In this document: positions 1 to 64,000 of the stretch, in pieces
How the letters are laid out: each line of letters starts with the position of its first letter
Position numbering within the stretch: position 1 is the stretch's first letter
From: Onthophagus taurus
Taxonomy: Eukaryota; Arthropoda; Insecta; Coleoptera; Scarabaeidae
Reading direction: 5' to 3'
Length of the DNA: 64,000 bases
Assembly (NCBI RefSeq): GCF_036711975.1
Contig: NC_091976.1
Span: forward strand, 34,286,001-34,350,000
Position numbers and translations under genes: made by a program
Notes under the pieces: generated by a model
The model's input: only the letters and a program-made list of their open reading frames with translations
Told to the model about the DNA's origin: nothing
Databases searched by the model: none

Positions 1-302
1 TTCGAGCTAAATTGCTTGGAAATGATTTTACGATGATTGGGATTGTTTCAGTTTCTTTGTCAGATCTAAAAACAAAAATGGATTAATTATATTGATTTAA
101 ACTTTATAACATCTTACCCAGCTTCACATATTTCAATGGAAAATCTGGTCACAAGACTTAAATAAGATTCTCCTTTTGTTGTGGGAGCCCCAAAAGAGAT
201 GTTTTTAACAATTGGATTTGTGAATTTACTCTTTTTGTTAACTATGTCTGTAATAACGTTCGAATTGAATTTTTCTGATACAGTTTTGGTTAAAATATCC
301 AT
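1..302 (-). CDS. Ecdysteroid kinase-like (CHK/EcKL) protein, 5' end only
   Basis: This is the beginning of a minus-strand gene that runs off the left edge. Exon 1 is 302 to 118 (ATG at 302) and ends at a GTAAGA donor. Exon 2 starts at 65 after a pyrimidine-rich TTTTTAG acceptor and continues past base 1. The joined frame reads into KETETIPIIVKSFPSNLAR. The order, a glycine-rich GESYLSLVTRF stretch followed by a hydrophobic P-I-I-V-K-x-x-P segment, matches the nucleotide-binding lobe of insect EcKL/CHK kinase-like proteins, where the lysine binds ATP phosphate. Family members phosphorylate ecdysteroids or other small hydroxylated molecules in the cytosol. The catalytic Brenner motif lies outside the window, so the assignment rests on the N-lobe only. 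Confidence 0.7.
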
Positions 303-910
303 TTTAATGTAATTTTCTTTGTTTTTAAGGAGTTAAGTTAACACGTTTTAGAGTTAAGTGCCCCCAATTCAGTAGAACTTTTCTCTTTAAGTACTTTATA
401 TTATAATTACACGATTATATAAAGTAAATATTACGTTTGCAATAAACATTTAAGTAAAATGGAATTCAAGGTGTTTTATTTTTAATTTTTGTTATGAAAA
501 AATAAATTCACAATTAAATATTTAATTATAAGATAAAATAGAAAGATGATTATTTAAAATAAAAAATAAACAAGAATTGTTTATTTTATAAAATAATTTT
601 ATAATAAATTCTTTTAATAAAGTATTGATACGTCAAATATAAACCTAACCTCACATATTTTTTTATCTCTGACTAGTATTGCCAGATTTGAACATTATAC
701 CACAGAAAAATGAATTAATTGATTATAAAATTTTTTTATAATAATTTAAAACAAATCTATTTTAAAATAAAATTTTATAATTTATAATTTAAGTACAGTT
801 CCCTGTAATATATAATATGTCAAAGTCAGTTTTGACATAAATAACTCCTAAGCCCATTTAGGTCCAAAATATGTCGTAATCGCCCCACGCAGCAAAGAAA
901 AGACCGCACA
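303..910. other. AT-rich spacer between divergent genes
   Basis: About 600 bases separate the EcKL start from the CEBPZOS/UQCC3/TBCC cluster on the other strand. The stretch is strongly AT-rich. I see no gene or clear repeat in it; it should hold promoters for both directions. Confidence 0.5.
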
Positions 911-1327
911 TGTCCAAGAATTGGGTAAATTATGTTGATAAAAACGCCGAAACCGACTAAATACAAATTTGTTCGTAAAGCTGCTACAGTTTTGTTCGTC
1001 GCTGAAGGATTGTTTTTTGGTGGATGTTATTACGTTTATCATAAATTAAACACAGATAGGGGTAATTTCCTTTATTATTTGTATTTTAATAATAATTCTA
1101 AATAATTAATATTAAAAGATATCTAAATTAAAATCTTCAAATCATTAAAAAAAAAATTGTGTAGGCAACCAACATTACATGTATTTTTTGAAGATTTTAG
1201 ATTTTATATGCACAATAATTTCCCAAAGATTTTAAATTATTATTACTCTTTGGGGGAAAGAATTGGAGGGACTGGCGAGAGAATAAAAGAAATTGACCAA
1301 GCTTATTGGGCGAATAACTCAAATTAA
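911..1327 (+). CDS. CEBPZOS: CEBPZOS-like small mitochondrial membrane protein
   Basis: Two exons encode the body of a roughly 80-90 residue protein. The first runs to 1061 (GTAATT donor) and the second is 1194-1327, after an acceptor ending at 1193. From 962 the frame gives YKFVRKAATVLF, one hydrophobic membrane segment (FVAEGLFFGGCYYVY), then DFRFYMHNNFPKIL and a tail KEIDQAYWANNSN. The human CEBPZOS protein has the same layout: one helix near the N-terminus, DFRxxMxxxFPxIL, and an E-L/I-D-Q-x-x-W-x-N ending. The start is unclear. ATG at 933 reads a natural N-terminus (MLIKTPKPT) but is one base out of frame with the body. ATG at 911 is in frame but meets TAA at 959-961. Either a one-base assembly error, a real lesion or an unseen 5' exon is involved. 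Its stop overlaps the next start. Confidence 0.72.
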
Positions 1328-1632
1328 TGGCAAATAAACTCTTAAAATCGTTAATTTACTTCACGGGTTTTACAGGTTTGGGTTATTTACTATTAATTGC
1401 CACAAAACCCAGTGAAGCTTCAATCGAACAAATTAAAAAGGTTTTTGTTTTAACACCGTATCAATTAATCTAATAAAAAATTAATTTATTTAATTTATAG
1501 AAATATCCCAATCAACGAGAAACTTCTGCTGAATCATTGAAAAAAAGGGAGCAATTTGCTAAAGTTTTACAATCAGCCGCAGCAGATACACCAATTTATT
1601 TAAAAAATAAAGAACCATCTAAAGACGAATAA
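1327..1632 (+). CDS. UQCC3: UQCC3-like complex III assembly factor
   Basis: Exons 1327-1440 and 1501-1632 encode 81 residues. The single membrane segment (IYFTGFTGLGYLLLIATKP) near the N-terminus is followed by a charged helical tail (KKKYPNQRETSAES, KKREQFAKVLQSAAADTP). UQCC3 in vertebrates has the same size, one N-terminal membrane helix with GxGYxLL and a P, and an amphipathic tail that includes REExxRTQQLLxxLQEAA. It sits in the mitochondrial inner membrane and helps assemble cytochrome b into complex III. The ATG overlaps the upstream CEBPZOS stop by one base (TAATG), so both frames probably share a transcript. TBCC starts 13 bases after this stop. Identity rests on a short alignment made by eye. 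Confidence 0.7.
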
Positions 1633-1645
1633 TTATAATACAAAA

Positions 1646-2662
1646 ATGGAGTCGAATTTACTTCAAGAACGTTGCGATCGTAAAATAGAAATGTTAACAA
1701 AGCGTGAAAATGAGCGAAAACAAGATTTAGAGAAAGGAAACGCCTTAAAAAAATTAACAAACGCCGAAAATGAGCAATTAAGCTACTTCGAAAAGAGTTT
1801 TAATGAGAAAAAATCGAAAATCGAACAAGATCTTAATAAATCAAGTGAAATAAAAATCAAGGATTTGCCCGAACACTTTGATAAAATTTCTAAGGACATT
1901 TTGAGTCTACAAAAATATTTGGCGGGGTCAAATTTGTTTTTACGAGGATACGATATTAAAATTTATCAACAAATCGTTCAAAATTTAGGAAATCAATTCA
2001 AAGACATCGAAGACGAACTCATCCCAAAAAAAAAGTTTGGATTTAAGAATATTAAAACCACTAAAAATAAAATTGAAGATCAACTAAATAACATAAAAAA
2101 CGGGGAATCATCGAAAATTGATGAAGTCGATTCGAGTATCATTAAAAAAAATCTTTTTACAACAACATGCGATTTAATCGATAAATCCAATGAAACTTTA
2201 TCATTAGATTCAACGGATATTTACAAAAAAGATATTGCGCTAACTAACTTAACTAATTGCAAGGTAAAGTTGTTGGGGACTCCTTCAACTTTGCATATAA
2301 ACAAATTAAAAGATTGCTACATTTTTACTGGACCCGTTTCCACTTCGATTTTTGCTGAAAACTGTTTTAATTGCACTTTGATTATTGCTTGCCAACAATT
2401 ACGATTGCACAGTTCTGAAAACGTTCGTATTTACCTGCATGTCACTAGTAGAGCTATAATGGAAGATTGCAACCAAATCTTTTTAGCCCCTTATAATTAT
2501 CATTATAAAGGTATTGATGAGGATTTTGAAAAAGCTGGTTTAAATCAATTAATTAATAATTGGACAAGCATTGATGATTTTAACTGGTTAAATATTGAGA
2601 GAGCTTCACCCCATTGGAGTTGTTTAAATGAAAATGAACGTGTTAGTGATTGGGAAGATTAG
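1646..2662 (+). CDS. TBCC: Tubulin-specific chaperone C (TBCC)
   Basis: A single exon of 338 codons. TBCC is the last cofactor of the tubulin folding pathway: with cofactors D and E it stimulates GTP hydrolysis by beta-tubulin and releases alpha/beta dimers in the cytosol. Residues 1-130 are charged and coiled-coil-like, matching the N-terminal spectrin-like domain. Residues about 195-335 form the C-CAP/TBCC beta-helix: KVKLLGTPSTLHINKLKDC, TGPVSTSIFAENCFNC, ACQQLRLHSSENVRIYL. In the last of these the arginine of QLRLH is the conserved catalytic 'arginine finger' of the family. ATG at 1646 fits the family length (about 345). It begins 13 bases after the UQCC3-like stop, so it may be carried on the same message or have a very compact promoter inside that gene. 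AATAAA is at about 2704. The last 76 or so codons are duplicated downstream. Confidence 0.95.
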   Translation: MESNLLQERCDRKIEMLTKRENERKQDLEKGNALKKLTNAENEQLSYFEKSFNEKKSKIEQDLNKSSEIKIKDLPEHFDKISKDILSLQKYLAGSNLFLRGYDIKIYQQIVQNLGNQFKDIEDELIPKKKFGFKNIKTTKNKIEDQLNNIKNGESSKIDEVDSSIIKKNLFTTTCDLIDKSNETLSLDSTDIYKKDIALTNLTNCKVKLLGTPSTLHINKLKDCYIFTGPVSTSIFAENCFNCTLIIACQQLRLHSSENVRIYLHVTSRAIMEDCNQIFLAPYNYHYKGIDEDFEKAGLNQLINNWTSIDDFNWLNIERASPHWSCLNENERVSDWED

Positions 2663-2727
2663 TGAAACGATTTTGGTTGTTTAGTTCTTTTTTATGTGAT
2701 AAAAATAAATGTATAAAAAAATTATTT

Positions 2728-2916
2728 TTAATTTATTTTCATTTTAACTTCGTCTAAAACACAATTTTTATTTAATTTAAATTCCATATCTTTGAGTTTG
2801 TTTATTTTTTCACCAATTTCTTTCAATTTCTTTGAATCATCTTCCGTTATCTTAAAAGGATTATTTTCTTCTTGATTAAACTGAACCTCAACTACATTAA
2901 CCTCGTATTCACTCAT
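2728..2916 (-). CDS. Orphan 62-residue protein, copy 1
   Basis: A short minus-strand frame, convergent with TBCC and ending 65 bases from its stop. I do not recognise the family. The protein is acidic at the N-terminus (MSEYEVNVVEVQFNQEENN) and has a lysine/glutamate-rich helix at residues 24-47 (KITEDDSKKLKEIGEKINKL) that looks coiled-coil-like. The ATG has a good CAAAATG context, and a near-palindromic ATCGATA (DREF-like) lies just upstream. A second copy at 6129-6317 encodes the same protein although DNA positions differ between them, which favours a translated gene. It could still be one exon of a longer gene. Confidence 0.45.
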   Translation of the reverse strand: MSEYEVNVVEVQFNQEENNPFKITEDDSKKLKEIGEKINKLKDMEFKLNKNCVLDEVKMKIN

Positions 2917-2951
2917 TTTGGGGTAAGAAAATATCGATCAAACACTTTATT

Positions 2952-3972
2952 CATATATATACTATCTTCTATATCGCTGACTCCCTATCTAAGCAATGAG
3001 TGGCGAGCGTTTCCATCAAAAGAAGACGGAATGATATATGTTTTGTCTTTGTCGTGCCCCCATGTCGCGAAGGCGCTTGCACGAATCGTAAATTTTAAAG
3101 AGTTTGAAGTGCTTCGCGCGTATTTTATGCAGCTTTGAAATGCAATTATTGTAGATAATTGACTTTAATTATAAATTATCATAGATGCATCAAATAAATT
3201 AGAATATATGTACTTTTGTGTGAAATTGACGTTGAATATTGCTTTAAATATCAACTTTATGTAGGTTGTTCATTAAACATTATATTCTTTAAAATTAAAT
3301 TAATACATATATACATAGTAATTATTAAAAATGTGTACCAAAATATAGTTATTAATTTTTAACATAATTTGTGAGTTCACGCCCTTTAATGAAGTTGTTA
3401 CATTAATTAAAGATATAAAATATGTACTTAGGGTACTTACTATTTAATGTACATAATATTCTATCATAAAATTTTCATCATATCGATGTAATTATTAATT
3501 AAATTTTTAAGAAAAATGTTTCAAGAAAAGGAGGGCTTTAAATTCTTTTTTATTACACTGAGATCGTTCCTTCTACCTGCTCAACCAATTTTTAGGCCCC
3601 AAAAATATCTTTTAACAAATTTTCTTCACTTTCTTAACAAATAATAATTACATTTTAAATTGCTAAGTCCTAAAATATGTTAATAATTATGTTATTATAC
3701 ACATGAAACCTATAATATACATAACTAAATATTTAGATTTTAGGTTATGTTTATGTTAAACATTTATTTGGTGATTTATAAACATCAAGGTCAACAGCTG
3801 CTATTAATTTTTAATTCACCGTCCAATAAGATAAACGCGTACTCACCACGTGTTCACGCATTTCTCTTGAGTAGACGGGGCTACGACAGAGACAGATATA
3901 TATATATCTGCACTCTAGTGTTTACACTCTTTTGCTGCCTTAGTCAGCGATATAGGAGATAGTATATATATG
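2952..3972. mobile_element. Non-autonomous hAT-like element, copy 1
   Basis: The ends are inverted (CATATATATACTATCTTC and its complement, extending about 30 bases through CGCTGAC). Flanking direct repeats ACTTTATT at 2944-2951 and 3973-3980 give an 8 bp target-site duplication. The duplicate block at 6340 shows a near-empty site. No transposase frame is present; short open frames inside are chance. An 8 bp target site suggests hAT mobilisation. Confidence 0.85.
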
Positions 3973-4192
3973 ACTTTATTGTTAAATATAGTTAAATTAG
4001 TTATATTTAGTTTTAAAAGTTTAGGTTGGTAAGAGAAAAGAAGTTAGGTTAGAGCCAGTGTTGCCAAACGTACGATAATTATCGTACACGTACAGGTTGG
4101 CCAAATTGGGCACTTTTAACCCTCCAGTGGTGACGCGCGGTCTTTTGGACTGACAGACACTCTCGGTCTGCATGTCACTAGTAGAGCTATAA

Positions 4193-5858
4193 CACACATG
4201 ATTTCGGGACTCAATTCTGATAATTGTTCATGAAAGTAGCCCCAAAAAAAAGAACTTCTGCATCATTCGTATGGTCATGGTACATCAAATAATAATTTAA
4301 AAATTAATTTGAAGTTAGTAAGTATCGTATAGGGGAATTTGTCACGTTTTAGGCTCTTTTGTTTGTCATAACTGGAGAACCACTAGTACGAATAAGCTGA
4401 AACAAATTTAAAAAAATTAAGAATTACAATTCCTTTAATCTGTTCATACAACGTTTCGCTACATAAGCAACAGTTTCGCAGTTATAAATAAATGTATGAA
4501 GAAAAAAACTATTTTTTGCCTAAAAAATTTAAATTTTTTATTTTTAATTCATAAAAAATCCAAAACGGTAGAAATTTTTATATGTTATCTATGCATGGAA
4601 ACAAAATTTAGAACATTTTCAATTAGTGTGGTTCTCGCTTGTGGTTCTGATGACCTTATTTTCTTAGTAGGTTGTTCATATTCATGTTCTGAGTCTGCAT
4701 CATCATCCGAGTTACACATAATATTCAAGGGCATGTTTTGTTCAGTGTGTCCACAAATTTCAGTGTCATCTTCATCTTCGGTGCGTTCATCTTCAAACTG
4801 CACAATTGTAGAACTCCACCAACAAACCTCCGCAAGCAATGCATCCAATTTTTTGTCTTTGAATCGCTTTTCCATTGGCATGGTCACCTGGTGGAACCTC
4901 TCCCTTTGTTCGTCCGATTCCTGAGGTAATTGTGCCAAAAAGATATCAAGGTGGAAATGCCGGAAATGTAATTTTAACGTCATGGATGCATTGATTTTTT
5001 CAAAATAATACAGCAAGTTGTCCACTCGTGTCTGTATGTCATCTTGCTGTACACGGTTCTTTCCTAAAACGCCTTCGATGACTTGTTTCAATGCGTCCCA
5101 TGCACATAGGTGGTTATAATGGTTCGAAAGCATATTTGTGAAAGATTCACTTTTCATTAATTTTCGTATATCCGGTTTCGGCTTGCAGGGACACAGTATA
5201 CAGACTGGGAGGTTTAGGTGTATCGGTATCAGCAGCGCGTTTAACTGGAAGTGTGGCAGTAAAAGCAGCAAGGTATACTTTTGTTTTCAATTGTTTTCTG
5301 TTTAATCCATGACGAGAATTTATGCATGCGTAGCACCTGGATTCGTCATGTCCAGTTAGGTCTTCCACCAAAATTACTGGCTTCATAAAAGAAAACTGTC
5401 CACCTTTTCCATGTATCCACATTATAAGGGTATTATAACAATTTTTGCACACTGTGTTCGGCGTAAAATTTGCACCACTTAAATCTGTTTCATCAAAATA
5501 ATGACAATACGCTGTTTTGAATTCCTCAGAAAACAAATTTTTTTCGATCCAGTTGCCTTTTTTTTGGGACGATATGACCACAAACGTAACAAAAATTATC
5601 CAATTTTGGACACTTCTTATTTTCCATATTGAAATATATTATGTTTTGTTGTTATTCACTTTTAAAAACTGGAGAAAAATTAAATTAAATTAAATTAAAA
5701 ATATACGATACTTACTAGCTTCAAATTAATTTTTAAATTATTATTTGATGTACCATGACCATACGAATGATGCAGAAGTTCTTCTTTTTGGGGCTACTTT
5801 CATAAACAATTATCAGAATTGAGTCCCAAATCAATCACCTGAAAAATGTTGTACTGTG
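4193..5858 (-). mobile_element. Inverted-repeat element with an orphan transposase-like protein
   Basis: The arms at 4193-4331 and about 5702-5858 are inverted copies of each other; the left arm lacks about 19 bases near its tip. The outer tips read CACA...TGTG, and the target duplication looks like only AA. Between them, on the minus strand, are two overlapping frames. The first (5581 to 5147) carries a zinc-binding region with VCKNCYNTL and CYACIN. The second (5271 to 4585) has PDIRKLMK, MTLKLHFRHFHLDIF and ERFHQ...MEKRF...LLAEVCWW. These motifs belong to an arthropod protein family often annotated as uncharacterised, in which the usual sequence is E-x-G-E-R-F-H-Q-D. The central part expected in that family is missing, so the copy is probably an internally deleted, non-autonomous derivative. 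Confidence 0.65.
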
Positions 5859-6063
5859 AATGGAAGATTGCAACCAAATCTTTTTAGCCCCTTATAATTA
5901 TCGTTATAAAGGTATCGATGAGGATTTTGAAAAAGCTGGTTTAAATCAATTAATTAATAATTGGACGAGCATTGATGATTTTAACTGGTTGAATATTGAG
6001 AGAGCTTCACCCCATTGGAGTTGTTTAAATGAAAATGAACGTGTTAGTGATTGGGAAGATTAG
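5859..6063 (+). pseudogene. TBCC 3' fragment in the duplicated block
   Basis: The last 67 codons of TBCC, nearly identical to 2458-2662, with the natural stop but without the rest of the gene. The frame is open but has no upstream coding part because the duplication started inside the gene and an element inserted at its edge. It is best read as a dead fragment. Confidence 0.85.
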
Positions 6064-6128
6064 TGAAACGATTTTGGTTGTTTAGTTCTTTTTTATGTGA
6101 TAAAAATAAATGTATAAAAAAATTATTT

Positions 6129-6317
6129 TTAATTTATTTTCATTTTAACTTCGTCTAAAACACAATTTTTATTTAATTTAAATTCCATATCTTTGAGTTT
6201 GTTTATTTTTTCACCGATTTCTTTCAATTTCTTTGAATCATCTTCTGTTATCTTAAAAGGATTATTTTCTTCTTGATTAAACTGAACCTCAACTACATTA
6301 ACCTCGTATTCACTCAT
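6129..6317 (-). CDS. Orphan 62-residue protein, copy 2
   Basis: This copy encodes the same 62 residues as the frame at 2728-2916; the few DNA differences between the two blocks here are silent. The upstream 30 bases, including the ATCGATA motif, are also kept, so both copies could be expressed. Function unknown. Confidence 0.45.
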   Translation of the reverse strand: MSEYEVNVVEVQFNQEENNPFKITEDDSKKLKEIGEKINKLKDMEFKLNKNCVLDEVKMKIN

Positions 6318-6474
6318 TTTGGGGTAAGAAAATATCGATCAAACACTTTAATTATTGTTAAATACAGTTAAGTTAGTTATATTTAGTTTTAAGAGTTTAG
6401 GTTGGTAAGAGAAAAGAAGTTAGTTTAGAGCCAGTGTTGCCAAACGTACGATAATTATCGTACACGTCCAGGTG

Positions 6475-6560
6475 GGCCAAATTGGGCACTTTTAACCCTC
6501 CAGTGGTGACGCGCGGTCTCTTGGACCGACAGACACTCTCGATCTGTCGGACCAACGTCA
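6475..6560. repeat. Possible piggyBac-type terminal fragment
   Basis: TTTTAACCCTCCAGTGGTGACG followed by a GC-rich stretch occurs here and at about 4116 in the left block. The TTAA-CCCT start and GC-rich inner sequence resemble a piggyBac-family end, but no partner end is seen. Confidence 0.25.
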
Positions 6561-6579
6561 CTAATGACGTACCAAAAAT

Positions 6580-9062
6580 TCGTACATTTATTTATTTATT
6601 TATTTCTAAAATAAACAGGGTTTCCCCTAATTACAGATTTCGGAATTACTACATAATAATTAAACAAAATTGAACTAAATATTAAACTAAGCCGTACTCG
6701 ATTTGTAAGCAAACAATAAAAAAGCAAATAAGTAAAAAGAAACAAAATGATACAAAATAAAACAATAACGTAAAACAGAACAGAGGAATGGAACAGAATG
6801 CGCGAAGAATTATGAACTATAACAAGATTCTATAAGATCAGCCACTGCACTGGGCGGTTGCAACGTTCATCACAGACATCAAATTCTTTTTTACTGTTTT
6901 TACATCAACGCCAAATAGTGGGATGAAGGAAGCCATAGATAGTTTGTTATATAACAAGAGAATTCTAATAAAAGGAGAATTTCTTCTGAGTTCAGTGGTA
7001 AAGCGGGGAATGTAAAATAGATTTTTCAATCGTCCACAATATGCCGGCACGTAAAAACCAATCTTTACCAAGATTAAAGGTGCATCTATTTTATTGTTTA
7101 ATATTTTACATAGAAAACAAAGCGATATGATTTTCCTTCTAATAGATAACTTAGTTATATCAAATAATGTACGCGCAAATTCGTACGATCTGAACCCGAT
7201 AAAGGCATTAAATTGTTTGTAATAAGTATACCGAATAAACTTATTTTGAATAATTTCGATTAAGTTTGAATCATATATATACTATCTTCTATATCGCTGA
7301 CTAAGGCAGCAAAAGAGTGTAAACACTAGAGTGCAGATATATATATATCTGTCTTTGTCGTACCCCCGTCGACTCAAGAGACATGTGTGAACACGTGATG
7401 AGTACGCTTTTATCTTATTGGACGGTGAATTAAAAATTAATAGCAGCTGATGACCTTGATGTTTATAAATCAACAAATAAATGTTTGACATAAACATAAC
7501 CTAAAATCTAAATATTTAGTTATGTATATTATAGGTTTCATGTGTATAATAACATAATTATTAACATATTTTAGGACTAAGCAATTTAAAATGTAATTGT
7601 TATTTGTTAAGAAAGTGAAGCAAATGTGTTAAAAGTAAAATAAAAAAGAAAAAGAGTAGTGGAGATATTTTTGGGTCCTAAAAATTGGTTGAGCAGGTAG
7701 AAGGAAAGGTCTCAGTGTAATAAAAAAGAATTCAAAGTCCTCCTTTTCTTGAAACATTTTTCTTTATAAACATTTAGAGTACATATACTCTAATTTATTT
7801 GATGCATCAGTGATAATTTATAGTTAAAGTAAACCATCTATAATAATAATTGCATTTTAAAGCTGCATAAAATACGCGCGAAACACTTCAAACTCTTTAA
7901 AATTTACGATTCGCGCTAGCGCTTTCGCGACACGGGGGTACGACAAAGACAAAACATATATCATTCCGTCTTCTTTTGATGGAAACGCTCGCCACTCATT
8001 GCTTAGATAGGGAGTCAGCGATATAGAAGATAGTATATATATGGTTTGAATAAAGGTCTGATCCAGGATCCCATACAATTACCGCGTATTCTAATTTAGA
8101 TCGCACCAATGAATTGAATAATAATTTTAACGTCTCCACATTTGAAAAACTATAAGCATTTCTTATAATAAATCCTAAGAGTCGAAGTGCTGCGGAAGTT
8201 ATGGTTTTCACGTGCTCGGCAAAGCATAAATTGTTGGTAAAAATAATACCTAGGTCCCTCTTTCTGACAACTGATTTCAAATTTATATTATCTATTCTGT
8301 ACACAAATTTTGGCCACGTTAAAGTGAAGTTTGTTCAGCCGACACCAATCGCATACATTATCCAGATCAGACTGTAAAGACTGGCAGTCACTTATATCAC
8401 GAACAGATGTGAATATTTTCAGATCGTCCGCAAAGAGTAAGCATCTAGATGGATTAATTAGCAAAGGTAAATCATTTATGAATAATAGAAACAATAAAGG
8501 TCCCAGATTGCTTCCCTGCGGAACCCCTGAATCTATCCCCAACACATCTGAGAGTGTGTTTTTATATGTGACATAGTAATTCCTATTGGATAAGTACGAT
8601 ACAAAGAAATTAAGAGTTGGATAAGAGAAACCATAAAGCGCCAGCTTGCGTAGAAGGGTATCGTGATCGACCTTATCAAACGCCTTTGTAAAATCAGTAT
8701 ATATAACGTCAACTTGACTTTTTGTAGCTAACGCTCTGGACACATAGTCAGAAAAGATACACAAATTGGTCTCGACAGAGCGGTTAGGAATGAATCCGTG
8801 TTGGTCAATATGTAACGCAATTTTAACATGATTAAATATTCTGTGATAAATTATTTGCTCGAAAACTTTTGCGAAACAAGAAATTACCGAAATAGGTCTG
8901 TAATTCTTTATATCGCCCGTGTGGCCTGATTTATGAATTGGCGTAACCCTTGCAAGTTTCCATTGATTTGGAAATGTATTTGTTGAAATTGATAAGTTAA
9001 AGATGATATATAAGGGTGTTAGAAACGATATTAACGATATTAACAGCTCATGCTCTACCATT
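6580..9062 (-). mobile_element. LINE (CR1/Jockey-like) reverse transcriptase, 5'-truncated and interrupted
   Basis: The reverse transcriptase region is read from 9061 down to about 8288 and continues in another frame to 7996. It shows ARVTPIHKSG, NYRPISVISCFAKVFE, TDFTKAFDKVDHD, SGVPQGSNLGPLLFLLFIND and the catalytic box LLFADDLKIF. The 3' part of the reading frame resumes at 7071-6838, beyond a hAT-like MITE at 7272-8043. The 3' end is an AAAT microsatellite at about 6583-6600, typical of CR1/Jockey-group elements. The 5' two thirds (endonuclease, ORF1) are missing: the sequence stops at the MITE at 9064. The frame shifts and insertion mean it is not active. Confidence 0.85.
7272..8043. mobile_element. 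Non-autonomous hAT-like element, copy 2 (inside the LINE)
   Basis: Same family as 2952-3972, in the opposite orientation and internally shorter (772 bp). The terminal CATATATATACTATCTTC inverted repeats are intact, with perfect 8 bp target duplications GTTTGAAT at 7264-7271 and 8044-8051. It splits the LINE, so it is younger than that insertion. Confidence 0.87.
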
Positions 9063-9063
9063 A

Positions 9064-9462
9064 TACTCTGTTTTTAAACCAGTAGGAGTAAACGCGAAAG
9101 TCAGATTTACACTAGGAAAAATCACCAGAAAATATCACTAGATATTTTGGCGGTAAATTTAAATTAATAATTATTATTATTTATTTATTTACTTATTATT
9201 GTATTTATTTTCGTTTGTTATCGTCAACACTAAACATACAAATTAACATTGAAGTTATGAGTGTATTTATTTCAAAATATAATAAAGAAGGGTTTAAGAA
9301 CACAAAATTTACAATAATGATACGAAACTGTCGAATTGTCAATAACCTAACCTTCAAATTCAAAATTGTCTATGTGTGAACCTTCCTCGCATTCAACCAA
9401 TCACGTGCAAGGTCAATCTGGTGACAAATTTAAAATACTCCTCCTGGTTTAAAAACAGAGTA
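9064..9462. mobile_element. MITE with TACTCTG ends, copy 1
   Basis: The inverted ends start TACTCTGTTTTTAAACCAG and continue to AGGAGTA; TA repeats flank both sides, which suggests Tc1/mariner-type insertion. It is about 93% similar by eye to the copy at 10147-10516 and has an extra 25 or so bases before its right end. No coding capacity. Confidence 0.8.
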
Positions 9463-10055
9463 TAATTGCCAAAGAAAACTTCAAGGTATAATTAATGTTT
9501 GTAAACAAAACTAACCTTACCTAACATTCCTTCACGCTATAATTGACATTACAAAAGAAAAATTCACGCTATAATTGCCATTACTAGTTGCCAAAGAAAA
9601 CTTCATGGTATAATTAATGTTTGTAAACAAAACTAACCTTACCGAACATTCCTTCACGCTATAATTGACATTACAAAAGAAAACTTCACGCTATAATTGC
9701 CATTACTAATTGCCAAAGAAAACTTCAAGGTATAATTAATGTTTGTAAACAAAACTAACCTTACCTAACATTCCTTCACGCTATAATTGACATTACAAAA
9801 GAAAAATTCACGCTATAATTGACATTACAAAAGAAAAATTCACGCTATAATTGCCATTACAAATTGCCAAAGAATACTTCATGGTATAATTAATGTTTGT
9901 AAACAAAACTAACCTTACCGAACATTCCTTCACGCTATAATTGACATTACAAAAGAAAACTTCACGCTATAATTGCCATTACTAATTGCCAAAGAATACT
10001 TCATGGTATAATTAATGTTTGTAAACAAAACTAACCTTACTTAACATTCAGTGTC
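9463..10055. repeat. Tandem array of ~123 bp units
   Basis: Five units, each starting TTGCCAAAGAA near 9466, 9590, 9711, 9865 and 9988. Each carries TTAATGTTTGTAAACAAAAC and AACCTTACC, followed by about 31 bp sub-repeats of CACGCTATAATTG. One unit has an extra sub-repeat (about 153 bp). The array lies exactly between two MITE copies. Confidence 0.8.
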
Positions 10056-10146
10056 TGAAGACACAGGGCTAAACCCGAAACTTAAAAATATACAACTTAG
10101 CGCTGAATAACAATTAAAACTAGAACTAACACTTGCACTAGAACTA
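10056..10146. repeat. Fragment of the AACTAGAACTAACAC repeat family
   Basis: The sequence GGGCTAAACCCGAAAC followed by AACTAGAACTAACACTTG matches the hairpin-rich portion of the large inverted-repeat family also seen near 20040-20340, 52210-52325 and 60660-60880. Confidence 0.6.
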
Positions 10147-10516
10147 TACTCTGTTTTTAAACCAGGAGGAGTAAACGCGAAAGTCAGATTTACACTGGAA
10201 AAAATCACCAGAAAATATCACTAGATATTTTGGCGGTAAATTTAAATTAATAATTATTATTTATTTATTTACTTATTATTGTATTTATTTTCGTTTGTTA
10301 TCGTCAACACTAAACATACAAATTAACATTGAAGTTATGAGTGTATTTATTTCAAAATATAATAAAGAAGGGTTTAAGAACACAAAATTAACAATAATGA
10401 CACGAAACTGTCGAATTGTCAATAACCTAACCTTCAAATTCAAAATCAAACCAATCACGTGCAAGGTCAATCTGGTGACAAATTTAAAATACTCCTCCTG
10501 GTTTAAAAACAGAGTA
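10147..10516. mobile_element. MITE with TACTCTG ends, copy 2
   Basis: A 370 bp copy with perfect inverted ends TACTCTGTTTTTAAACCAGG and flanking TA at 10145-10146 and 10517-10518. Short open frames on both strands inside are chance. Confidence 0.82.
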
Positions 10517-10699
10517 TAGGAGTTCAGAGTATTTTCGTACACAATTTAGTATAACTTGTATATTTATACAATTGTTCAATAATTCTGCTATAAAATTTTA
10601 ACAAAGCAGAATGCCACACGTTACTGGCACGTTTTTTCTCTTTGAAGGACATCGTTGAATCGTTGATATGTTTATTATAATAGGTCTTCCAATAGGCTC

Positions 10700-11600
10700 A
10701 AACTAGTTCAATTGCATTACGCCGACAATGATAAAAAGCAAGTCGCATCACTTGCACTGCTGAAATTAGATTTTTGTTGACCCAGTTGTAAAAGATTTGG
10801 AAATTCATCATCTTGTGGTAATCTTTGTCAGTATTCTTGCTACTAGTTTAACGCGAGAAATTAGGAACTTTGTGGAAATTTCGTCTGGACATAATTTGAA
10901 GGTGAATGGTGCCAAGTCGGCATTGATGCTTTTTGGTAGGTGGGGTTTGCGGGAGGAAGATTCTCCTCAATTCAGTATAGAAGTTGATGATCAGCGAATT
11001 AATATAGGATGCTGTTTTCGTAATTTGGGATTGTATCAGGATTCAGATATTAGATTTAAAACACATATTACACAGAAAACCAATAAATCATATGCAACGT
11101 TGAGATTAATTTATGACATTAGGCACACAGTATGTTTTAGACACTGTTAAAGCTGTGCGATACCCTTGTACTTAGTCATTTCACCTTTTGTGATAAGGTT
11201 TTTGATACCTGTCTGTTTGCCTCAGCCTTGTATACGATTTAAAACGGTATAATAATGTGTCTCATAAGTTGATAGATGCTGGTTGGTTGAATATGTCCAA
11301 CAGAAAAAAGTTGCATTTGTTATCATTCTACCAAAAGCTTCTCATGTAGAAGAAGCCCTCGTATCTATACAACAAAATATCATTCAGGACAGATGTTCAT
11401 AATATCAATATTAGAAATAGGGGTATTATTACACCTCCTAAACACGAGACCTCGTTATTTGAACGATCCTTCACTTATTGCCTTCCTAAATATTATAATC
11501 CGCTACCAGGCTCTTCGAAATCTCTAAATTTGAATGTGTTTAAGAAGAAACTGCGACAAATGTCAATGGATGAACAATTTGGCCTATAGTTGCTGAGTTT
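10700..11600 (+). mobile_element. LINE 3' fragment
   Basis: A degraded plus-strand remnant of a non-LTR reverse transcriptase, downstream of the catalytic box. The recognisable pieces are SSGHNLKVNGAKSALMLFG, INIGCCFRNLGLYQDSDI with RFKTHITQK, and near the end FERSFTYCLPKYYNPLP with NVFKKKLRQM, which is the usual C-terminal ending of CR1/Jockey-type frames. Frames are broken several times. Confidence 0.7.
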
Positions 11601-11626
11601 CGCATGCATATGTATTGCAATTAATA

Positions 11627-12300
11627 TACAGTGCGTTTCAAAAGTAACGGATAAATTCGATAAAATTATTATAAACAATTTATGAAAAAATCGCTGAAAC
11701 GGGTTTAAAGATTTAAATTTTTTGCAATTTTTTGGTGTATATTTTAATTTTTTTCCGCCATTTTTAAACGAGTTATGACGTCATCGAAGTTTTTTTTAAA
11801 TGGAACACCCCATTTTTTTTATCGGAATTTGAAAGAGAATTTTTTTCTCAATTATGTGCAATAAATATCAATATCGGTTACATAAGAAAATTTTCGAGAA
11901 AAATGAATTTAAAGTTTTATTATTTCTCATTCATTTGATATAGAAAATAGCAGTAGCAGTGCGTAACCATGGCAACCAATTGTTTTGATTTGACATTTTC
12001 AAGTTTTATTATTTTTCATTCATTTGATATAGAAAATGGCAGTAGCAGTGCGTAACCATGGCAACCAATTGTTTTGATTTGACATTTTCAAGTTTTATTA
12101 TTTCTCATTCATTTGATACAGAAAATAGCAGTAGCAGTGCGTAACCATGGCAACCAATTGTTTTGATTTGACATTTTCAAGTTTTATTATTTCTCATTCA
12201 TTTGATACAGAAAATAGCAGTAGCAGTGCGTAACCATGGCAACCAATTGTTTTGATTTGACATTTTCAAGTGTCAAAATTCAATTTTTTCCTATTGAAAA
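11627..12300. repeat. Repeat region with a 4 x 89 bp tandem array
   Basis: From 11912 to about 12269 an 89 bp unit is repeated four times. It starts AAGTTTTATTATTTCTCATT, carries GCAGTAGCAGTGCGTAACC and ends GATTTGACATTTTC. The preceding 280 bases (TACAGTGCGTTTCAAAAGT..., AAATGGAACACCCCA) look like a transposon end, but no matching partner was found. 12300-12770 holds nothing recognisable. Confidence 0.75.
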
Positions 12301-12770
12301 TTTTTCCTTTCTGTGAAAACATTTCCAAAGCAACTTTTTATGTAGAATTCGATGGAATAAGTTAGCTTTCCCTCAAAGCAATATTTTAGTAGTTATTGAC
12401 ATAAAAATGATTTTTTTAAATAGAGCAGCCTAAATATATTTGCAAATTCATCAGTCAATGTCATTTCTGGTTGTTCTGTGACGTAACAGTGATCGTTATC
12501 TGGCATGTTTCGTCTTAAGAAACCAATAATTTTCTTTAATAAGCAAACATAAACGTCTTAAATGGTAAAAAAAGGAGGAATTTTGATTTGTTCTCAAAAT
12601 AACTCATAAAACTCATAGTACTCGAGAAAGCTGGCAAAATCGGAAAATTAATACAAAAGCAGTCACAAATAAACAAATAATAATTTAACACCAATATATT
12701 GTAGAATTAACTACAAATAATGAACAAAACTTATAAAAAATTAATAACAATAAGAATGAGTGAAATTAGG

Positions 12771-15166
12771 TTAGTATTTAGCAATAAATTTTTTAACAGA
12801 AGATACATTTAGATAACGATCAAAAAGAATTTTTTTTTCTTTCCGTAACATTTCAATTAACGTATCCAAAAAATAACGAAACTTATTAATGCTTTTATTT
12901 TGAGAGTTCATATTTAAACAAACCATTTGAACGAAATTCGGGGTGACACAAGATAAAGCAAGATAATTATATTTCTTCAAGAAAAGTGTTAAAACAACAC
13001 AATATATCCCATCATCTTCCACGGAAATTTCTTGCACGTACAAAAACTGGGCCAAAACGTCCGTTTCGGGTAATTTTAATATTTTGTTATTTTCAATGGG
13101 ATTTTTTAACAAATTTTCCAATAACGTTAAACCCCTTTTCTTGCGGGTTATTGAACCTTTTAAGACTCTTCGAAAATCCATTTCAATCGAAAATTCCGCT
13201 TTTAAACCTAACAAATCCTAATTTTTTTTTGTATTATTTTTTTATCTTATTTTATATTAGATTTTACCTCCAATTTCGTTAATAAAGCCAACGTTTCACT
13301 CCCAGAAATAGAAATTTCATTATTTTTACTTAAACTAGCTTTTATTAAAACCGAAATCGTCTCGAATTTGATAAAATGCTCAACGGCTTCTTTATTATTT
13401 TTCATGTGTACCATCAAATGCATACTGTACTTGCAAACTTCGATAAAAGCCTCTGTGTTGTAGATGTACGGTAAAATTGTTCCCATCACTTTGCAAAAAA
13501 ACGTCGCTAATTTTAGATTTTCAGGAATGCAAGGTTTTGATTTTAATAAAAGTGCTAAAGATTTAGGATTTTTAATCGCGCTTGGAATATAAGATACTAT
13601 TGAGTTGGAAACCTCGTAATCGTTCATTAATCGCAACAAAAAAGCAGCTCGATTCGAAACTATTTCATTTTCAAAGTCAGTCATAATGACTTGAATTAAA
13701 AATTTAACATTTTCAGTCTCTTGGAGGATTCGAATAAAATCTGTGGTTTCCACCGATTTTTTTAACCAAAAGCAAATCGTGAGATAAATTAATGGGGGTC
13801 GATCGCTGTTTAAAATCCACGTTAATTGTGTTAAATTTATTGTAAGTATTTTTTCTACGTCGCACCCACACAACGCATTTAAAATCACATTTCCATTTGA
13901 TATTGAATTCTTTATGTACTTAGGAAACAGATAACATATCGCTTTTAACGTAATCGGATGAAACTTATCCGAAGAATAACATCTTATCGTTATTTCTTTA
14001 CTTAAATTAACAATTTCTCTTCGATCGATACTTTTCTTAGTAAATGCATCCAACAAATACATCGAAACGAGCGAGAAATCTTTGAGATCTTCAAAAAAAT
14101 TATCATCAATTCGTGGTAAAACATCCATTAAAAATAAATCTTGAAACATTTTTTTAATAATATCAATAACGTTATCCTTAAATGTTTCGATCGATAAAAA
14201 AGATTTCAATATGTTTATGTATTTCACGTAAACTTGAGTTATTTCGTAATCATTGGAATCTTTTATGTTGTAAATGCCTAATAAGCACTTAATAAACTCG
14301 TTAATTATAAGCCTATCGTAAAGTATTTGCAAAAATGGGACGTTGTAAGAACAAGGTTTTAATATCCACAATCGAAATTGTTTAAAACTGCTCCACTCCT
14401 TGAAATTAATAATATTCCTTAATAAAAGCGAACCCAATCGGCACAATTCTAAAAATTCGACTCCAACGCGATGTTGATACGCTTCTTTTATGCAATTATC
14501 GTAAATCTCCTTCGATTCCAGCGGAAAACATGAAAATATTTCGATTAAAATGTTTAAACAATACTTTCTTAACGTTGCTTCTTTAAACGTTTCATGAATC
14601 TGATGGCAAATTCTCTCCGGGTTAACGTTTAATCTTAAAATTTCGTTATTTTCTCGTAATTTTATCAATAAATGTATGCAGAAATCGAAAAGATTACATA
14701 AAATTGGTTTTAATTGCCCAACAAAACGCTTCCAATTTTCTAACACGAACTCAAAACAATGTTCCATCGATTTTTGTGATGTTAAGAATTTATTTGATGA
14801 TAAGAATTTTGATAAAATTATTATAACTTTGCTAAAATATAAAAAAATTAAAATTAATACATCATATAACGCCATCTAGTGAATTTTTCTTAAATCAAAA
14901 ATTAAATAAGTAAAAAATAATATTAATAATATAATGATAATATTAAATTAAATGGTTAATAATTAAAAGTAAAATTAAAAAAATAAAATAACTAACCTAA
15001 TTTTTTCTTCTGAATTTATATCTCGGAGACGATCAAAAGGAAAGAAATTTATCACTTTTCCAATGTGGGGCCCTTCGTTATACTTATCTAAAAATTTTGA
15101 TACACTTTCCAACACCATTTCATTTTCAATATCAATAATTTGCGAATTCATTTTTAATTGTTGCAA
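12771..15166 (-). CDS. Unrecognised helical-repeat-like protein, 726 residues
   Basis: Three exons: 15166-14997, 14831-13268 and 13217-12771, with short introns (165 and 50 bases) and good donors (GTTAGT, GTAAAA). The joined protein is 726 residues if ATG 15166 is used; ATG 15151 is an alternative. It is almost entirely predicted helices, leucine/isoleucine-rich with regularly spaced lysines, as in ARM/HEAT-type solenoids (KYCLNILIEIFSCFPLESK, NRAAFLLRLMNDYEVSNSI, GSETLALLTKLE then DLLGLKAEF). There is no signal peptide. I could not assign it to a family; rapidly evolving centriole, meiosis or nuclear-pore scaffolds have this look. AT-rich codon use matches the neighbours. The upstream neighbour on the same strand is CNIH4. 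Confidence 0.75.
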
Positions 15167-15344
15167 GAATCTTCAACAATAAATTATTGACGTAACAATT
15201 AAAATTTTTCAATTGTTCGCAAACTGACGCCAAATTAAAACAACTTAATATTAATTTATCCTAACGAATTTTTAATCTAAATTAAAAACAATTTCTTTCT
15301 AAATTATTTTATTTATTAATTTATTTTATCATAAATTTTAATTA

Positions 15345-15930
15345 ATTTTATTGAAATATTAAATAAAATTAAATTTAAAATCACCATTTTACATTAGTCC
15401 TAATGAACAATTAATTCAATCTGTCAAAAATAATTTAAATAATTTTTATCAAAATCACATTTAAAATTATTAAATAAGTTTAAAAAAAGAATTAAATCAT
15501 AAATCTTTATTTAATAACATCACACACAATAATAAATACACATTAAATTTTAATTCAAAATTCAATATTTGCATCATCATCCTTTATAATAGGATTTTCA
15601 TTCAAAATAGCTGTAATCATACTGTATAAATACATAAAAATATTAAATAAAATTAAATTTAAAATCACCATTTTACATTAGTCCTAATGAACAATTAATT
15701 CAATCTGTCAAAAATAATTTAAATAATTTTTATCAAAATCACATTTAAAATTTTTAAATAAGTTTCAAAAAAAATTAAATCATAAGTCTTTATTTAATAA
15801 CATCACACACAATAATAAATACACATTAAATTTTAATTCAAAATTCAATATTTGCATCATCATCCTTTATAATAGGATTTTCATTCAAAATAGCTGTAAT
15901 CATACTGTATAAATATGTAAAAAACAATAC
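15345..15930. repeat. Direct tandem duplication at the cornichon 3' end
   Basis: About 290-300 bases are present twice in direct orientation (roughly 15355-15640 and 15650-15920). The unit includes the last ~25 cornichon codons, its stop and 3' flank. The downstream copy lacks the rest of the gene and is only a 3' fragment. Confidence 0.8.
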
Positions 15931-16351
15931 TAAATAATAACCCAAATTGATCATGCAATCTCTCATATATCTTTTAATTCTTCCATGAAAATAGATTTCC
16001 GTCGGTTCATAAACACCAATGTTACCTTTGGGGACTTTCATTATTTCGTAAATCATGTGCGCCGTTAAAGGCATATTAAAAATGACTAGAATCCAATGAC
16101 CAGTGATGAGAAGGAGGAAAACCATTCCCGAATGAAAACACAATTTTGGTGTGACCCAAAAGTTTAATTTTGAACAACATTGTTGTGCGTTTAAATAATC
16201 ACATTCTAAATCTGATATTGTTATGATCTAAAAATTATTTCAATTATTATTTGAGTACTATTTAACGAATACCTACATAATAAATCCACAGGAATAATAA
16301 AGCTCCGGTGTTTATTAGAGCCAAAGCGAATACAAAAGGATCTGATACCAT
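15838..16351 (-). CDS. CNIH4: Cornichon family protein, CNIH4 type
   Basis: Two exons, 16351-16277 and 16227-15838, encode 154 residues. Cornichons are ER/Golgi cargo receptors that load transmembrane proteins (TGF-alpha-like ligands, GPCRs) into COPII vesicles. The start MVSDPFVFALALINTG opens membrane segment 1. YYIITISDLECDYLNAQQCC follows and is the cornichon signature; then LLLITGHWILVIFNMPLTA, the VPKGNIGVYEPTEI loop and a last membrane segment with FFTYLYSMITAIL. The loop G-N-x-G-V-x-x-P-T-E-I matches CNIH4 rather than CNIH1-3. The C-terminus (DDDANIEF) is longer than in human CNIH4 (139 residues). It lies head-to-head with Dnz1, about 630 bases apart. Confidence 0.93.
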
Positions 16352-16983
16352 TTTGATGTTTTCCAGATAATCTTAAGTGGGATTTAAGTTAATTATTCAA
16401 AAATTCCTGATTTGATTTCGCTTTAATTTCAATTTTAACCATTTTATAAAGAATTACTTTTAACTTTGAGGTTATGTTATAATAAATTGAATTAAATCCG
16501 CTAGATGGCGACAAACATAAAATCATTAAAACTAAATTCTAAATTAAAATTAATTTCTAATTAATATTACACAAGAATATTTCCTTTGATTTGAAAAAAT
16601 AAACATATCATTAATTAATTAGAATATCATTTTAAAAAAAGGACTTATTAAGAATTAAATTTTAATTTCGTCGCTAGATGTCGCTTACATCCAATTTAAA
16701 TAATTGTTTAAGTAGTTTAGTAAATTTAAATTCTATAATAAAATTTTAATTCTTTCTAAATAAATTCGTCTTTATTATTAATAAATTAATATTAAATTAA
16801 AAAAAAATTAAATATAAACATAGTCAATGTCAAAATCAAACAGCTGTCAACTGTCAAAAACAGCTGATAACAAAGTAGAGATACCGATAAATCTCCCAAA
16901 AAGATGTTTTACATGCAATTATATACATTTAAACTCATTTATTACCTTTGAAAATTAATCATAACTAATTTTAACAATAAAAA
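16352..16983. promoter_or_regulatory. Shared upstream region of CNIH4 and Dnz1
   Basis: 632 bases between two divergent ATGs, very AT-rich, with no gene or repeat seen. It must contain both promoters. CAGCTG-containing repeats (CAAACAGCTGTCAACTGTC, AACAGCTGATAAC) occur near 16848-16872. Confidence 0.45.
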
Positions 16984-17990
16984 ATGTTTATAAAAGATCC
17001 CTGTGGGATTACATGTATTATAATAACTTATGCGGCAGTCTTTTACGCGGATTATGTAGTTATAAAATGGATTGTTCTTCACACGATGGAAGGAAGGTAC
17101 TTATTCACCACTTAAAATGAATTTGTTTGTAAAAGTGTACATTTTTAGCTTATGGGGTACATTAAACGCCGTGGCATTTAACTTAATCATTTTTCTTTTG
17201 ACAATGTCCCACTTTAAGGCTGTTATTTCTGATCCTGGAACGGTTCCTTTACCTCAAAACCGACTCGACTTTTCTGATATGCACTCTGCGGAATCCGGCC
17301 TTGATTTGGATTGGACTATTTGTACGAGATGTGAGACTTACAGACCACCAAGAGCTCATCATTGTAGAATTTGCAAAAGGTGCATAAGAAGAATGGATCA
17401 TCATTGTCCTTGGATAAATAATTGTGTTGGAGAGAGAAATCAAAAATATTTTATACAATTTCTTGTTTATGTTGGTAAGATTATAATTAAAAATAAGTTA
17501 AAACAATAACAAAAGAAGCTTATATTGTTTATTTATTCGTTGAATTTTTTGTTGCAAACATTATTTTTTAGGCATTCTATCGGTTTATGCCATCTCATTA
17601 ATAGTAATATCCTGGGTTAACGATTGCGATAATTGCGACGTCGATGTTTTAATGAAACAGCGAAGAATGTAATTTTATTCAAATCGGTATTTAAAAGTTT
17701 TTTTTATGAAAAGGTTTGATTTTTTTAGAATGCACAGCATCATATTATTATTAGAGAGCGCTTTATTTGGACTTTTCGTGTTCGCAATACTCACAGATCA
17801 ACTCCAGGCGATACTCAGCGATGAAACAGCCATCGAACAAGCGCAAAAACAAGGTCCTTACAGACCCCATAAACCAAAAATGGTCCTACTAAGCGAAGTT
17901 TGCGGTAGACAACATCCCGCGATGTGGATTTTACCTTGTTCAAAACTTCCTCGTAAATTAGATTTACCATTGATTGATCATGATGTTTAA
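16984..17990 (+). CDS. Dnz1: Dnz1-type DHHC palmitoyltransferase
   Basis: Four exons (16984-17096, 17149-17474, 17572-17668, 17729-17990) encode 265 residues. The enzyme attaches palmitate to cysteines of Golgi/ER membrane proteins. The order is membrane segments 1 and 2 (GITCIIITYAAVFYADYVV; AFNLIIFLLTMSHF), DPGTVPLPQNRLDF, then the cysteine-rich domain CTRCETYRPPRAHHC with CKRCIRRMDHHCPWINNCVG, in which DHHC is intact. Segments 3 and 4 follow in exons 3 and 4, with the TTxE-like DETAIEQ and a cytosolic tail GPYRPHKPKMVLLSEVCGR. Drosophila Dnz1 has the same sequence order and near-identical start (MF-DPCGI-C). The first intron is only 52 bases. Alternative terminal exons may exist downstream at 20676-21121. 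Confidence 0.95.
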
Positions 17991-18774
17991 AAGTTATTTT
18001 TAAGAGAAAAATGGGTCAATGTACTTATTTTTTACACAATACAACACTCTTCTCAGGCTATTATCACTTGTAATTAAATATTTTTACTTCCATTTACTTA
18101 TTAGTTGATAGGTAATAATTTATTTGTTGTTTAAATTTTTTTTGTAGATGTGTATGTAATTATTTTTTGTTTTAAGCAGAAAATATTTGTTTTGGAAAAA
18201 TTCAAAAATCATCATATGGCTTAAAAATTAACGATTTTTTTCTTAATCAATGTGAAATGACCCCAAAAAACACGTTAAAAATAAAAAGAAAATGCGGAAA
18301 AGTGTAGAACATCAAAAATTATATTAAAGTTTCGATGTGACGTCACGTTTTGTGACGTCACAAGCAATGTTAACGTTAAACCTGTCAATAACTAACCTAC
18401 AAATTGTTTATTTTATAGCCACGCACAAAATCAACTGATAAACTTAAAAGTAAATCTATAATTTTTAGTTTATGGAGGCTTTGGTATATTTTATTATAAA
18501 AATTGTGACATCATTCCCTCCTTTATTTCTAAAACTCCAATTATAACGACGTTCCCATCATCAGGTTAATAATACTCTTATCTAAAGAAACACGAATTAC
18601 TAAATTAAAAATAACATAATTACTATTACAAACATGAAAAACAATCTCCATACACTTAACTCACAAAAGATTTTTTGTTTAGTTTATAGAATATGATTCT
18701 TACCTAAGACTATTATCAATTTTTATCACTAATTAGTGATAAAAATATATATAATATATCATCATATATATATA

Positions 18775-19642
18775 CTGGGTGTCCCTCAAAAGTGGCTCAC
18801 CCCCATATTTTTCTTTATTATTGGTGATATAAGAAAACCATTTGGAATGCATAGTTAGGTCGCTAAAACGGATTATTACGACATGAAATCATTCTTTTTG
18901 TACTTCCGGTTATACCGGATGTGAGCACTAATTTCGCTATTTTTTTAAATTTATAATTTTTTTTTTCTTCAGTTGGGTTGATAGTATAATTTCACATAAC
19001 TTTTACTTGAAAAAATTTTCACGATCGCTTATAATTTTTGAAAAAAAAAATATTTTAGTTATTTTATAACGTTTTAGTACCTTCGGAAAATGTATTACAA
19101 CTTTTGACGCATAGTAGCTAGGTTAATAGTATAAACTACGTTATGTCCCTCTTGATTTGCTGTTTCTTGAGCAGTGATCACAGCTATGCTTTAGTCAGTG
19201 GTTCTTTTTTAATAATGGTGTAAATTAACAGTTGTATTAAATTAGTTTTAAAAGAAAAACGCGATCAAACAATTAAGTTTAATTCAATTATTTTTGATTT
19301 TTTGTTTTTTTCTTTATTTTTTGTTCTTTTACACTAAATGTTCTGTAGCTGATAGTTACAATGTCCATTGTACATTATAATTTGGATTGTTTACTTTATT
19401 TTGGTTAAAACCTCTCAGATCACCTGACCTCACACCTTTAGATTCTTTTTATTTAATAATTATAGATTTAAAAAAATAGCGAAATTAATACTCACATCCG
19501 GTACAACCGGAAGTACAAAAAGAATGATTTCATGTCGTAATAATCCGTTTTAGCGACCTAACTATGCATTCCAAATGGTTTTCTTATATCACCAATAATA
19601 AAGAAAAATATGGGGGTGAGCCACTTTTGAGGGACACCCCAT
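18775..19642. mobile_element. Foldback MITE with GGGTGTCCCTC ends
   Basis: The arms are inverted over at least 190 bases: GGGTGTCCCTCAAAAGTGGC and CTCACCCCCATATTT at the left, complement at 19600-19640. A subterminal TTCCGGTTATACCGG palindrome lies at about 18903 and a mirror copy at about 19498. No open frame. The TGTCCCT end resembles mariner-type elements. Confidence 0.7.
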
Positions 19643-19821
19643 TTTTATATATAATCATATATAATCATAAATATTGATAATAGTCTTAGGTAAGAATCAT
19701 ATTCTATAAACTAAACAAAAAATCTTTTGTGAGTTAAGTGTATGGAGATTGTTTTTCATATTTGTAATAGTAATTATGTTATTTTTAATTTAGTAATTCG
19801 TGTTTCTTTAGATAAGAGTAT

Positions 19822-19868
19822 TATTAACCTGACGATGGGAACATTTCCCGAAACGTCGTTATAATTGG
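19822..19868 (+). ncRNA. Hammerhead ribozyme motif with minimal stem III
   Basis: The conserved core is present in order: stem I strand TTAAC, CTGACGA, stem II GGGAA-CAT-TTCCC, GAAA, the very short stem III ACGT, cleavage triplet GTC, then GTTA closing stem I with TAAC. Very short stem III is known from Penelope-like and satellite hammerheads, which work best as dimers. An inverted relative at about 18538-18572 keeps CTGATGA but lacks about 11 bases of the stem II/GAAA part. Confidence 0.55.
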
Positions 19869-20675
19869 AGTTTTAGAAATAAAGGAGAGAATGATGTCGT
19901 AACTTAAAAGTAAAGTTATTTTCACTAAACGAGATGAGATTGCAAATATTTTCGGATGAAAAACCCTTGTTTTTCTTAGGCTTGCGATGCATAACGACTG
20001 ACTATCTGTCGTTAGATCGACTGTATATCAATGCTTATTGATATACAGTGTTAATACTAGAACTAACACTAGACCAAAAACTAAAAACATTCGGATTTAG
20101 CCGCACGTCTCTCAAGACGGCTAAACTCGAATGATTCTAGTTCTAGGTCTTGTATTAATTCTAGTACAAAACTAGAACTAACACTTGACCGATAACTAGT
20201 CACCTTTGAATCACAAGACGGCTAAACCCAAATGATTCTAGTTCTAGGTCTTGTATTAGTTTTGGTGATAGTGTTAGTGTAAAACTAGAACTCACAATAG
20301 TCCTAGAACTTGAAACATTCGGGTTTAGCCCAATCCCAAATATTAACCCAATCCGGAGTTTACAACCCACCCTCTGCTTCTTTCATAACGTTTAGGTTAT
20401 CTTTAGTTTATATATTCGGTAAGCTTTACACTTTTCCGCACTTTTTTTTTATTTGTTAGGACTGACTTCAATGATTTCCCGTCGATTTTTAAGCAACTTG
20501 ATGATTCTTGAATTGTACCTTTATTTTTGTGTATGTTTATAATCGTTTAATTTGATATTAAACGTAATTTATAATTAATTAATCGTTTCTTTTTCGATAT
20601 AACCTCAAAATAAAATAAATATCACAATATAAGCTTTTTGTGAATAAATTATATTATTAATATTTAATATTTTAG

Positions 20676-21121
20676 GTGTACTTTCAAGTTTTGCTTTAAC
20701 TTTAGCCGGTTATTCATTATCAATCTTCTTTTTTTGCGCGGATTGCCCCAGTTATGAAAAGCAAAAAGATTTTGGCCGAATGTGAGTTGTTATAACCACA
20801 AAAATGCGATTTTTAAATTTTTTCTTTTTTTTAAGGATTGCTCATGGGCTTTTATTGATTATAAGTAGTATTTATTTAATGTTTTCGGTTGCAATTTTAA
20901 CGGATCAACTTCATGGAATTTGTGCTGATCGTACGGTTATTGAGCGATTAGCAAAATCGGGGCCTTTCCGACCAGAAACGACCAAAAAGTCACGAATGGA
21001 GGACGTTTGTGGGAATCAACCGAAAATTTGTTGGATTTGCCCGTGTAGTTCACCCCCTCCCGATAAATTACGAGGGTTCGTTAACAGACCCGCACCACAT
21101 CAACGCCCCGAAGTTGTTTAA
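20676..21121 (+). CDS. Dnz1-like terminal exons (alternative exons or partial paralogue)
   Basis: Two exons, 20676-20781 and 20836-21121, match Dnz1 exons 3 and 4: GVLSSFALTLAGYSLSIFFF (membrane segment 3), then LLLIISSIYLMFSVAILTDQL (segment 4), the TTxE-like RTVIERL and a tail SGPFRPETTKKSRMEDVCG ending in a stop. Acceptor phases are identical to Dnz1 exons 3 and 4, so splicing from Dnz1 exon 2 (donor at 17475) would give an in-frame 276-residue protein. No DHHC or N-terminal exons lie between 17990 and 20676, only repeats. The open, diverged frame with good splice sites suggests it is used. It is either a mutually exclusive 3' end of Dnz1 or what is left of a tandem gene copy. Confidence 0.8.
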
Positions 21122-21374
21122 ATAAATAATTTAGTTACTTAAAAATAAAAAACAATTATTTTTAAATAAACATATTTTATTTGAATTTCAAGTCCATTCA
21201 CATATTTTTCTTTATTTAATGTCACTTAATTTTCACTATAAAATTAATGTACAATTATTAACATTCTCAAGCACTTTCACACACATAATTGTTGTCACAA
21301 CAGAATTATTTAATTCAATTGAGCTAACTTGATGATAAATCAGTTTTAAAATATCTTTATTCTTCATTTTTATT

Positions 21375-24300
21375 TCAACGATATAATCTTGATAGGTCTT
21401 TTAGGGCGTGCGTAATCGATTTTGATGTCTCAGACCTACCAACGAAACTTTTATTAAAAAAAAAATTAATCAAAACAATTTAAAAAACTTACCCAATAAC
21501 TTTGAAATGAAATTCGTTTAATTGTTGTGAAGAAACGGTGATAACCCCGTTTCCTCCATCTTTTGGTAACGTTTCCAACGCCGCGTACAACCAGGACGAG
21601 GCTAATTCGCGGTCGTAATCGCACAGGGCCAAGACTAAATCTCCAATTTCGCTTAACATATAAGAATGGAGATAAAAAACTGAGGCTTGTATTAAATTCG
21701 TCATCATTTGTTGGCCGTATTTATTTAAAAGCTTTTTAACCAATTCCGATCGTTCGCAAAAATCGTTTTGATTCCTACTACTTTTACTTGACCCGACAAA
21801 ATCGCAAAGAAATTTCGCCACCGTTATGTTAGCTTCACGGTGATCGATTGTACTCGCTAAAATCGCACACTGAATTATATGATCGATTGCCGTACATTTT
21901 AAGAAAGGTAGTGCTGCTCGTTGAAGTAATCTTGTACATAATCGAAAGAAGTCGTCAACTGTATCCGGATGATTTCTTAATCCGTTTTCCCCTTGTAATA
22001 ATTCGAATGTTGGGGCGAGGAACGTTTGTAACATTTCTAATAAACCCTGTACACAAGTCGCATCAGTTGCGTATTCGTCGACTAAGATACTCCCAACGTA
22101 CAAAAAACACGAATGTTTATGCGCTAAATATAACCGCATTATTTGTCCAACTAAGCTTTCTAAAATCTCTCGTACTTGTTGACTAACACATCTCAACATG
22201 TATCTCATCGTACGACACACCCTCTCCATTATTCTTATATCATTTTGATATTTATCAAAAATCTTTGAAATAATGGGCCACACCTCTAAAATAATGGGTT
22301 TACACGGATGTTGTTCGCCATCTTCTACGCTAATAGTAACATATTTAAAAATCGCGGCTAATCTATCAACCCATAAAACCGGATCTGATTTAGTTCCTCG
22401 AACGGGAACCACATCTTGTTCGATCAATTGCATCAACGGGGTTAATTGCATATAACACAATTCCCTTAAAGCACTTGTTACATCGCGATGGGGCATACAA
22501 CTAACGATGGCCGCCACTCCCGTTAATAAACCAATAACGGCATTATTGGTTATCGCAAACGTATCCACTTGACGCAGCAAATGAACAAGTACCGGAATAT
22601 GTCCAGGCATATGATCTCCACACGTCCCACAAATACTTTGCAAGGCCGTGGCGGCGGCCGCCCCAATTCCTTGCTGAGGTAGACAGTAAACGAGAAAATT
22701 TAAAATCATATCTAGAGTTTCCGGATGTTTTTCGATCCATTCGCATAGTTGTCCCAAGAGAAGTACGGAAGTGTGTCGAACTGCAATGTGGGTATTTTCT
22801 GGTACATTTAAAATCGCTTCAACCACTTTTGGTACAACATCATTTTCTGACCTAAATAATAATTTAAATAAATAAAAAAAAATAATTAAAGGGATCATTC
22901 CCAAAGACGGTAGAATCTAAAATGACTGCTACATAATTTGTAATCTAGAAAATGAAGTTAGTACATACAAAGGGTGGGTTAGTCTGGCTTTTTGCGGGGG
23001 TGGAGAAAGCACCGCGTCGAGTGTCTGCCTCCTCGTGGCATCACTGGATGTGTGTCTTCCACTACTCGTATGCGCTAAAGGAATTTACTAAATAATTGGC
23101 ACTCCAACAGTCCAAGGTGTCGTGTCGTGGTTAAGGATGTGCACGGAAAGGTAACGGCACCAGCTGCTGTTTACAACAATTGTTATACCATGTGCTGGAA
23201 TCCAGCTGGCTGAACCTCATTAAAAACTCCAAAGTCAAGATAGAACAGGTTATACCGAAGACTTTTATCGGTTTATTGCGTTGGCCAAGTGGGAAATACT
23301 TGGTTCCTAATAAGCGGACTCTGGATACTTGGGGACCTCGAGTTTCAACAACGTGGTAGACTTTCTTTCCCTAACTACGCGTAGGACGTCTATGGAACTG
23401 ATTAAAGCAACTATAAAAAAGGTTGATGCAACTCCGAGCGCATCGAGGCAGAAATTGCCTTCAACTAGTGGAAGCGCAGAGGATTTTACAATGTCCTCCG
23501 GTTAAGACCATAACACTGATCTAGGCCACCTATGCAAACAAGACGGAAAAGTACACTGAGTCGTAAATACACAACGGAGTAAGGTGGGCTATTTCTAATT
23601 TTAAGCCCTAAAATCACTTGGAGGGGATGGAATTCTGCCTATTTTTCTGCAAAAAAAATCATGGAAGACCTGCTCCCAGTAATAATATCCCTATATACCT
23701 ACACCATAGAGAAAAGTAAAGGTGGTCTTCATACCTAAAGGTGGTAGGCGTTCAAACGCCGATCCCAAGGCACACAGACCTATTAGCCTAACTTCATTTC
23801 TTCTCAAAGGGATGGAAAAGGTAATTGATCAATACCTTACGAATGGAGTGCTTGTCACCAATCCACTCCATCCGAGTCAACATGCTTACCAGACAGCAAA
23901 ATCAACAATTACTGCTCTCCATGTTTTGACAAGCAGTTTAGAGGAGACAATTAGAACTAAAGAGATAGAACCCTATGTGCTTTCATAGACATAGAGACTT
24001 TTGTATTTAGAAATAGAGTGCTCTCACCTCTCCTGGTAGTTGATGACTTGATGAAAACCTAAATGAAAAATGGATTCATGATTCAGGGGTATACTGATGA
24101 CCTGGTAATCACAATCCGAGGTAAATATGACACAAACATAACTCAATTAATGCAGAAAGCCCTAGTACTTACCAGCGCTTGGTGTAATGGGCTCAGCATC
24201 AATAAAAACAAAATCGAAATAGGGACTATTTCGATTTTCAATCGGAGAAGGAAGCTACAATTGAGAGGACTTTCTATTGAAAGTAGAACTATAAACCTCA

Positions 24301-27300
24301 AAACAGAAGTTAAATACCTAGGGGTAATACTAGACAGTACATTAAACTGGAACTCCCACATAGGCAAGGTGAGGAAAAAGGCCATTATGGCTAACCAGAT
24401 CTGCCGCACGATCCTCGGAAGGAAAAGGGGTCTTAACCCTTTAAGGACGATTGCCGTATATATACGTTTCACAAAAATCAGTCCCAGAGACGAACGCCGT
24501 ATATATACGCAAAAGGTTTTGAGTATCTTATGACATTCATATACGGCTCAATTTAAAATTTGTGTCTTATAGGCGAAAGCCGTTTTTAAACGGCACAAAA
24601 TTTTGTACTGCACAGACGAGCGCCGTATATAAGCGTTGTTTTTACACACGTGGTCAATGTTCAAAAACACCACATGTTCTATATTTTTTTATAAGTGATA
24701 TATTTTCCGTAATAAGTGAAACAACGGATGATTAGTGTTGTGCACAATGTCCTACAGAATGGATTTTTACGTGGACAGCAGCGATGAAGAGCCATTTGAA
24801 GACAGCGGAAGCGAATATTTACCAAGTGAAGATGAAGAGTCTGAAGAAGATGATATGTTAATTGATGAATATCAAGATGTAATGTTAGTAGAAAGTGTAA
24901 GTGAAGACAGTAATCATGAACTAGAAACCGACCTAGCGACGACAGAAAAAGATTACGCCGACATAAAAATAATTTGGGGAGACAGTGATTTCGTTCCAAC
25001 AATTTTCGAATTTGATCCTACAAATAGCGGCATCAGGAATGATTCTTTGTCTGAAAAGTCCATAGAATTTGATTATTTTGCAAGCCTATTTACCGAAGAT
25101 ATCGTAGAATATATTGTAACCGAAACTAACCGATATGCTAATCAAAATCAGGCAAAGGATTGGAAAGAACTTTCAACACAAGAATTTTATGTTTTTATCG
25201 GTCTAACAATGCTAATGTCTCGAAACAAAAAAACTAATTTAAAAGAATATTGGTCTACAGATTCTTTGCTCGAGTCTCCAATCTTTTCTAGAATCATGCC
25301 TAGGGACAAATATATGAGTATTCTTTCAAATCTTCATTTTGTGAATAATGAAAAACAACCTACGACTAAACTATATAAGGTAGAAAAAGTCCTCAAACTC
25401 ATAAAGGAGAACTTCCAAAAACAGTTCTACCCGTTTGAGAATTTAGTTGTTGATGAAAGCATGGTGTTATTTAAAGGACGTTTAAGCTTTAAACAATACA
25501 TAAAGACGAAAACGCATCGCTTTGGAATGAAACTGTATGTTCTTTGTGATTGTGAAACTGGAATGGTTCTTGATTTCGTTGTGTATGTTGGAAATGATAC
25601 AAAACAATTTGTTGAAGAAATAAAGGGTCTAGGATCTTCAGGATCTGTCGTAGTGTCTCTTATGAAACCATACCTTGACAAGGGACACAAGCTTTTCACA
25701 GACAACTACTATTCCAGCCCAATTTTGGCAAATTATCTTTTCGAAAAAAAAACGAACACCTGTGGAACTGTGCGTGAAAGTAGAAAATATATGCCTACAC
25801 TGAAAAAAAAACTGAAGAAGGGCGAATTGTCTTCGAAAAGTAGCGATAAAATTCTTGTCATAAAATGGAAAGATCGCCGCGACGTAACTATGATATCTAC
25901 AATGCACGAGAACAAAATAGTAATCATGGATAAAATTGACAAGCGAACAAATGAGGCTACGAAAAAACCACTGTGTGTAATCAATTACAACGAGAGAATG
26001 GGAGCAGTTGATCGCACAGATATGATGTTGAGCAATATAGAATGCATGCGCAAAAGTATGAAGTGGTACAAGAAACTTTTCTTCCACTCATTAGATTTAT
26101 TAATTCTAAACTCGCACGCAATGATGCAAACAAAAAATGTTAACAAAATTCCTTTTGGTGATTTCCAAATTTTTGAAAAGTAAGTATCACCCCTGAATTG
26201 TAACATTTTTAACTTCATATTTAACACAGGTTTCCTCTTGACTACCCTACTATAAGAATAGCTCGTGGTGTGCCAGATGTTAGAAGGTTGGTGGAAAAAC
26301 ATTTTCCTCACGTTGTTCCTGCAACACCGACAAATAAGACACCTCAAAGAAGATGTGTAGTATGTTCGCAAACAATTTTAGGACCCAGAAAGAGGAAAGA
26401 TTCACGGTACATGTGTACCATTTGCAACGTGGGGTTGTGTCTGACGCCTTGCTTCGAAATTTACCACACTAAAAACCAATACTGAAAGAAATAAAAGTTG
26501 CTGTTGTTCATATGTACAATAAATAATTTTCTGATTTCTCTTTTTATTATTTCTCCATAGATAAACAATTAAATCGCCTATAAACATAGCAAACATTTGT
26601 TGCCGTACATATACGGCGGTCGTCTGTGCGGCAATAACATCGGTGCCGTCTGAGAGGTAAGCGAATAAATTTTGGAGCCGTCCTTAAAGGGTTAAACCAC
26701 GAATGAATTAGGCCTATGTAGCAATAATCAGACCCATGGTCGCCTATGCCTCACTGGTTTGGTGGCCAAAAAGGAATCATAAAACAGCACAACAACAGCT
26801 GGCACACACTACTTCATTTATATATACAAAAGCTGATATAGGGTAACCTCAGAGGACACTTCGGAATCGAAGGCCGTTCGATCCGGAATAGGCATGGGCA
26901 TTAGCGGACCAAATAGCCGCATTAAATTGCCCCTCAGCTCGGATATAACCATTTTCAAGCAAAAGCACTTGCCATAAACTTCTGCACTACTTTGGGACAG
27001 AAAGGTGCATCCATAAACATTTTTACGGACAGTTGGGCCGCCCTAAAGGCAATTCAGGCCTACACAGCAACCTGAGAGACCTCGCTAGGAGTAATGAGAA
27101 GGCGGACAAGCTGACCAAAGAGGCAGAAAAGTGTGGATGGACCCCAACCCGGCTGTGGACTACAAAAAAGCCACCTAAAACAAGTAATCAACAGTTGGGA
27201 GGCCTCAAAGGTAGCCTTATGCTGGAAAGAACGTCCAGGTCACAGACAAGCATAGAGCATTATAACTCCGCCACAAAAGAAAACCAAAGAGGTTTCATGC

Positions 27301-30300
27301 CTCAGCTCAGATATAATCATTTTTCAAGCAAAAGCACTTGCTATAAACTTCTGCACTACTTTGAACCTACAAAAGGGACAGAAAGGTGCATCCATAAACA
27401 TTTTTACGGACAGTTGGGCCGCCCTAAAGGCAATTCAGGTCTACACAGCAACCTGAGAGAACTCGCTAGGAGTAATGAGAAGGCGGACAAGCTGACCAAA
27501 GAGGCAGAAAAGCGTGGATGGACCCCAACCCGGCTGTGGACTACAAAAAAGCCACCTAAAACAAGTAATCAACAATTGGGAGGCCTCAAAGGTAGCCTTA
27601 CGCTGGAAAGAACTTCCAGGTCACAGACAAGCAAAGAGCATTATAACTCCGCCACAAAAGAAAACCAAAGAGGTTTCATGCCTCAGCTCAGATATAATCA
27701 TTTTTCAAGCAAAAGCACTTGCTATAAACTTCTGTACTACTTTGAACCTACAAAAGGGACAGAAAGGTGCATCCATAAACATTTTTACGGACAGTTGGGC
27801 CGCCCTAAAGGCAATTCAGGTCTACACAGCAACCTGAGAGAACTCGCTAGGAGCAATGAAAAGGCGGACAAACTGACCAAAGAGGCAGAAAAGCGTGGAT
27901 GGACCCCAACCCGGCTGTGGACTACAAAAAAGCCACCTAAAACAAGTAATCAACAATTGGGAGGCCTCAAAGGTAGCCTTACGCTGGAAAGAACTTCCAG
28001 GTCACAGACAAGCATAGAGCATTATAACTCCGCCACAAAAGAAAGCCAAAAAGGTTTTACGGAATAGGCATGGGCATTAGCGGCCGAAATAGTTAAATTG
28101 CCCCTCAGCTCAGATATAACCATTTTTCAAGCAAAAGCACTTGCTATAAACTTCTGCACTATTTTGAACCTACAAAAGGGACAGAAAGGTGCATCCATAA
28201 ACATTTTTACGAACAGTTGGGCCGCCCTAAAGACAATTCAGGCCTACACAGCAACCTGAGAGAAATCGCTAGGAGTAATGAGAAGGCGGACAAGCTGACC
28301 AAAGAGGCAGAAAAGCGTGGATGGACCCCAACCCGGCTGTGGACTACAAAAAAGCCACCTAAAACAAGTAATCAACAATTGGGAGACCTCAAAGGTAGCC
28401 TTACGCTGGAAAGAACTTCCAGGTCACAGACAAGCATAGAGCATTATAACTCCGCCACAAAAGAAAGCCAAAAAGGTTTTACGGAATAGGCATGGGCATT
28501 AGCGGCCGAAATAGTTAAATTGCCCCTCAGCTCAGATATAACCATTTTTCAAGCAAAAGCACTTGCTATAAACTTCTGCACTATTTTGAACCTACAAAAG
28601 GGACAGAAAGGTGCATCCATAAACATTTTTACGAACAGTTGGGCCGCCCTAAAGACAATTCAGGCCTACACAGCAACCTGAGAGACCTCGCTAGGAGCAA
28701 TGAGAAGGCGGACAAGCTGACCAAAGAGGCAGAAAAGCGTGGATGGACCCCAACCCGGCTGTGGACTACAAAAAAGCCACCTAAAACAAGTAATCAACAA
28801 TTGGGAGACCTCAAAGGTAGCCTTACGCTGGAAAGAACTTCCAGGTCACAGACAAGCATAGAGCATTATAACTCCGCCACAAAAGAAAGCCAAAAAGGTT
28901 TTACGGAATAGGCATGGGCATTAGCGGCCGAAATAGTTAAATTGCCCCTCAGCTCAGATATAACCATTTTTCAAGCAAAAGCACTTGCTATAAACTTCTG
29001 CACTATTTTGAACCTACAAAAGGGACAGAAAGGTGCATCCATAAACATTTTTACGAACAGTTGGGCCGCCCTAAAGACAATTCAGGCCTACACAGCAACC
29101 TGAGAGACCTCGCTAGGAGCAATGAGAAGGCGGACAAGCTGACCAAAGAGGCAGAAAAGCGTGGATGGACCCCAACCCGGCTGTGGACTACAAAAAAGCC
29201 ACCTAAAACAAGTAATCAACAATTGGGAGACCTCAAAGGTACCTATACGCTGAAAAGAACTTCCAGGTCACAGACAAGCATAGAGCATTATAACTCCGCT
29301 ACAAAAGAAAGCCAAAAAGGTTTTACGGAATAGGCATGGGCATTAGCGGTCGAAATAGTTAAATTGCCCCTCAGCTCAGATATAACCATTTTTCAAGCAA
29401 AAGCACTTGCTGTAAACTTCTGCACTACTTTGAACCTACAAAAGGGACAGAAAGGTGCATCCATAAACATTTTTACGAACAGTTGGGCCGCCCTAAAGAC
29501 AATTCACGCCTACACAGCAACCTGAGAGAACTCGCTACGAGCAATGAGAAGGCGGACAAGCTGACCGAAGAGGCAGAAAAGCGTGGATGGACCCCAACCC
29601 GGCTGTGGACTACAAAAAAGCCACCTAAAACAAGTAATCAACAATTGGAAGACCTCAAAGGTAGCTATACGCTGGAAAGAACTTCCAGGTCACAGACAAG
29701 CATAGAGCATTATAACTCCGCCACAAAAGAAAGCCAAAACGGTTTTACGGAATAGGCATGGGCATTAGCGGCCGAAATAGTTTAATTGCCCCTCAGCTCA
29801 GATATAACCATTTTTCAAGCAAAAGCACTTGCTATAAACTTCTGCACTACTTTGAACCTATAAAAGGGACAGAAAGGTGCATCCATAAACATTTTTACAG
29901 ACAGTTGGGCCGCCCTAATGGCAATTCAGGCCTACACAGCAACCTGAGAGAACTCGCTAGGAGCAATGAGAAGGCGGACAAGCTGAGCAAAGAGGCAGAA
30001 AAGCGTGGATGGACGCCAACCCGGCTGTGGACTACAAAAAAGCCACCTAAAACAAGTAATCAACAGTTGGGAGGCCTTAAAGGTAGCCTTACGCTGGAAA
30101 GAACTTCCAGGTCACAGACAAGCAAAGAGCATTATAACTCCGCCACAAAGGTTTCATGCCTCAGCAAAGGACTATAACTTGTCGACTTTGCAACGACGAG
30201 TCAGAAAAGGCTAAACATGTAATGTATGTAATTGATGTAATTGCATCGCCTAAAACACAAAATTTTCGGTAAAGCTCTTTTGACCCCTACCGACATAGGA

Positions 30301-31969
30301 ACAAGACCTTGGAGCAATACTAAGGTTCATTAAGGACATTACACTTGCCCTAAACTTTTGGAGGGCTGAAGTTACAATAGATCTTATAGGTCGCGATGAT
30401 GAGAGGAGCGCTCTCATCAGCAATAATAAGCATATAAGGATGTAGCAGTCCTCTTAGATTCTACTGTCCTTGGGTAATCCTTTAAAATACTTACGGCAAA
30501 ACATTTTTGGCAACAGCTTGCATAACAAATAGCGCAGCTTCGGTACTTTCCCAAGTAACTCCCGGAACTTGCAAATTCATAAACATCTGTCTAAAACAAC
30601 TACAACTCCCCACAATAAACACAACATCTTTAATTAAATCGGAAACCTTCAATCGAAAATCTTTAAAATCATCGCCCTCGTCTAAAAGTCCTTCGTGATC
30701 GGGTTCAATTTGGCAATGCCTGCAAAGGGCGGTTACTAATCGTTCAATATACGGTCTGTATAATTCCGTGGTGGTTTTATCCTTTCTATTATAAAGTTCT
30801 TCGCTTAATAAATACCACAAATTAAAAGTAATTTCGGCTACTTCGTAATCGTGATGTCCAACGCAAAGAAGTACCAAGTCGAAAACTTTAATTGCAAAAT
30901 GAGGTTGATTGAGTGGCGCGTTTACGATTTTGTCTAAAAACGATTCTCCTAATTCGGTAAAAATCCTGCAGTAATTCATCGATTTATCTTGATCTTCGTT
31001 TGCAACGCTTAAATGATATGGAACTTCAAAGTTTAAGATGCTATTGAAAAGGAACATTTCTAAGCTGTGTTGGTTGTTGTTCGACTCCAAACATCTTAAT
31101 AATGTGCATAAACACTCGGTGGCTGCGTCGTGTAACGCCCCTAAAATCGGGGGATGTTTTTCACTTTCTTGTTTATAACAAAGTACATTTAAAGCGTGAG
31201 CAACGACTGAGTTATCGGAGACATCTTCTAATTGTATCGCCCCCACGCTAACCCACGATGTAAAACAACGAATAATTTTTACGTTTAGATGGACGTTTTC
31301 GTGTAAATTTGTCGAATAATTACTGCAACAGTGCTTTAAGAATTCGTTCACAGTTGGAGCGCAACATTTAAAATCTGCTTGTATTTCTATACGACGATTC
31401 TCGCCCAATCTAACCGAACGGATTTCTAATTCTTCTGGAAGAACTATGAGTACTTCAAGAAGTGGCCATAAGTGAGATTGGGAGAACCGATTAACAAGAT
31501 CTAACGTTGCTTTTTGCCAAATGGGCATTTGTAAGATGAGATCAGCCAAAGCTAAAGATAATTGAGTTACGATGATGGGATTTGTTGTTTCCGTTATTTT
31601 ACTAATATGATCAAGAAGTGAATCTCTTAAAGAAGAGTGTACTTCAAAAGGTAATTCGTGGAAAGACTGGTGGATTTTTGTACGCATCGTTTGCGCTGCG
31701 AAATAACATGATTCTAAGTCTGCCTTGTGGTGGAGTAATTCGTCAGCTATCGTCCAGGCGTGTACCTAAAATATTTATTGTTCCAATCTAATTAATTAAG
31801 TTAATACAATTATGTAAGGATTAAAATCGTTTTTACAGGAATAAAAACTTACTGATTTTTGTAGATCTCCAAGCCATTGGGATGCTCTTTCCTTTTCACT
31901 TGTGTTGGGGTTATTGTACAAAGCTGAAATAGCCATATAAACGATATCTAAGGTTGGTTTCTGATCCAT
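21375..31969 (-). CDS. TNPO3: Transportin-3 (SR-protein import receptor)
   Basis: Four exons: 31969-31853, 31765-30495, 22851-21493 and 21435-21375, giving 935 residues (human 923). TNPO3 is a karyopherin-beta that carries phosphorylated SR splicing factors into the nucleus and is released by RanGTP. The N-terminal segment [24 protein letters not shown] is the importin N-terminal HEAT pair. [60 protein letters not shown] and the extreme C-terminus [13 protein letters not shown] align closely with vertebrate TNPO3. Exon 2/3 are joined across a 7.6 kb intron filled with a LINE and piggyBac on the opposite strand. It is divergent from eIF2B5 (357 bases between ATGs). Confidence 0.96.
24437..26691 (+). 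mobile_element. piggyBac element, intact-looking
   Basis: Perfect TTAA target duplications (24433-24436 and 26692-26695) flank inverted tips CCCTTTAAGGACG / CGTCCTTAAAGGG. Subterminal GCCGTATATATACG motifs are repeated near the left end and mirrored at the right end (GCCGTACATATACGGC). The element is 2255 bp and carries one two-exon transposase. It interrupts LINE sequence and has no visible lesion, so it is young and may be mobile. Confidence 0.93.
24747..26485 (+). CDS. piggyBac transposase
   Basis: Exon 1 24747-26179 and exon 2 26230-26485 join in frame (GTAAGT donor, CACAG acceptor) to give 562 residues. The acidic N-terminus ([15 protein letters not shown]) is typical. The DDE/D core has three aspartates in their usual settings: [26 protein letters not shown] and [12 protein letters not shown]. 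The C-terminal cysteine-rich finger is wholly in exon 2: [10 protein letters not shown]...[11 protein letters not shown]...CFEIYH, a RING-like CxxC pattern that binds the element's ends. The transposase cuts and pastes at TTAA without footprint. No frame lesion is seen. Many piggyBac genes lack introns, so this 50 base intron is a small peculiarity. Confidence 0.92.
26932..30175. repeat. Eight-unit satellite derived from a LINE RNase H domain
   Basis: Reference points AGTTGGGCCGCCC recur at 27031, 27412, 27792, 28214, 28636, 29058, 29480 and 29903: first a 381 bp unit type, then a 422 bp type that includes an added segment GGCATGGGCATTAGCGGCCG. Each unit contains the RNase H pieces [15 protein letters not shown] in one frame and [13 protein letters not shown] in another, so the unit is an internally deleted part of the host LINE. 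The open frames of 90-344 codons that cross units arise from the repeats and are not genes. Confidence 0.9.
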
Positions 31970-32326
31970 TTTAAATTAATAAAACTATTCTCAGCCGATA
32001 TACTTATAGAAAAAACCGACAAAACTCATTATTTATAAATCATAGTTGTCATGCTGTCAAAACTAAGGCCCGGTAGCGGTATGGTTTCTAAAATGTGGTG
32101 GCCAACTTAACTATTATATTACCAACATAAATTTAAATAACTAAAGATTCATTAAAATAATTTTTAAATTAACTATAATTCTTTTTTCATTTACGCATTA
32201 AATTTAATTTAAAATGAATTCAATTTAATAAAAGTTATTTAAATCAAAATTAAATTATTTAAAAAAAAAGCGACCTCTATCGCAAAATCTCGAAATGTTA
32301 TTAGACACTTATTTAACCTCAAAAAC
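31970..32326. promoter_or_regulatory. Shared upstream region of TNPO3 and eIF2B5
   Basis: 357 bases between divergent ATGs. It is AT-rich with no gene. Two housekeeping genes would be driven from here in opposite directions. Confidence 0.5.
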
Positions 32327-35300
32327 ATGTCATCAAAGAAAAATACAGATGTTTTTCAAAGAAACGACTTAATTCAAGCTGTGGTTATAGCAAACACATT
32401 CGGACATGAATTTTTACCGATTTCCAACAATATTCCATTGGTAAATTAATAAATTAAAAGAGAAAGTAAATTTAACCTCACTTTTTAAGGCATTATTTTC
32501 GGTTGCAAATAAACCACTAATTGCATCAACATTAGAGTTTTTAGCCCTTGGTGGTGTTGAAGAAGTTTTCCTTTTTTGTACAGCTCACGTTGAACTTATT
32601 AAAGATTACATAAGGTTTGATTTATATTGCATCATTTTACAAATAAATTAAATCAAATATTTTAGAGGAAAAGAAAATGCAAATACAATTTGGTGCTTAT
32701 CCTTGAAAATACATGTAATAGTATCTGAGAGTTGCGTTTCTTTCGGTGATTGTATGAGGGATTTAGATGCAAAAGGTTTATTGCGAGGGTATTTCGTTTT
32801 ATGCGATGCTGGAGTTATATCAAATATTAACTTGTTGCCAATCATGCAAAAACATAAGTAAGTTGAAATTGTTTAAATTATTTTAATTTTCTAATTATTT
32901 TTAAATGATATAGAGAGACATGTCAGAAAGATAAAGGAGCTGTTATGACTTTAATTTATGAAGAATCAACAACGGGGCAATATGGTCGATGTCCCACCGA
33001 AGAAATTGTGGTTGCCTCTAACCTACAAAACCGGATTTTATTTCATAAGAAAATCGGGTTGACTAAAACAAAGCGAATTGATATCCCTTTAGAGATTTTC
33101 TTAGAAAACAATTGCCTTTCAATTAATCATAACCTCAAAGATACTCGCATCGCAATTTGTTCCCAAGAAGTTTTACCACTTTTTTCTGATAATTTCGATT
33201 TTCAAACGCGCGATGATTTCATTAAGGGATTACTTTTAAATGAAGAAATTATGGGAAGTACGATTTATTGGCATCCATTGAAAGGAAACGAACATGGAGG
33301 GGCCATCACTAATTGGCGGATGTATCAAGCAACATGGTATAAACAATTTAATTTTTAAAAGAATTTATTTTATTTTGCCCTTTTTAAGCCGAGAAATGAT
33401 GAATAATTGGTATTGTCCAATTACTGCAGATGTAACGTAAGTAAAATACAATGAATTGATTTCTTCTTGTTCTCCTGATCCTTACCTATCCATTATCTGA
33501 CGCCTGATGGCGTCAGATTAATCTTTTTCCTATTCCTCTATCCACTTCTTCCATTCCCTCCACTTTCTGGCTAATTCCTTTATATCTGCCTCCCACTTCT
33601 TCCTAGGTCTTCCCCTCTTTTTCTTATTCCTATTCTTTGCTTCAAATATCTTTTTTACTATTGTGTTATGTTCCATTCTAATTATATGGGCATACCAGTT
33701 TATACAGGGTGTCTCAGCGAGACCGGTCATTAGACGTTTCTGGGGTTCTGGCGAAAATAAAAATTTGAGAATTCAGACTTAAGTATTATCAATTACGATC
33801 TCTTCGTCTAAAATATTTTCAGACTTCTTGCACTTCCGGTTATACCGGAAGTCGCCACCTACTTTATTTTTTTAAATGGAACACCCTGTATATTTTTACA
33901 TATTTGGATTTGTTTGTTTTCAAGGTTTATAAATAACTTTACTTTTTGTAATTTGATTCGGTCGTTCTCAAGTTATTCGAATTTTTGTAGAAAAATCTGC
34001 TCCAGCAAACATTTGTTCAAAAAATCAGAAAACACTCAATTTTTGGGATATCAATTTAGGATTGAGAACATGCTTAAGCAACGTGATGGAGTATGTTTTG
34101 GTGCCGAGAACTGCGGTCTAGAACGTTTGATCACTTTACTATGGCACGTTAACTTTTCAAAATTTGGAAGTACCATAACTTCATTTTTTTAAATGGCACC
34201 TCCCATATTTTATTTTTTAGTCGTCTTCAGTGTCTCATTCTACATCTTTTATATCCCATATGGCCCATACCTAATATTAATAGTTTGGGAGATAATTAGG
34301 GTTTTTTGAAAAATGCACACATATATGGATATTTAGCCTAGTGTGCCATGAAAAACAAGCCTTCTCAATGAGTTCTTGTCAAAGACTCACTTGTTTACGT
34401 CACTTGATGCATGTGAACTAATAATTATCTGTTATGTCCCTTAATATTAGTACTGAAACGAGTTAAAATCGATAACAATAACGAAAGTAATATTTACACA
34501 AATCAAGAAATTGTTAATTTATTTTTTTTGCATGAAAAGCGCGACAAAGTTCGTAGTATGATTCCCAGATCTTCTTTGGCAGCTCGAATTGAGGTGTTGG
34601 GACTGGGCTCGAAATAAGCCAAGGTATTCACCTCTTCCGTTGCATTATCTACTACATTTTTTGGTCAGTTTAACACGTGATTAATTCGTCCAAAATGCAA
34701 AAAATTTGCTTCTATTCCTCTAAATTTATCTTTTGTCATCGGAGATAAATGTGGATAATTTTCATTAAACATTCTGCAAGTTCTACTAAGAACTTTGTCG
34801 CAATTTTCGTGCACAAAAAATAAATTATGGATTTCTTCATTTGTATAAACATTATTTACGTTATTAATATCCATTTTAACTGGTTTTAGACTCACAAGCA
34901 TCAAACAACCTAAATTAGACTTTGACGTTTGTCAATAAGTCATTAAACATTTGTTTTCCATGGCACACTAGGTTAATATCCATATATGTGAGCATTTTTC
35001 CAAAAACTCTAATTATTTCTCAAACTATTAATGTTAGGCATAGGACATATGGAATATAAAAGATGTAAAATGAGACGCCGAAGACGACTAAGTAATAAAA
35101 TATGGGGGGTGCCATTTAAAAAAATGAAGTTATGGTGCTTCCAAATTTCGAAAAGTTAACGTGCCATAGTAAAGTGACCAAACGTTCTAGACAGTCGTTC
35201 TCGGCACCAAAACATACTCCATCATGTTGTTTAAGCATGTTCTGAATCCTAAATTGATATCTCAAAAATTGAGTGTTCTATGATTTTTTGAACAAATGTC

Positions 35301-38300
35301 CGCTGGAGCAAATTTTTCTAGAAAAATTCGAATAACTCGAGAATTGCTGGTTCAAATTGCAAAAAGTAAAGTTGTTTATAAACCTTGAAAACAGGCAAAT
35401 CCAAATATGTAAAAATATACAGGGTGTTCCATTTAAAAAAATAAAGTAGGTGGCGACTTCCGGTATAACCGGAAGTGTTAGAAATCTGAAAATATTTTAG
35501 ATGAAGAGAACGTAATTAATAATACTTAAGTATGCATTTTCAAATTTTTTGTTTGGCCAGAACCCCAGAAACGTCTAATGAGCGGTCTCGCTGAGACACC
35601 CTGTATAGTTGCTTTTTCTCTATTTTGCTTGATCTTCTCCCAGTCTTATTTCCTCATTCCTTATCCTTCATCTTCCCCACTATTTTTCGTCAAAATTTCA
35701 TTTCCAGTGCTGTGATCTTTCCTTCTTGTTTATCTTGGAATGTCTATGATTCACTGGCATATGTTAATATTGCGTTGTACACTTTCAATCTTATCTTTTT
35801 ATCTATCTCCTTCTTCCCAAAAATTATTCTGTTTAGAAGTTTAGAGTATGACATACATTGTTTGTTTTCCTTACTCTTGCATTTATGTCTAAATCTATCC
35901 TTCCATCTTGTGTTTTCATCTCTTCTCTTTCGATTTCTATATTATTAATAGTTGCCATGACTGTCTGTGGTTGGTTCTTATTTCTGCTTCAGTCTTTACT
36001 TTCTCGACTCTGTTTTGGAGATTCCAGATGTATATGCGGCGAAATAAGTTGTTTATTTGCCAAAGTTCCAGCATTCTTTGCCCACTTGTATTCATCACTG
36101 CCTCCATATTCTGATCCCCATATTCTCTTATAATTGTTCTCTGGATTTATCCAAGGTTTTCTGCATTTTGGGTCAATTCTCAATTCTAGAATTCACTGAT
36201 GCATACTTATGTACAGGGTGGTTCAAATTTGATGTCCAAATAGGCTAACTCGGAAACTATAACAGTTAGAAAAAAAGTAGCTTACATGTCATGATCTCGT
36301 TTTTCGAGAAACTGCTAATGCCGAAAACCTCATAGCGCTATCGTCTTTTGTTTTTCCCCTAGAGGCCAAAATTGAAAATATAGTAAAACCAATAAGTGCA
36401 ATTATCTTGGTTATTATTATAGGTGGAGTATTATAACTACGACATTATATGGACACTTTTTTACAGAGAATTTCATGACGTAGTCAAAAAAAATTTTTCG
36501 GTTTTAGATTTTGAGATATCATGAGAATTTTCGTTTTTTTAAATGGTGACAACCACTGATTATTCGCTTATTAAATTCGTTATTTTTTTCTGATTACAAA
36601 AATATAGGGTTCGACAGGTCTATTTCTTATTGTTTTAGAATAAAGCTAAAAATAAACTTTTTTTATAAAATAACAGTGTCGTCGAGGAAATTAAATTTAC
36701 AGTTTCCTGTAAGTTACAGGGCGGTAGGTAAAATCTAAAAAGTTAACAATTAAATACGAAGATAACTTCCGGTATTTAAAAACAAATAATTTTTTAATAT
36801 GTAACGTTCTAACATGTCAAACCTTTCAAAATTTTCGTAATTGATCTTAAAAACAGGATTTTTAAAGTGACACTTCAGAAAAATTTTTAATACAAATGTT
36901 TATTTGAATTAAAAAAAAAACATATGCCATCTATCGATAATTTATTAAGTCATTTAAAAATAATATTAAATCGTAATAAAAAATGTGAAATAATGCAATC
37001 TATTCCAACTTTTGTGTAAAACATATATAAATTAAACAGTTCAACAAATATATTTGTTTCAAATATCAGAAATATGTTTTTTTTTAATTTTTAGTTATAG
37101 AACAGTAATTTACAGGAAACTGTAAATTTAATTTCTTCGACGACACTAAAAGAAAAGTTTATTTTTAGTTTTATTCTAAAACAATAAGAAATAGACCTGT
37201 CAAACCCTATATTTTTGTAATCAGATAAAAATAACGAATATATTAAGTGAATAATCAGTGGTTGTTTCCATTTAAAAAAGCGAAATTTGTGATAATATCT
37301 CAAAATCTAAACCCGAACAATTTTTTTTGACTACGTCATCAAATTCTCTGTAAAAAAGTGTCCATATAATGTCGTAGTTATAATACTCCACCTATAATAA
37401 TAACCAAGATAATTACATTTGCGGGTTTTACGATATTTTCAATTTTGGCCTTTAGCGGAAAAACAAAAGACGATAGCGCTATGAGGTTTTCGGCATTAGC
37501 AGTTTCTCGAAAAACGAGATCATGATATGTCAGCTACTTTTCTTCTAACTCTTATAGTTTTCCTTGCTCCATGTATTTTCTTGGTCTTCTGAAAAGTATA
37601 GACTATAATTGTTTGTTAATTGTATGCTTCCCCTTCTCTTCTTTCTCGCTTCACTAATTCCCATTATTTCTATTCCAAACCATCTCCTCCATTATTTCCA
37701 TTTCCTTTCCCGTTAAAGTTGTAATATTCCACGTTCTCATCTTTATGGCTTTCCTATTTTCTCCTTGCCTTTCCTTGCGTTTATCCATTTTCATACTCAG
37801 TAAAGTCTCCTCTTCTTTCTACGCTTAGTTTTTTGAATTTATAGGGCGTCTCTCTAAATAGTCCGGTGATCTTTCCGAGACTGTACGTTTATTATTCCTG
37901 CCAGCTTCTTCATCACTATCTTCCCCTCGTCATTTGTTTCATCCTTTACAATTATTTTGTTGTGTTATAAATGAGCTTCAACTCCTTTCCTCCTGAGTTC
38001 CGTTTGTTTGGTCATCATAGCTCTCTCTCTCTGAATTTTCTTAGAGCAGTCCTCATCTATCCATATGTTCATTCCTTTCAACTCTTTAGCTATTTTTACG
38101 ATTTCCGTCCTTCTGCCTTCCGTTTTCTTTAGATACTCCTATTCTACTTGTGATATCAATATCATCGCTTGTTAAATTTACTCCGATATTCCTCATCAAG
38201 TTAATCACCTCTCTCTTTTCAAATTCCTTTTATTACCACATTCTCTTTCCAGCATATCTATACGTTTCTCCTGTTCCACAATCTTCTCCTTAAATTCCTC

Positions 38301-39717
38301 ATTTTCCCTTTTCATGAATGGATACATCTCCCTTCTGATTATATTATTTGTTGTTTTATGAAAATATGCCCTGTTTACCAATAATTCCACCAGATATCCA
38401 CATTTCTTCGCCATCACTAATGATTCAAATCTGGCTACTGTTTATTTCCCCAAAAAACAAATAAAACTACCGGAATGATTTACGCACGTGAACCTTGTTA
38501 AAATACCAGGACCGATTCCTGGTGATGAATTGATTTAAATTAATTATACAAATTTTTTAGCCCGTGTTATTCAATCGAACGTGAAGTTTTAATAGGAAAA
38601 AATTGTTCGATTTCAAAAACTAGTACCATAACCAATTCGATAATTGGAAATAACTGCAAAATTGGTGATAATGTAAAAATCGAAAACGCTTTTACAATGG
38701 ACAACGTTGAAATTTACGATAATTCCACAATTAATCACAGCGTTATTGGCCCTAATTGTGTTATTAACGAGAACTGTGTAATTACGATAGGAAGCGTTTT
38801 AGGGGGTGGGGTTGTTTTACCGAAAGATAGTTTTGTTGAAAATAGTTTGATACAAGCCACAAAACCGGAGGAAGAAGAAGAACATGGCGATTTAGTTTCG
38901 AAATTGGGCGAGAAAGCTTTTCGAATACCTTTTATTGATGATGTGGAGGACCCCGACGTTTTAGGAACTCGTTTAGCGGTTAAGTTTTCAAAAATGCATC
39001 TTTGTGATGAAGTGGAAAAATCAGATGAGGATTATTTGGATAGTAGTAGTGATTCTGAAGGATCGTTATCGCATATTCATTCGCCTGTACCTGACGATAC
39101 GAGCAGTTAATACATAAAATTTAATTTCTGCGATTTATCTTTTAGTTATTTTTTTAATTTGTAGTGTTTTTCAATGAAGTGATGGATAGTTTATCACGAG
39201 GATTTGAAGATAAATTACCTTGCGACAATTTAATCCTTGAAATTAATTCTTCACGATACGCATACAACGTCACATTGAAAGAGGTTAATTATTTCGTTGT
39301 AAAAGCGATTTTAAACTTGCCCTTCCACTATATGAACAAATCTTCGTATTTATTAGCTTTGCGTTCATCATTTTTGTATTTTTCGCCGATTTTAAAGAAT
39401 TATATTAGGAATCATTCGGCGATGGAAGATTGCCTTCAAGCGATCGAGGTTAGATTTACCCAATTTTTTCAATTTTTTAATAATTTAATTGTATTGTGGT
39501 GATATTTTAGGATATGGCTTCATCTAATAATGAAATATCAGATTCTATAACGAATATTTTAAATTTTTTGTATGATAAAGATTATTTGGAAGAAGAAATT
39601 ATTATAGTGTGGTCAAAAAAACTGGAAAAAGGGACAAGATTAAGCGAAAAAGTGGCACCTTTTATCGATTGGTTACATGAAGCTGAAGAAACTAGTTCTT
39701 CTGATGAAAGTGAATAA
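32327..39717 (+). CDS. EIF2B5: Translation initiation factor eIF2B subunit epsilon
   Basis: Eight exons: 32327-32440, 32490-32614, 32666-32857, 32914-33336, 33389-33436, 38561-39105, 39165-39448, 39511-39717; 645 residues (human 721). It is the catalytic subunit of the GDP/GTP exchange factor for eIF2. The nucleotidyltransferase-like domain is seen in LIQAVVIANTFGHEFLPIS, DCMRDLDAKGLLRGYFVLC and the conserved NFDFQTRDDFIKGLL. The left-handed beta helix repeats (CSISKTSTITNSIIGNNCKI; NHSVIGPNCVINENCVI) are in exon 6, then an acidic linker. The W2/HEAT catalytic domain covers exons 7-8: CDNLILEINSSRYAYNVTLKEV and the acidic-aromatic end IVWSKKLEK...FIDWLHEAEE. Intron 5 is 5.1 kb of transposon remnants while the others are about 50-60 bases. 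Confidence 0.96.
33705..35603. mobile_element. Foldback element with DUF4817-type arms, copy 1
   Basis: The tips CAGGGTGTCTCAGCGAGACC and complement are flanked by TA. Nearly the whole 1.9 kb is two inverted arms meeting near 34660. Each arm carries the beginning of a transposase frame: in the right arm (minus, 34874-34665) it reads YTNEEIHNLFFVHENCDKV with NYPHLSPMTKDKF, which is the helix-turn-helix DUF4817 domain found before DDE_3 transposases; the left arm has a diverged version (YTNQEIVNLFFLHEK). No catalytic domain remains. Arms include a CTTCCGGTTATACCGGAAG palindrome at 33835 and 35460. Confidence 0.75.
36214..37565. mobile_element. Foldback element, second family
   Basis: Left tip CAGGGTGGTTCAAATTTGATG at 36214. 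The left arm (36214 to about 36720) is matched by an inverted arm (about 37095-37565) sharing CGATAGCGCTATGAGG, GCAGTTTCTCGAAAAACGAG and ATAATCAGTGGTTG. About 370 bases of unique AT-rich sequence form the loop. The right tip appears lost. No coding capacity. Confidence 0.65.
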
Positions 39718-40246
39718 AAATATTAAGAAAAAAATATAAAATTTAGTTTTGATTGTTTATTTCTTTTCCATGTGGGCACTACAGGGGGGGGCGGTAAAGT
39801 AATTCTGAAGCCATTTAAGAATACGACGGCTGATTTGTCTAATAGCCCATTCTATTGTTAATTTACAAATGTTATACGTTTTTATTTTTGGCCAGATTAT
39901 ATTAAAATTAAATTTATAGCTTATCTATCATCTGCGTCTATATGTGCAGACGGGGCAGTGAGAACGCATTCGGATCAATTCGGATACCGGTCGATAAAGA
40001 GAGACGTGATGTACCCGCGCCCGGCTTAAACAAGTTTGTGCATGTGTGGCTTATTCCTGTCGATGCGTGTTGTATTTTAAACCTATAAAAACACCCATAT
40101 ATCTATTTTATTTTCATTAGTATTTTCGTAACCAACGCGTAATCGTTAACAAGTTTTTTATAGCCACAATTCTTCAATTAAGTTTAAGTCAAGATAATTG
40201 TGAAGACAACATAACAAAGGAAGAGACGGCAATACAATCCTGAATA
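39718..40246. other. Spacer after eIF2B5
   Basis: About 530 bases with the eIF2B5 polyadenylation region (AATAAAA overlapping the stop, 39715) and a short GC-richer patch at 39945-40030. No gene or repeat recognised. Confidence 0.4.
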
Positions 40247-43200
40247 CAGGTAAACGTCGTTTTGCGCCGGTTCGGTTTACGCCGATTCACAATTACGCCG
40301 GTTGGTGCCGGCGTGGGATTCCCCGGTTCGCCTGACATCAGACGACAATAAAAAAATATAGAGAAAATGGAAAAAATGTTGGCATTGTGGGTTGATGATG
40401 CCAATCAAAAGAATATTCCTGTAACACTAGCAATCATATGCGAAAAAGCACAGTTGATTTTTCTGATTTGAAGGCGCAAGAAATTACTGACGAAACTTTC
40501 TTGGGTGCTTCACGAGATTCAAATCTCGAACCAATATCCGTTTAAACCTCGAGCGGCGAGCGCTGATGTAGAAGCAGCAGCAGCTTGCCTTTAAAAGTTT
40601 CAAGAAATTGTGGAACAAGGGAACTACCCTGCAGATCTCATCTTCAATTTTGATGAAACAGGCCTCTATTGGAAGAAGTTGCCATCGAGAACATTTATTT
40701 CGCGAGAAGAACGTAGTGCTCGTGGATTTAAAGCCGCCAAGGATAGACTGACTGTTCTCTTGGAATCAAATATTTCTGGTTCTTTAAAATTTAAGCCAAT
40801 GGTAGTGTACCATTCCCAGAATCCACGGGCTTTTAGAGGTCTGGACGAAGTGACAAACAATTGTTTAAACGGCGTTTGGTGTAAACTTCTTCCTGGATTT
40901 ATACAAGGTGCAAGTGTAGAAGTGGTAAATAACATTAACATAAACGAAGACATTATCAACTTTACACGCGAATGTGGATTCGAAGACGCAACAACTGCAA
41001 ATGTGACCGGACTGTTAGACGTGCATGAATAACCAATCTCAAATCAAGAATTAGAAGAGTTGATGGGGGCATATGATCGCCCTCAATCAGAAAATCCCGA
41101 AGAAGAAGAAGAGGATGAGAAAGAAAATCCTAAAAACCGACTATCTAACTCGTATCCTTTCCTCTATAGAAAGGTTAACAGGTGAGCTCTGTGACATAGA
41201 TGGGGATTACAATCGAAGCGCAAATGTTAAAAGAAGTGTCATAGCTGCCCTTCGACCTTATGTTATGATTCTGCAAGAAAGGAAGCAACAATCAAAGCAA
41301 ATGAAACTGGATTTTTGGATTTATTTCAAAAAATTTATTATTTATATCAAGAGATTATTATTTATTTTGAATATACAGGGTGTCTCAGCGAGACCGGTCA
41401 TTAGACGTATTATCAATTACGTTCTCTTCATCTAAAATATTTTCAGATTTCTAACACTTCCGGTTATACCGGAAGTTGCCACCTACTTTATTTTTTTAAA
41501 TGGAACACCCTGTATATTTTTACATATTTGGATTTGCCTGTTTTGAAGGTTTATAAACAACTTCACTTTTTGCAATTTGAACTCTCGAATTATTCGAATT
41601 TTTCTAGAAAAATTTGCTCCAGCGGACATTTGTTCAAAAAATCATAGAACACTCAATTTTTGAGATATCAATTTAGGATTCAGAACATGCTTAAACAACA
41701 TGATGGAGTATGTTTTGGTGCCGAGAACGGCTGTCTAGAACGTTTGGTCACTTTACTATGGCACGTTAACTTTTCGAAATTTGGAAGCACCATAACTTCA
41801 TTTTTTTAAATGGCACCCCCCATATTTTATTACTTAGTCGTCTTCGGCGTCTCATTTTACATCTTTTATATTCCATATGTCCTATGCCTAACATTAATAG
41901 TTTGAGAAATAATTAGGGTTTTTTGAAAAATGCTCACATCATATGGATATTAACCTAGTGTGCCATGGAAAACAAATGTTTAATGACTTATTGACAAACG
42001 TCAAAGTCTAATTTAGGTTGTTTGATGCTTGTGAGTCTAAAACCAGTTAAAATGGATATTAATAACGTAAATAATGTTTATACAAATGAAGAAATCCATA
42101 ATTTATTTTTTTGTGCACGAAAAGTGCGACAAAGTTCTTAGTAGAACTTGCAGAATGTTTAATGAAAATTATCCACATTTATCTCCGATGACAAAAGGTA
42201 AATTTAGAGGAATAGAAGCAAATTTTTTGCATTTTGGACGAATTAATCACGTGTTAAACTGACCAAAAAATGTAGTAGATAATGCAACGGAAGAGGTGAA
42301 TACCTTGGCTTATTTCGAGCACAGTCCCAACACCTCAATTCGAGCTGCCAAAGAAGATCTGGGAATCATACTACGAACTTTGTCGCGCTTTTCATGCAAA
42401 AAAAATAAATTAAGAATTTCTTGATTTGTGTAAATATTGCTTTCGTTATTGTTATCGATTTTAACTCGTTTCAGTACTAATATTAAGGGACATAACAGAT
42501 AATTATTAGCTCACATGTATCAAGTGACGTAAACAAGTGAGTCTTTGACAAGAACTCATTGAGAAGGCTTGTTTTTCATGGCACACTAGGCTAAATATCC
42601 ATATGATATGTGTGCATTTTTCAAAAAACCCTAATTATCTCCCAAACTATTAATATTAGGTATGGGCCATATGGGATATAAAAGATGTAGAATGAGACAC
42701 TGAAGACGACTAAAAAATAAAATATGGGGGTGCCATTTAAAAAAATTAAGTTATGGTACTTCCAAATTTTGAAAAGTTAACGTGCCATAGTAAAGTGATC
42801 AAACGTTCTAGACCGCAGTTCTCGGCACCAAAACATACACCATCATGTTGCTTAAGCATGTTCTCAATCCTAAATTGATATCCCAAAAATTGAGTGTTTT
42901 CTGATTTTTTGAACAAATGTCTGCTGGAGCAGATTTTTCTAGAAAAATTCGAATAACTTGAGAACGACCGAATCAAATTGCAAAAAGTAAAGTTATTTAT
43001 AAACCTTGAAAACAAACAAATCCAAACATGTAAAAATATACAGGGTGTTCCATTTAAAAAAATAAAGTTGGTGGCGACTTCCGGTATAACCGGAAGTGCA
43101 AGAAATCTGAAAATATTTTAGACGAAGAGATCGTAATTAATAATACTTAAGTCTGAATTCTCAAATTTTTATTTTCGCCAGAACCCCAGAAACGTGTAAT

Positions 43201-43362
43201 GACCGGTCTCGCTGAGACACCCTGTATGTAGGATATGTATTAAATAAACATAACAGGAACCTAACCTTATACTGTCCATTATATTTGTGTTCATTTTACG
43301 CCGATTTTGTTTACGCCGGTGTCTCTCGGAACAGAACCCCGGCGTAAAACGACGTTTCCCTG
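40247..43362 (+). mobile_element. pogo/Tigger-type DNA transposon remnant
   Basis: The inverted tips CAGGTAAACGTCGTTTTGCG and complement (CGTAAAACGACGTTTCCCTG) lie between TA dinucleotides. Nearby, GTTTACGCCG repeats occur at both ends. The plus-strand transposase piece at 40610-41032 encodes LIFNFDETGLYWKKLPS, AARGFKAAKDRLTVLL-like and PMVVYHSQNPRAF, which is the DDE_1 (CENP-B/jerky) core with its first aspartate. The N-terminal DNA-binding part and later catalytic residues are degraded or absent. A foldback element (41376-43224) has inserted into it. Confidence 0.75.
41376..43224. mobile_element. Foldback element with DUF4817-type arms, copy 2
   Basis: Same family as 33705-35603, in reverse orientation, 1849 bp, with TA on both sides. 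It starts CAGGGTGTCTCAGCGAGACC. The left arm has the helix-turn-helix frame (MFIQMKKSI...; CRMFNENYPHLSPMTKGKF) at 42074-42262 and the inverted arm its diverged partner. By eye the two genomic copies are mostly identical, including the unequal arms, so the two-arm structure itself has been copied. Confidence 0.8.
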
Positions 43363-43379
43363 TATATTAAATACGGATT

Positions 43380-43900
43380 TATAGAAAATCCTACAAATCC
43401 CTCTTCGCCTATGTGCCTTGTTTGCCAAAAAATGTTTTCAAATGAGGTGATGAAGCCTTCTAGGTTGCAAGATCATTTGAACAAAATGCATTCTGATAAA
43501 AAAAGACAAAAATGTGGCCCATTTTCAAGAGCTGAAATGAAGTACGCAGATCAGCTAACTGTCTCTAAACTTTTTTCAACTGTCATTGCAACTTTGTCGT
43601 TGCTGCTTTCGTAGCCAGACTGCTTTTAGATAAGAAAACTATTGGTAGATAAGAGTTTAACAATTTCCCTAATTTAACAGTGGCATTATTTGGAGAACTT
43701 TCACAGTGATTTCCAAGAACGAATCCAGGACATTTCAAAATTGGAAATACCAGACTGGGTGTTGAATCGTTTTTCAAACGTTAACACAGCTGGAAGAAGA
43801 ACTATTCAGAAAGAAGAATTTAAATATTCAACAATTTCAGTGAGTTACTCGCTCATCAAATTTAACCCGGAATGTTATTTGTGTCACCCTGTATTTGTCA
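43380..43900 (+). mobile_element. hAT (SCAND3/ZBED-like) fragment
   Basis: Two short frames match hAT transposase-derived proteins: a zinc finger CLVCQKMFSNEVMKPSRL with HLNKMH at 43411, and HSDFQERIQDISKLEIPDWV at 43690. The frames are broken and no ends are seen. Confidence 0.5.
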
Positions 43901-43904
43901 CATC

Positions 43905-45719
43905 TCAATGAGATAGAATGAACTAATTTATTAGTTACATTACATATATGTGTCGTGATTCTTTTATAACTTTTTATAAATAATTACAAAACTTGTTAAG
44001 TAACCCGTTTCGGTTAAAATTTCTAATTTATTAATGAAAAGCAGTTTTTTAAACGCCATCTCTGGCGGACGTTCCTAGAAAAACGGCTCTCTAGGGGGCA
44101 GTGTACTCCGTTTTCATCGGAACTTAACTCTGTTTCTGTTCGTCGTCGACAAACCTCGTACGCTTCCGTTATAATAAGTGGGACATTTAAACTGAAATGT
44201 TGTTTGCTTCGCTCAGTATTCTCAAACAACCAGTGCCAATTTGTCCTTCAAAACGGTTGTGATACGAAACGCGACCCTCGTTTTATTTATATATAAATAA
44301 CGTTATTATAACTTAATTATCATATGATGTGGGAAGTACCGAAGTTAAAATATCTAATTTAACCGTAAAATTAAAAAAAAAATTAATCGATTATTAGGTA
44401 AGTTAAGTTTTTTTAATACAAATTTTAAAGTGTTAATTAACTCATTTGACATTTATGTAACTAATTTTAACGTCGTGACATTTACCTCGACCTACGATTA
44501 AACTTTATTAAACTTGTATGGACTTAAAAGAAGGAATTTCAAACCGGAAGTTTAATTTTTTTCTGTCTAGTACTTTTGTTAAACATTTTTTATCGTTTTT
44601 AGTCGCTTGAAATACGAACGGTTGCACGCGTATCGTTTACGTTTTTAATGACCCGTAAAAAACGATAAGTTGCGTTCAGATTAATCGATTCCGAGGGCGT
44701 CACTCAGATTTGTTTTTATTCAAATTTGCGTCATTTAAGATTCCATCGAAATATAATTTTTTTTATTCGAACCTTAAGAACTTTCTTAAACCATTTCATT
44801 CTAATCAAAAAGAAAATATTTGCTGAGTTTGCAAATGTTGCGTCCTTGAAGAAGAAAGACTTGTAACGGGTACAGTTATGAGTATAAATTTGGTTACAAA
44901 AAGAATTCGTCAGATATTATTTATTCTTGAGTAATAAATTTTCTAAGAATCTTAATGAAAGATCATTAATTAACCTTTAAAAAAAACGAATAACATAAAA
45001 AATATTACTTGTTTTTGTTAATTTATATATGATGTGGGATTCTCTCATATTTATTAATAAGTATTTATCCTACGTGTTGCGTTACGGATTTTACAACAGC
45101 TTAATCTTAACTGAAACCTACTTCTCATACATTCCTTTATTCGATTTATTCTCATTCATTCCTTTTTTGTTGATTAATTTATTTCTTTCGTTTATTAAAT
45201 AAAAACATATACGTATGTATAATTTTGAAACTTTTTAGTAAACTTTTCCTACCATTTATAGCGCGGTGGTCAAATGAGAGCATCGACTTCTTCTGGTATT
45301 GTTACGCCGGGGAGAACAAGTCATTAAACGTGTTTGTTTTCAAAATATCAGGCGAGAAAATCTGGGTGATGCTTACATTTTGAGTTTACTAAACAAACAA
45401 AATATGTAGTTTCTTTCCCGAAATACAAAAAAAAAATTAATTTAAAAAAAATAAACTTAATTTATTATTGTTAATACACCAATTGTCTATAAATCAATAA
45501 ATTTCTAGTCAAGGTTAAAAGAGGGAGCGTCATCAGCTGAAAATACTTAAATAACATTTCTATTGTGCACCTGACATCGTCTCTAATGGTTACAAAGACA
45601 TGTTTTATGCAAAACGGATCGATGCTACTTCGCTATAATTCCGTTGCACTACTTCGAATAAAGAAAATCTATTCTATAAATTTTTTTTTTGCAGATTACA
45701 AGAAAAAAGATAAAAGATC
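43905..45719. other. Long AT-rich region upstream of Tsp5D
   Basis: About 1.8 kb with no supported gene. It probably holds the promoter and 5' untranslated exons of the tetraspanin: a TTTTTTTTGCAG acceptor at about 45693 precedes its first coding ATG, so an upstream non-coding exon is expected. Open frames here (for example 44023-44229 minus) have no recognisable homology. Confidence 0.4.
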
Positions 45720-46973
45720 ATGTCTAAGTCGAGTTACTCCTGCGTTCGATATCTCTTTTGCTGGCTGAACGTTGCTCTGTGGGTAAGAAAAGAAAATTTA
45801 AAAAAATCTCTGTGTAGAATGTCGATGAAAGTCACTTTCTCGAGGTTTATGGTTTTTGGTTTCTAGAATACTCTTTGTGAATGTTTTGTTCTAATTAATA
45901 TTTCTTTATTTTAATAAAAAATATTTTTAAACTTAAACCAAAAGTAGTTCAACTCGCATCGGCGACTCTTGTAGAGTCAGCGCACGGTTTAAAGAAATGG
46001 TGTTGATACACATAACGGTATTTTCCTTTTGTTTCATTCACCCGTGACCTAAGTTGTAAATTCTCGAATATTAAATATAATTTTTTTTTAGATATCTGGA
46101 TGCGGAATTTTAGGCGTAGGAATTTGGTTAAAAGTAGCGTGTGAGGGATTAGCAAATTTATTACCACAATTTGCACTTCTTGGCGCGGACACTTTAGCAA
46201 TCGCCGTTGGTGTAATAACGTTCGTTTTGGCATTTTTCGCATGTTGCGGATCATGGTGTCAAAATCGATGCATGTTAATCACAGTAAGTATAAATATTTT
46301 ATTAATAAATTTTTATTTAATTTTTTGTTTAAGTATTTTAGTTTAGTGGTGTGCATGTTCCTAGCAGAATTCTTAGTAGGATCGTTGGCATTTATTTATC
46401 GCGAGAAAATCGGACACGTCTTAAAAGAAGAACTAAGAAACGGAATACAACATCATTACAATATTAATGACACCCAACCGAATAGTTTAGGATCCATTTG
46501 GGATAAAATTCAAACGGATGTAACATCATCATTCATTCACCAGTTCTTCTTTTAATTAATTTTTTTTTTGATTAGTTGAAATGTTGTGGTGTTGAAAATT
46601 ACGAAGATTGGTTTATGATTAAAGCTTGGGAAGACAAACGTTGGGTTCCCGAATCTTGCTGTTACCCCGATATCCTTTACGACAAACCAAATGGTACATA
46701 TTGCGGAAGAAAATTAAACAGCGCTGATAATTGGTACGATAGAGGTTGTTATTCAGAAATTCATAATTGGTTCATAGCGAGACTTTATGTTATTGGTGTC
46801 GTTGGATTAGGAATTGCATTTATACAGGTTTGCAATACTTTTTTTTCTTTATAAACGTTTTGATTGATACATTTTTCTTTTAGTTATTTGGGTTAATCTC
46901 ATCCATGTTATTATTTTGTACGGTTAAACATAAAAGGCACTATTATACTTATAAGTCGTACGATATGAGTTAG
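45720..46973 (+). CDS. Tsp5D: Tetraspanin, Tsp5D type
   Basis: Five coding exons: 45720-45782, 46092-46283, 46334-46519, 46576-46827, 46884-46973; 260 residues. Tetraspanins are four-pass plasma membrane organisers. Segment 1 begins SYSCVRYLFCWLNVALW; segment 2 is TLAIAVGVITFVLAFFACCG; segment 3 CMLITYFSLVVCMFLAEFLV. The large loop has the CCG motif (LKCCGVENYEDW), PESCC, a CG in GTYCGRK and GCY, that is six cysteines. Segment 4 is VIGVVGLGIAFIQLFGLISS ending FCTVKHKR...YTYKSYD. Drosophila Tsp5D shares ENYEDW-like (SSYEDW), RRWVPESCC and LFCTVKHKR nearly word for word. The 5' untranslated part is probably in another exon, given the acceptor just upstream. Confidence 0.93.
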
Positions 46974-47117
46974 TTCTAAAAATTAAAATGTTAATGAATC
47001 GTTGTTAATAATTGTTAATATTTATATTGTAATCGTTTAATGTTTAAAAGATTTTAATGTCAATTTTCTAATTAAACTTTAAAAAGTATTACAAAAAAAA
47101 TCAACTTTAAAACAATT

Positions 47118-47412
47118 AAAGTCCCTAGATTTACAAAGTACCGCGGTTTGACGCCATTTTGGCTCGAAAGTCAAGCGGGAAATTTAAAACTACAAACCAA
47201 AACATTACGCCAAATTTCCTTTCTTTTTTTCTCGTGGTACTCTGAAGAGTCGAAAGTCCTTCTTACTGCTATTTTTGCAACTCCAAAGGCAACAAGACGG
47301 CAATGTTTTTGTAAATAAGTGGTGAGATGCAGTGACAAGCTGTCAAACCGCCATTTTGGCTCGAAAACAGGCAACCCAACCGCGGTACTTTGTAAATCTA
47401 GGGACTTTAAAA
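47118..47412. mobile_element. MITE with AGTCCCTAGATTTACAAAG ends
   Basis: The inverted tips (AGTCCCTAGATTTACAAAGT and complement) extend about 28 bases through ACCGCGGTT, and a CGCCATTTTGGCTCGAAA block is repeated in inverse near the inner edge. It is flanked by TTAA on both sides, which would fit piggyBac-type mobilisation. About 295 bp, no frame. Confidence 0.75.
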
Positions 47413-47569
47413 ATGATTTATGTGCAACCCCATCTATCGGAAATCTTCTTCCTTTTCTATTTTCGAAAAAACAATCAAATAAAATTTTTTAAAAGCTATT
47501 ACAGTACTCAAACGGGTGCTGTAATGACACTCTTTACATCATCTGATGCTGGGAATAATTAAAGAATAC

Positions 47570-48300
47570 CTGTCCCTCTTAAAAATCGATTTTTTAATCG
47601 GTAGGAAATGACTCAAAAGATGTGTTAATGATAAAAAAAAGTGCGGAAAAGTGTAGTACTTACCGAAAAATCACTTTAAAGTTGCGATTTGACGTTTCTT
47701 TTTGGAAGTTAAAAGTAATGTTAAAATTGCATTTTCGTATTAAATTCTAACCTGAAATTGTTTAATTATACCCACGCACAAAATAAAAAGTTATTTTCAC
47801 TAAACTTGTTGAGATTACAACATATTTACGGATGAAAACCTTATTTCTTAGGCTATCAATGCATAACGACAATTATCTGTCGTTAGATAGAATTGTTTCT
47901 ACCAAATGTGTGTTAATAGACTTTATGTTAATAGATTGTGTATCAATTAATATGTCAAACGACTGAAATATCTTTATATTGTAAATATAAATGATAAATA
48001 AGTATAATAGCTTATTTAATAGTACCTTACTTAAGTTAAAATAGTTAATTAATTAAAAATTAATATTAAACAAGACGTGTACATGGTTACAAAATAATAA
48101 TTAAAAAATAACCCGTGTGACGATGGCAACAAACTGCATTTAACCAAATGACAATTACAACTGACAACACAAGCAATGTTAACCATGTATTTTCGTATTA
48201 AATCCTAAAATCAAATTGTTTAATTTATACCCACGCACAAAATAAAAAGTTATTTTCACTAAACTTGTTGAGATTACAACATAATTATTCATAATGACAC
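47570..48300. repeat. Fragments of the 'X' inverted-repeat family, copy 2
   Basis: CTTAAAAATCGATTTTTTAATCG, GTGCGGAAAAGTGTAG, ACCCACGCACAAAATAAAAAG and ATGCATAACGACAATTATCTG follow in the order seen in copy 1. A second partial repeat of the ACCCACGCACAAAATAAAAAG portion starts at about 48229. No coding capacity. Confidence 0.6.
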
Positions 48301-50432
48301 CTATGTGAAGTTAGCCCCCAATTAAATAGCATTTTACATGTATAGTATTTTGATTATAACATGAGAACCAGTGAACCGATTTCGATAAACAATGTCTCAT
48401 TTGAAAGCTTAATCCTTGGCCAATACGAAAGTGGAAATGCCCGATTTGAAAACTCTTTCGAATTTCGATAAAACGCCAAAATAATGCGAAGATACACGAA
48501 AATAACACAAAATTGACCTTCTTTAAGTGGTGATAACTCGTAAACGATGTACCCGATGATCAAGATCTATACGTCACTCGATTCGTCATAGTGTCTTCTA
48601 TCGAAATTACAAAATGCTCGATTTCAATTCTCTCCCGCTAAGTTTATACAGCCCTCGGAATGACACCGTCTTCGGCTCGTTGTTTATGCACGTGTGAACG
48701 CTCGTGCTAAAAAATTAATTTAAACTAAATCGACTATAATTAGAGAACAGTTTGACGGATTTTAATGTTTTATATCTCAATCGAAAGTTTGTGTCTGGCT
48801 GAATGCTGTTGTCTGAATGCCCGATTCGAAATATTTAAGGATTTTGATTAAAACACAACAAACGAATTAATTAAACACATCAATTATCTCCGTAACTAAT
48901 TGACCAATTTTAGTCATCAAAATCTCGGTCGAAAATATGATCTGCAATGAACGCGAAGGTGGAAATGCCCGATTTCAAAATTTACTAATTATGTGCGTAC
49001 AACCTTTGAAATGACCCCGCGAGAGATTTCGAGTCGGGCATTAGTAGTTACAAAGTTTTAACATCAAAAGGTCATAACGTAGGGTGAAATATTCGTCAAA
49101 TCCTTTGGTCAAATCTGAAAGAGAAGAATAATAAACCTTATTTTGGAGAAATTCAAAAGATTAAGGTAGAAATGCAATTGATGGGTACTTGTGGGTGTGT
49201 AATGGGCACGTTTCCACTCGGAGGTTGTATCGTTTCGAAAAGCCAACTTTTTTGCATATTTTAAGTTACAAATCCATCGAATCCACCTGGCGTCATGCGA
49301 ATGAAAAAGCTCAACTCCTCCATAATTTATATTATGTTCAGTCTTTATATGATGCTTAAAAATATTGGAATTTTCTTTAGTTTTATGTTTACGAATTCTA
49401 GTTTTCAGCCTCCTCCACATTTGTCCGATAGCAACAAACTTGTATCCGTAATTTTTTATCTACTTTCTTAGCTGATATCTATCTTATTATTAGAGATAAT
49501 TCGAGATAATAATTAGAGATTCTTTCTCTATCTACAACCGGTCTTTGTCTGTCGATAGTTAATACTAGGATCAATCTGTACTTAAACTACAAAGCAGTGG
49601 CTCTGTACTTAGATTAAATAGCTTAAAATTACCAAACTTCAAGCCTTTGAGCAATTGTTATCAAACCGAATTTTAAAAAACTATTATCACACTCGGAAAG
49701 AGCGCTCTTTAAACTATCTTAACCCGGGTTTTCGTTGGTAAATGTCTATCGACGTCATGCTTAAATCGCCCTTAATATACATCCCTACACGCAAAAACGC
49801 TTAATTTCTATTCCTTTAAACAACTTTCTTATTTGATGGGGGGAAAACTATAGAAGTATAGATCTATCTTATCTACAATTTTCTGGTCTTTCTAATGGTG
49901 TATAACACGCGGCTATCACTGCTTGGTTATTGATCCCATATAAGAAAGTTATTGATCCCAACAATGTTTAAAAGTAGCTAAAACGTGTGAATTTGGTAAT
50001 TTTTTGACCAAAAACGTCCTTGTGTAAGTCTATAACTTCATGATATACTTCTAAGAAAGAATCAAGCTTTCATATGGTGCATTTAATGTTCTGCTATATC
50101 TAATAATAAGAAAGATATCAGCTAATAAAATAGATAGGAAATTGCGGATAAAAATTTGTTGTCGGAAGGTTTGTTGCTATCGTCACATCGTCAATCGGGC
50201 ATTTCCACTTTCGTATTGGCCAAGGATTAAGCTTTCGAATGAGACATTGTTTATCGAAATCGGTTCACTGGTTCTCATGTTATAATTAAAATACTATACA
50301 TGTAAAATTCTGTTTAATTGGGGGCTAACTTCACATAGGTGTCATTATGAATAATTATGTTGTAATCCCAACAAGTTTAGTGAAAATAACTTTTTATTTA
50401 GTGCGTGGGTATAAATTAAACAATTTGAGGTT
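48213..50432. repeat. 2.2 kb palindromic element with 230 bp arms
   Basis: The arm at 48213-48445 and its inverse at about 50195-50432 share ATACCCACGCAC, ATTCATAATGACACC, TGAAGTTAGCCCCCAATT and CGAAAGTGGAAATGCCCGAT. The outer part belongs to the X family, and the inner part starts at TGACACCTATGTGAAG. A second, inner inverted pair links 49420-49500 with 50100-50190 (GATAGCAACAAAC, CTGATATC). Other than a possible retroelement piece at 49109-49470 there is no coding sequence. Confidence 0.65.
49109..49470 (-). mobile_element. Possible Penelope-like GIY-YIG fragment
   Basis: A minus-strand frame reads YKFVAIGQMWRRLKTRIRKH, then SNIFKHHIKTEHNINYGGVE. The spacing of a Y...V/I-G-Q-x-x-R-x-L-K-T-R-I-x-x-H core followed by F-x-x-H-x-x-x-T-x-H resembles the C-terminal GIY-YIG endonuclease of Penelope-like retroelements. 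It is a short fragment and the match is by eye. Confidence 0.35.
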
Positions 50433-50715
50433 ATCATTAAACTTGAATTCGTGCATTTCAAGCGTGTCTTACGAAACTTATTTTTTAATATACTATTTGA
50501 TATTTAAAATATTAGTTGCAATTTTTTACTAAAATTGTAGTTCTGCAAACAGTTTTTGAGTTGTTTGGATTAATTACACGTCTTTTCTAAAAGAACTTGG
50601 AAGCTTTTCTATGTCGTTCTGTGCGTTCTAGAAACTCTACACTACCAAGAAAGATATGCTATCAATTTTTCATTTATTAGTAACTTAAATAAATAAAATA
50701 CAATAAAGAAATTTA

Positions 50716-53700
50716 TTAAATAATACTTAAATCACTTCCTTTTCTTCGATTACTCATATGAGCTTGAATTATTAAAGCAAATTCGGATCGGTTTAACAAA
50801 TTATAAGCTGTTGATAAATATTTTTTTGTAAGTAAATTTAAATGTTCTATTCCATAAAATAACATATCAAGTCCAAGTTCTAATCCCGTCGCAAAATCGC
50901 ATTCATCAGTGGCGATGCTGGCGTAAGTCAAAACCGGTTGTAAATCGCTCATAAGAGAAGCTTTTTCCGAATCGGTAGCTTTTGCGAGTTTTTCAAAAAG
51001 AACCTTCAACTCTTTGTTTGATATAGCAAGCGGTCTGTATCCCAATTCGGTCCTAAAAAATTATCTTCAAATTATCAAATTACTTATTATAAAAAAACTT
51101 ACTTTTTATTATACGGAACAACCATTCCCAAAGAATTAAAAGATCTCGCAATTACATTTCGATCTCGTTGCGTTATCGAATTAGTTTTCTTTGAAAGATT
51201 TAAATCGAGCCTTTCCGATTCTTTTTTAATGAGATTTATGAACTTTTGAATCGACATCTTTTTAAATGGAGACGCTTTTTTTAAGAGATCATTTAAATAT
51301 ATACTATAAAATGTAAATATATAAATTAAAAAAAATATATAATCGAAAATATATTTTTTATTACAAAATTGATCCAAAAATGTTATCTCCCATTACGGAA
51401 AATGATCCATTCTTTTCGGCGTAATTCTCTGCTAAGAAAACGGGGTTTTTATTCGGTTCATCTCTAAAATACCCAATATGATAACCCCAATTAGTTCCGA
51501 TTAAAATCGTTTGAAATTCTGGTGGGTCGTAGTAAAATCTCCAATGAATTAAGTAGTTTTCATTATCTTGTTCTAATTTATCATCAAATTTGCCGGATAA
51601 TACGTCGAAAGGACCAACTAATGTTAAATCGATTTCTTTTAAGGCTAAGCATGGATCTTTTGAATTTAAATTTTTACAAAAATCCCAAAATTGATAAAAA
51701 TCGTTCGGCATTTCCACCAAAAATTTCGATTTTATAAATTCTTTTTTATCAAAACCACTTAAGATTAAATTTTTATTTTCGCTTAATTTTTTTATTTCAA
51801 TTTCTGTTTTTTCTGGTATCTCAATTTTCTTTTCAACAACTTTTATTTTTATATTTTCATTATCACTTTCGCTAATTAACTCTTTATTTCTTTCTACATT
51901 ATCGATTTTCTCTTCAATATCTTCGTCATTTTTATCAATTTTATTAAATGTTGATGTTGCGACATCAGGATTTAATTTTTGCTTTTTATTGGGTTGTTGA
52001 TAATTATGATTAACTTGCTAAAATAATCAATTGATCGATATATTTTTTAATTATTTATATTAGTACAGTTTAAAATTATTACGACCGTAAAAAAAATAGT
52101 CATCTAGATTATCTTTCACCATACGCAAAGAATTTAATTATATCTCCACCAACAACGGTGTACAGATGTAGTGTAGATAGTTTTAATTCAATAAAAATCC
52201 GAGATTTTCGGATCCGAGAGCCGCACGTCTCTCAAGACGGCTAAACCCGAATGTTTTTAGGTCTTGTGTTAGCTTTAATGATAGTGCTAGTGCAAAACTA
52301 GACCTAGAAACATATCGGTTTAGCCTAGGGTTGCCATATTTCCAGTGTAGTAAACCGGGACACCTACAATAAGTGTATGAGAAAACGACGACTAACGTAG
52401 TCCAGTTTACGCCCTAATGATTTTTCATTTTTAAATTATAAAATAACCCGTATTTTATAATTTATAAGCATAGTTTTGACCAAACTATGAACATTATTTT
52501 TTTAACAACTATTTTATAAACAATGTTTACTTGGTAAAAGGAACAAAAATTTAAATTAACAACGAAATCAAGTTTTTTTATTACTTACTACTTTTTATTA
52601 CAATCAATAGAACTAAAAAAAACAACTCCAGTCTGAGATTATTCTGGAGACTCCAGAATAACTCTTTAACATATCCTAAAACTAAAAGTATGTAAGCGTA
52701 TTTGTAGCTATCTGAAATTAAAGTGGACTGTTTGAAAAAAGTTAAAACCACTCATATTTCTCGGAAGATTTGGCAGCTTTGAGAAGGTCTTGTTGGCCTT
52801 GAACGTAGCTATGAAACTCGATACAAGTTTTATTAAAATTATATTGGCAGATCAAAATATTTTGAACAGAGAGCCGGTTGCGTTCGTCAGTCCACTGGTT
52901 GGACATCATAGAAAACACTCTTTCCACATTCGCATTGTGAGCTGGTATTGAAAAAACATATTCACACATTTTCAAAAAGTGGGAGTATTGACTTTTGTCC
53001 ATAGTATTGAAATACTTGACCCACTTTTCACTCGAGCTTAAATCCTTCCACTTACTTTCTTCTTTGTCTTGCTTGTCTTTTAACAGTGTGATATTGTTTT
53101 TAAGACAAGAAAATTGGTCGAAAACTTCACTTTCTGGGAAGGATATTTTCTTGCCGGTAAAGTAAGCAAGGGTGTTTTCGATTTGTTTCCATTCAGGAAC
53201 TGTGTCCAATGTGGTCCATTCAAATATGGCCAAGTGCTGGAGGGACTCACTCCATTTTCTCAAATAACCATGGGCAGTTTGGAAAAAGTCCTTGCATTCT
53301 TCTACGAACTTATCTCTGACAGTTTTATCTTCTTTGTCTACGATTTGTTTAGTTTTCAGGCCAATGAACAGGGATTCTTCTCGTTCCTTCACATTCTTCA
53401 AAGTCTCGTCCAATATTAATTTGACTTCAATCACAGAAATTTTTGAAGACTCAATTCTCTTTATTTTTCGGTGGAACAATGATAGCTGGTTGTGAAGGAA
53501 GCAGAGATAGGCCTCACTCAGTGAGTTTGAGAAAAAATCTACAAGCAATTTTGGAGACTTTTCCTGGCTTAGAAAATATGATTTCAAAGCTTCCCATAGG
53601 TTTAATATACGCTCAACAGCAGGCATGAGTGATACCCATCTTGTCCTTGAGTGGTACAGTAACTGTTTATAAGTTATGCCAACAAACTCACAGAAACTTT

Positions 53701-55000
53701 TAAGTTCTTCAGTTCTGATGGTATAGAACAGCAAGGACATCAGCTGCACAAGAAACTGTATTGTGCAATATGTGTGCAGGACACCCAATTCCTTCTAGCT
53801 CTTTTTTCAAAACATCTTCCAGTTTTTGGAAAATGTTGTTCACTCCTCTGCGGTTCACCCCTCCGAAATTAGTATTTGTGTTATCACCACAAAACGAAGA
53901 GCACTTGTCTAGAGGAAGGTTTGCATCAGTTAGGCTTGTTAAACAATAGTTTTTTATTGTATCTGATGTTTCATCTTTTAATGAGGAAATTTTGATGATT
54001 TTACTTGTATCTTCAGAAAGATTTTTTCTGCTTTGTGGTTGCTAGCGTCGGTTGATATCTCATAAAATGGGATTTGTTCAAGTTCTGATACACAAGTACT
54101 AACTGAATGAGGAGCAAGTACGTTGTTAATTAGCGCTGTGGCTTTAGTACGTGCCGTAGATTGTTTGGCTGCAATTTTAGAATCTGAATACATTGTTGGA
54201 TTCAGCTTATTTGAACAATCAACTGACTTGAACGAATGGTAATGTTTAACAATATGATATGCTGTGGTTAGCTCGGCAGCAGCTACCAAAACATCTTCTT
54301 TGGAATTCTTCTTTACAAAGAAATCAGCGATCGGCTTAGAAGAGGTTTTTATGTTTGTTTGTTTTTATGTGGTCTAATAAATCAGCTCTACCACCATGAC
54401 TTATGGAAATATAGCCGTTGTAGAATGAACAGTATGCTTCTTCCTCATTCCTTCCCTTCTTAATAAAAGTCCACTCTTTAGAATACTCATCGCGGAAGTG
54501 ACACTTTCGTTTCGGCATTGTTGTCGAAAAATGAATCACACTGAATAAGCACAGTATAATAGTAAGCAGCTTTTAAAACGTGAAAACACCAACCATCACC
54601 TATCAGTATGAATGATGAACTGGTGCGGAGGTTGTTGTGTACAGTATGCTGTCTGCACGGTCGGGCGCCAGTAGTTGCCAACCTCACGCGTGAAATTTCC
54701 CTAAAATCTATTGAAAACTCCCCTACTTCTAGAACGGGACCTCATATTTTTAAAAACGGTACAATACCATGTCCCGAAGAGCTTTTTCGGGACACTGGGA
54801 CTTTGATGACAAAACCGGGACGTATGGCAATCCTAGTTTAGCCGCACGTGGAAAATTAAAAAATTGAATTTATCACTTACTCGTTTTTTTGGGGGATGTT
54901 TATATTTGGTTTGATGAATCGGATTTTTCTGATAACATTTCCAACCATATTTGCAAGCAATCCTTGGATCTTTTACATATTCTTCCTGGGTTAAATCCAT
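50716..55000 (-). CDS. HPF1: Histone PARylation factor 1 with N-terminal PBZ finger
   Basis: Four exons: 55000-54881, 52017-51365, 51303-51103, 51052-50716; 436 residues. HPF1 joins the PARP1/2 active site and switches ADP-ribosylation to serine at DNA breaks. Exon 1 is a complete PBZ zinc finger (C16-x5-C22-x6-H29-x5-H35; ACKYGWKCYQKNP, KYKHP), which binds poly(ADP-ribose). Residues 41-175 are a low-complexity, acidic/lysine linker. The core is LVGPFDVLSGK, IHWRFYYDPPEFQTILIGTN, YHIGYFRDEP and RDRNVIARSFNSLGMVVPY. The DECD motif (ATDECDFATGLELG) includes the acidic pair that completes the PARP active site in human HPF1. Human HPF1 lacks a PBZ; Drosophila HPF1 has one. Intron 1 (2.9 kb) holds a hAT element. 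Head-to-head with TDP1-A. Confidence 0.95.
52160..52325. repeat. Fragment of the CTAGAAC / TTTAGCCG hairpin repeat
   Basis: CCGCACGTCTCTCAAGACGG, CTAAACCCGAATG and GTGCAAAACTAGACCTAG correspond to the hairpin-rich tail of the X family. The copy continues after the hAT element at 54836 (GTTTAGCCGCACG). Confidence 0.6.
52326..54835 (-). mobile_element. hAT transposon in HPF1 intron 1
   Basis: The tips TAGGGTTGCCATA and TATGGCAATCCTA are inverted, with the exact 8 bp target duplication GTTTAGCC at 52318-52325 and 54836-54843. The 2.5 kb element carries a broken transposase on the minus strand. At 54539-54336 is a BED-type finger (AYCSFYNGYISISHGGR, HIKTNKHK) whose CxxC has lost its second cysteine. 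Pieces at 54289-53978 and 53788-52742 follow. The last contains the hAT dimerisation region (CEYVFSIPAHNANVERVFSM). The transposase is split by frame changes at about three places, so the copy is inactive. Confidence 0.92.
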
Positions 55001-55237
55001 ATTTCGCAATACGTTTTAAAGGCAAAGTTTAAAAATTGAAAGTTGCAATTCTAAGAAGACATAGATAAGATAAATACATAAACTTTTTTTAGAATAAAAA
55101 GTTTTGATTAAAATGATTATATAATATAATGTTCAAGGTTATAGTTATGGAAGTGATAAGGTGTGGCTGAAGATACACGTCCTCACTTTATACTTGGTTG
55201 TGCCGCAAATAGAAAGTATAGCAAAAAAATAAATAAG
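55001..55237. promoter_or_regulatory. Bidirectional promoter region HPF1 / TDP1-A
   Basis: Only 237 bases separate the two ATGs. It is AT-rich. The open frame entering TDP1-A extends upstream to about 55160 without an ATG, so the transcription start or a first exon may lie there. Confidence 0.5.
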
Positions 55238-56907
55238 ATGTTTACAAAAAAGAGAAAGATAGATATGGCCACGAAATTGGAGAATAACAGACCGTATAAT
55301 ATCTTTTTTTCGTCGATTAATCAAATTCCCGAGACGTTACAACAAAGAAACTCCATCACATTTTCAGGTAAATGCACTGTCTCGCCATTTTGTGATTTAA
55401 AAGTGATAGTTAATTTGAATTTATATATTTTATAGATTTATTGTGTCCTAGTTTGGGCGAATTAAAATGTTCTTTACAAATAAACTTTTTAATTGATATA
55501 CCTTGGATAATTGATCAGTATAAAGTTCACAAAGTCGAGTAAGAGTTATTTTTATGAAAAGCAATTCGATTTTAACCAATTACTTTTAGCAATACACCAA
55601 TAACAATATTATACGGCAAAATCATTAAAGAAAATAAACAGGGAGATTATAAAATCCCATCGAATATAAAACATAAAGAAATAATATGTAACCAATATGG
55701 AACACACCATTCGTAATATTAACAATAAACTTAACTAACTTTTTAATTTTAATTATTATTTCAGTAAATTGGGAGTTTACGTTTACAGTGATAATTCGTT
55801 AAGAATAATTGTGTCAACAGCAAATCTATTTAAAGAAGATTGGAGTAATTATAACCAAGGGTACTAAGACTATCAAATTGTTTGAATTTTGAATCTATAT
55901 TATTCTTTTTAATTTAGAATTTGGGTTAGCCCAAAATGTTTTTCACTACCTGAGGGGAGTTTGGAAAAGGATGGAGAGAGTCCTACAGGTTTCAAAACTA
56001 GTTTATTAAAATATCTTGATGCCTATTCCAAATGCAAAGCTTTTACATCAAACTTTGAAGACATCATAAAAAAGACTGACTTTTCTCATATAAAGTAATT
56101 TGTATTTTAAATCGTTGCGAACTAAATTATTTACATTGTATATTTATGCAGCGTCTTTTTGGTAACATCAACTCCAGGGAACCACTCCTTACAACAAGAT
56201 ACTGGGTGTCATCTATTAAGAACACGAGATCTCTTAAATAAATATTGTGACTTATCAAATCAAGATATTTTAAATTGGGAAATCAATGCACAAGCATCTA
56301 GCATAGGGTCTCTACAGACCCCCGAACACTGGTTACTTGGTGATTTTTTAACCACTTTGAAATCCGCAATATTAGATCAAGAACATTCTCCTCATTTAAA
56401 TGTTATATTTCCTACAGCAAAAAATGTACAAACAAGCCTTTTTAGAGAAGAAGGTGGTAAATGTTTATCATATTTGAAGAGTAACGATGAAAAGCAACTT
56501 TGGGTTCGAGACTATTTATTGTAATAAAAAAGCCATAATCTTATCAAAACATTGTAGTAATTTTTTATTTCAGCCAATGGTCTGCAAATTATTGGTCGAG
56601 AACACATGCAATGCCTCATATTAAAACATATTGCAGAATTTCCCCTTGCAAAAGTAAATTAGCTTGGTTATTATTAACAAGCGCAAATATCTCTGTGGCT
56701 GCTTGGGGTAATAAAATTAATAAACAGGGAACGTCTTATGTGAGATCATACGAAGTCGGAGTGTTATTCTTACCCAAATTTTTTAATCAGGAGTTTTTTA
56801 ACATTGCTCAACAAGAAAACGCAAATTCTTTTCCTTTTATTTATGATACAGATTTGATACCTTATGATAAGGATGATAACCCATATTATTCTAATTTGAA
56901 ATTTTAA
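55238..56907 (+). CDS. TDP1: Tyrosyl-DNA phosphodiesterase 1, paralogue A (no PBZ)
   Basis: Seven exons: 55238-55367, 55436-55538, 55590-55712, 55765-55860, 55918-56094, 56152-56520, 56574-56907; 443 residues from ATG 55238. TDP1 removes trapped topoisomerase I peptides and other 3' adducts from DNA ends in the nucleus. Both HKN catalytic motifs are intact: GTHHSKLGVYVYSDNSLRI with the asparagine of VSTANLF, and MPHIKTYCRISPCKSKLAW with the asparagine of TSANIS. GIWVSP and QASSIGSL are also typical. The N-terminus is short (MFTKKRKIDMATKLENNRP) and lacks the zinc finger of paralogue B; an upstream exon cannot be excluded. Polyadenylation signal AATAAA overlaps the stop. Confidence 0.95.
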
Positions 56908-57278
56908 TAAATACCTTTATCAATATTGTCCTTAATTTTTAATTGTTTCCTATTCTTTATTTAATAATATACTATTCTTGAACTGCAATTTTGTTCCTTA
57001 AAAAAAGGTTATAAAATAAGCGCCAAATCAAAACATTTTTAGGTTATGTTGTTTAACCCTATTTATAATACCTACTAATTTAAAATACTTACATTACATC
57101 GTTTTGGTGAAAACTGTCTTTATTATAAAAGACCTTATCTATTTTTTTGTTACAATTTTATAATAAGTTTGAAAACAAATCGAAAATTGTTGAAAAAAAT
57201 ATTTTATAGGTTATAAAACATAACCTGGATAAACTGTCACAAAAGTGTCAAACCAACCGGTTTTTATATTTTTATAAG
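56908..57278. other. Spacer between the TDP1 paralogues
   Basis: About 370 AT-rich bases with the paralogue A 3' end and the presumed paralogue B promoter. No repeat or gene recognised. Confidence 0.45.
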
Positions 57279-60200
57279 ATGCATAAAAATAAGAAATTAC
57301 GCCAAGAAATTTGTCCACATGCCGAAAAATGTTACAGAAGAAATCCCCATCACTTTAAAGAATATGATCATCCTCATTGTAAGTAAAATCCAACATATTT
57401 ATTTAATTTATTGATAACTTATTAATTAGTTTTATTTTAGTGAACGATTTCTTACAACAAGGCGATGATTTTAAATTACCAAGTGATTTTTCTCAAAGTA
57501 GACAAGTTGTTGTGGAACAATTAAATGTTTTAAAATCATTACGAGGTAATATCAATAATGGAAAATCAAATACAGCAAATATTAATGATGTTAGTAAACA
57601 AGGATCAAGCACAAGTGTTCCTAATACTACTGAAGGAACGAAAAAATCAAAGAAAACGACTACATTTGTCGCTGGAAATTATTTGGGGCACCAAAAATAC
57701 ACAATGGCCGCTAAAATGGAAAATAACAAGCCTTATAACTTATTTTTTACAACAATACCTGAATCATATGATACATTAGATCAAAAAAATTCTGTTACAT
57801 TTGCAGGTGACAATTTATTTTGATGGTTTTTTTAATCCCCATTTAATAATTTTTGTAGATTTATTATGCCCAAGTTTAGGTGAACTAAAATGTTCGCTAC
57901 AATTAAATTTTATCATAGATATATCATGGTTAATTGAACAATATCAAGTACATAACGTAAAGTAAGTTATTTACACAGATAAAGGTTTTCTTTAACACTT
58001 TTTATTTAAATTTAGCACAAAACCTTTAACGATTATATACGGAGATGACTTTCCTGGTATGTCCAATTACATCAATAAATTTTTACCTAACGTTAAATAT
58101 CATATGATGAAAATGAAGGATCCATTTGGAATTCATCATTCGTAAAATATTTTATTAATTAAAATAGAATTAATGGCTTATTTATTTTTTTTTAGAAAAA
58201 TTGGTGTTTATGTTTACACGGATAATTCTATAAGAGTTGTTGTATCGACAGCTAATTTATATTATGAAGATTGGAATCATTATAATCAAGGGTAATATTA
58301 AAAAGAAACGAGGAATTACAAAAAAAAAATTAATATGTTTAGGTTATGGGTGAGTCCGATATGTCCTCAATTACCTGAAGGAACCCCTGAACACGAAGGT
58401 GGAGGCCCAACTGGTTTCAAAACAAGTTTATTAACATATTTACAAACTTACAACCTACCCATTCTTAAAGATTTCTTGGAATACATTTCAAAAGCTGATT
58501 TTTCAAGTGTGAAGTATGCAATAATTATTTTGAAAAATTCAGGAATCATCATGTGGCTTAAAAATCGACGATTTTTTTTTTTTAATCAATTTGAAATGAC
58601 CCACACGTTAAAAATAAAAAGAAAGTGCGGAAAAGCGTAGAATAACCGAAAAATCACATTAAAGTTTCGATGTGACGTCACAAGCAATGTTAACCATGCT
58701 TTTCCTATTAAACCGGTCAACATCTAATCTACAAATTGTTTATTTTATAGCCACGAACAAAATGAATCTGATAAACTCAAAAGTAAAGTTGTTTTCACTA
58801 AACTACTGTCGGTGCAAAAAGTCAAGGCCCCTCACTTTAGAGATCGATATCTTCGTAACTACTTGATGAAAAAAAAATCGACAAAGTTGGTTGTAATCAC
58901 TGAACATTTGTACGTAACATATGTTAATTTGAAAATTTTCGGATCCGCGGTTTTCTTTTTATCGCGAGTTAAATGAAAAAAGTACCCGATTTTTTACGGT
59001 ATCGGCAACTTTATCAACTTTGCGATTTTTTCTCTCGAAAACTATCATATTAAAATATTTCAATTTTGAACAGGTGGTAGTCTGATATGTTTTTAATAAG
59101 GGGCATATTTTATTTTTACGATATTCCATATAATTTCGCAAAAAATCGCAATTTAGTTGGACGCTGTTATGTCGAAAACGGCTGGGTGAATTTCAACGCG
59201 GCTTTAACTAAAATGTGCCAAATAATTGCGTTTGTCAGATAATGTTATCAGTTTTTCAAAGTTATGTTTCTCTAATTTTTTTAGAGCGATTTAAGCGAAT
59301 TATAAATTAAAAAGTAACAGAAATAAGCCATGCGGGGAGAGGAGGGTTTCGTCCAAGCGGAAAATATGGTCCTGGTGTGTGTTCCAGAGACAAGACGGCG
59401 CCTTATTTCTTTATGTAGGTAAGATAAAGGCGCGACGTACTGTCTGGAACGTACCATCTTTCCGATTTGACGGAACCCCCCTCTCCTTGCAGAGCTTATT
59501 TCTGTTTCTTTTTAATTTATGATTCGCTTAAATCGCGGGCCTTGACTTTTTGCACGATTAGTAAGTAGATGAGATAACAATGTATACAAGTGTCTCATGT
59601 AACTGGTTCGTTGCGTGAGAATTTGAGAGAACCTACAATAAATAGGTATATAGTTAATTTTTTTTCTATAATACCTGTCAATTTGTTGTAAAGTTTTTAA
59701 ACAGGGAGTTTTGTTTTATCATGTTTTGAAGTAAATATGTCACATTGACGTTTGAGCTTTCGTTATTCAAAAAGAAAAGGTGCGGTAAAAGTGTTGTGGG
59801 GTGTTTATTTGCCATTTATTTACCTAGAAAAGGTATTTTATTCTATTAATTACTTTGTAGCACGTTTTTACAACAAATATGTACTTCGTTAAAATCGTAT
59901 TTATCTAAAAATTTATTAGTATTTTAACCTCAACTATTTAGTTACTGAAAATGTTACTAAAAATCAGGAAAACAACATAAATTTTATAAGGGTCCTAGAT
60001 AATACCAACAGAAACTCTAAATAATTTACATTGACAAGTATTATAGAAAAAAAAACGAACTATAGGAATGTTTATGGATAAATTGTAGAGAATTAAATTC
60101 TTTTTCGGGTAGGCTAATAAAATATGGGGCGGTACATTTAAAATTTTCGACTTTCTTGCGGTTGAATATGGAGAAACGGTAATTCAATTTTTGACCACTC

Positions 60201-63200
60201 TGCATGAGATACTCTGATACAATAAATGACAATCTATTTGACAGCAGCTGAAGAGTAATCGTACCAATTCAGATCTTTGGGGTATTAAAGAGCATGGTGA
60301 AATTTGCCAAAAAAAACTTAAAATCAAAATAACTTGAAAACGAAAGACGCTAGGTATCAATAATTTTGATGAAAGTCAACATATTTTTTCACGTACAATT
60401 AAAAGGTGTAATAAAAACTATAGCGTTCCATTTAAAATAACGAAGTTATAGTCTACTTCCGGTAGACCGGAAGTGGCAGCCATCTTGAAAATATTTTAGA
60501 TTGAAAGTTCCGATTGAACAACCCATGCTACCAAAATTTCAAAACTGTACGAATAGTGGAACCTAAAAAAGTTCTAACCAGTTACGTGAGACACCCTGTA
60601 TTTTCCGATGCATAACGACTGACTACGTGTTATTAGATAGATTGTGTATCAATAGACTCTGCGTTAATACTAGAACTAACACTAGACTGAAAACGAGAAA
60701 CATTCGAATTTAGCCCCACGACTCTCAAGACGGATAAACCCGCATGATTCTAGTTCTAGATTTAGTGTTAGTTCTAGTTTTGCTAGTTCTGGGTCTAGTG
60801 TTTGTTCTAGTTTAGTGTAAAACTAGAACTAACACTAGACCTAGAACCAGAACCATTCGGGTTTAACCCATGCCCAACCCGACATTTGAGAAATTCTCAA
60901 AGTGGAATTTCTACACAAAATTCTGAAATAAATCAGTAAATCAGGTGGATCCGAATGTAACGTTTAAAAAGAGGGGTAAGCCATCAGGTCAGGTATAGAT
61001 TTTAGGTTATCTTTAGTTTATAGATGTTAAACAACGACATTTTAGTCATTGTGCATCGAAAACCGAAGAAACAACCGTATTTCACCCGAAAATATGCGTT
61101 TTAACCAAATATGCTGCGAAAATATATACCGATTGGTAACTTTAATTTTAGGAGATACACCCAACACGGACGTATGTATAAGTATACGTGTGTGTGTATA
61201 TTCGGTGTCGTTAAGTGGGGGATAAACAAGCGTAGGGGTAATGCACAAATTGAATCGTTCATAGATTGTTGAGAGGCGAAGTTGGTCGCATCGCTTTGCA
61301 GTTAACCCTAGCAAAAAAGAACTAAGATGTTGTTTACTGTAGCGGAAAAGGTACAGATTATAAAATGGTTTTATGGTGGCAATTCTGTAGCCCAAATAAT
61401 TAATTTGTTTCCTGTGGCCTATGAAAACAGATCAATTCCTAGTCGCGGAACAATTTCAAATATTATTAAAAACTTTGAGCGACATGGATGTGTGTCTCCA
61501 CAGAAACACAAATTACGAAGGGGTAAAAGAGATGAGTTACGTGATACGATGATATGTGCTGATGTTGAACGCAATAAAAATCAGTCAAGCAGACAAGTTG
61601 CGGAGACGTTTGCTGTCAGCCATGTTGCCGTCCTAAAAACATTAAAGAAACACGGGTACAGGTCGTACAAGGTACAAAAAAGTCAGGACGATAATATTAC
61701 AAGGGCGGAATTTTGCTTTACTATGATGGAAATGGCCAACGGAAATGTTGATTTTATAAAAAACATTTTATTTACCGATGAATCTACATTTCCTTTGCAT
61801 GGTCGGCATAATCCCAGCGTTGCTCGATATTGGAGTCGTGACAATGAACACAAAGTTTATGCGGCTCGTACACAATATCCCCAAAAATTAAATGTTTGGG
61901 CTGGCTTAGTAGGTGACCATATTATCGGTCCTTTTTTCATAGAAGGAAATTTAAATGGTCATAAGTATTTAAACATTTTGCAAAATGACGTAATTGGAAG
62001 TATCTGGTTCCAACAAGATGGTTGCCCGGCACACAACAGCCGGCAAGTTAAAGAGTATCTTAACGCACAATTTCCAAATCGTGTAATATCTATTTGTGGA
62101 ACGTTAACTTGGCTGCCTAGATCACCAGATTTAGCCACCAATGATTTTTTTCTATGGGGATATTTAAAATCGAAAATTTATGGTTTTGATGAAGAAAGGA
62201 CAACCAATCTGGATGACTTACAAACAAAAATTCGCAATTGTATACAGGATATTAGTCCCGATATACTAGCGAATGTAAGGCGAACTTTTTACGCTAGATT
62301 GGGCTATTGTTTAGCACAGAATGGTGGTTTATTTGAACACCTAATATAAAAAATATTTTATTTTTATAGTTTTTTGTTTTATTTGTTGTTTTACAAAGTT
62401 TATTTCAGTTACTTACGAATTGTTTTTATTTTTAGAATTAAGAATTTGCTTTGTCTTATTTGAATTTCATTTATTATATTAGTTATTATTTTTATAATAT
62501 TTCTTATCATTGAACGATGTCAAACGACTGACTGCTCTCCGATCCACTACTCTTGCGATTTCCCTCCCACAACCATACTCCGCGCGCATATGCACACACA
62601 CAAGTATACTTATACGTACGTCCGTGTTGGGTGTATCTCCTAAAATTAAAGTTATCAATCGGTATACTTATATTTTCGCACAAAAGTGATACTTTTTTTT
62701 TATTAGTAACGACTTAAGTGCATTTGAGTGTATTCCCATCGATTAAAAAAAAATTGTCGAATTTAAACGACATGATGATTCTTGAATTATACCATTATTT
62801 TTTATTCATCACGATTTTATCGATTATCTTTAGTGTATTTTTTGTGGCATCAACCCCAGGAAAACACTACCCGAAAAACTCTGGATGCCACCTTTATCGA
62901 ACCTTAGATCTTCTTTCTCGTCATTGCAAATTAGATTTTGATCCAAATTCTTGGCAAGTTAACATTCAAGCGTCAAGCATCGGTACATTAGGAAAAGCTC
63001 CCGGAGATTGGTTACGTAGCGTGTTATTGAGAAGTTTAGCTTGTAGACAAAAATATTCACCAACAACTAACCCTACAGTTGATATTAACATCATTTATCC
63101 AACGGTAGAAAATGTTATGAAAAGTTACTTTGGCCCTCAAGGTGGCGGATGTTTACCATATTCTAAAAAAGTTCATGAAAAACAATTATGGTTACAAAGT

Positions 63201-63626
63201 TATTTACGGTAAAATATATTTTAAATTAAAAGTTAATATTAATTTAGTAATTTTTTGAATTTTTGGTTATGATTAAATGTGTCAAATAATATTTTTAAAT
63301 TATTTTTAATTTTTAGTAAATGGTCTGCAGATTCATTATCAAGAACGAGAGCGATGCCACATATTAAAACTTATTGCAGGATTTCACCGTGTAAATCAAA
63401 ATTGGCTTGGTTTTTATTAACTAGTGCTAATATTTCGAAAGCTGCTTGGGGTGGGGGTATTCAAAGAGATGGGGGTATTTACGTTAGATCTTATGAAGCT
63501 GGGGTTATGTTTTTCCCGAGCTTTTTTAACCAAGAACATTTTGAAATTGGAAAAGATACATTTCCTTTTATGTATGATACAACTCTTAAAAATTATGGTT
63601 CCGATGATTACCCGTGGTGTAATTAG
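57279..63626 (+). CDS. TDP1: Tyrosyl-DNA phosphodiesterase 1, paralogue B with PBZ finger
   Basis: Eight exons: 57279-57378, 57441-57806, 57859-57961, 58016-58141, 58196-58291, 58343-58513, 62834-63208, 63317-63626; 548 residues. Exon 1 encodes a PBZ zinc finger, C12-x5-C18-x6-H25-x5-H31 (EICPHAEKCYRRNP, HHFKEYDHPH), followed by a serine/threonine/lysine-rich linker (residues 55-130). The catalytic half keeps both HKN motifs: IHHSKIGVYVYTDNS with VSTANLY, and MPHIKTYCRISPCKSKLAW with TSANISKAAWG. GLWVSP and GPTGFKTSLL are shared with paralogue A and exon boundaries correspond one to one. Intron 6 is 4320 bases and packed with mobile elements; the same intron in paralogue A is 57 bases. AATAAA at about 63671. 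Confidence 0.95.
58805..59570. mobile_element. MITE with GTGCAAAAAGTCAAGGCCC ends
   Basis: The tips TCGGTGCAAAAAGTCAAGG and its complement (GGCCTTGACTTTTTGCACGA) face each other about 760 bases apart. An inner pair (GATTTAAGCGAATTATAAAT and complement; AACAGAAATAAGC and complement) makes a second hairpin at 59285-59540. No frame. Confidence 0.6.
59571..60600. other. AT-rich insert with a foldback-type right end
   Basis: No gene. The final 190 bases contain ACTTCCGGTAGACCGGAAGT (about 60453) and end in GAGACACCCTGTA, matching the ends of the DUF4817 foldback family; a left partner end was not identified. Confidence 0.4.
61115..62680 (+). mobile_element. mariner-type (DUF4817-DDE_3) element, intact-looking
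   Basis: The inverted ends are about 90 bases long: TGCGAAAATATA..., then CCGATTG and GGAGATACACCCAACACGGA, with TATAAGTATAC inside; complement at 62589-62680. Between them lies one uninterrupted transposase frame. It sits within X copy 3. Confidence 0.85.
61327..62349 (+). CDS. DUF4817/DDE_3 transposase
   Basis: A single frame of 340 residues; ATG 61327. Residues 3-58 form the DUF4817 helix-turn-helix (AEKVQIIKWFYGGNSVAQII), then a second HTH (QVAETFAVSHVAVLKTLKKH). The DDE_3 catalytic core has FTDESTFPLHG, FQQDGCPAHNSRQVKEYL and WLPRSPDLATNDFFLWGYLK, which provide three acidic residues in IS630/Tc1/mariner spacing. The tail ends LAQNGGLFEHLI. There is no interruption, so it could be functional. 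The foldback elements at 33705 and 41376 carry only the equivalent N-terminal domain. Confidence 0.92.
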   Translation: MLFTVAEKVQIIKWFYGGNSVAQIINLFPVAYENRSIPSRGTISNIIKNFERHGCVSPQKHKLRRGKRDELRDTMICADVERNKNQSSRQVAETFAVSHVAVLKTLKKHGYRSYKVQKSQDDNITRAEFCFTMMEMANGNVDFIKNILFTDESTFPLHGRHNPSVARYWSRDNEHKVYAARTQYPQKLNVWAGLVGDHIIGPFFIEGNLNGHKYLNILQNDVIGSIWFQQDGCPAHNSRQVKEYLNAQFPNRVISICGTLTWLPRSPDLATNDFFLWGYLKSKIYGFDEERTTNLDDLQTKIRNCIQDISPDILANVRRTFYARLGYCLAQNGGLFEHLI

Positions 63627-64000
63627 CTTATTTTAAAAATAATGTTTTAAGTTTATTATTATTCTAAATCCAATAAAACAAACAAAAAAATATTGTTTTT
63701 TTTTAATTTAATTTTTTTTTTAATAAATAAAGCGTCATTGACCTCTGTGGTGAAGGTTTTTTCAGGGTTAATCAACAAAATACACCAGGGAGAAACATGA
63801 ACAAGCCCAAATAATGTTCAGGTTTTCAGAGAGAGAGTATCACGTGCGTTTTCAGGCGTCGTTCGATCGACGCAGGCGTCGTTGTTGGACGTCGTCGACG
63901 TCGTGATCAGTAAGCTCGCGACGTCGTCGGGGGCAGACATCCACGTAAACTGAGGTGTGATCAAAATCTCGTAAAACGTGAAAGAATTATGTCCGTGACC
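63627..64000. other. Unassigned right edge
   Basis: TDP1-B polyadenylation region, then from about 63850 a CG-rich stretch of repeated CGTCG/GACGTC trinucleotide-like motifs (GTCGTTCGATCGACGC, GACGTCGTCGACGTCGTG), unlike the AT-rich surroundings. It could be the start of another repeat or a promoter; no gene can be supported. Confidence 0.4.

What the first reader, a model, noticed from the sequence alone, without database searches (positions are those of the whole stretch)
911..2662. Possible polycistronic locus: CEBPZOS-like, UQCC3-like and TBCC
The CEBPZOS-like stop and UQCC3-like ATG overlap as TAATG, and TBCC begins 13 bases after the UQCC3-like stop. There is no room for a terminator and promoter between the first two, so one spliced message probably encodes two small mitochondrial membrane proteins, and TBCC may be on it as well. 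Dicistronic mitochondrial microprotein pairs are known in flies (sloth1/sloth2, complex III), but this particular pairing is not one I know as described.
Basis: partly seen in the sequence, partly recalled or inferred. Interest (0 to 1): 0.75.

Follow-up and report, generated by a model that had tools for sequence, protein, structure and literature searches.

The report
Likely shared messenger for three genes
Three real genes, two for tiny mitochondrial proteins and one for a tubulin chaperone, sit so tightly head to tail that one messenger RNA probably encodes at least two of them, an arrangement that is unusual but of a kind already known in insects.

Summary
CEBPZOS-like exons (932-1061 + 1194-1327) end in TAA at 1325-1327, which shares one base with the UQCC3 ATG at 1327 (TAATG). 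UQCC3 (1327-1440 + 1501-1632) stops 13 bases before TBCC (1646-2662). UQCC3 and TBCC pass Pfam cut-offs. CEBPZOS and UQCC3 each have one convincing locus in the 291-Mb genome; TBCC has one complete copy plus a local 3' fragment.

As a control, counterparts of the fly dicistron sloth1/sloth2 lie in the same genome 12 nt apart, so this spacing fits a true dicistron. Best reading: one spliced message carries CEBPZOS-UQCC3, probably also TBCC. Translation is most likely by leaky scanning, perhaps with some stop-start reinitiation: the UQCC3 AUG context is weak, the TBCC context near-perfect. Two tests gave no support: AUG depletion in UQCC3 is not significant once its protein is held fixed, and TAATG has no TURBS core or convincing RNA structure. 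No RNA data and no related genomes were available, so one transcript is inferred, not shown. Kind known (159 fly dicistrons); this pairing was not found in my paper searches.

The parts
932..1061 (+). CEBPZOS-like exon 1 (start ATG 932, context taaattATGT); carries the hydrophobic stretch
   Evidence: own-genome protein search
1062..1193 (+). CEBPZOS-like intron, GT...AG, 132 nt
   Evidence: of the 8 GT/AG choices listed, this one keeps the CEBPZOS similarity through the junction to the end
1194..1327 (+). CEBPZOS-like exon 2, stop TAA 1325-1327
1325..1329 (+). TAATG overlapping stop-start
1327..1440 (+). UQCC3 exon 1 (context aaattaATGG, T at -3)
1441..1500 (+). UQCC3 intron, 60 nt, donor GTTTTT, acceptor TTTATAG
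   Evidence: Pfam match runs through the junction (residues 4-72)
1501..1632 (+). UQCC3 exon 2, stop TAA 1630-1632
1633..1645 (+). 13-nt spacer TTATAATACAAAA
1646..2662 (+). TBCC, intronless coding sequence, 338 aa (context acaaaaATGG, near-optimal)
2704..2709 (+). AATAAA about 40 nt after the TBCC stop, followed by T-rich sequence: likely poly(A) signal of the unit (inferred)
910..960 (+). 16-codon upstream frame overlapping the CEBPZOS start; matters only if transcription starts upstream of it

Best explanation
A compact nuclear polycistronic locus. One promoter upstream of 932 gives one pre-mRNA, which is spliced twice and polyadenylated shortly after 2704. It carries CEBPZOS-like and UQCC3, and probably TBCC too. 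CEBPZOS is translated first. UQCC3 is reached mainly by ribosomes that scan past the CEBPZOS AUG, perhaps helped by one-base stop-start reinitiation at TAATG. TBCC is reached by further leakage past the weak UQCC3 AUG to a near-perfect AUG, with no other AUG in between. Shown here: frames, homology, geometry, AUG contexts, and a control pair with the same spacing. Inferred: the shared transcript and the way of translation.
For: Exact TAATG and 13-nt gap. UQCC3 and TBCC above Pfam cut-offs. Each of the three has one complete copy and it is here (the other places are two chance-level hits at E 0.24 and 0.37, and a TBCC 3' fragment). In the same genome the counterparts of sloth1/sloth2, a dicistron shown by experiment in flies, are 12 nt apart with an intron inside the first frame; the spliced sloth1 scores better than the unspliced reading (119.6 against 97.8 bits). 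Fly loci that give only polycistronic transcripts have gaps from -34 to 319 nt (PMC4528330, passages), so -1 and 13 fall inside. AUG contexts run weak to strong from UQCC3 (T at -3) to TBCC (AAAA before ATGG), the same order as fly sloth1 (non-optimal) and sloth2 (optimal), where leaky scanning was supported by reporters (PMC9681215, passages). Between the UQCC3 AUG and the TBCC AUG the spliced message has no other AUG.
Against: No transcript or ribosome data. No related insect genome could be searched, so conservation of the order is untested. The missing AUGs in UQCC3 follow from its protein: synonymous recoding gives P = 0.18, codon permutation P = 0.51. The CEBPZOS AUG has A at -3 and the UQCC3 AUG does not, the wrong way round for leakage from the first to the second. 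Two weak AUGs (1024, 1208) lie between them; 1208 opens 39 codons in the CEBPZOS frame. AATAAA at 1606 could end a UQCC3 message just before TBCC. TBCC has no known link to the other two (general knowledge).
Confidence: 0.68

Rival explanations
1. A dicistron (CEBPZOS-UQCC3) and a separate TBCC gene. TBCC has its own promoter inside UQCC3 (intron or exon 2); the first message ends at AATAAA 1606.
For: AATAAA at 1606, 40 nt before the TBCC AUG. The near-perfect TBCC AUG context is what an ordinary first AUG would have. TBCC works in a different pathway (general knowledge). In flies, where a polycistronic locus also gives a separate message for its 3' gene, that message usually starts from a downstream or external promoter (PMC4528330, passages).
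Against: AATAAA/ATTAAA words are common here by base composition: 5 in the two small coding sequences against 2.7 expected (no significance computed), 7 inside TBCC itself against 5.8. There is no obvious U-rich element after 1606 (read) and no initiator or TATAWA in 933-1645 (weak test). The 13-nt gap matches the sloth control (12 nt).
Confidence: 0.3
2. Three separate, overlapping transcription units, each with its own promoter inside the gene before it; the tight spacing is compaction only.
For: Not excluded by sequence; no RNA evidence was available. Promoters can lie inside neighbouring genes (general knowledge).
Against: It would need two promoters and two 3' ends inside about 700 nt of coding sequence and short introns. 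The surroundings are not compact: about 630 nt of AT-rich spacer precede CEBPZOS and repeats follow TBCC.
Confidence: 0.1
3. A rival for the mechanism only: UQCC3 is made mainly by coupled termination-reinitiation at UAAUG, as in influenza B segment 7 or the silkworm SART1 element.
For: The exact UAAUG pentamer; such coupling is documented in an insect retrotransposon and in viruses (PMC5972666, passages).
Against: No UGGGA core in the 80 nt upstream (nearest UGGG starts 19 nt before the stop and is followed by C). Folding: upstream z +0.9 (80 nt) and -0.8 (45 nt), downstream -0.3 (80 nt) and -2.1 (120 nt), spanning +1.2; one borderline value of five.
Confidence: 0.2
4. Alternative splicing or 5' ends give each frame its own message, for example a donor-like TGG|GTAAAT with exon end at 924 joined to 1194 or 1501, skipping the CEBPZOS start.
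For: A good-looking donor word lies just before ATG 932 (read).
Against: No read supports it; donor-like words are common. It was not tested further.
Confidence: 0.08

Closest known systems
sloth1/sloth2 (CG32736/CG42308; human SMIM4/C12orf73), Drosophila dicistron for complex III assembly (PMC9681215)
   Same: Two small hydrophobic mitochondrial proteins in frames a few bases apart; intron inside the first frame (in this genome's copy); weak then strong AUG context; one member of our set (UQCC3) is by its Pfam name also a complex III assembly factor
   Different: Different protein families; sloth1/2 are thought to be distant paralogs of each other, and no such relation was looked for here; gap 5 nt in fly and 12 nt in this genome against a 1-nt overlap; a third, unrelated frame follows here; the weak-then-strong order here is UQCC3 to TBCC, not CEBPZOS to UQCC3
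Dicistronic and polycistronic genes of Drosophila (FlyBase; PMC4528330)
   Same: Gap within the -34 to 319 nt range; small polypeptides over-represented among such genes; tri- and tetracistronic sets exist (7 and 2)
   Different: Those are backed by cDNA, RNA-Seq and start-site data; this one is not. I could not check whether CEBPZOS-UQCC3 is in the FlyBase list (File S1 of that paper was not read; the session allows no supplement look-ups)
mille-pattes/tarsal-less polycistronic gene (Tribolium, Drosophila; PMC6428570, search listing only)
   Same: Several frames on one insect message
   Different: Very short related peptides, developmental role, no homology (recalled)
Bicistronic genes of green algae read by leaky scanning (PMC11892635, passages)
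   Same: Weak ORF1 context, strong ORF2 context, few AUGs before ORF2, short gap (for UQCC3-TBCC)
   Different: Algae; AUG under-representation is supported there, not significant here
UAAUG stop-start coupling in silkworm SART1 and influenza B segment 7 (PMC5972666, passages)
   Same: Identical UAAUG pentamer (for SART1 by the title of the cited paper)
   Different: No TURBS core and no convincing structure here

Membership tests
UQCC3 (PF15141) | Profile match above the curated cut-off | tested here: met
   35.4 bits against 33.6, E 1e-8, residues 4-72
UQCC3 (PF15141) | N-terminal hydrophobic segment | tested here: inconclusive
   residues 8-26, mean hydropathy 1.51, just under the usual 1.6 mark (recalled)
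TBCC | N-terminal and C-terminal TBCC domains above cut-off | tested here: met
   PF16752 93.1 bits (cut-off 27), PF07986 142 bits (cut-off 24.8)
CEBPZOS | Sequence similarity over most of its length to human CEBPZOS | tested here: met
   35% over 79 columns, 122 against shuffle maximum 49; the human letters are from memory, so this is a strong lead and not a database test
CEBPZOS | Curated family model match | tested here: inconclusive
   no Pfam or NCBIfam match up to E 1; whether a CEBPZOS model exists in them was not checked
Insect dicistronic gene | Two conserved frames, same strand, gap within the known range | tested here: met
   range from PMC4528330; the CEBPZOS part rests on the recalled human sequence
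Insect dicistronic gene | One processed mRNA holding both frames | not testable with these tools
   no cDNA or RNA-seq
Insect dicistronic gene | Order conserved between species | not testable with these tools
   no other insect genome held; genome-contig scan with TBCC: 30 pattern matches, none a relative
Leaky-scanning bicistron | Weak first AUG, strong second AUG | tested here: inconclusive
   met for UQCC3-TBCC (T at -3, then AAAA); not met for CEBPZOS-UQCC3 (A at -3, then T at -3)
Leaky-scanning bicistron | AUG depletion in the upstream frame | tested here: not met
   UQCC3 0 internal AUG, P 0.18/0.51 with protein fixed, 0.056 by dinucleotide shuffle; CEBPZOS 2, P 0.76/0.72, 0.10 by dinucleotide shuffle
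TURBS-type termination-reinitiation | UGGGA core upstream of UAAUG | tested here: not met
   80 nt upstream

The most novel reading that the evidence does not exclude
A true tricistronic nuclear message in which graded leaky scanning sets the amounts of two mitochondrial membrane microproteins and a tubulin cofactor, with CEBPZOS, for which my searches showed no function (2 of 23 papers opened), acting next to UQCC3 in respiratory complex III assembly, so that operon-like linkage points to its role.
Probability: 0.25. Interest if true: 0.65.

Novelty: new member of a known kind. Interest (0 to 1): 0.42.

Why it matters
If real, it would be another insect-type dicistron touching complex III biogenesis besides sloth1/sloth2, and it would give an orphan mitochondrial protein (CEBPZOS) a testable role by association. 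It would also suggest that small respiratory-assembly proteins are repeatedly packed on shared messages. It is a warning for gene annotation: the two small frames could be missed or read as the 5' leader of TBCC.

Tried and rejected
AUG desert in UQCC3: first looked like a signature of leaky scanning; rejected as evidence because the protein alone explains it. TURBS or RNA structure at TAATG: no support. Bacterial-type promoter/terminator scan: not relevant to an animal gene and at shuffle level (13 promoter-like found, 13.2 expected). Conservation in other genomes: one genome-contig scan with TBCC, 30 pattern matches, none a relative; no insect genomes are held. Telomere word TCAGG to test 'beetle': 0 matches, uninformative because the tool may skip simple repeats. 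A genome-wide pattern search was a poor probe and only served to learn the genome size and place. Fly gene numbers guessed from memory (CG42371, CG42372, CG31961) led nowhere. The STREMI paper on human polycistronic messages (PMC13303939, one passage) does not hold UQCC or SMIM4 in its main text.

Paper searches, all 10 used: CEBPZOS with UQCC3, 0 papers. Dicistronic/Drosophila/mitochondrial/TBCC, 82 papers with three or more terms, 20 listed; passages of 3 of them read. CEBPZOS alone, 23 papers, none with it in the title, 2 with it in the abstract (prognosis signatures for liver cancer by title); passages of 2 of the 23 read. UQCC3 with Drosophila, 21 papers, none opened; one (PMC8076222) is by title about protein-coding genes overlapping at their 5' ends on opposite strands and holds UQCC3 once. 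Fly gene numbers, 4 papers, 2 opened. UAAUG and reinitiation, 65 papers, 20 listed, 1 opened. UQCC3/C11orf83/TBCC with bi-, di- or polycistronic, 1007 papers hold two or more terms; of the 20 listed none holds UQCC3, C11orf83 or TBCC. Tribolium polycistronic, 10 papers, none opened. CCDC56/mtTFB1, 42 papers, 10 listed, none opened. CEBPZOS with complex III, 31 papers; of the 15 listed none holds CEBPZOS. So 'not described' means not found in these partly capped listings of an open-licence library.

Full report
What is there. The window lies at C11:34286001-34350000 of an unnamed 290.8-Mb assembly in 33 contigs. On the + strand three frames follow one another. A CEBPZOS-like gene of 87 aa has exons 932-1061 and 1194-1327. 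UQCC3 of 81 aa has exons 1327-1440 and 1501-1632. TBCC of 338 aa is intronless, 1646-2662. The stop of the first and the start of the second share one A (TAATG, 1325-1329). Thirteen bases separate the second stop and the third start.

Identity. UQCC3 passes the curated Pfam cut-off (35.4 against 33.6 bits) and the match runs through the intron junction, which supports the splice. TBCC passes both TBCC domain cut-offs and matches a solved tubulin-specific chaperone C over residues 15-337 (E 1.3e-62). The CEBPZOS-like protein has no Pfam or NCBIfam hit up to E 1; its one PDB hit up to E 5 is an unrelated protein at E 1.1. Human CEBPZOS is listed in two mitochondrial surveys, one of them of orphan proteins of the intermembrane space (PMC5404111 and PMC7066081, passages).

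Copy number. In the whole genome the CEBPZOS-like query gave 3 matches: its two exons here and one at E 0.24. UQCC3 gave 3: its two exons here and one at E 0.37. The TBCC family gave 2: this gene, and a 3' fragment with one stop at window 5854-5982. So the cluster holds the only convincing complete copies.

Control in the same genome. The families of sloth1 (PF15114) and sloth2 (PF14990) each gave one match, on the same strand of C1 about 100 bases apart. With an intron at L015:1646-1702 the first frame stops at 1761 and the second starts at 1774, a gap of 12 nt. The splice was picked by me from the choices; read without it the first frame would stop at 1680 and the gap would be 93 nt. The spliced protein scores better against PF15114 (119.6 against 97.8 bits, profile positions 2-66 against 2-59 of 67), which favours the 12-nt reading. 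In flies this pair is a dicistron with a full-length cDNA, and leaky scanning is supported by reporters (PMC9681215, passages). The spacing at our locus is therefore like that of a real dicistron. Across FlyBase, 159 dicistronic pairs, seven tricistronic and two tetracistronic sets are annotated, and loci with only polycistronic messages have gaps of -34 to 319 nt (PMC4528330, passages). A fly survey of conserved upstream frames found them over-represented on messages for mitochondrial import proteins (PMC2276209, passages).

How the frames could be read. In the spliced model the AUGs from 932 to 1646 are: 932 (taaattATGT, A at -3), 1024 (tggtggATGT, six codons), 1208 (ttttatATGC, in the CEBPZOS frame, 39 codons), 1327 (aaattaATGG, T at -3) and 1646 (acaaaaATGG, near-perfect). 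Between 1327 and 1646 there is none. This suits leaky scanning from UQCC3 to TBCC, less so from CEBPZOS to UQCC3. Results against: the lack of AUGs in UQCC3 is what its protein gives (0 observed; recoded mean 0.82, P 0.18; permuted mean 0.49, P 0.51; dinucleotide shuffle mean 2.25, P 0.056), and CEBPZOS is not depleted (2 observed; recoded mean 2.00, permuted 2.08). The UAAUG pentamer is that of SART1 and influenza B (PMC5972666, passages), but no UGGGA core lies in the 80 nt before it, and of five stretches folded around it only one is borderline (120 nt downstream, z -2.1). Reinitiation is thus possible and not favoured. If transcription starts upstream of 910, ribosomes that read the 910-960 frame would pass the CEBPZOS start and could reach UQCC3 by reinitiation; this is inference.

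Transcript ends. Nothing here shows a transcript. AATAAA at 2704, followed by T-rich sequence, is a good 3' end for the unit. AATAAA at 1606 might end a UQCC3 message; AATAAA/ATTAAA words number 5 in the two small genes against 2.7 expected and 7 in TBCC against 5.8 (no significance computed), so they are poor guides here. No TCAKTY or TATAWA word lies in 933-1645; the leader 600-931 has one TCAGTT (826) and three TATAWA words (638, 724, 809), none at the usual distance from it. By a hand estimate about 0.8 such initiator words are expected in 713 nt of this composition, so this is weak.

Verdict. One message for CEBPZOS-UQCC3 is likely (I put it near 0.85). One that also holds TBCC is somewhat better than even (near 0.6). 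The 0.68 given for the best explanation covers the whole statement. The kind is known; this combination did not turn up in ten searches of an open-licence library, most with capped listings, and the FlyBase table of polycistrons was not seen. Interest is moderate: the linkage predicts a role for CEBPZOS near complex III.

Noticed in passing
window 2435-4170 and 4168-6546: Tandem duplication whose left edge cuts TBCC: the second copy starts at 4168 with 25 bases of TBCC (2435-2459), is interrupted at about 4193-5858 by an element with 133-bp inverted ends (4199-4331 against 5702-5833, 97%), and goes on at 5859 (98.8% over 492 bp, then 95.4% over 195 bp). The upstream TBCC copy is complete.
   Followed up: yes
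window about 2950-3975: A roughly 1-kb insertion with 32-bp inverted ends present in the first copy of the duplication and absent from the second; an inverted relative lies at 7271-8063.
   Followed up: partly
window 114-302 (-) and L019:2437-6332 (-): Tandem copies of an ecdysteroid-kinase-like gene (PF02958, E 2.7e-56 for the one 345-aa stretch tested) with three near-identical first exons; the nearest copy lies head-to-head with the CEBPZOS gene, about 630 bp away.
   Followed up: partly
window 2728-2916 (-): A 62-aa frame running against the 3' end of TBCC, no Pfam or NCBIfam match up to E 1; its DNA is duplicated with the segment (within the 98.8% identical part).
   Followed up: partly
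L015:1489-1929 (C1:24586970-24587410): sloth1/sloth2 pair of this genome, 12-nt gap when spliced, with a two-codon upstream frame (ATGCAATGA) overlapping the sloth1 ATG.
   Followed up: partly
window 8288-9073 (-): Reverse transcriptase frame (PF00078, E 1.2e-29); the kind of element was not determined. Two long frames inside the 4193-5858 element (4585-5286 and 5147-5638, minus strand) had no Pfam match at E 0.001.
   Followed up: no
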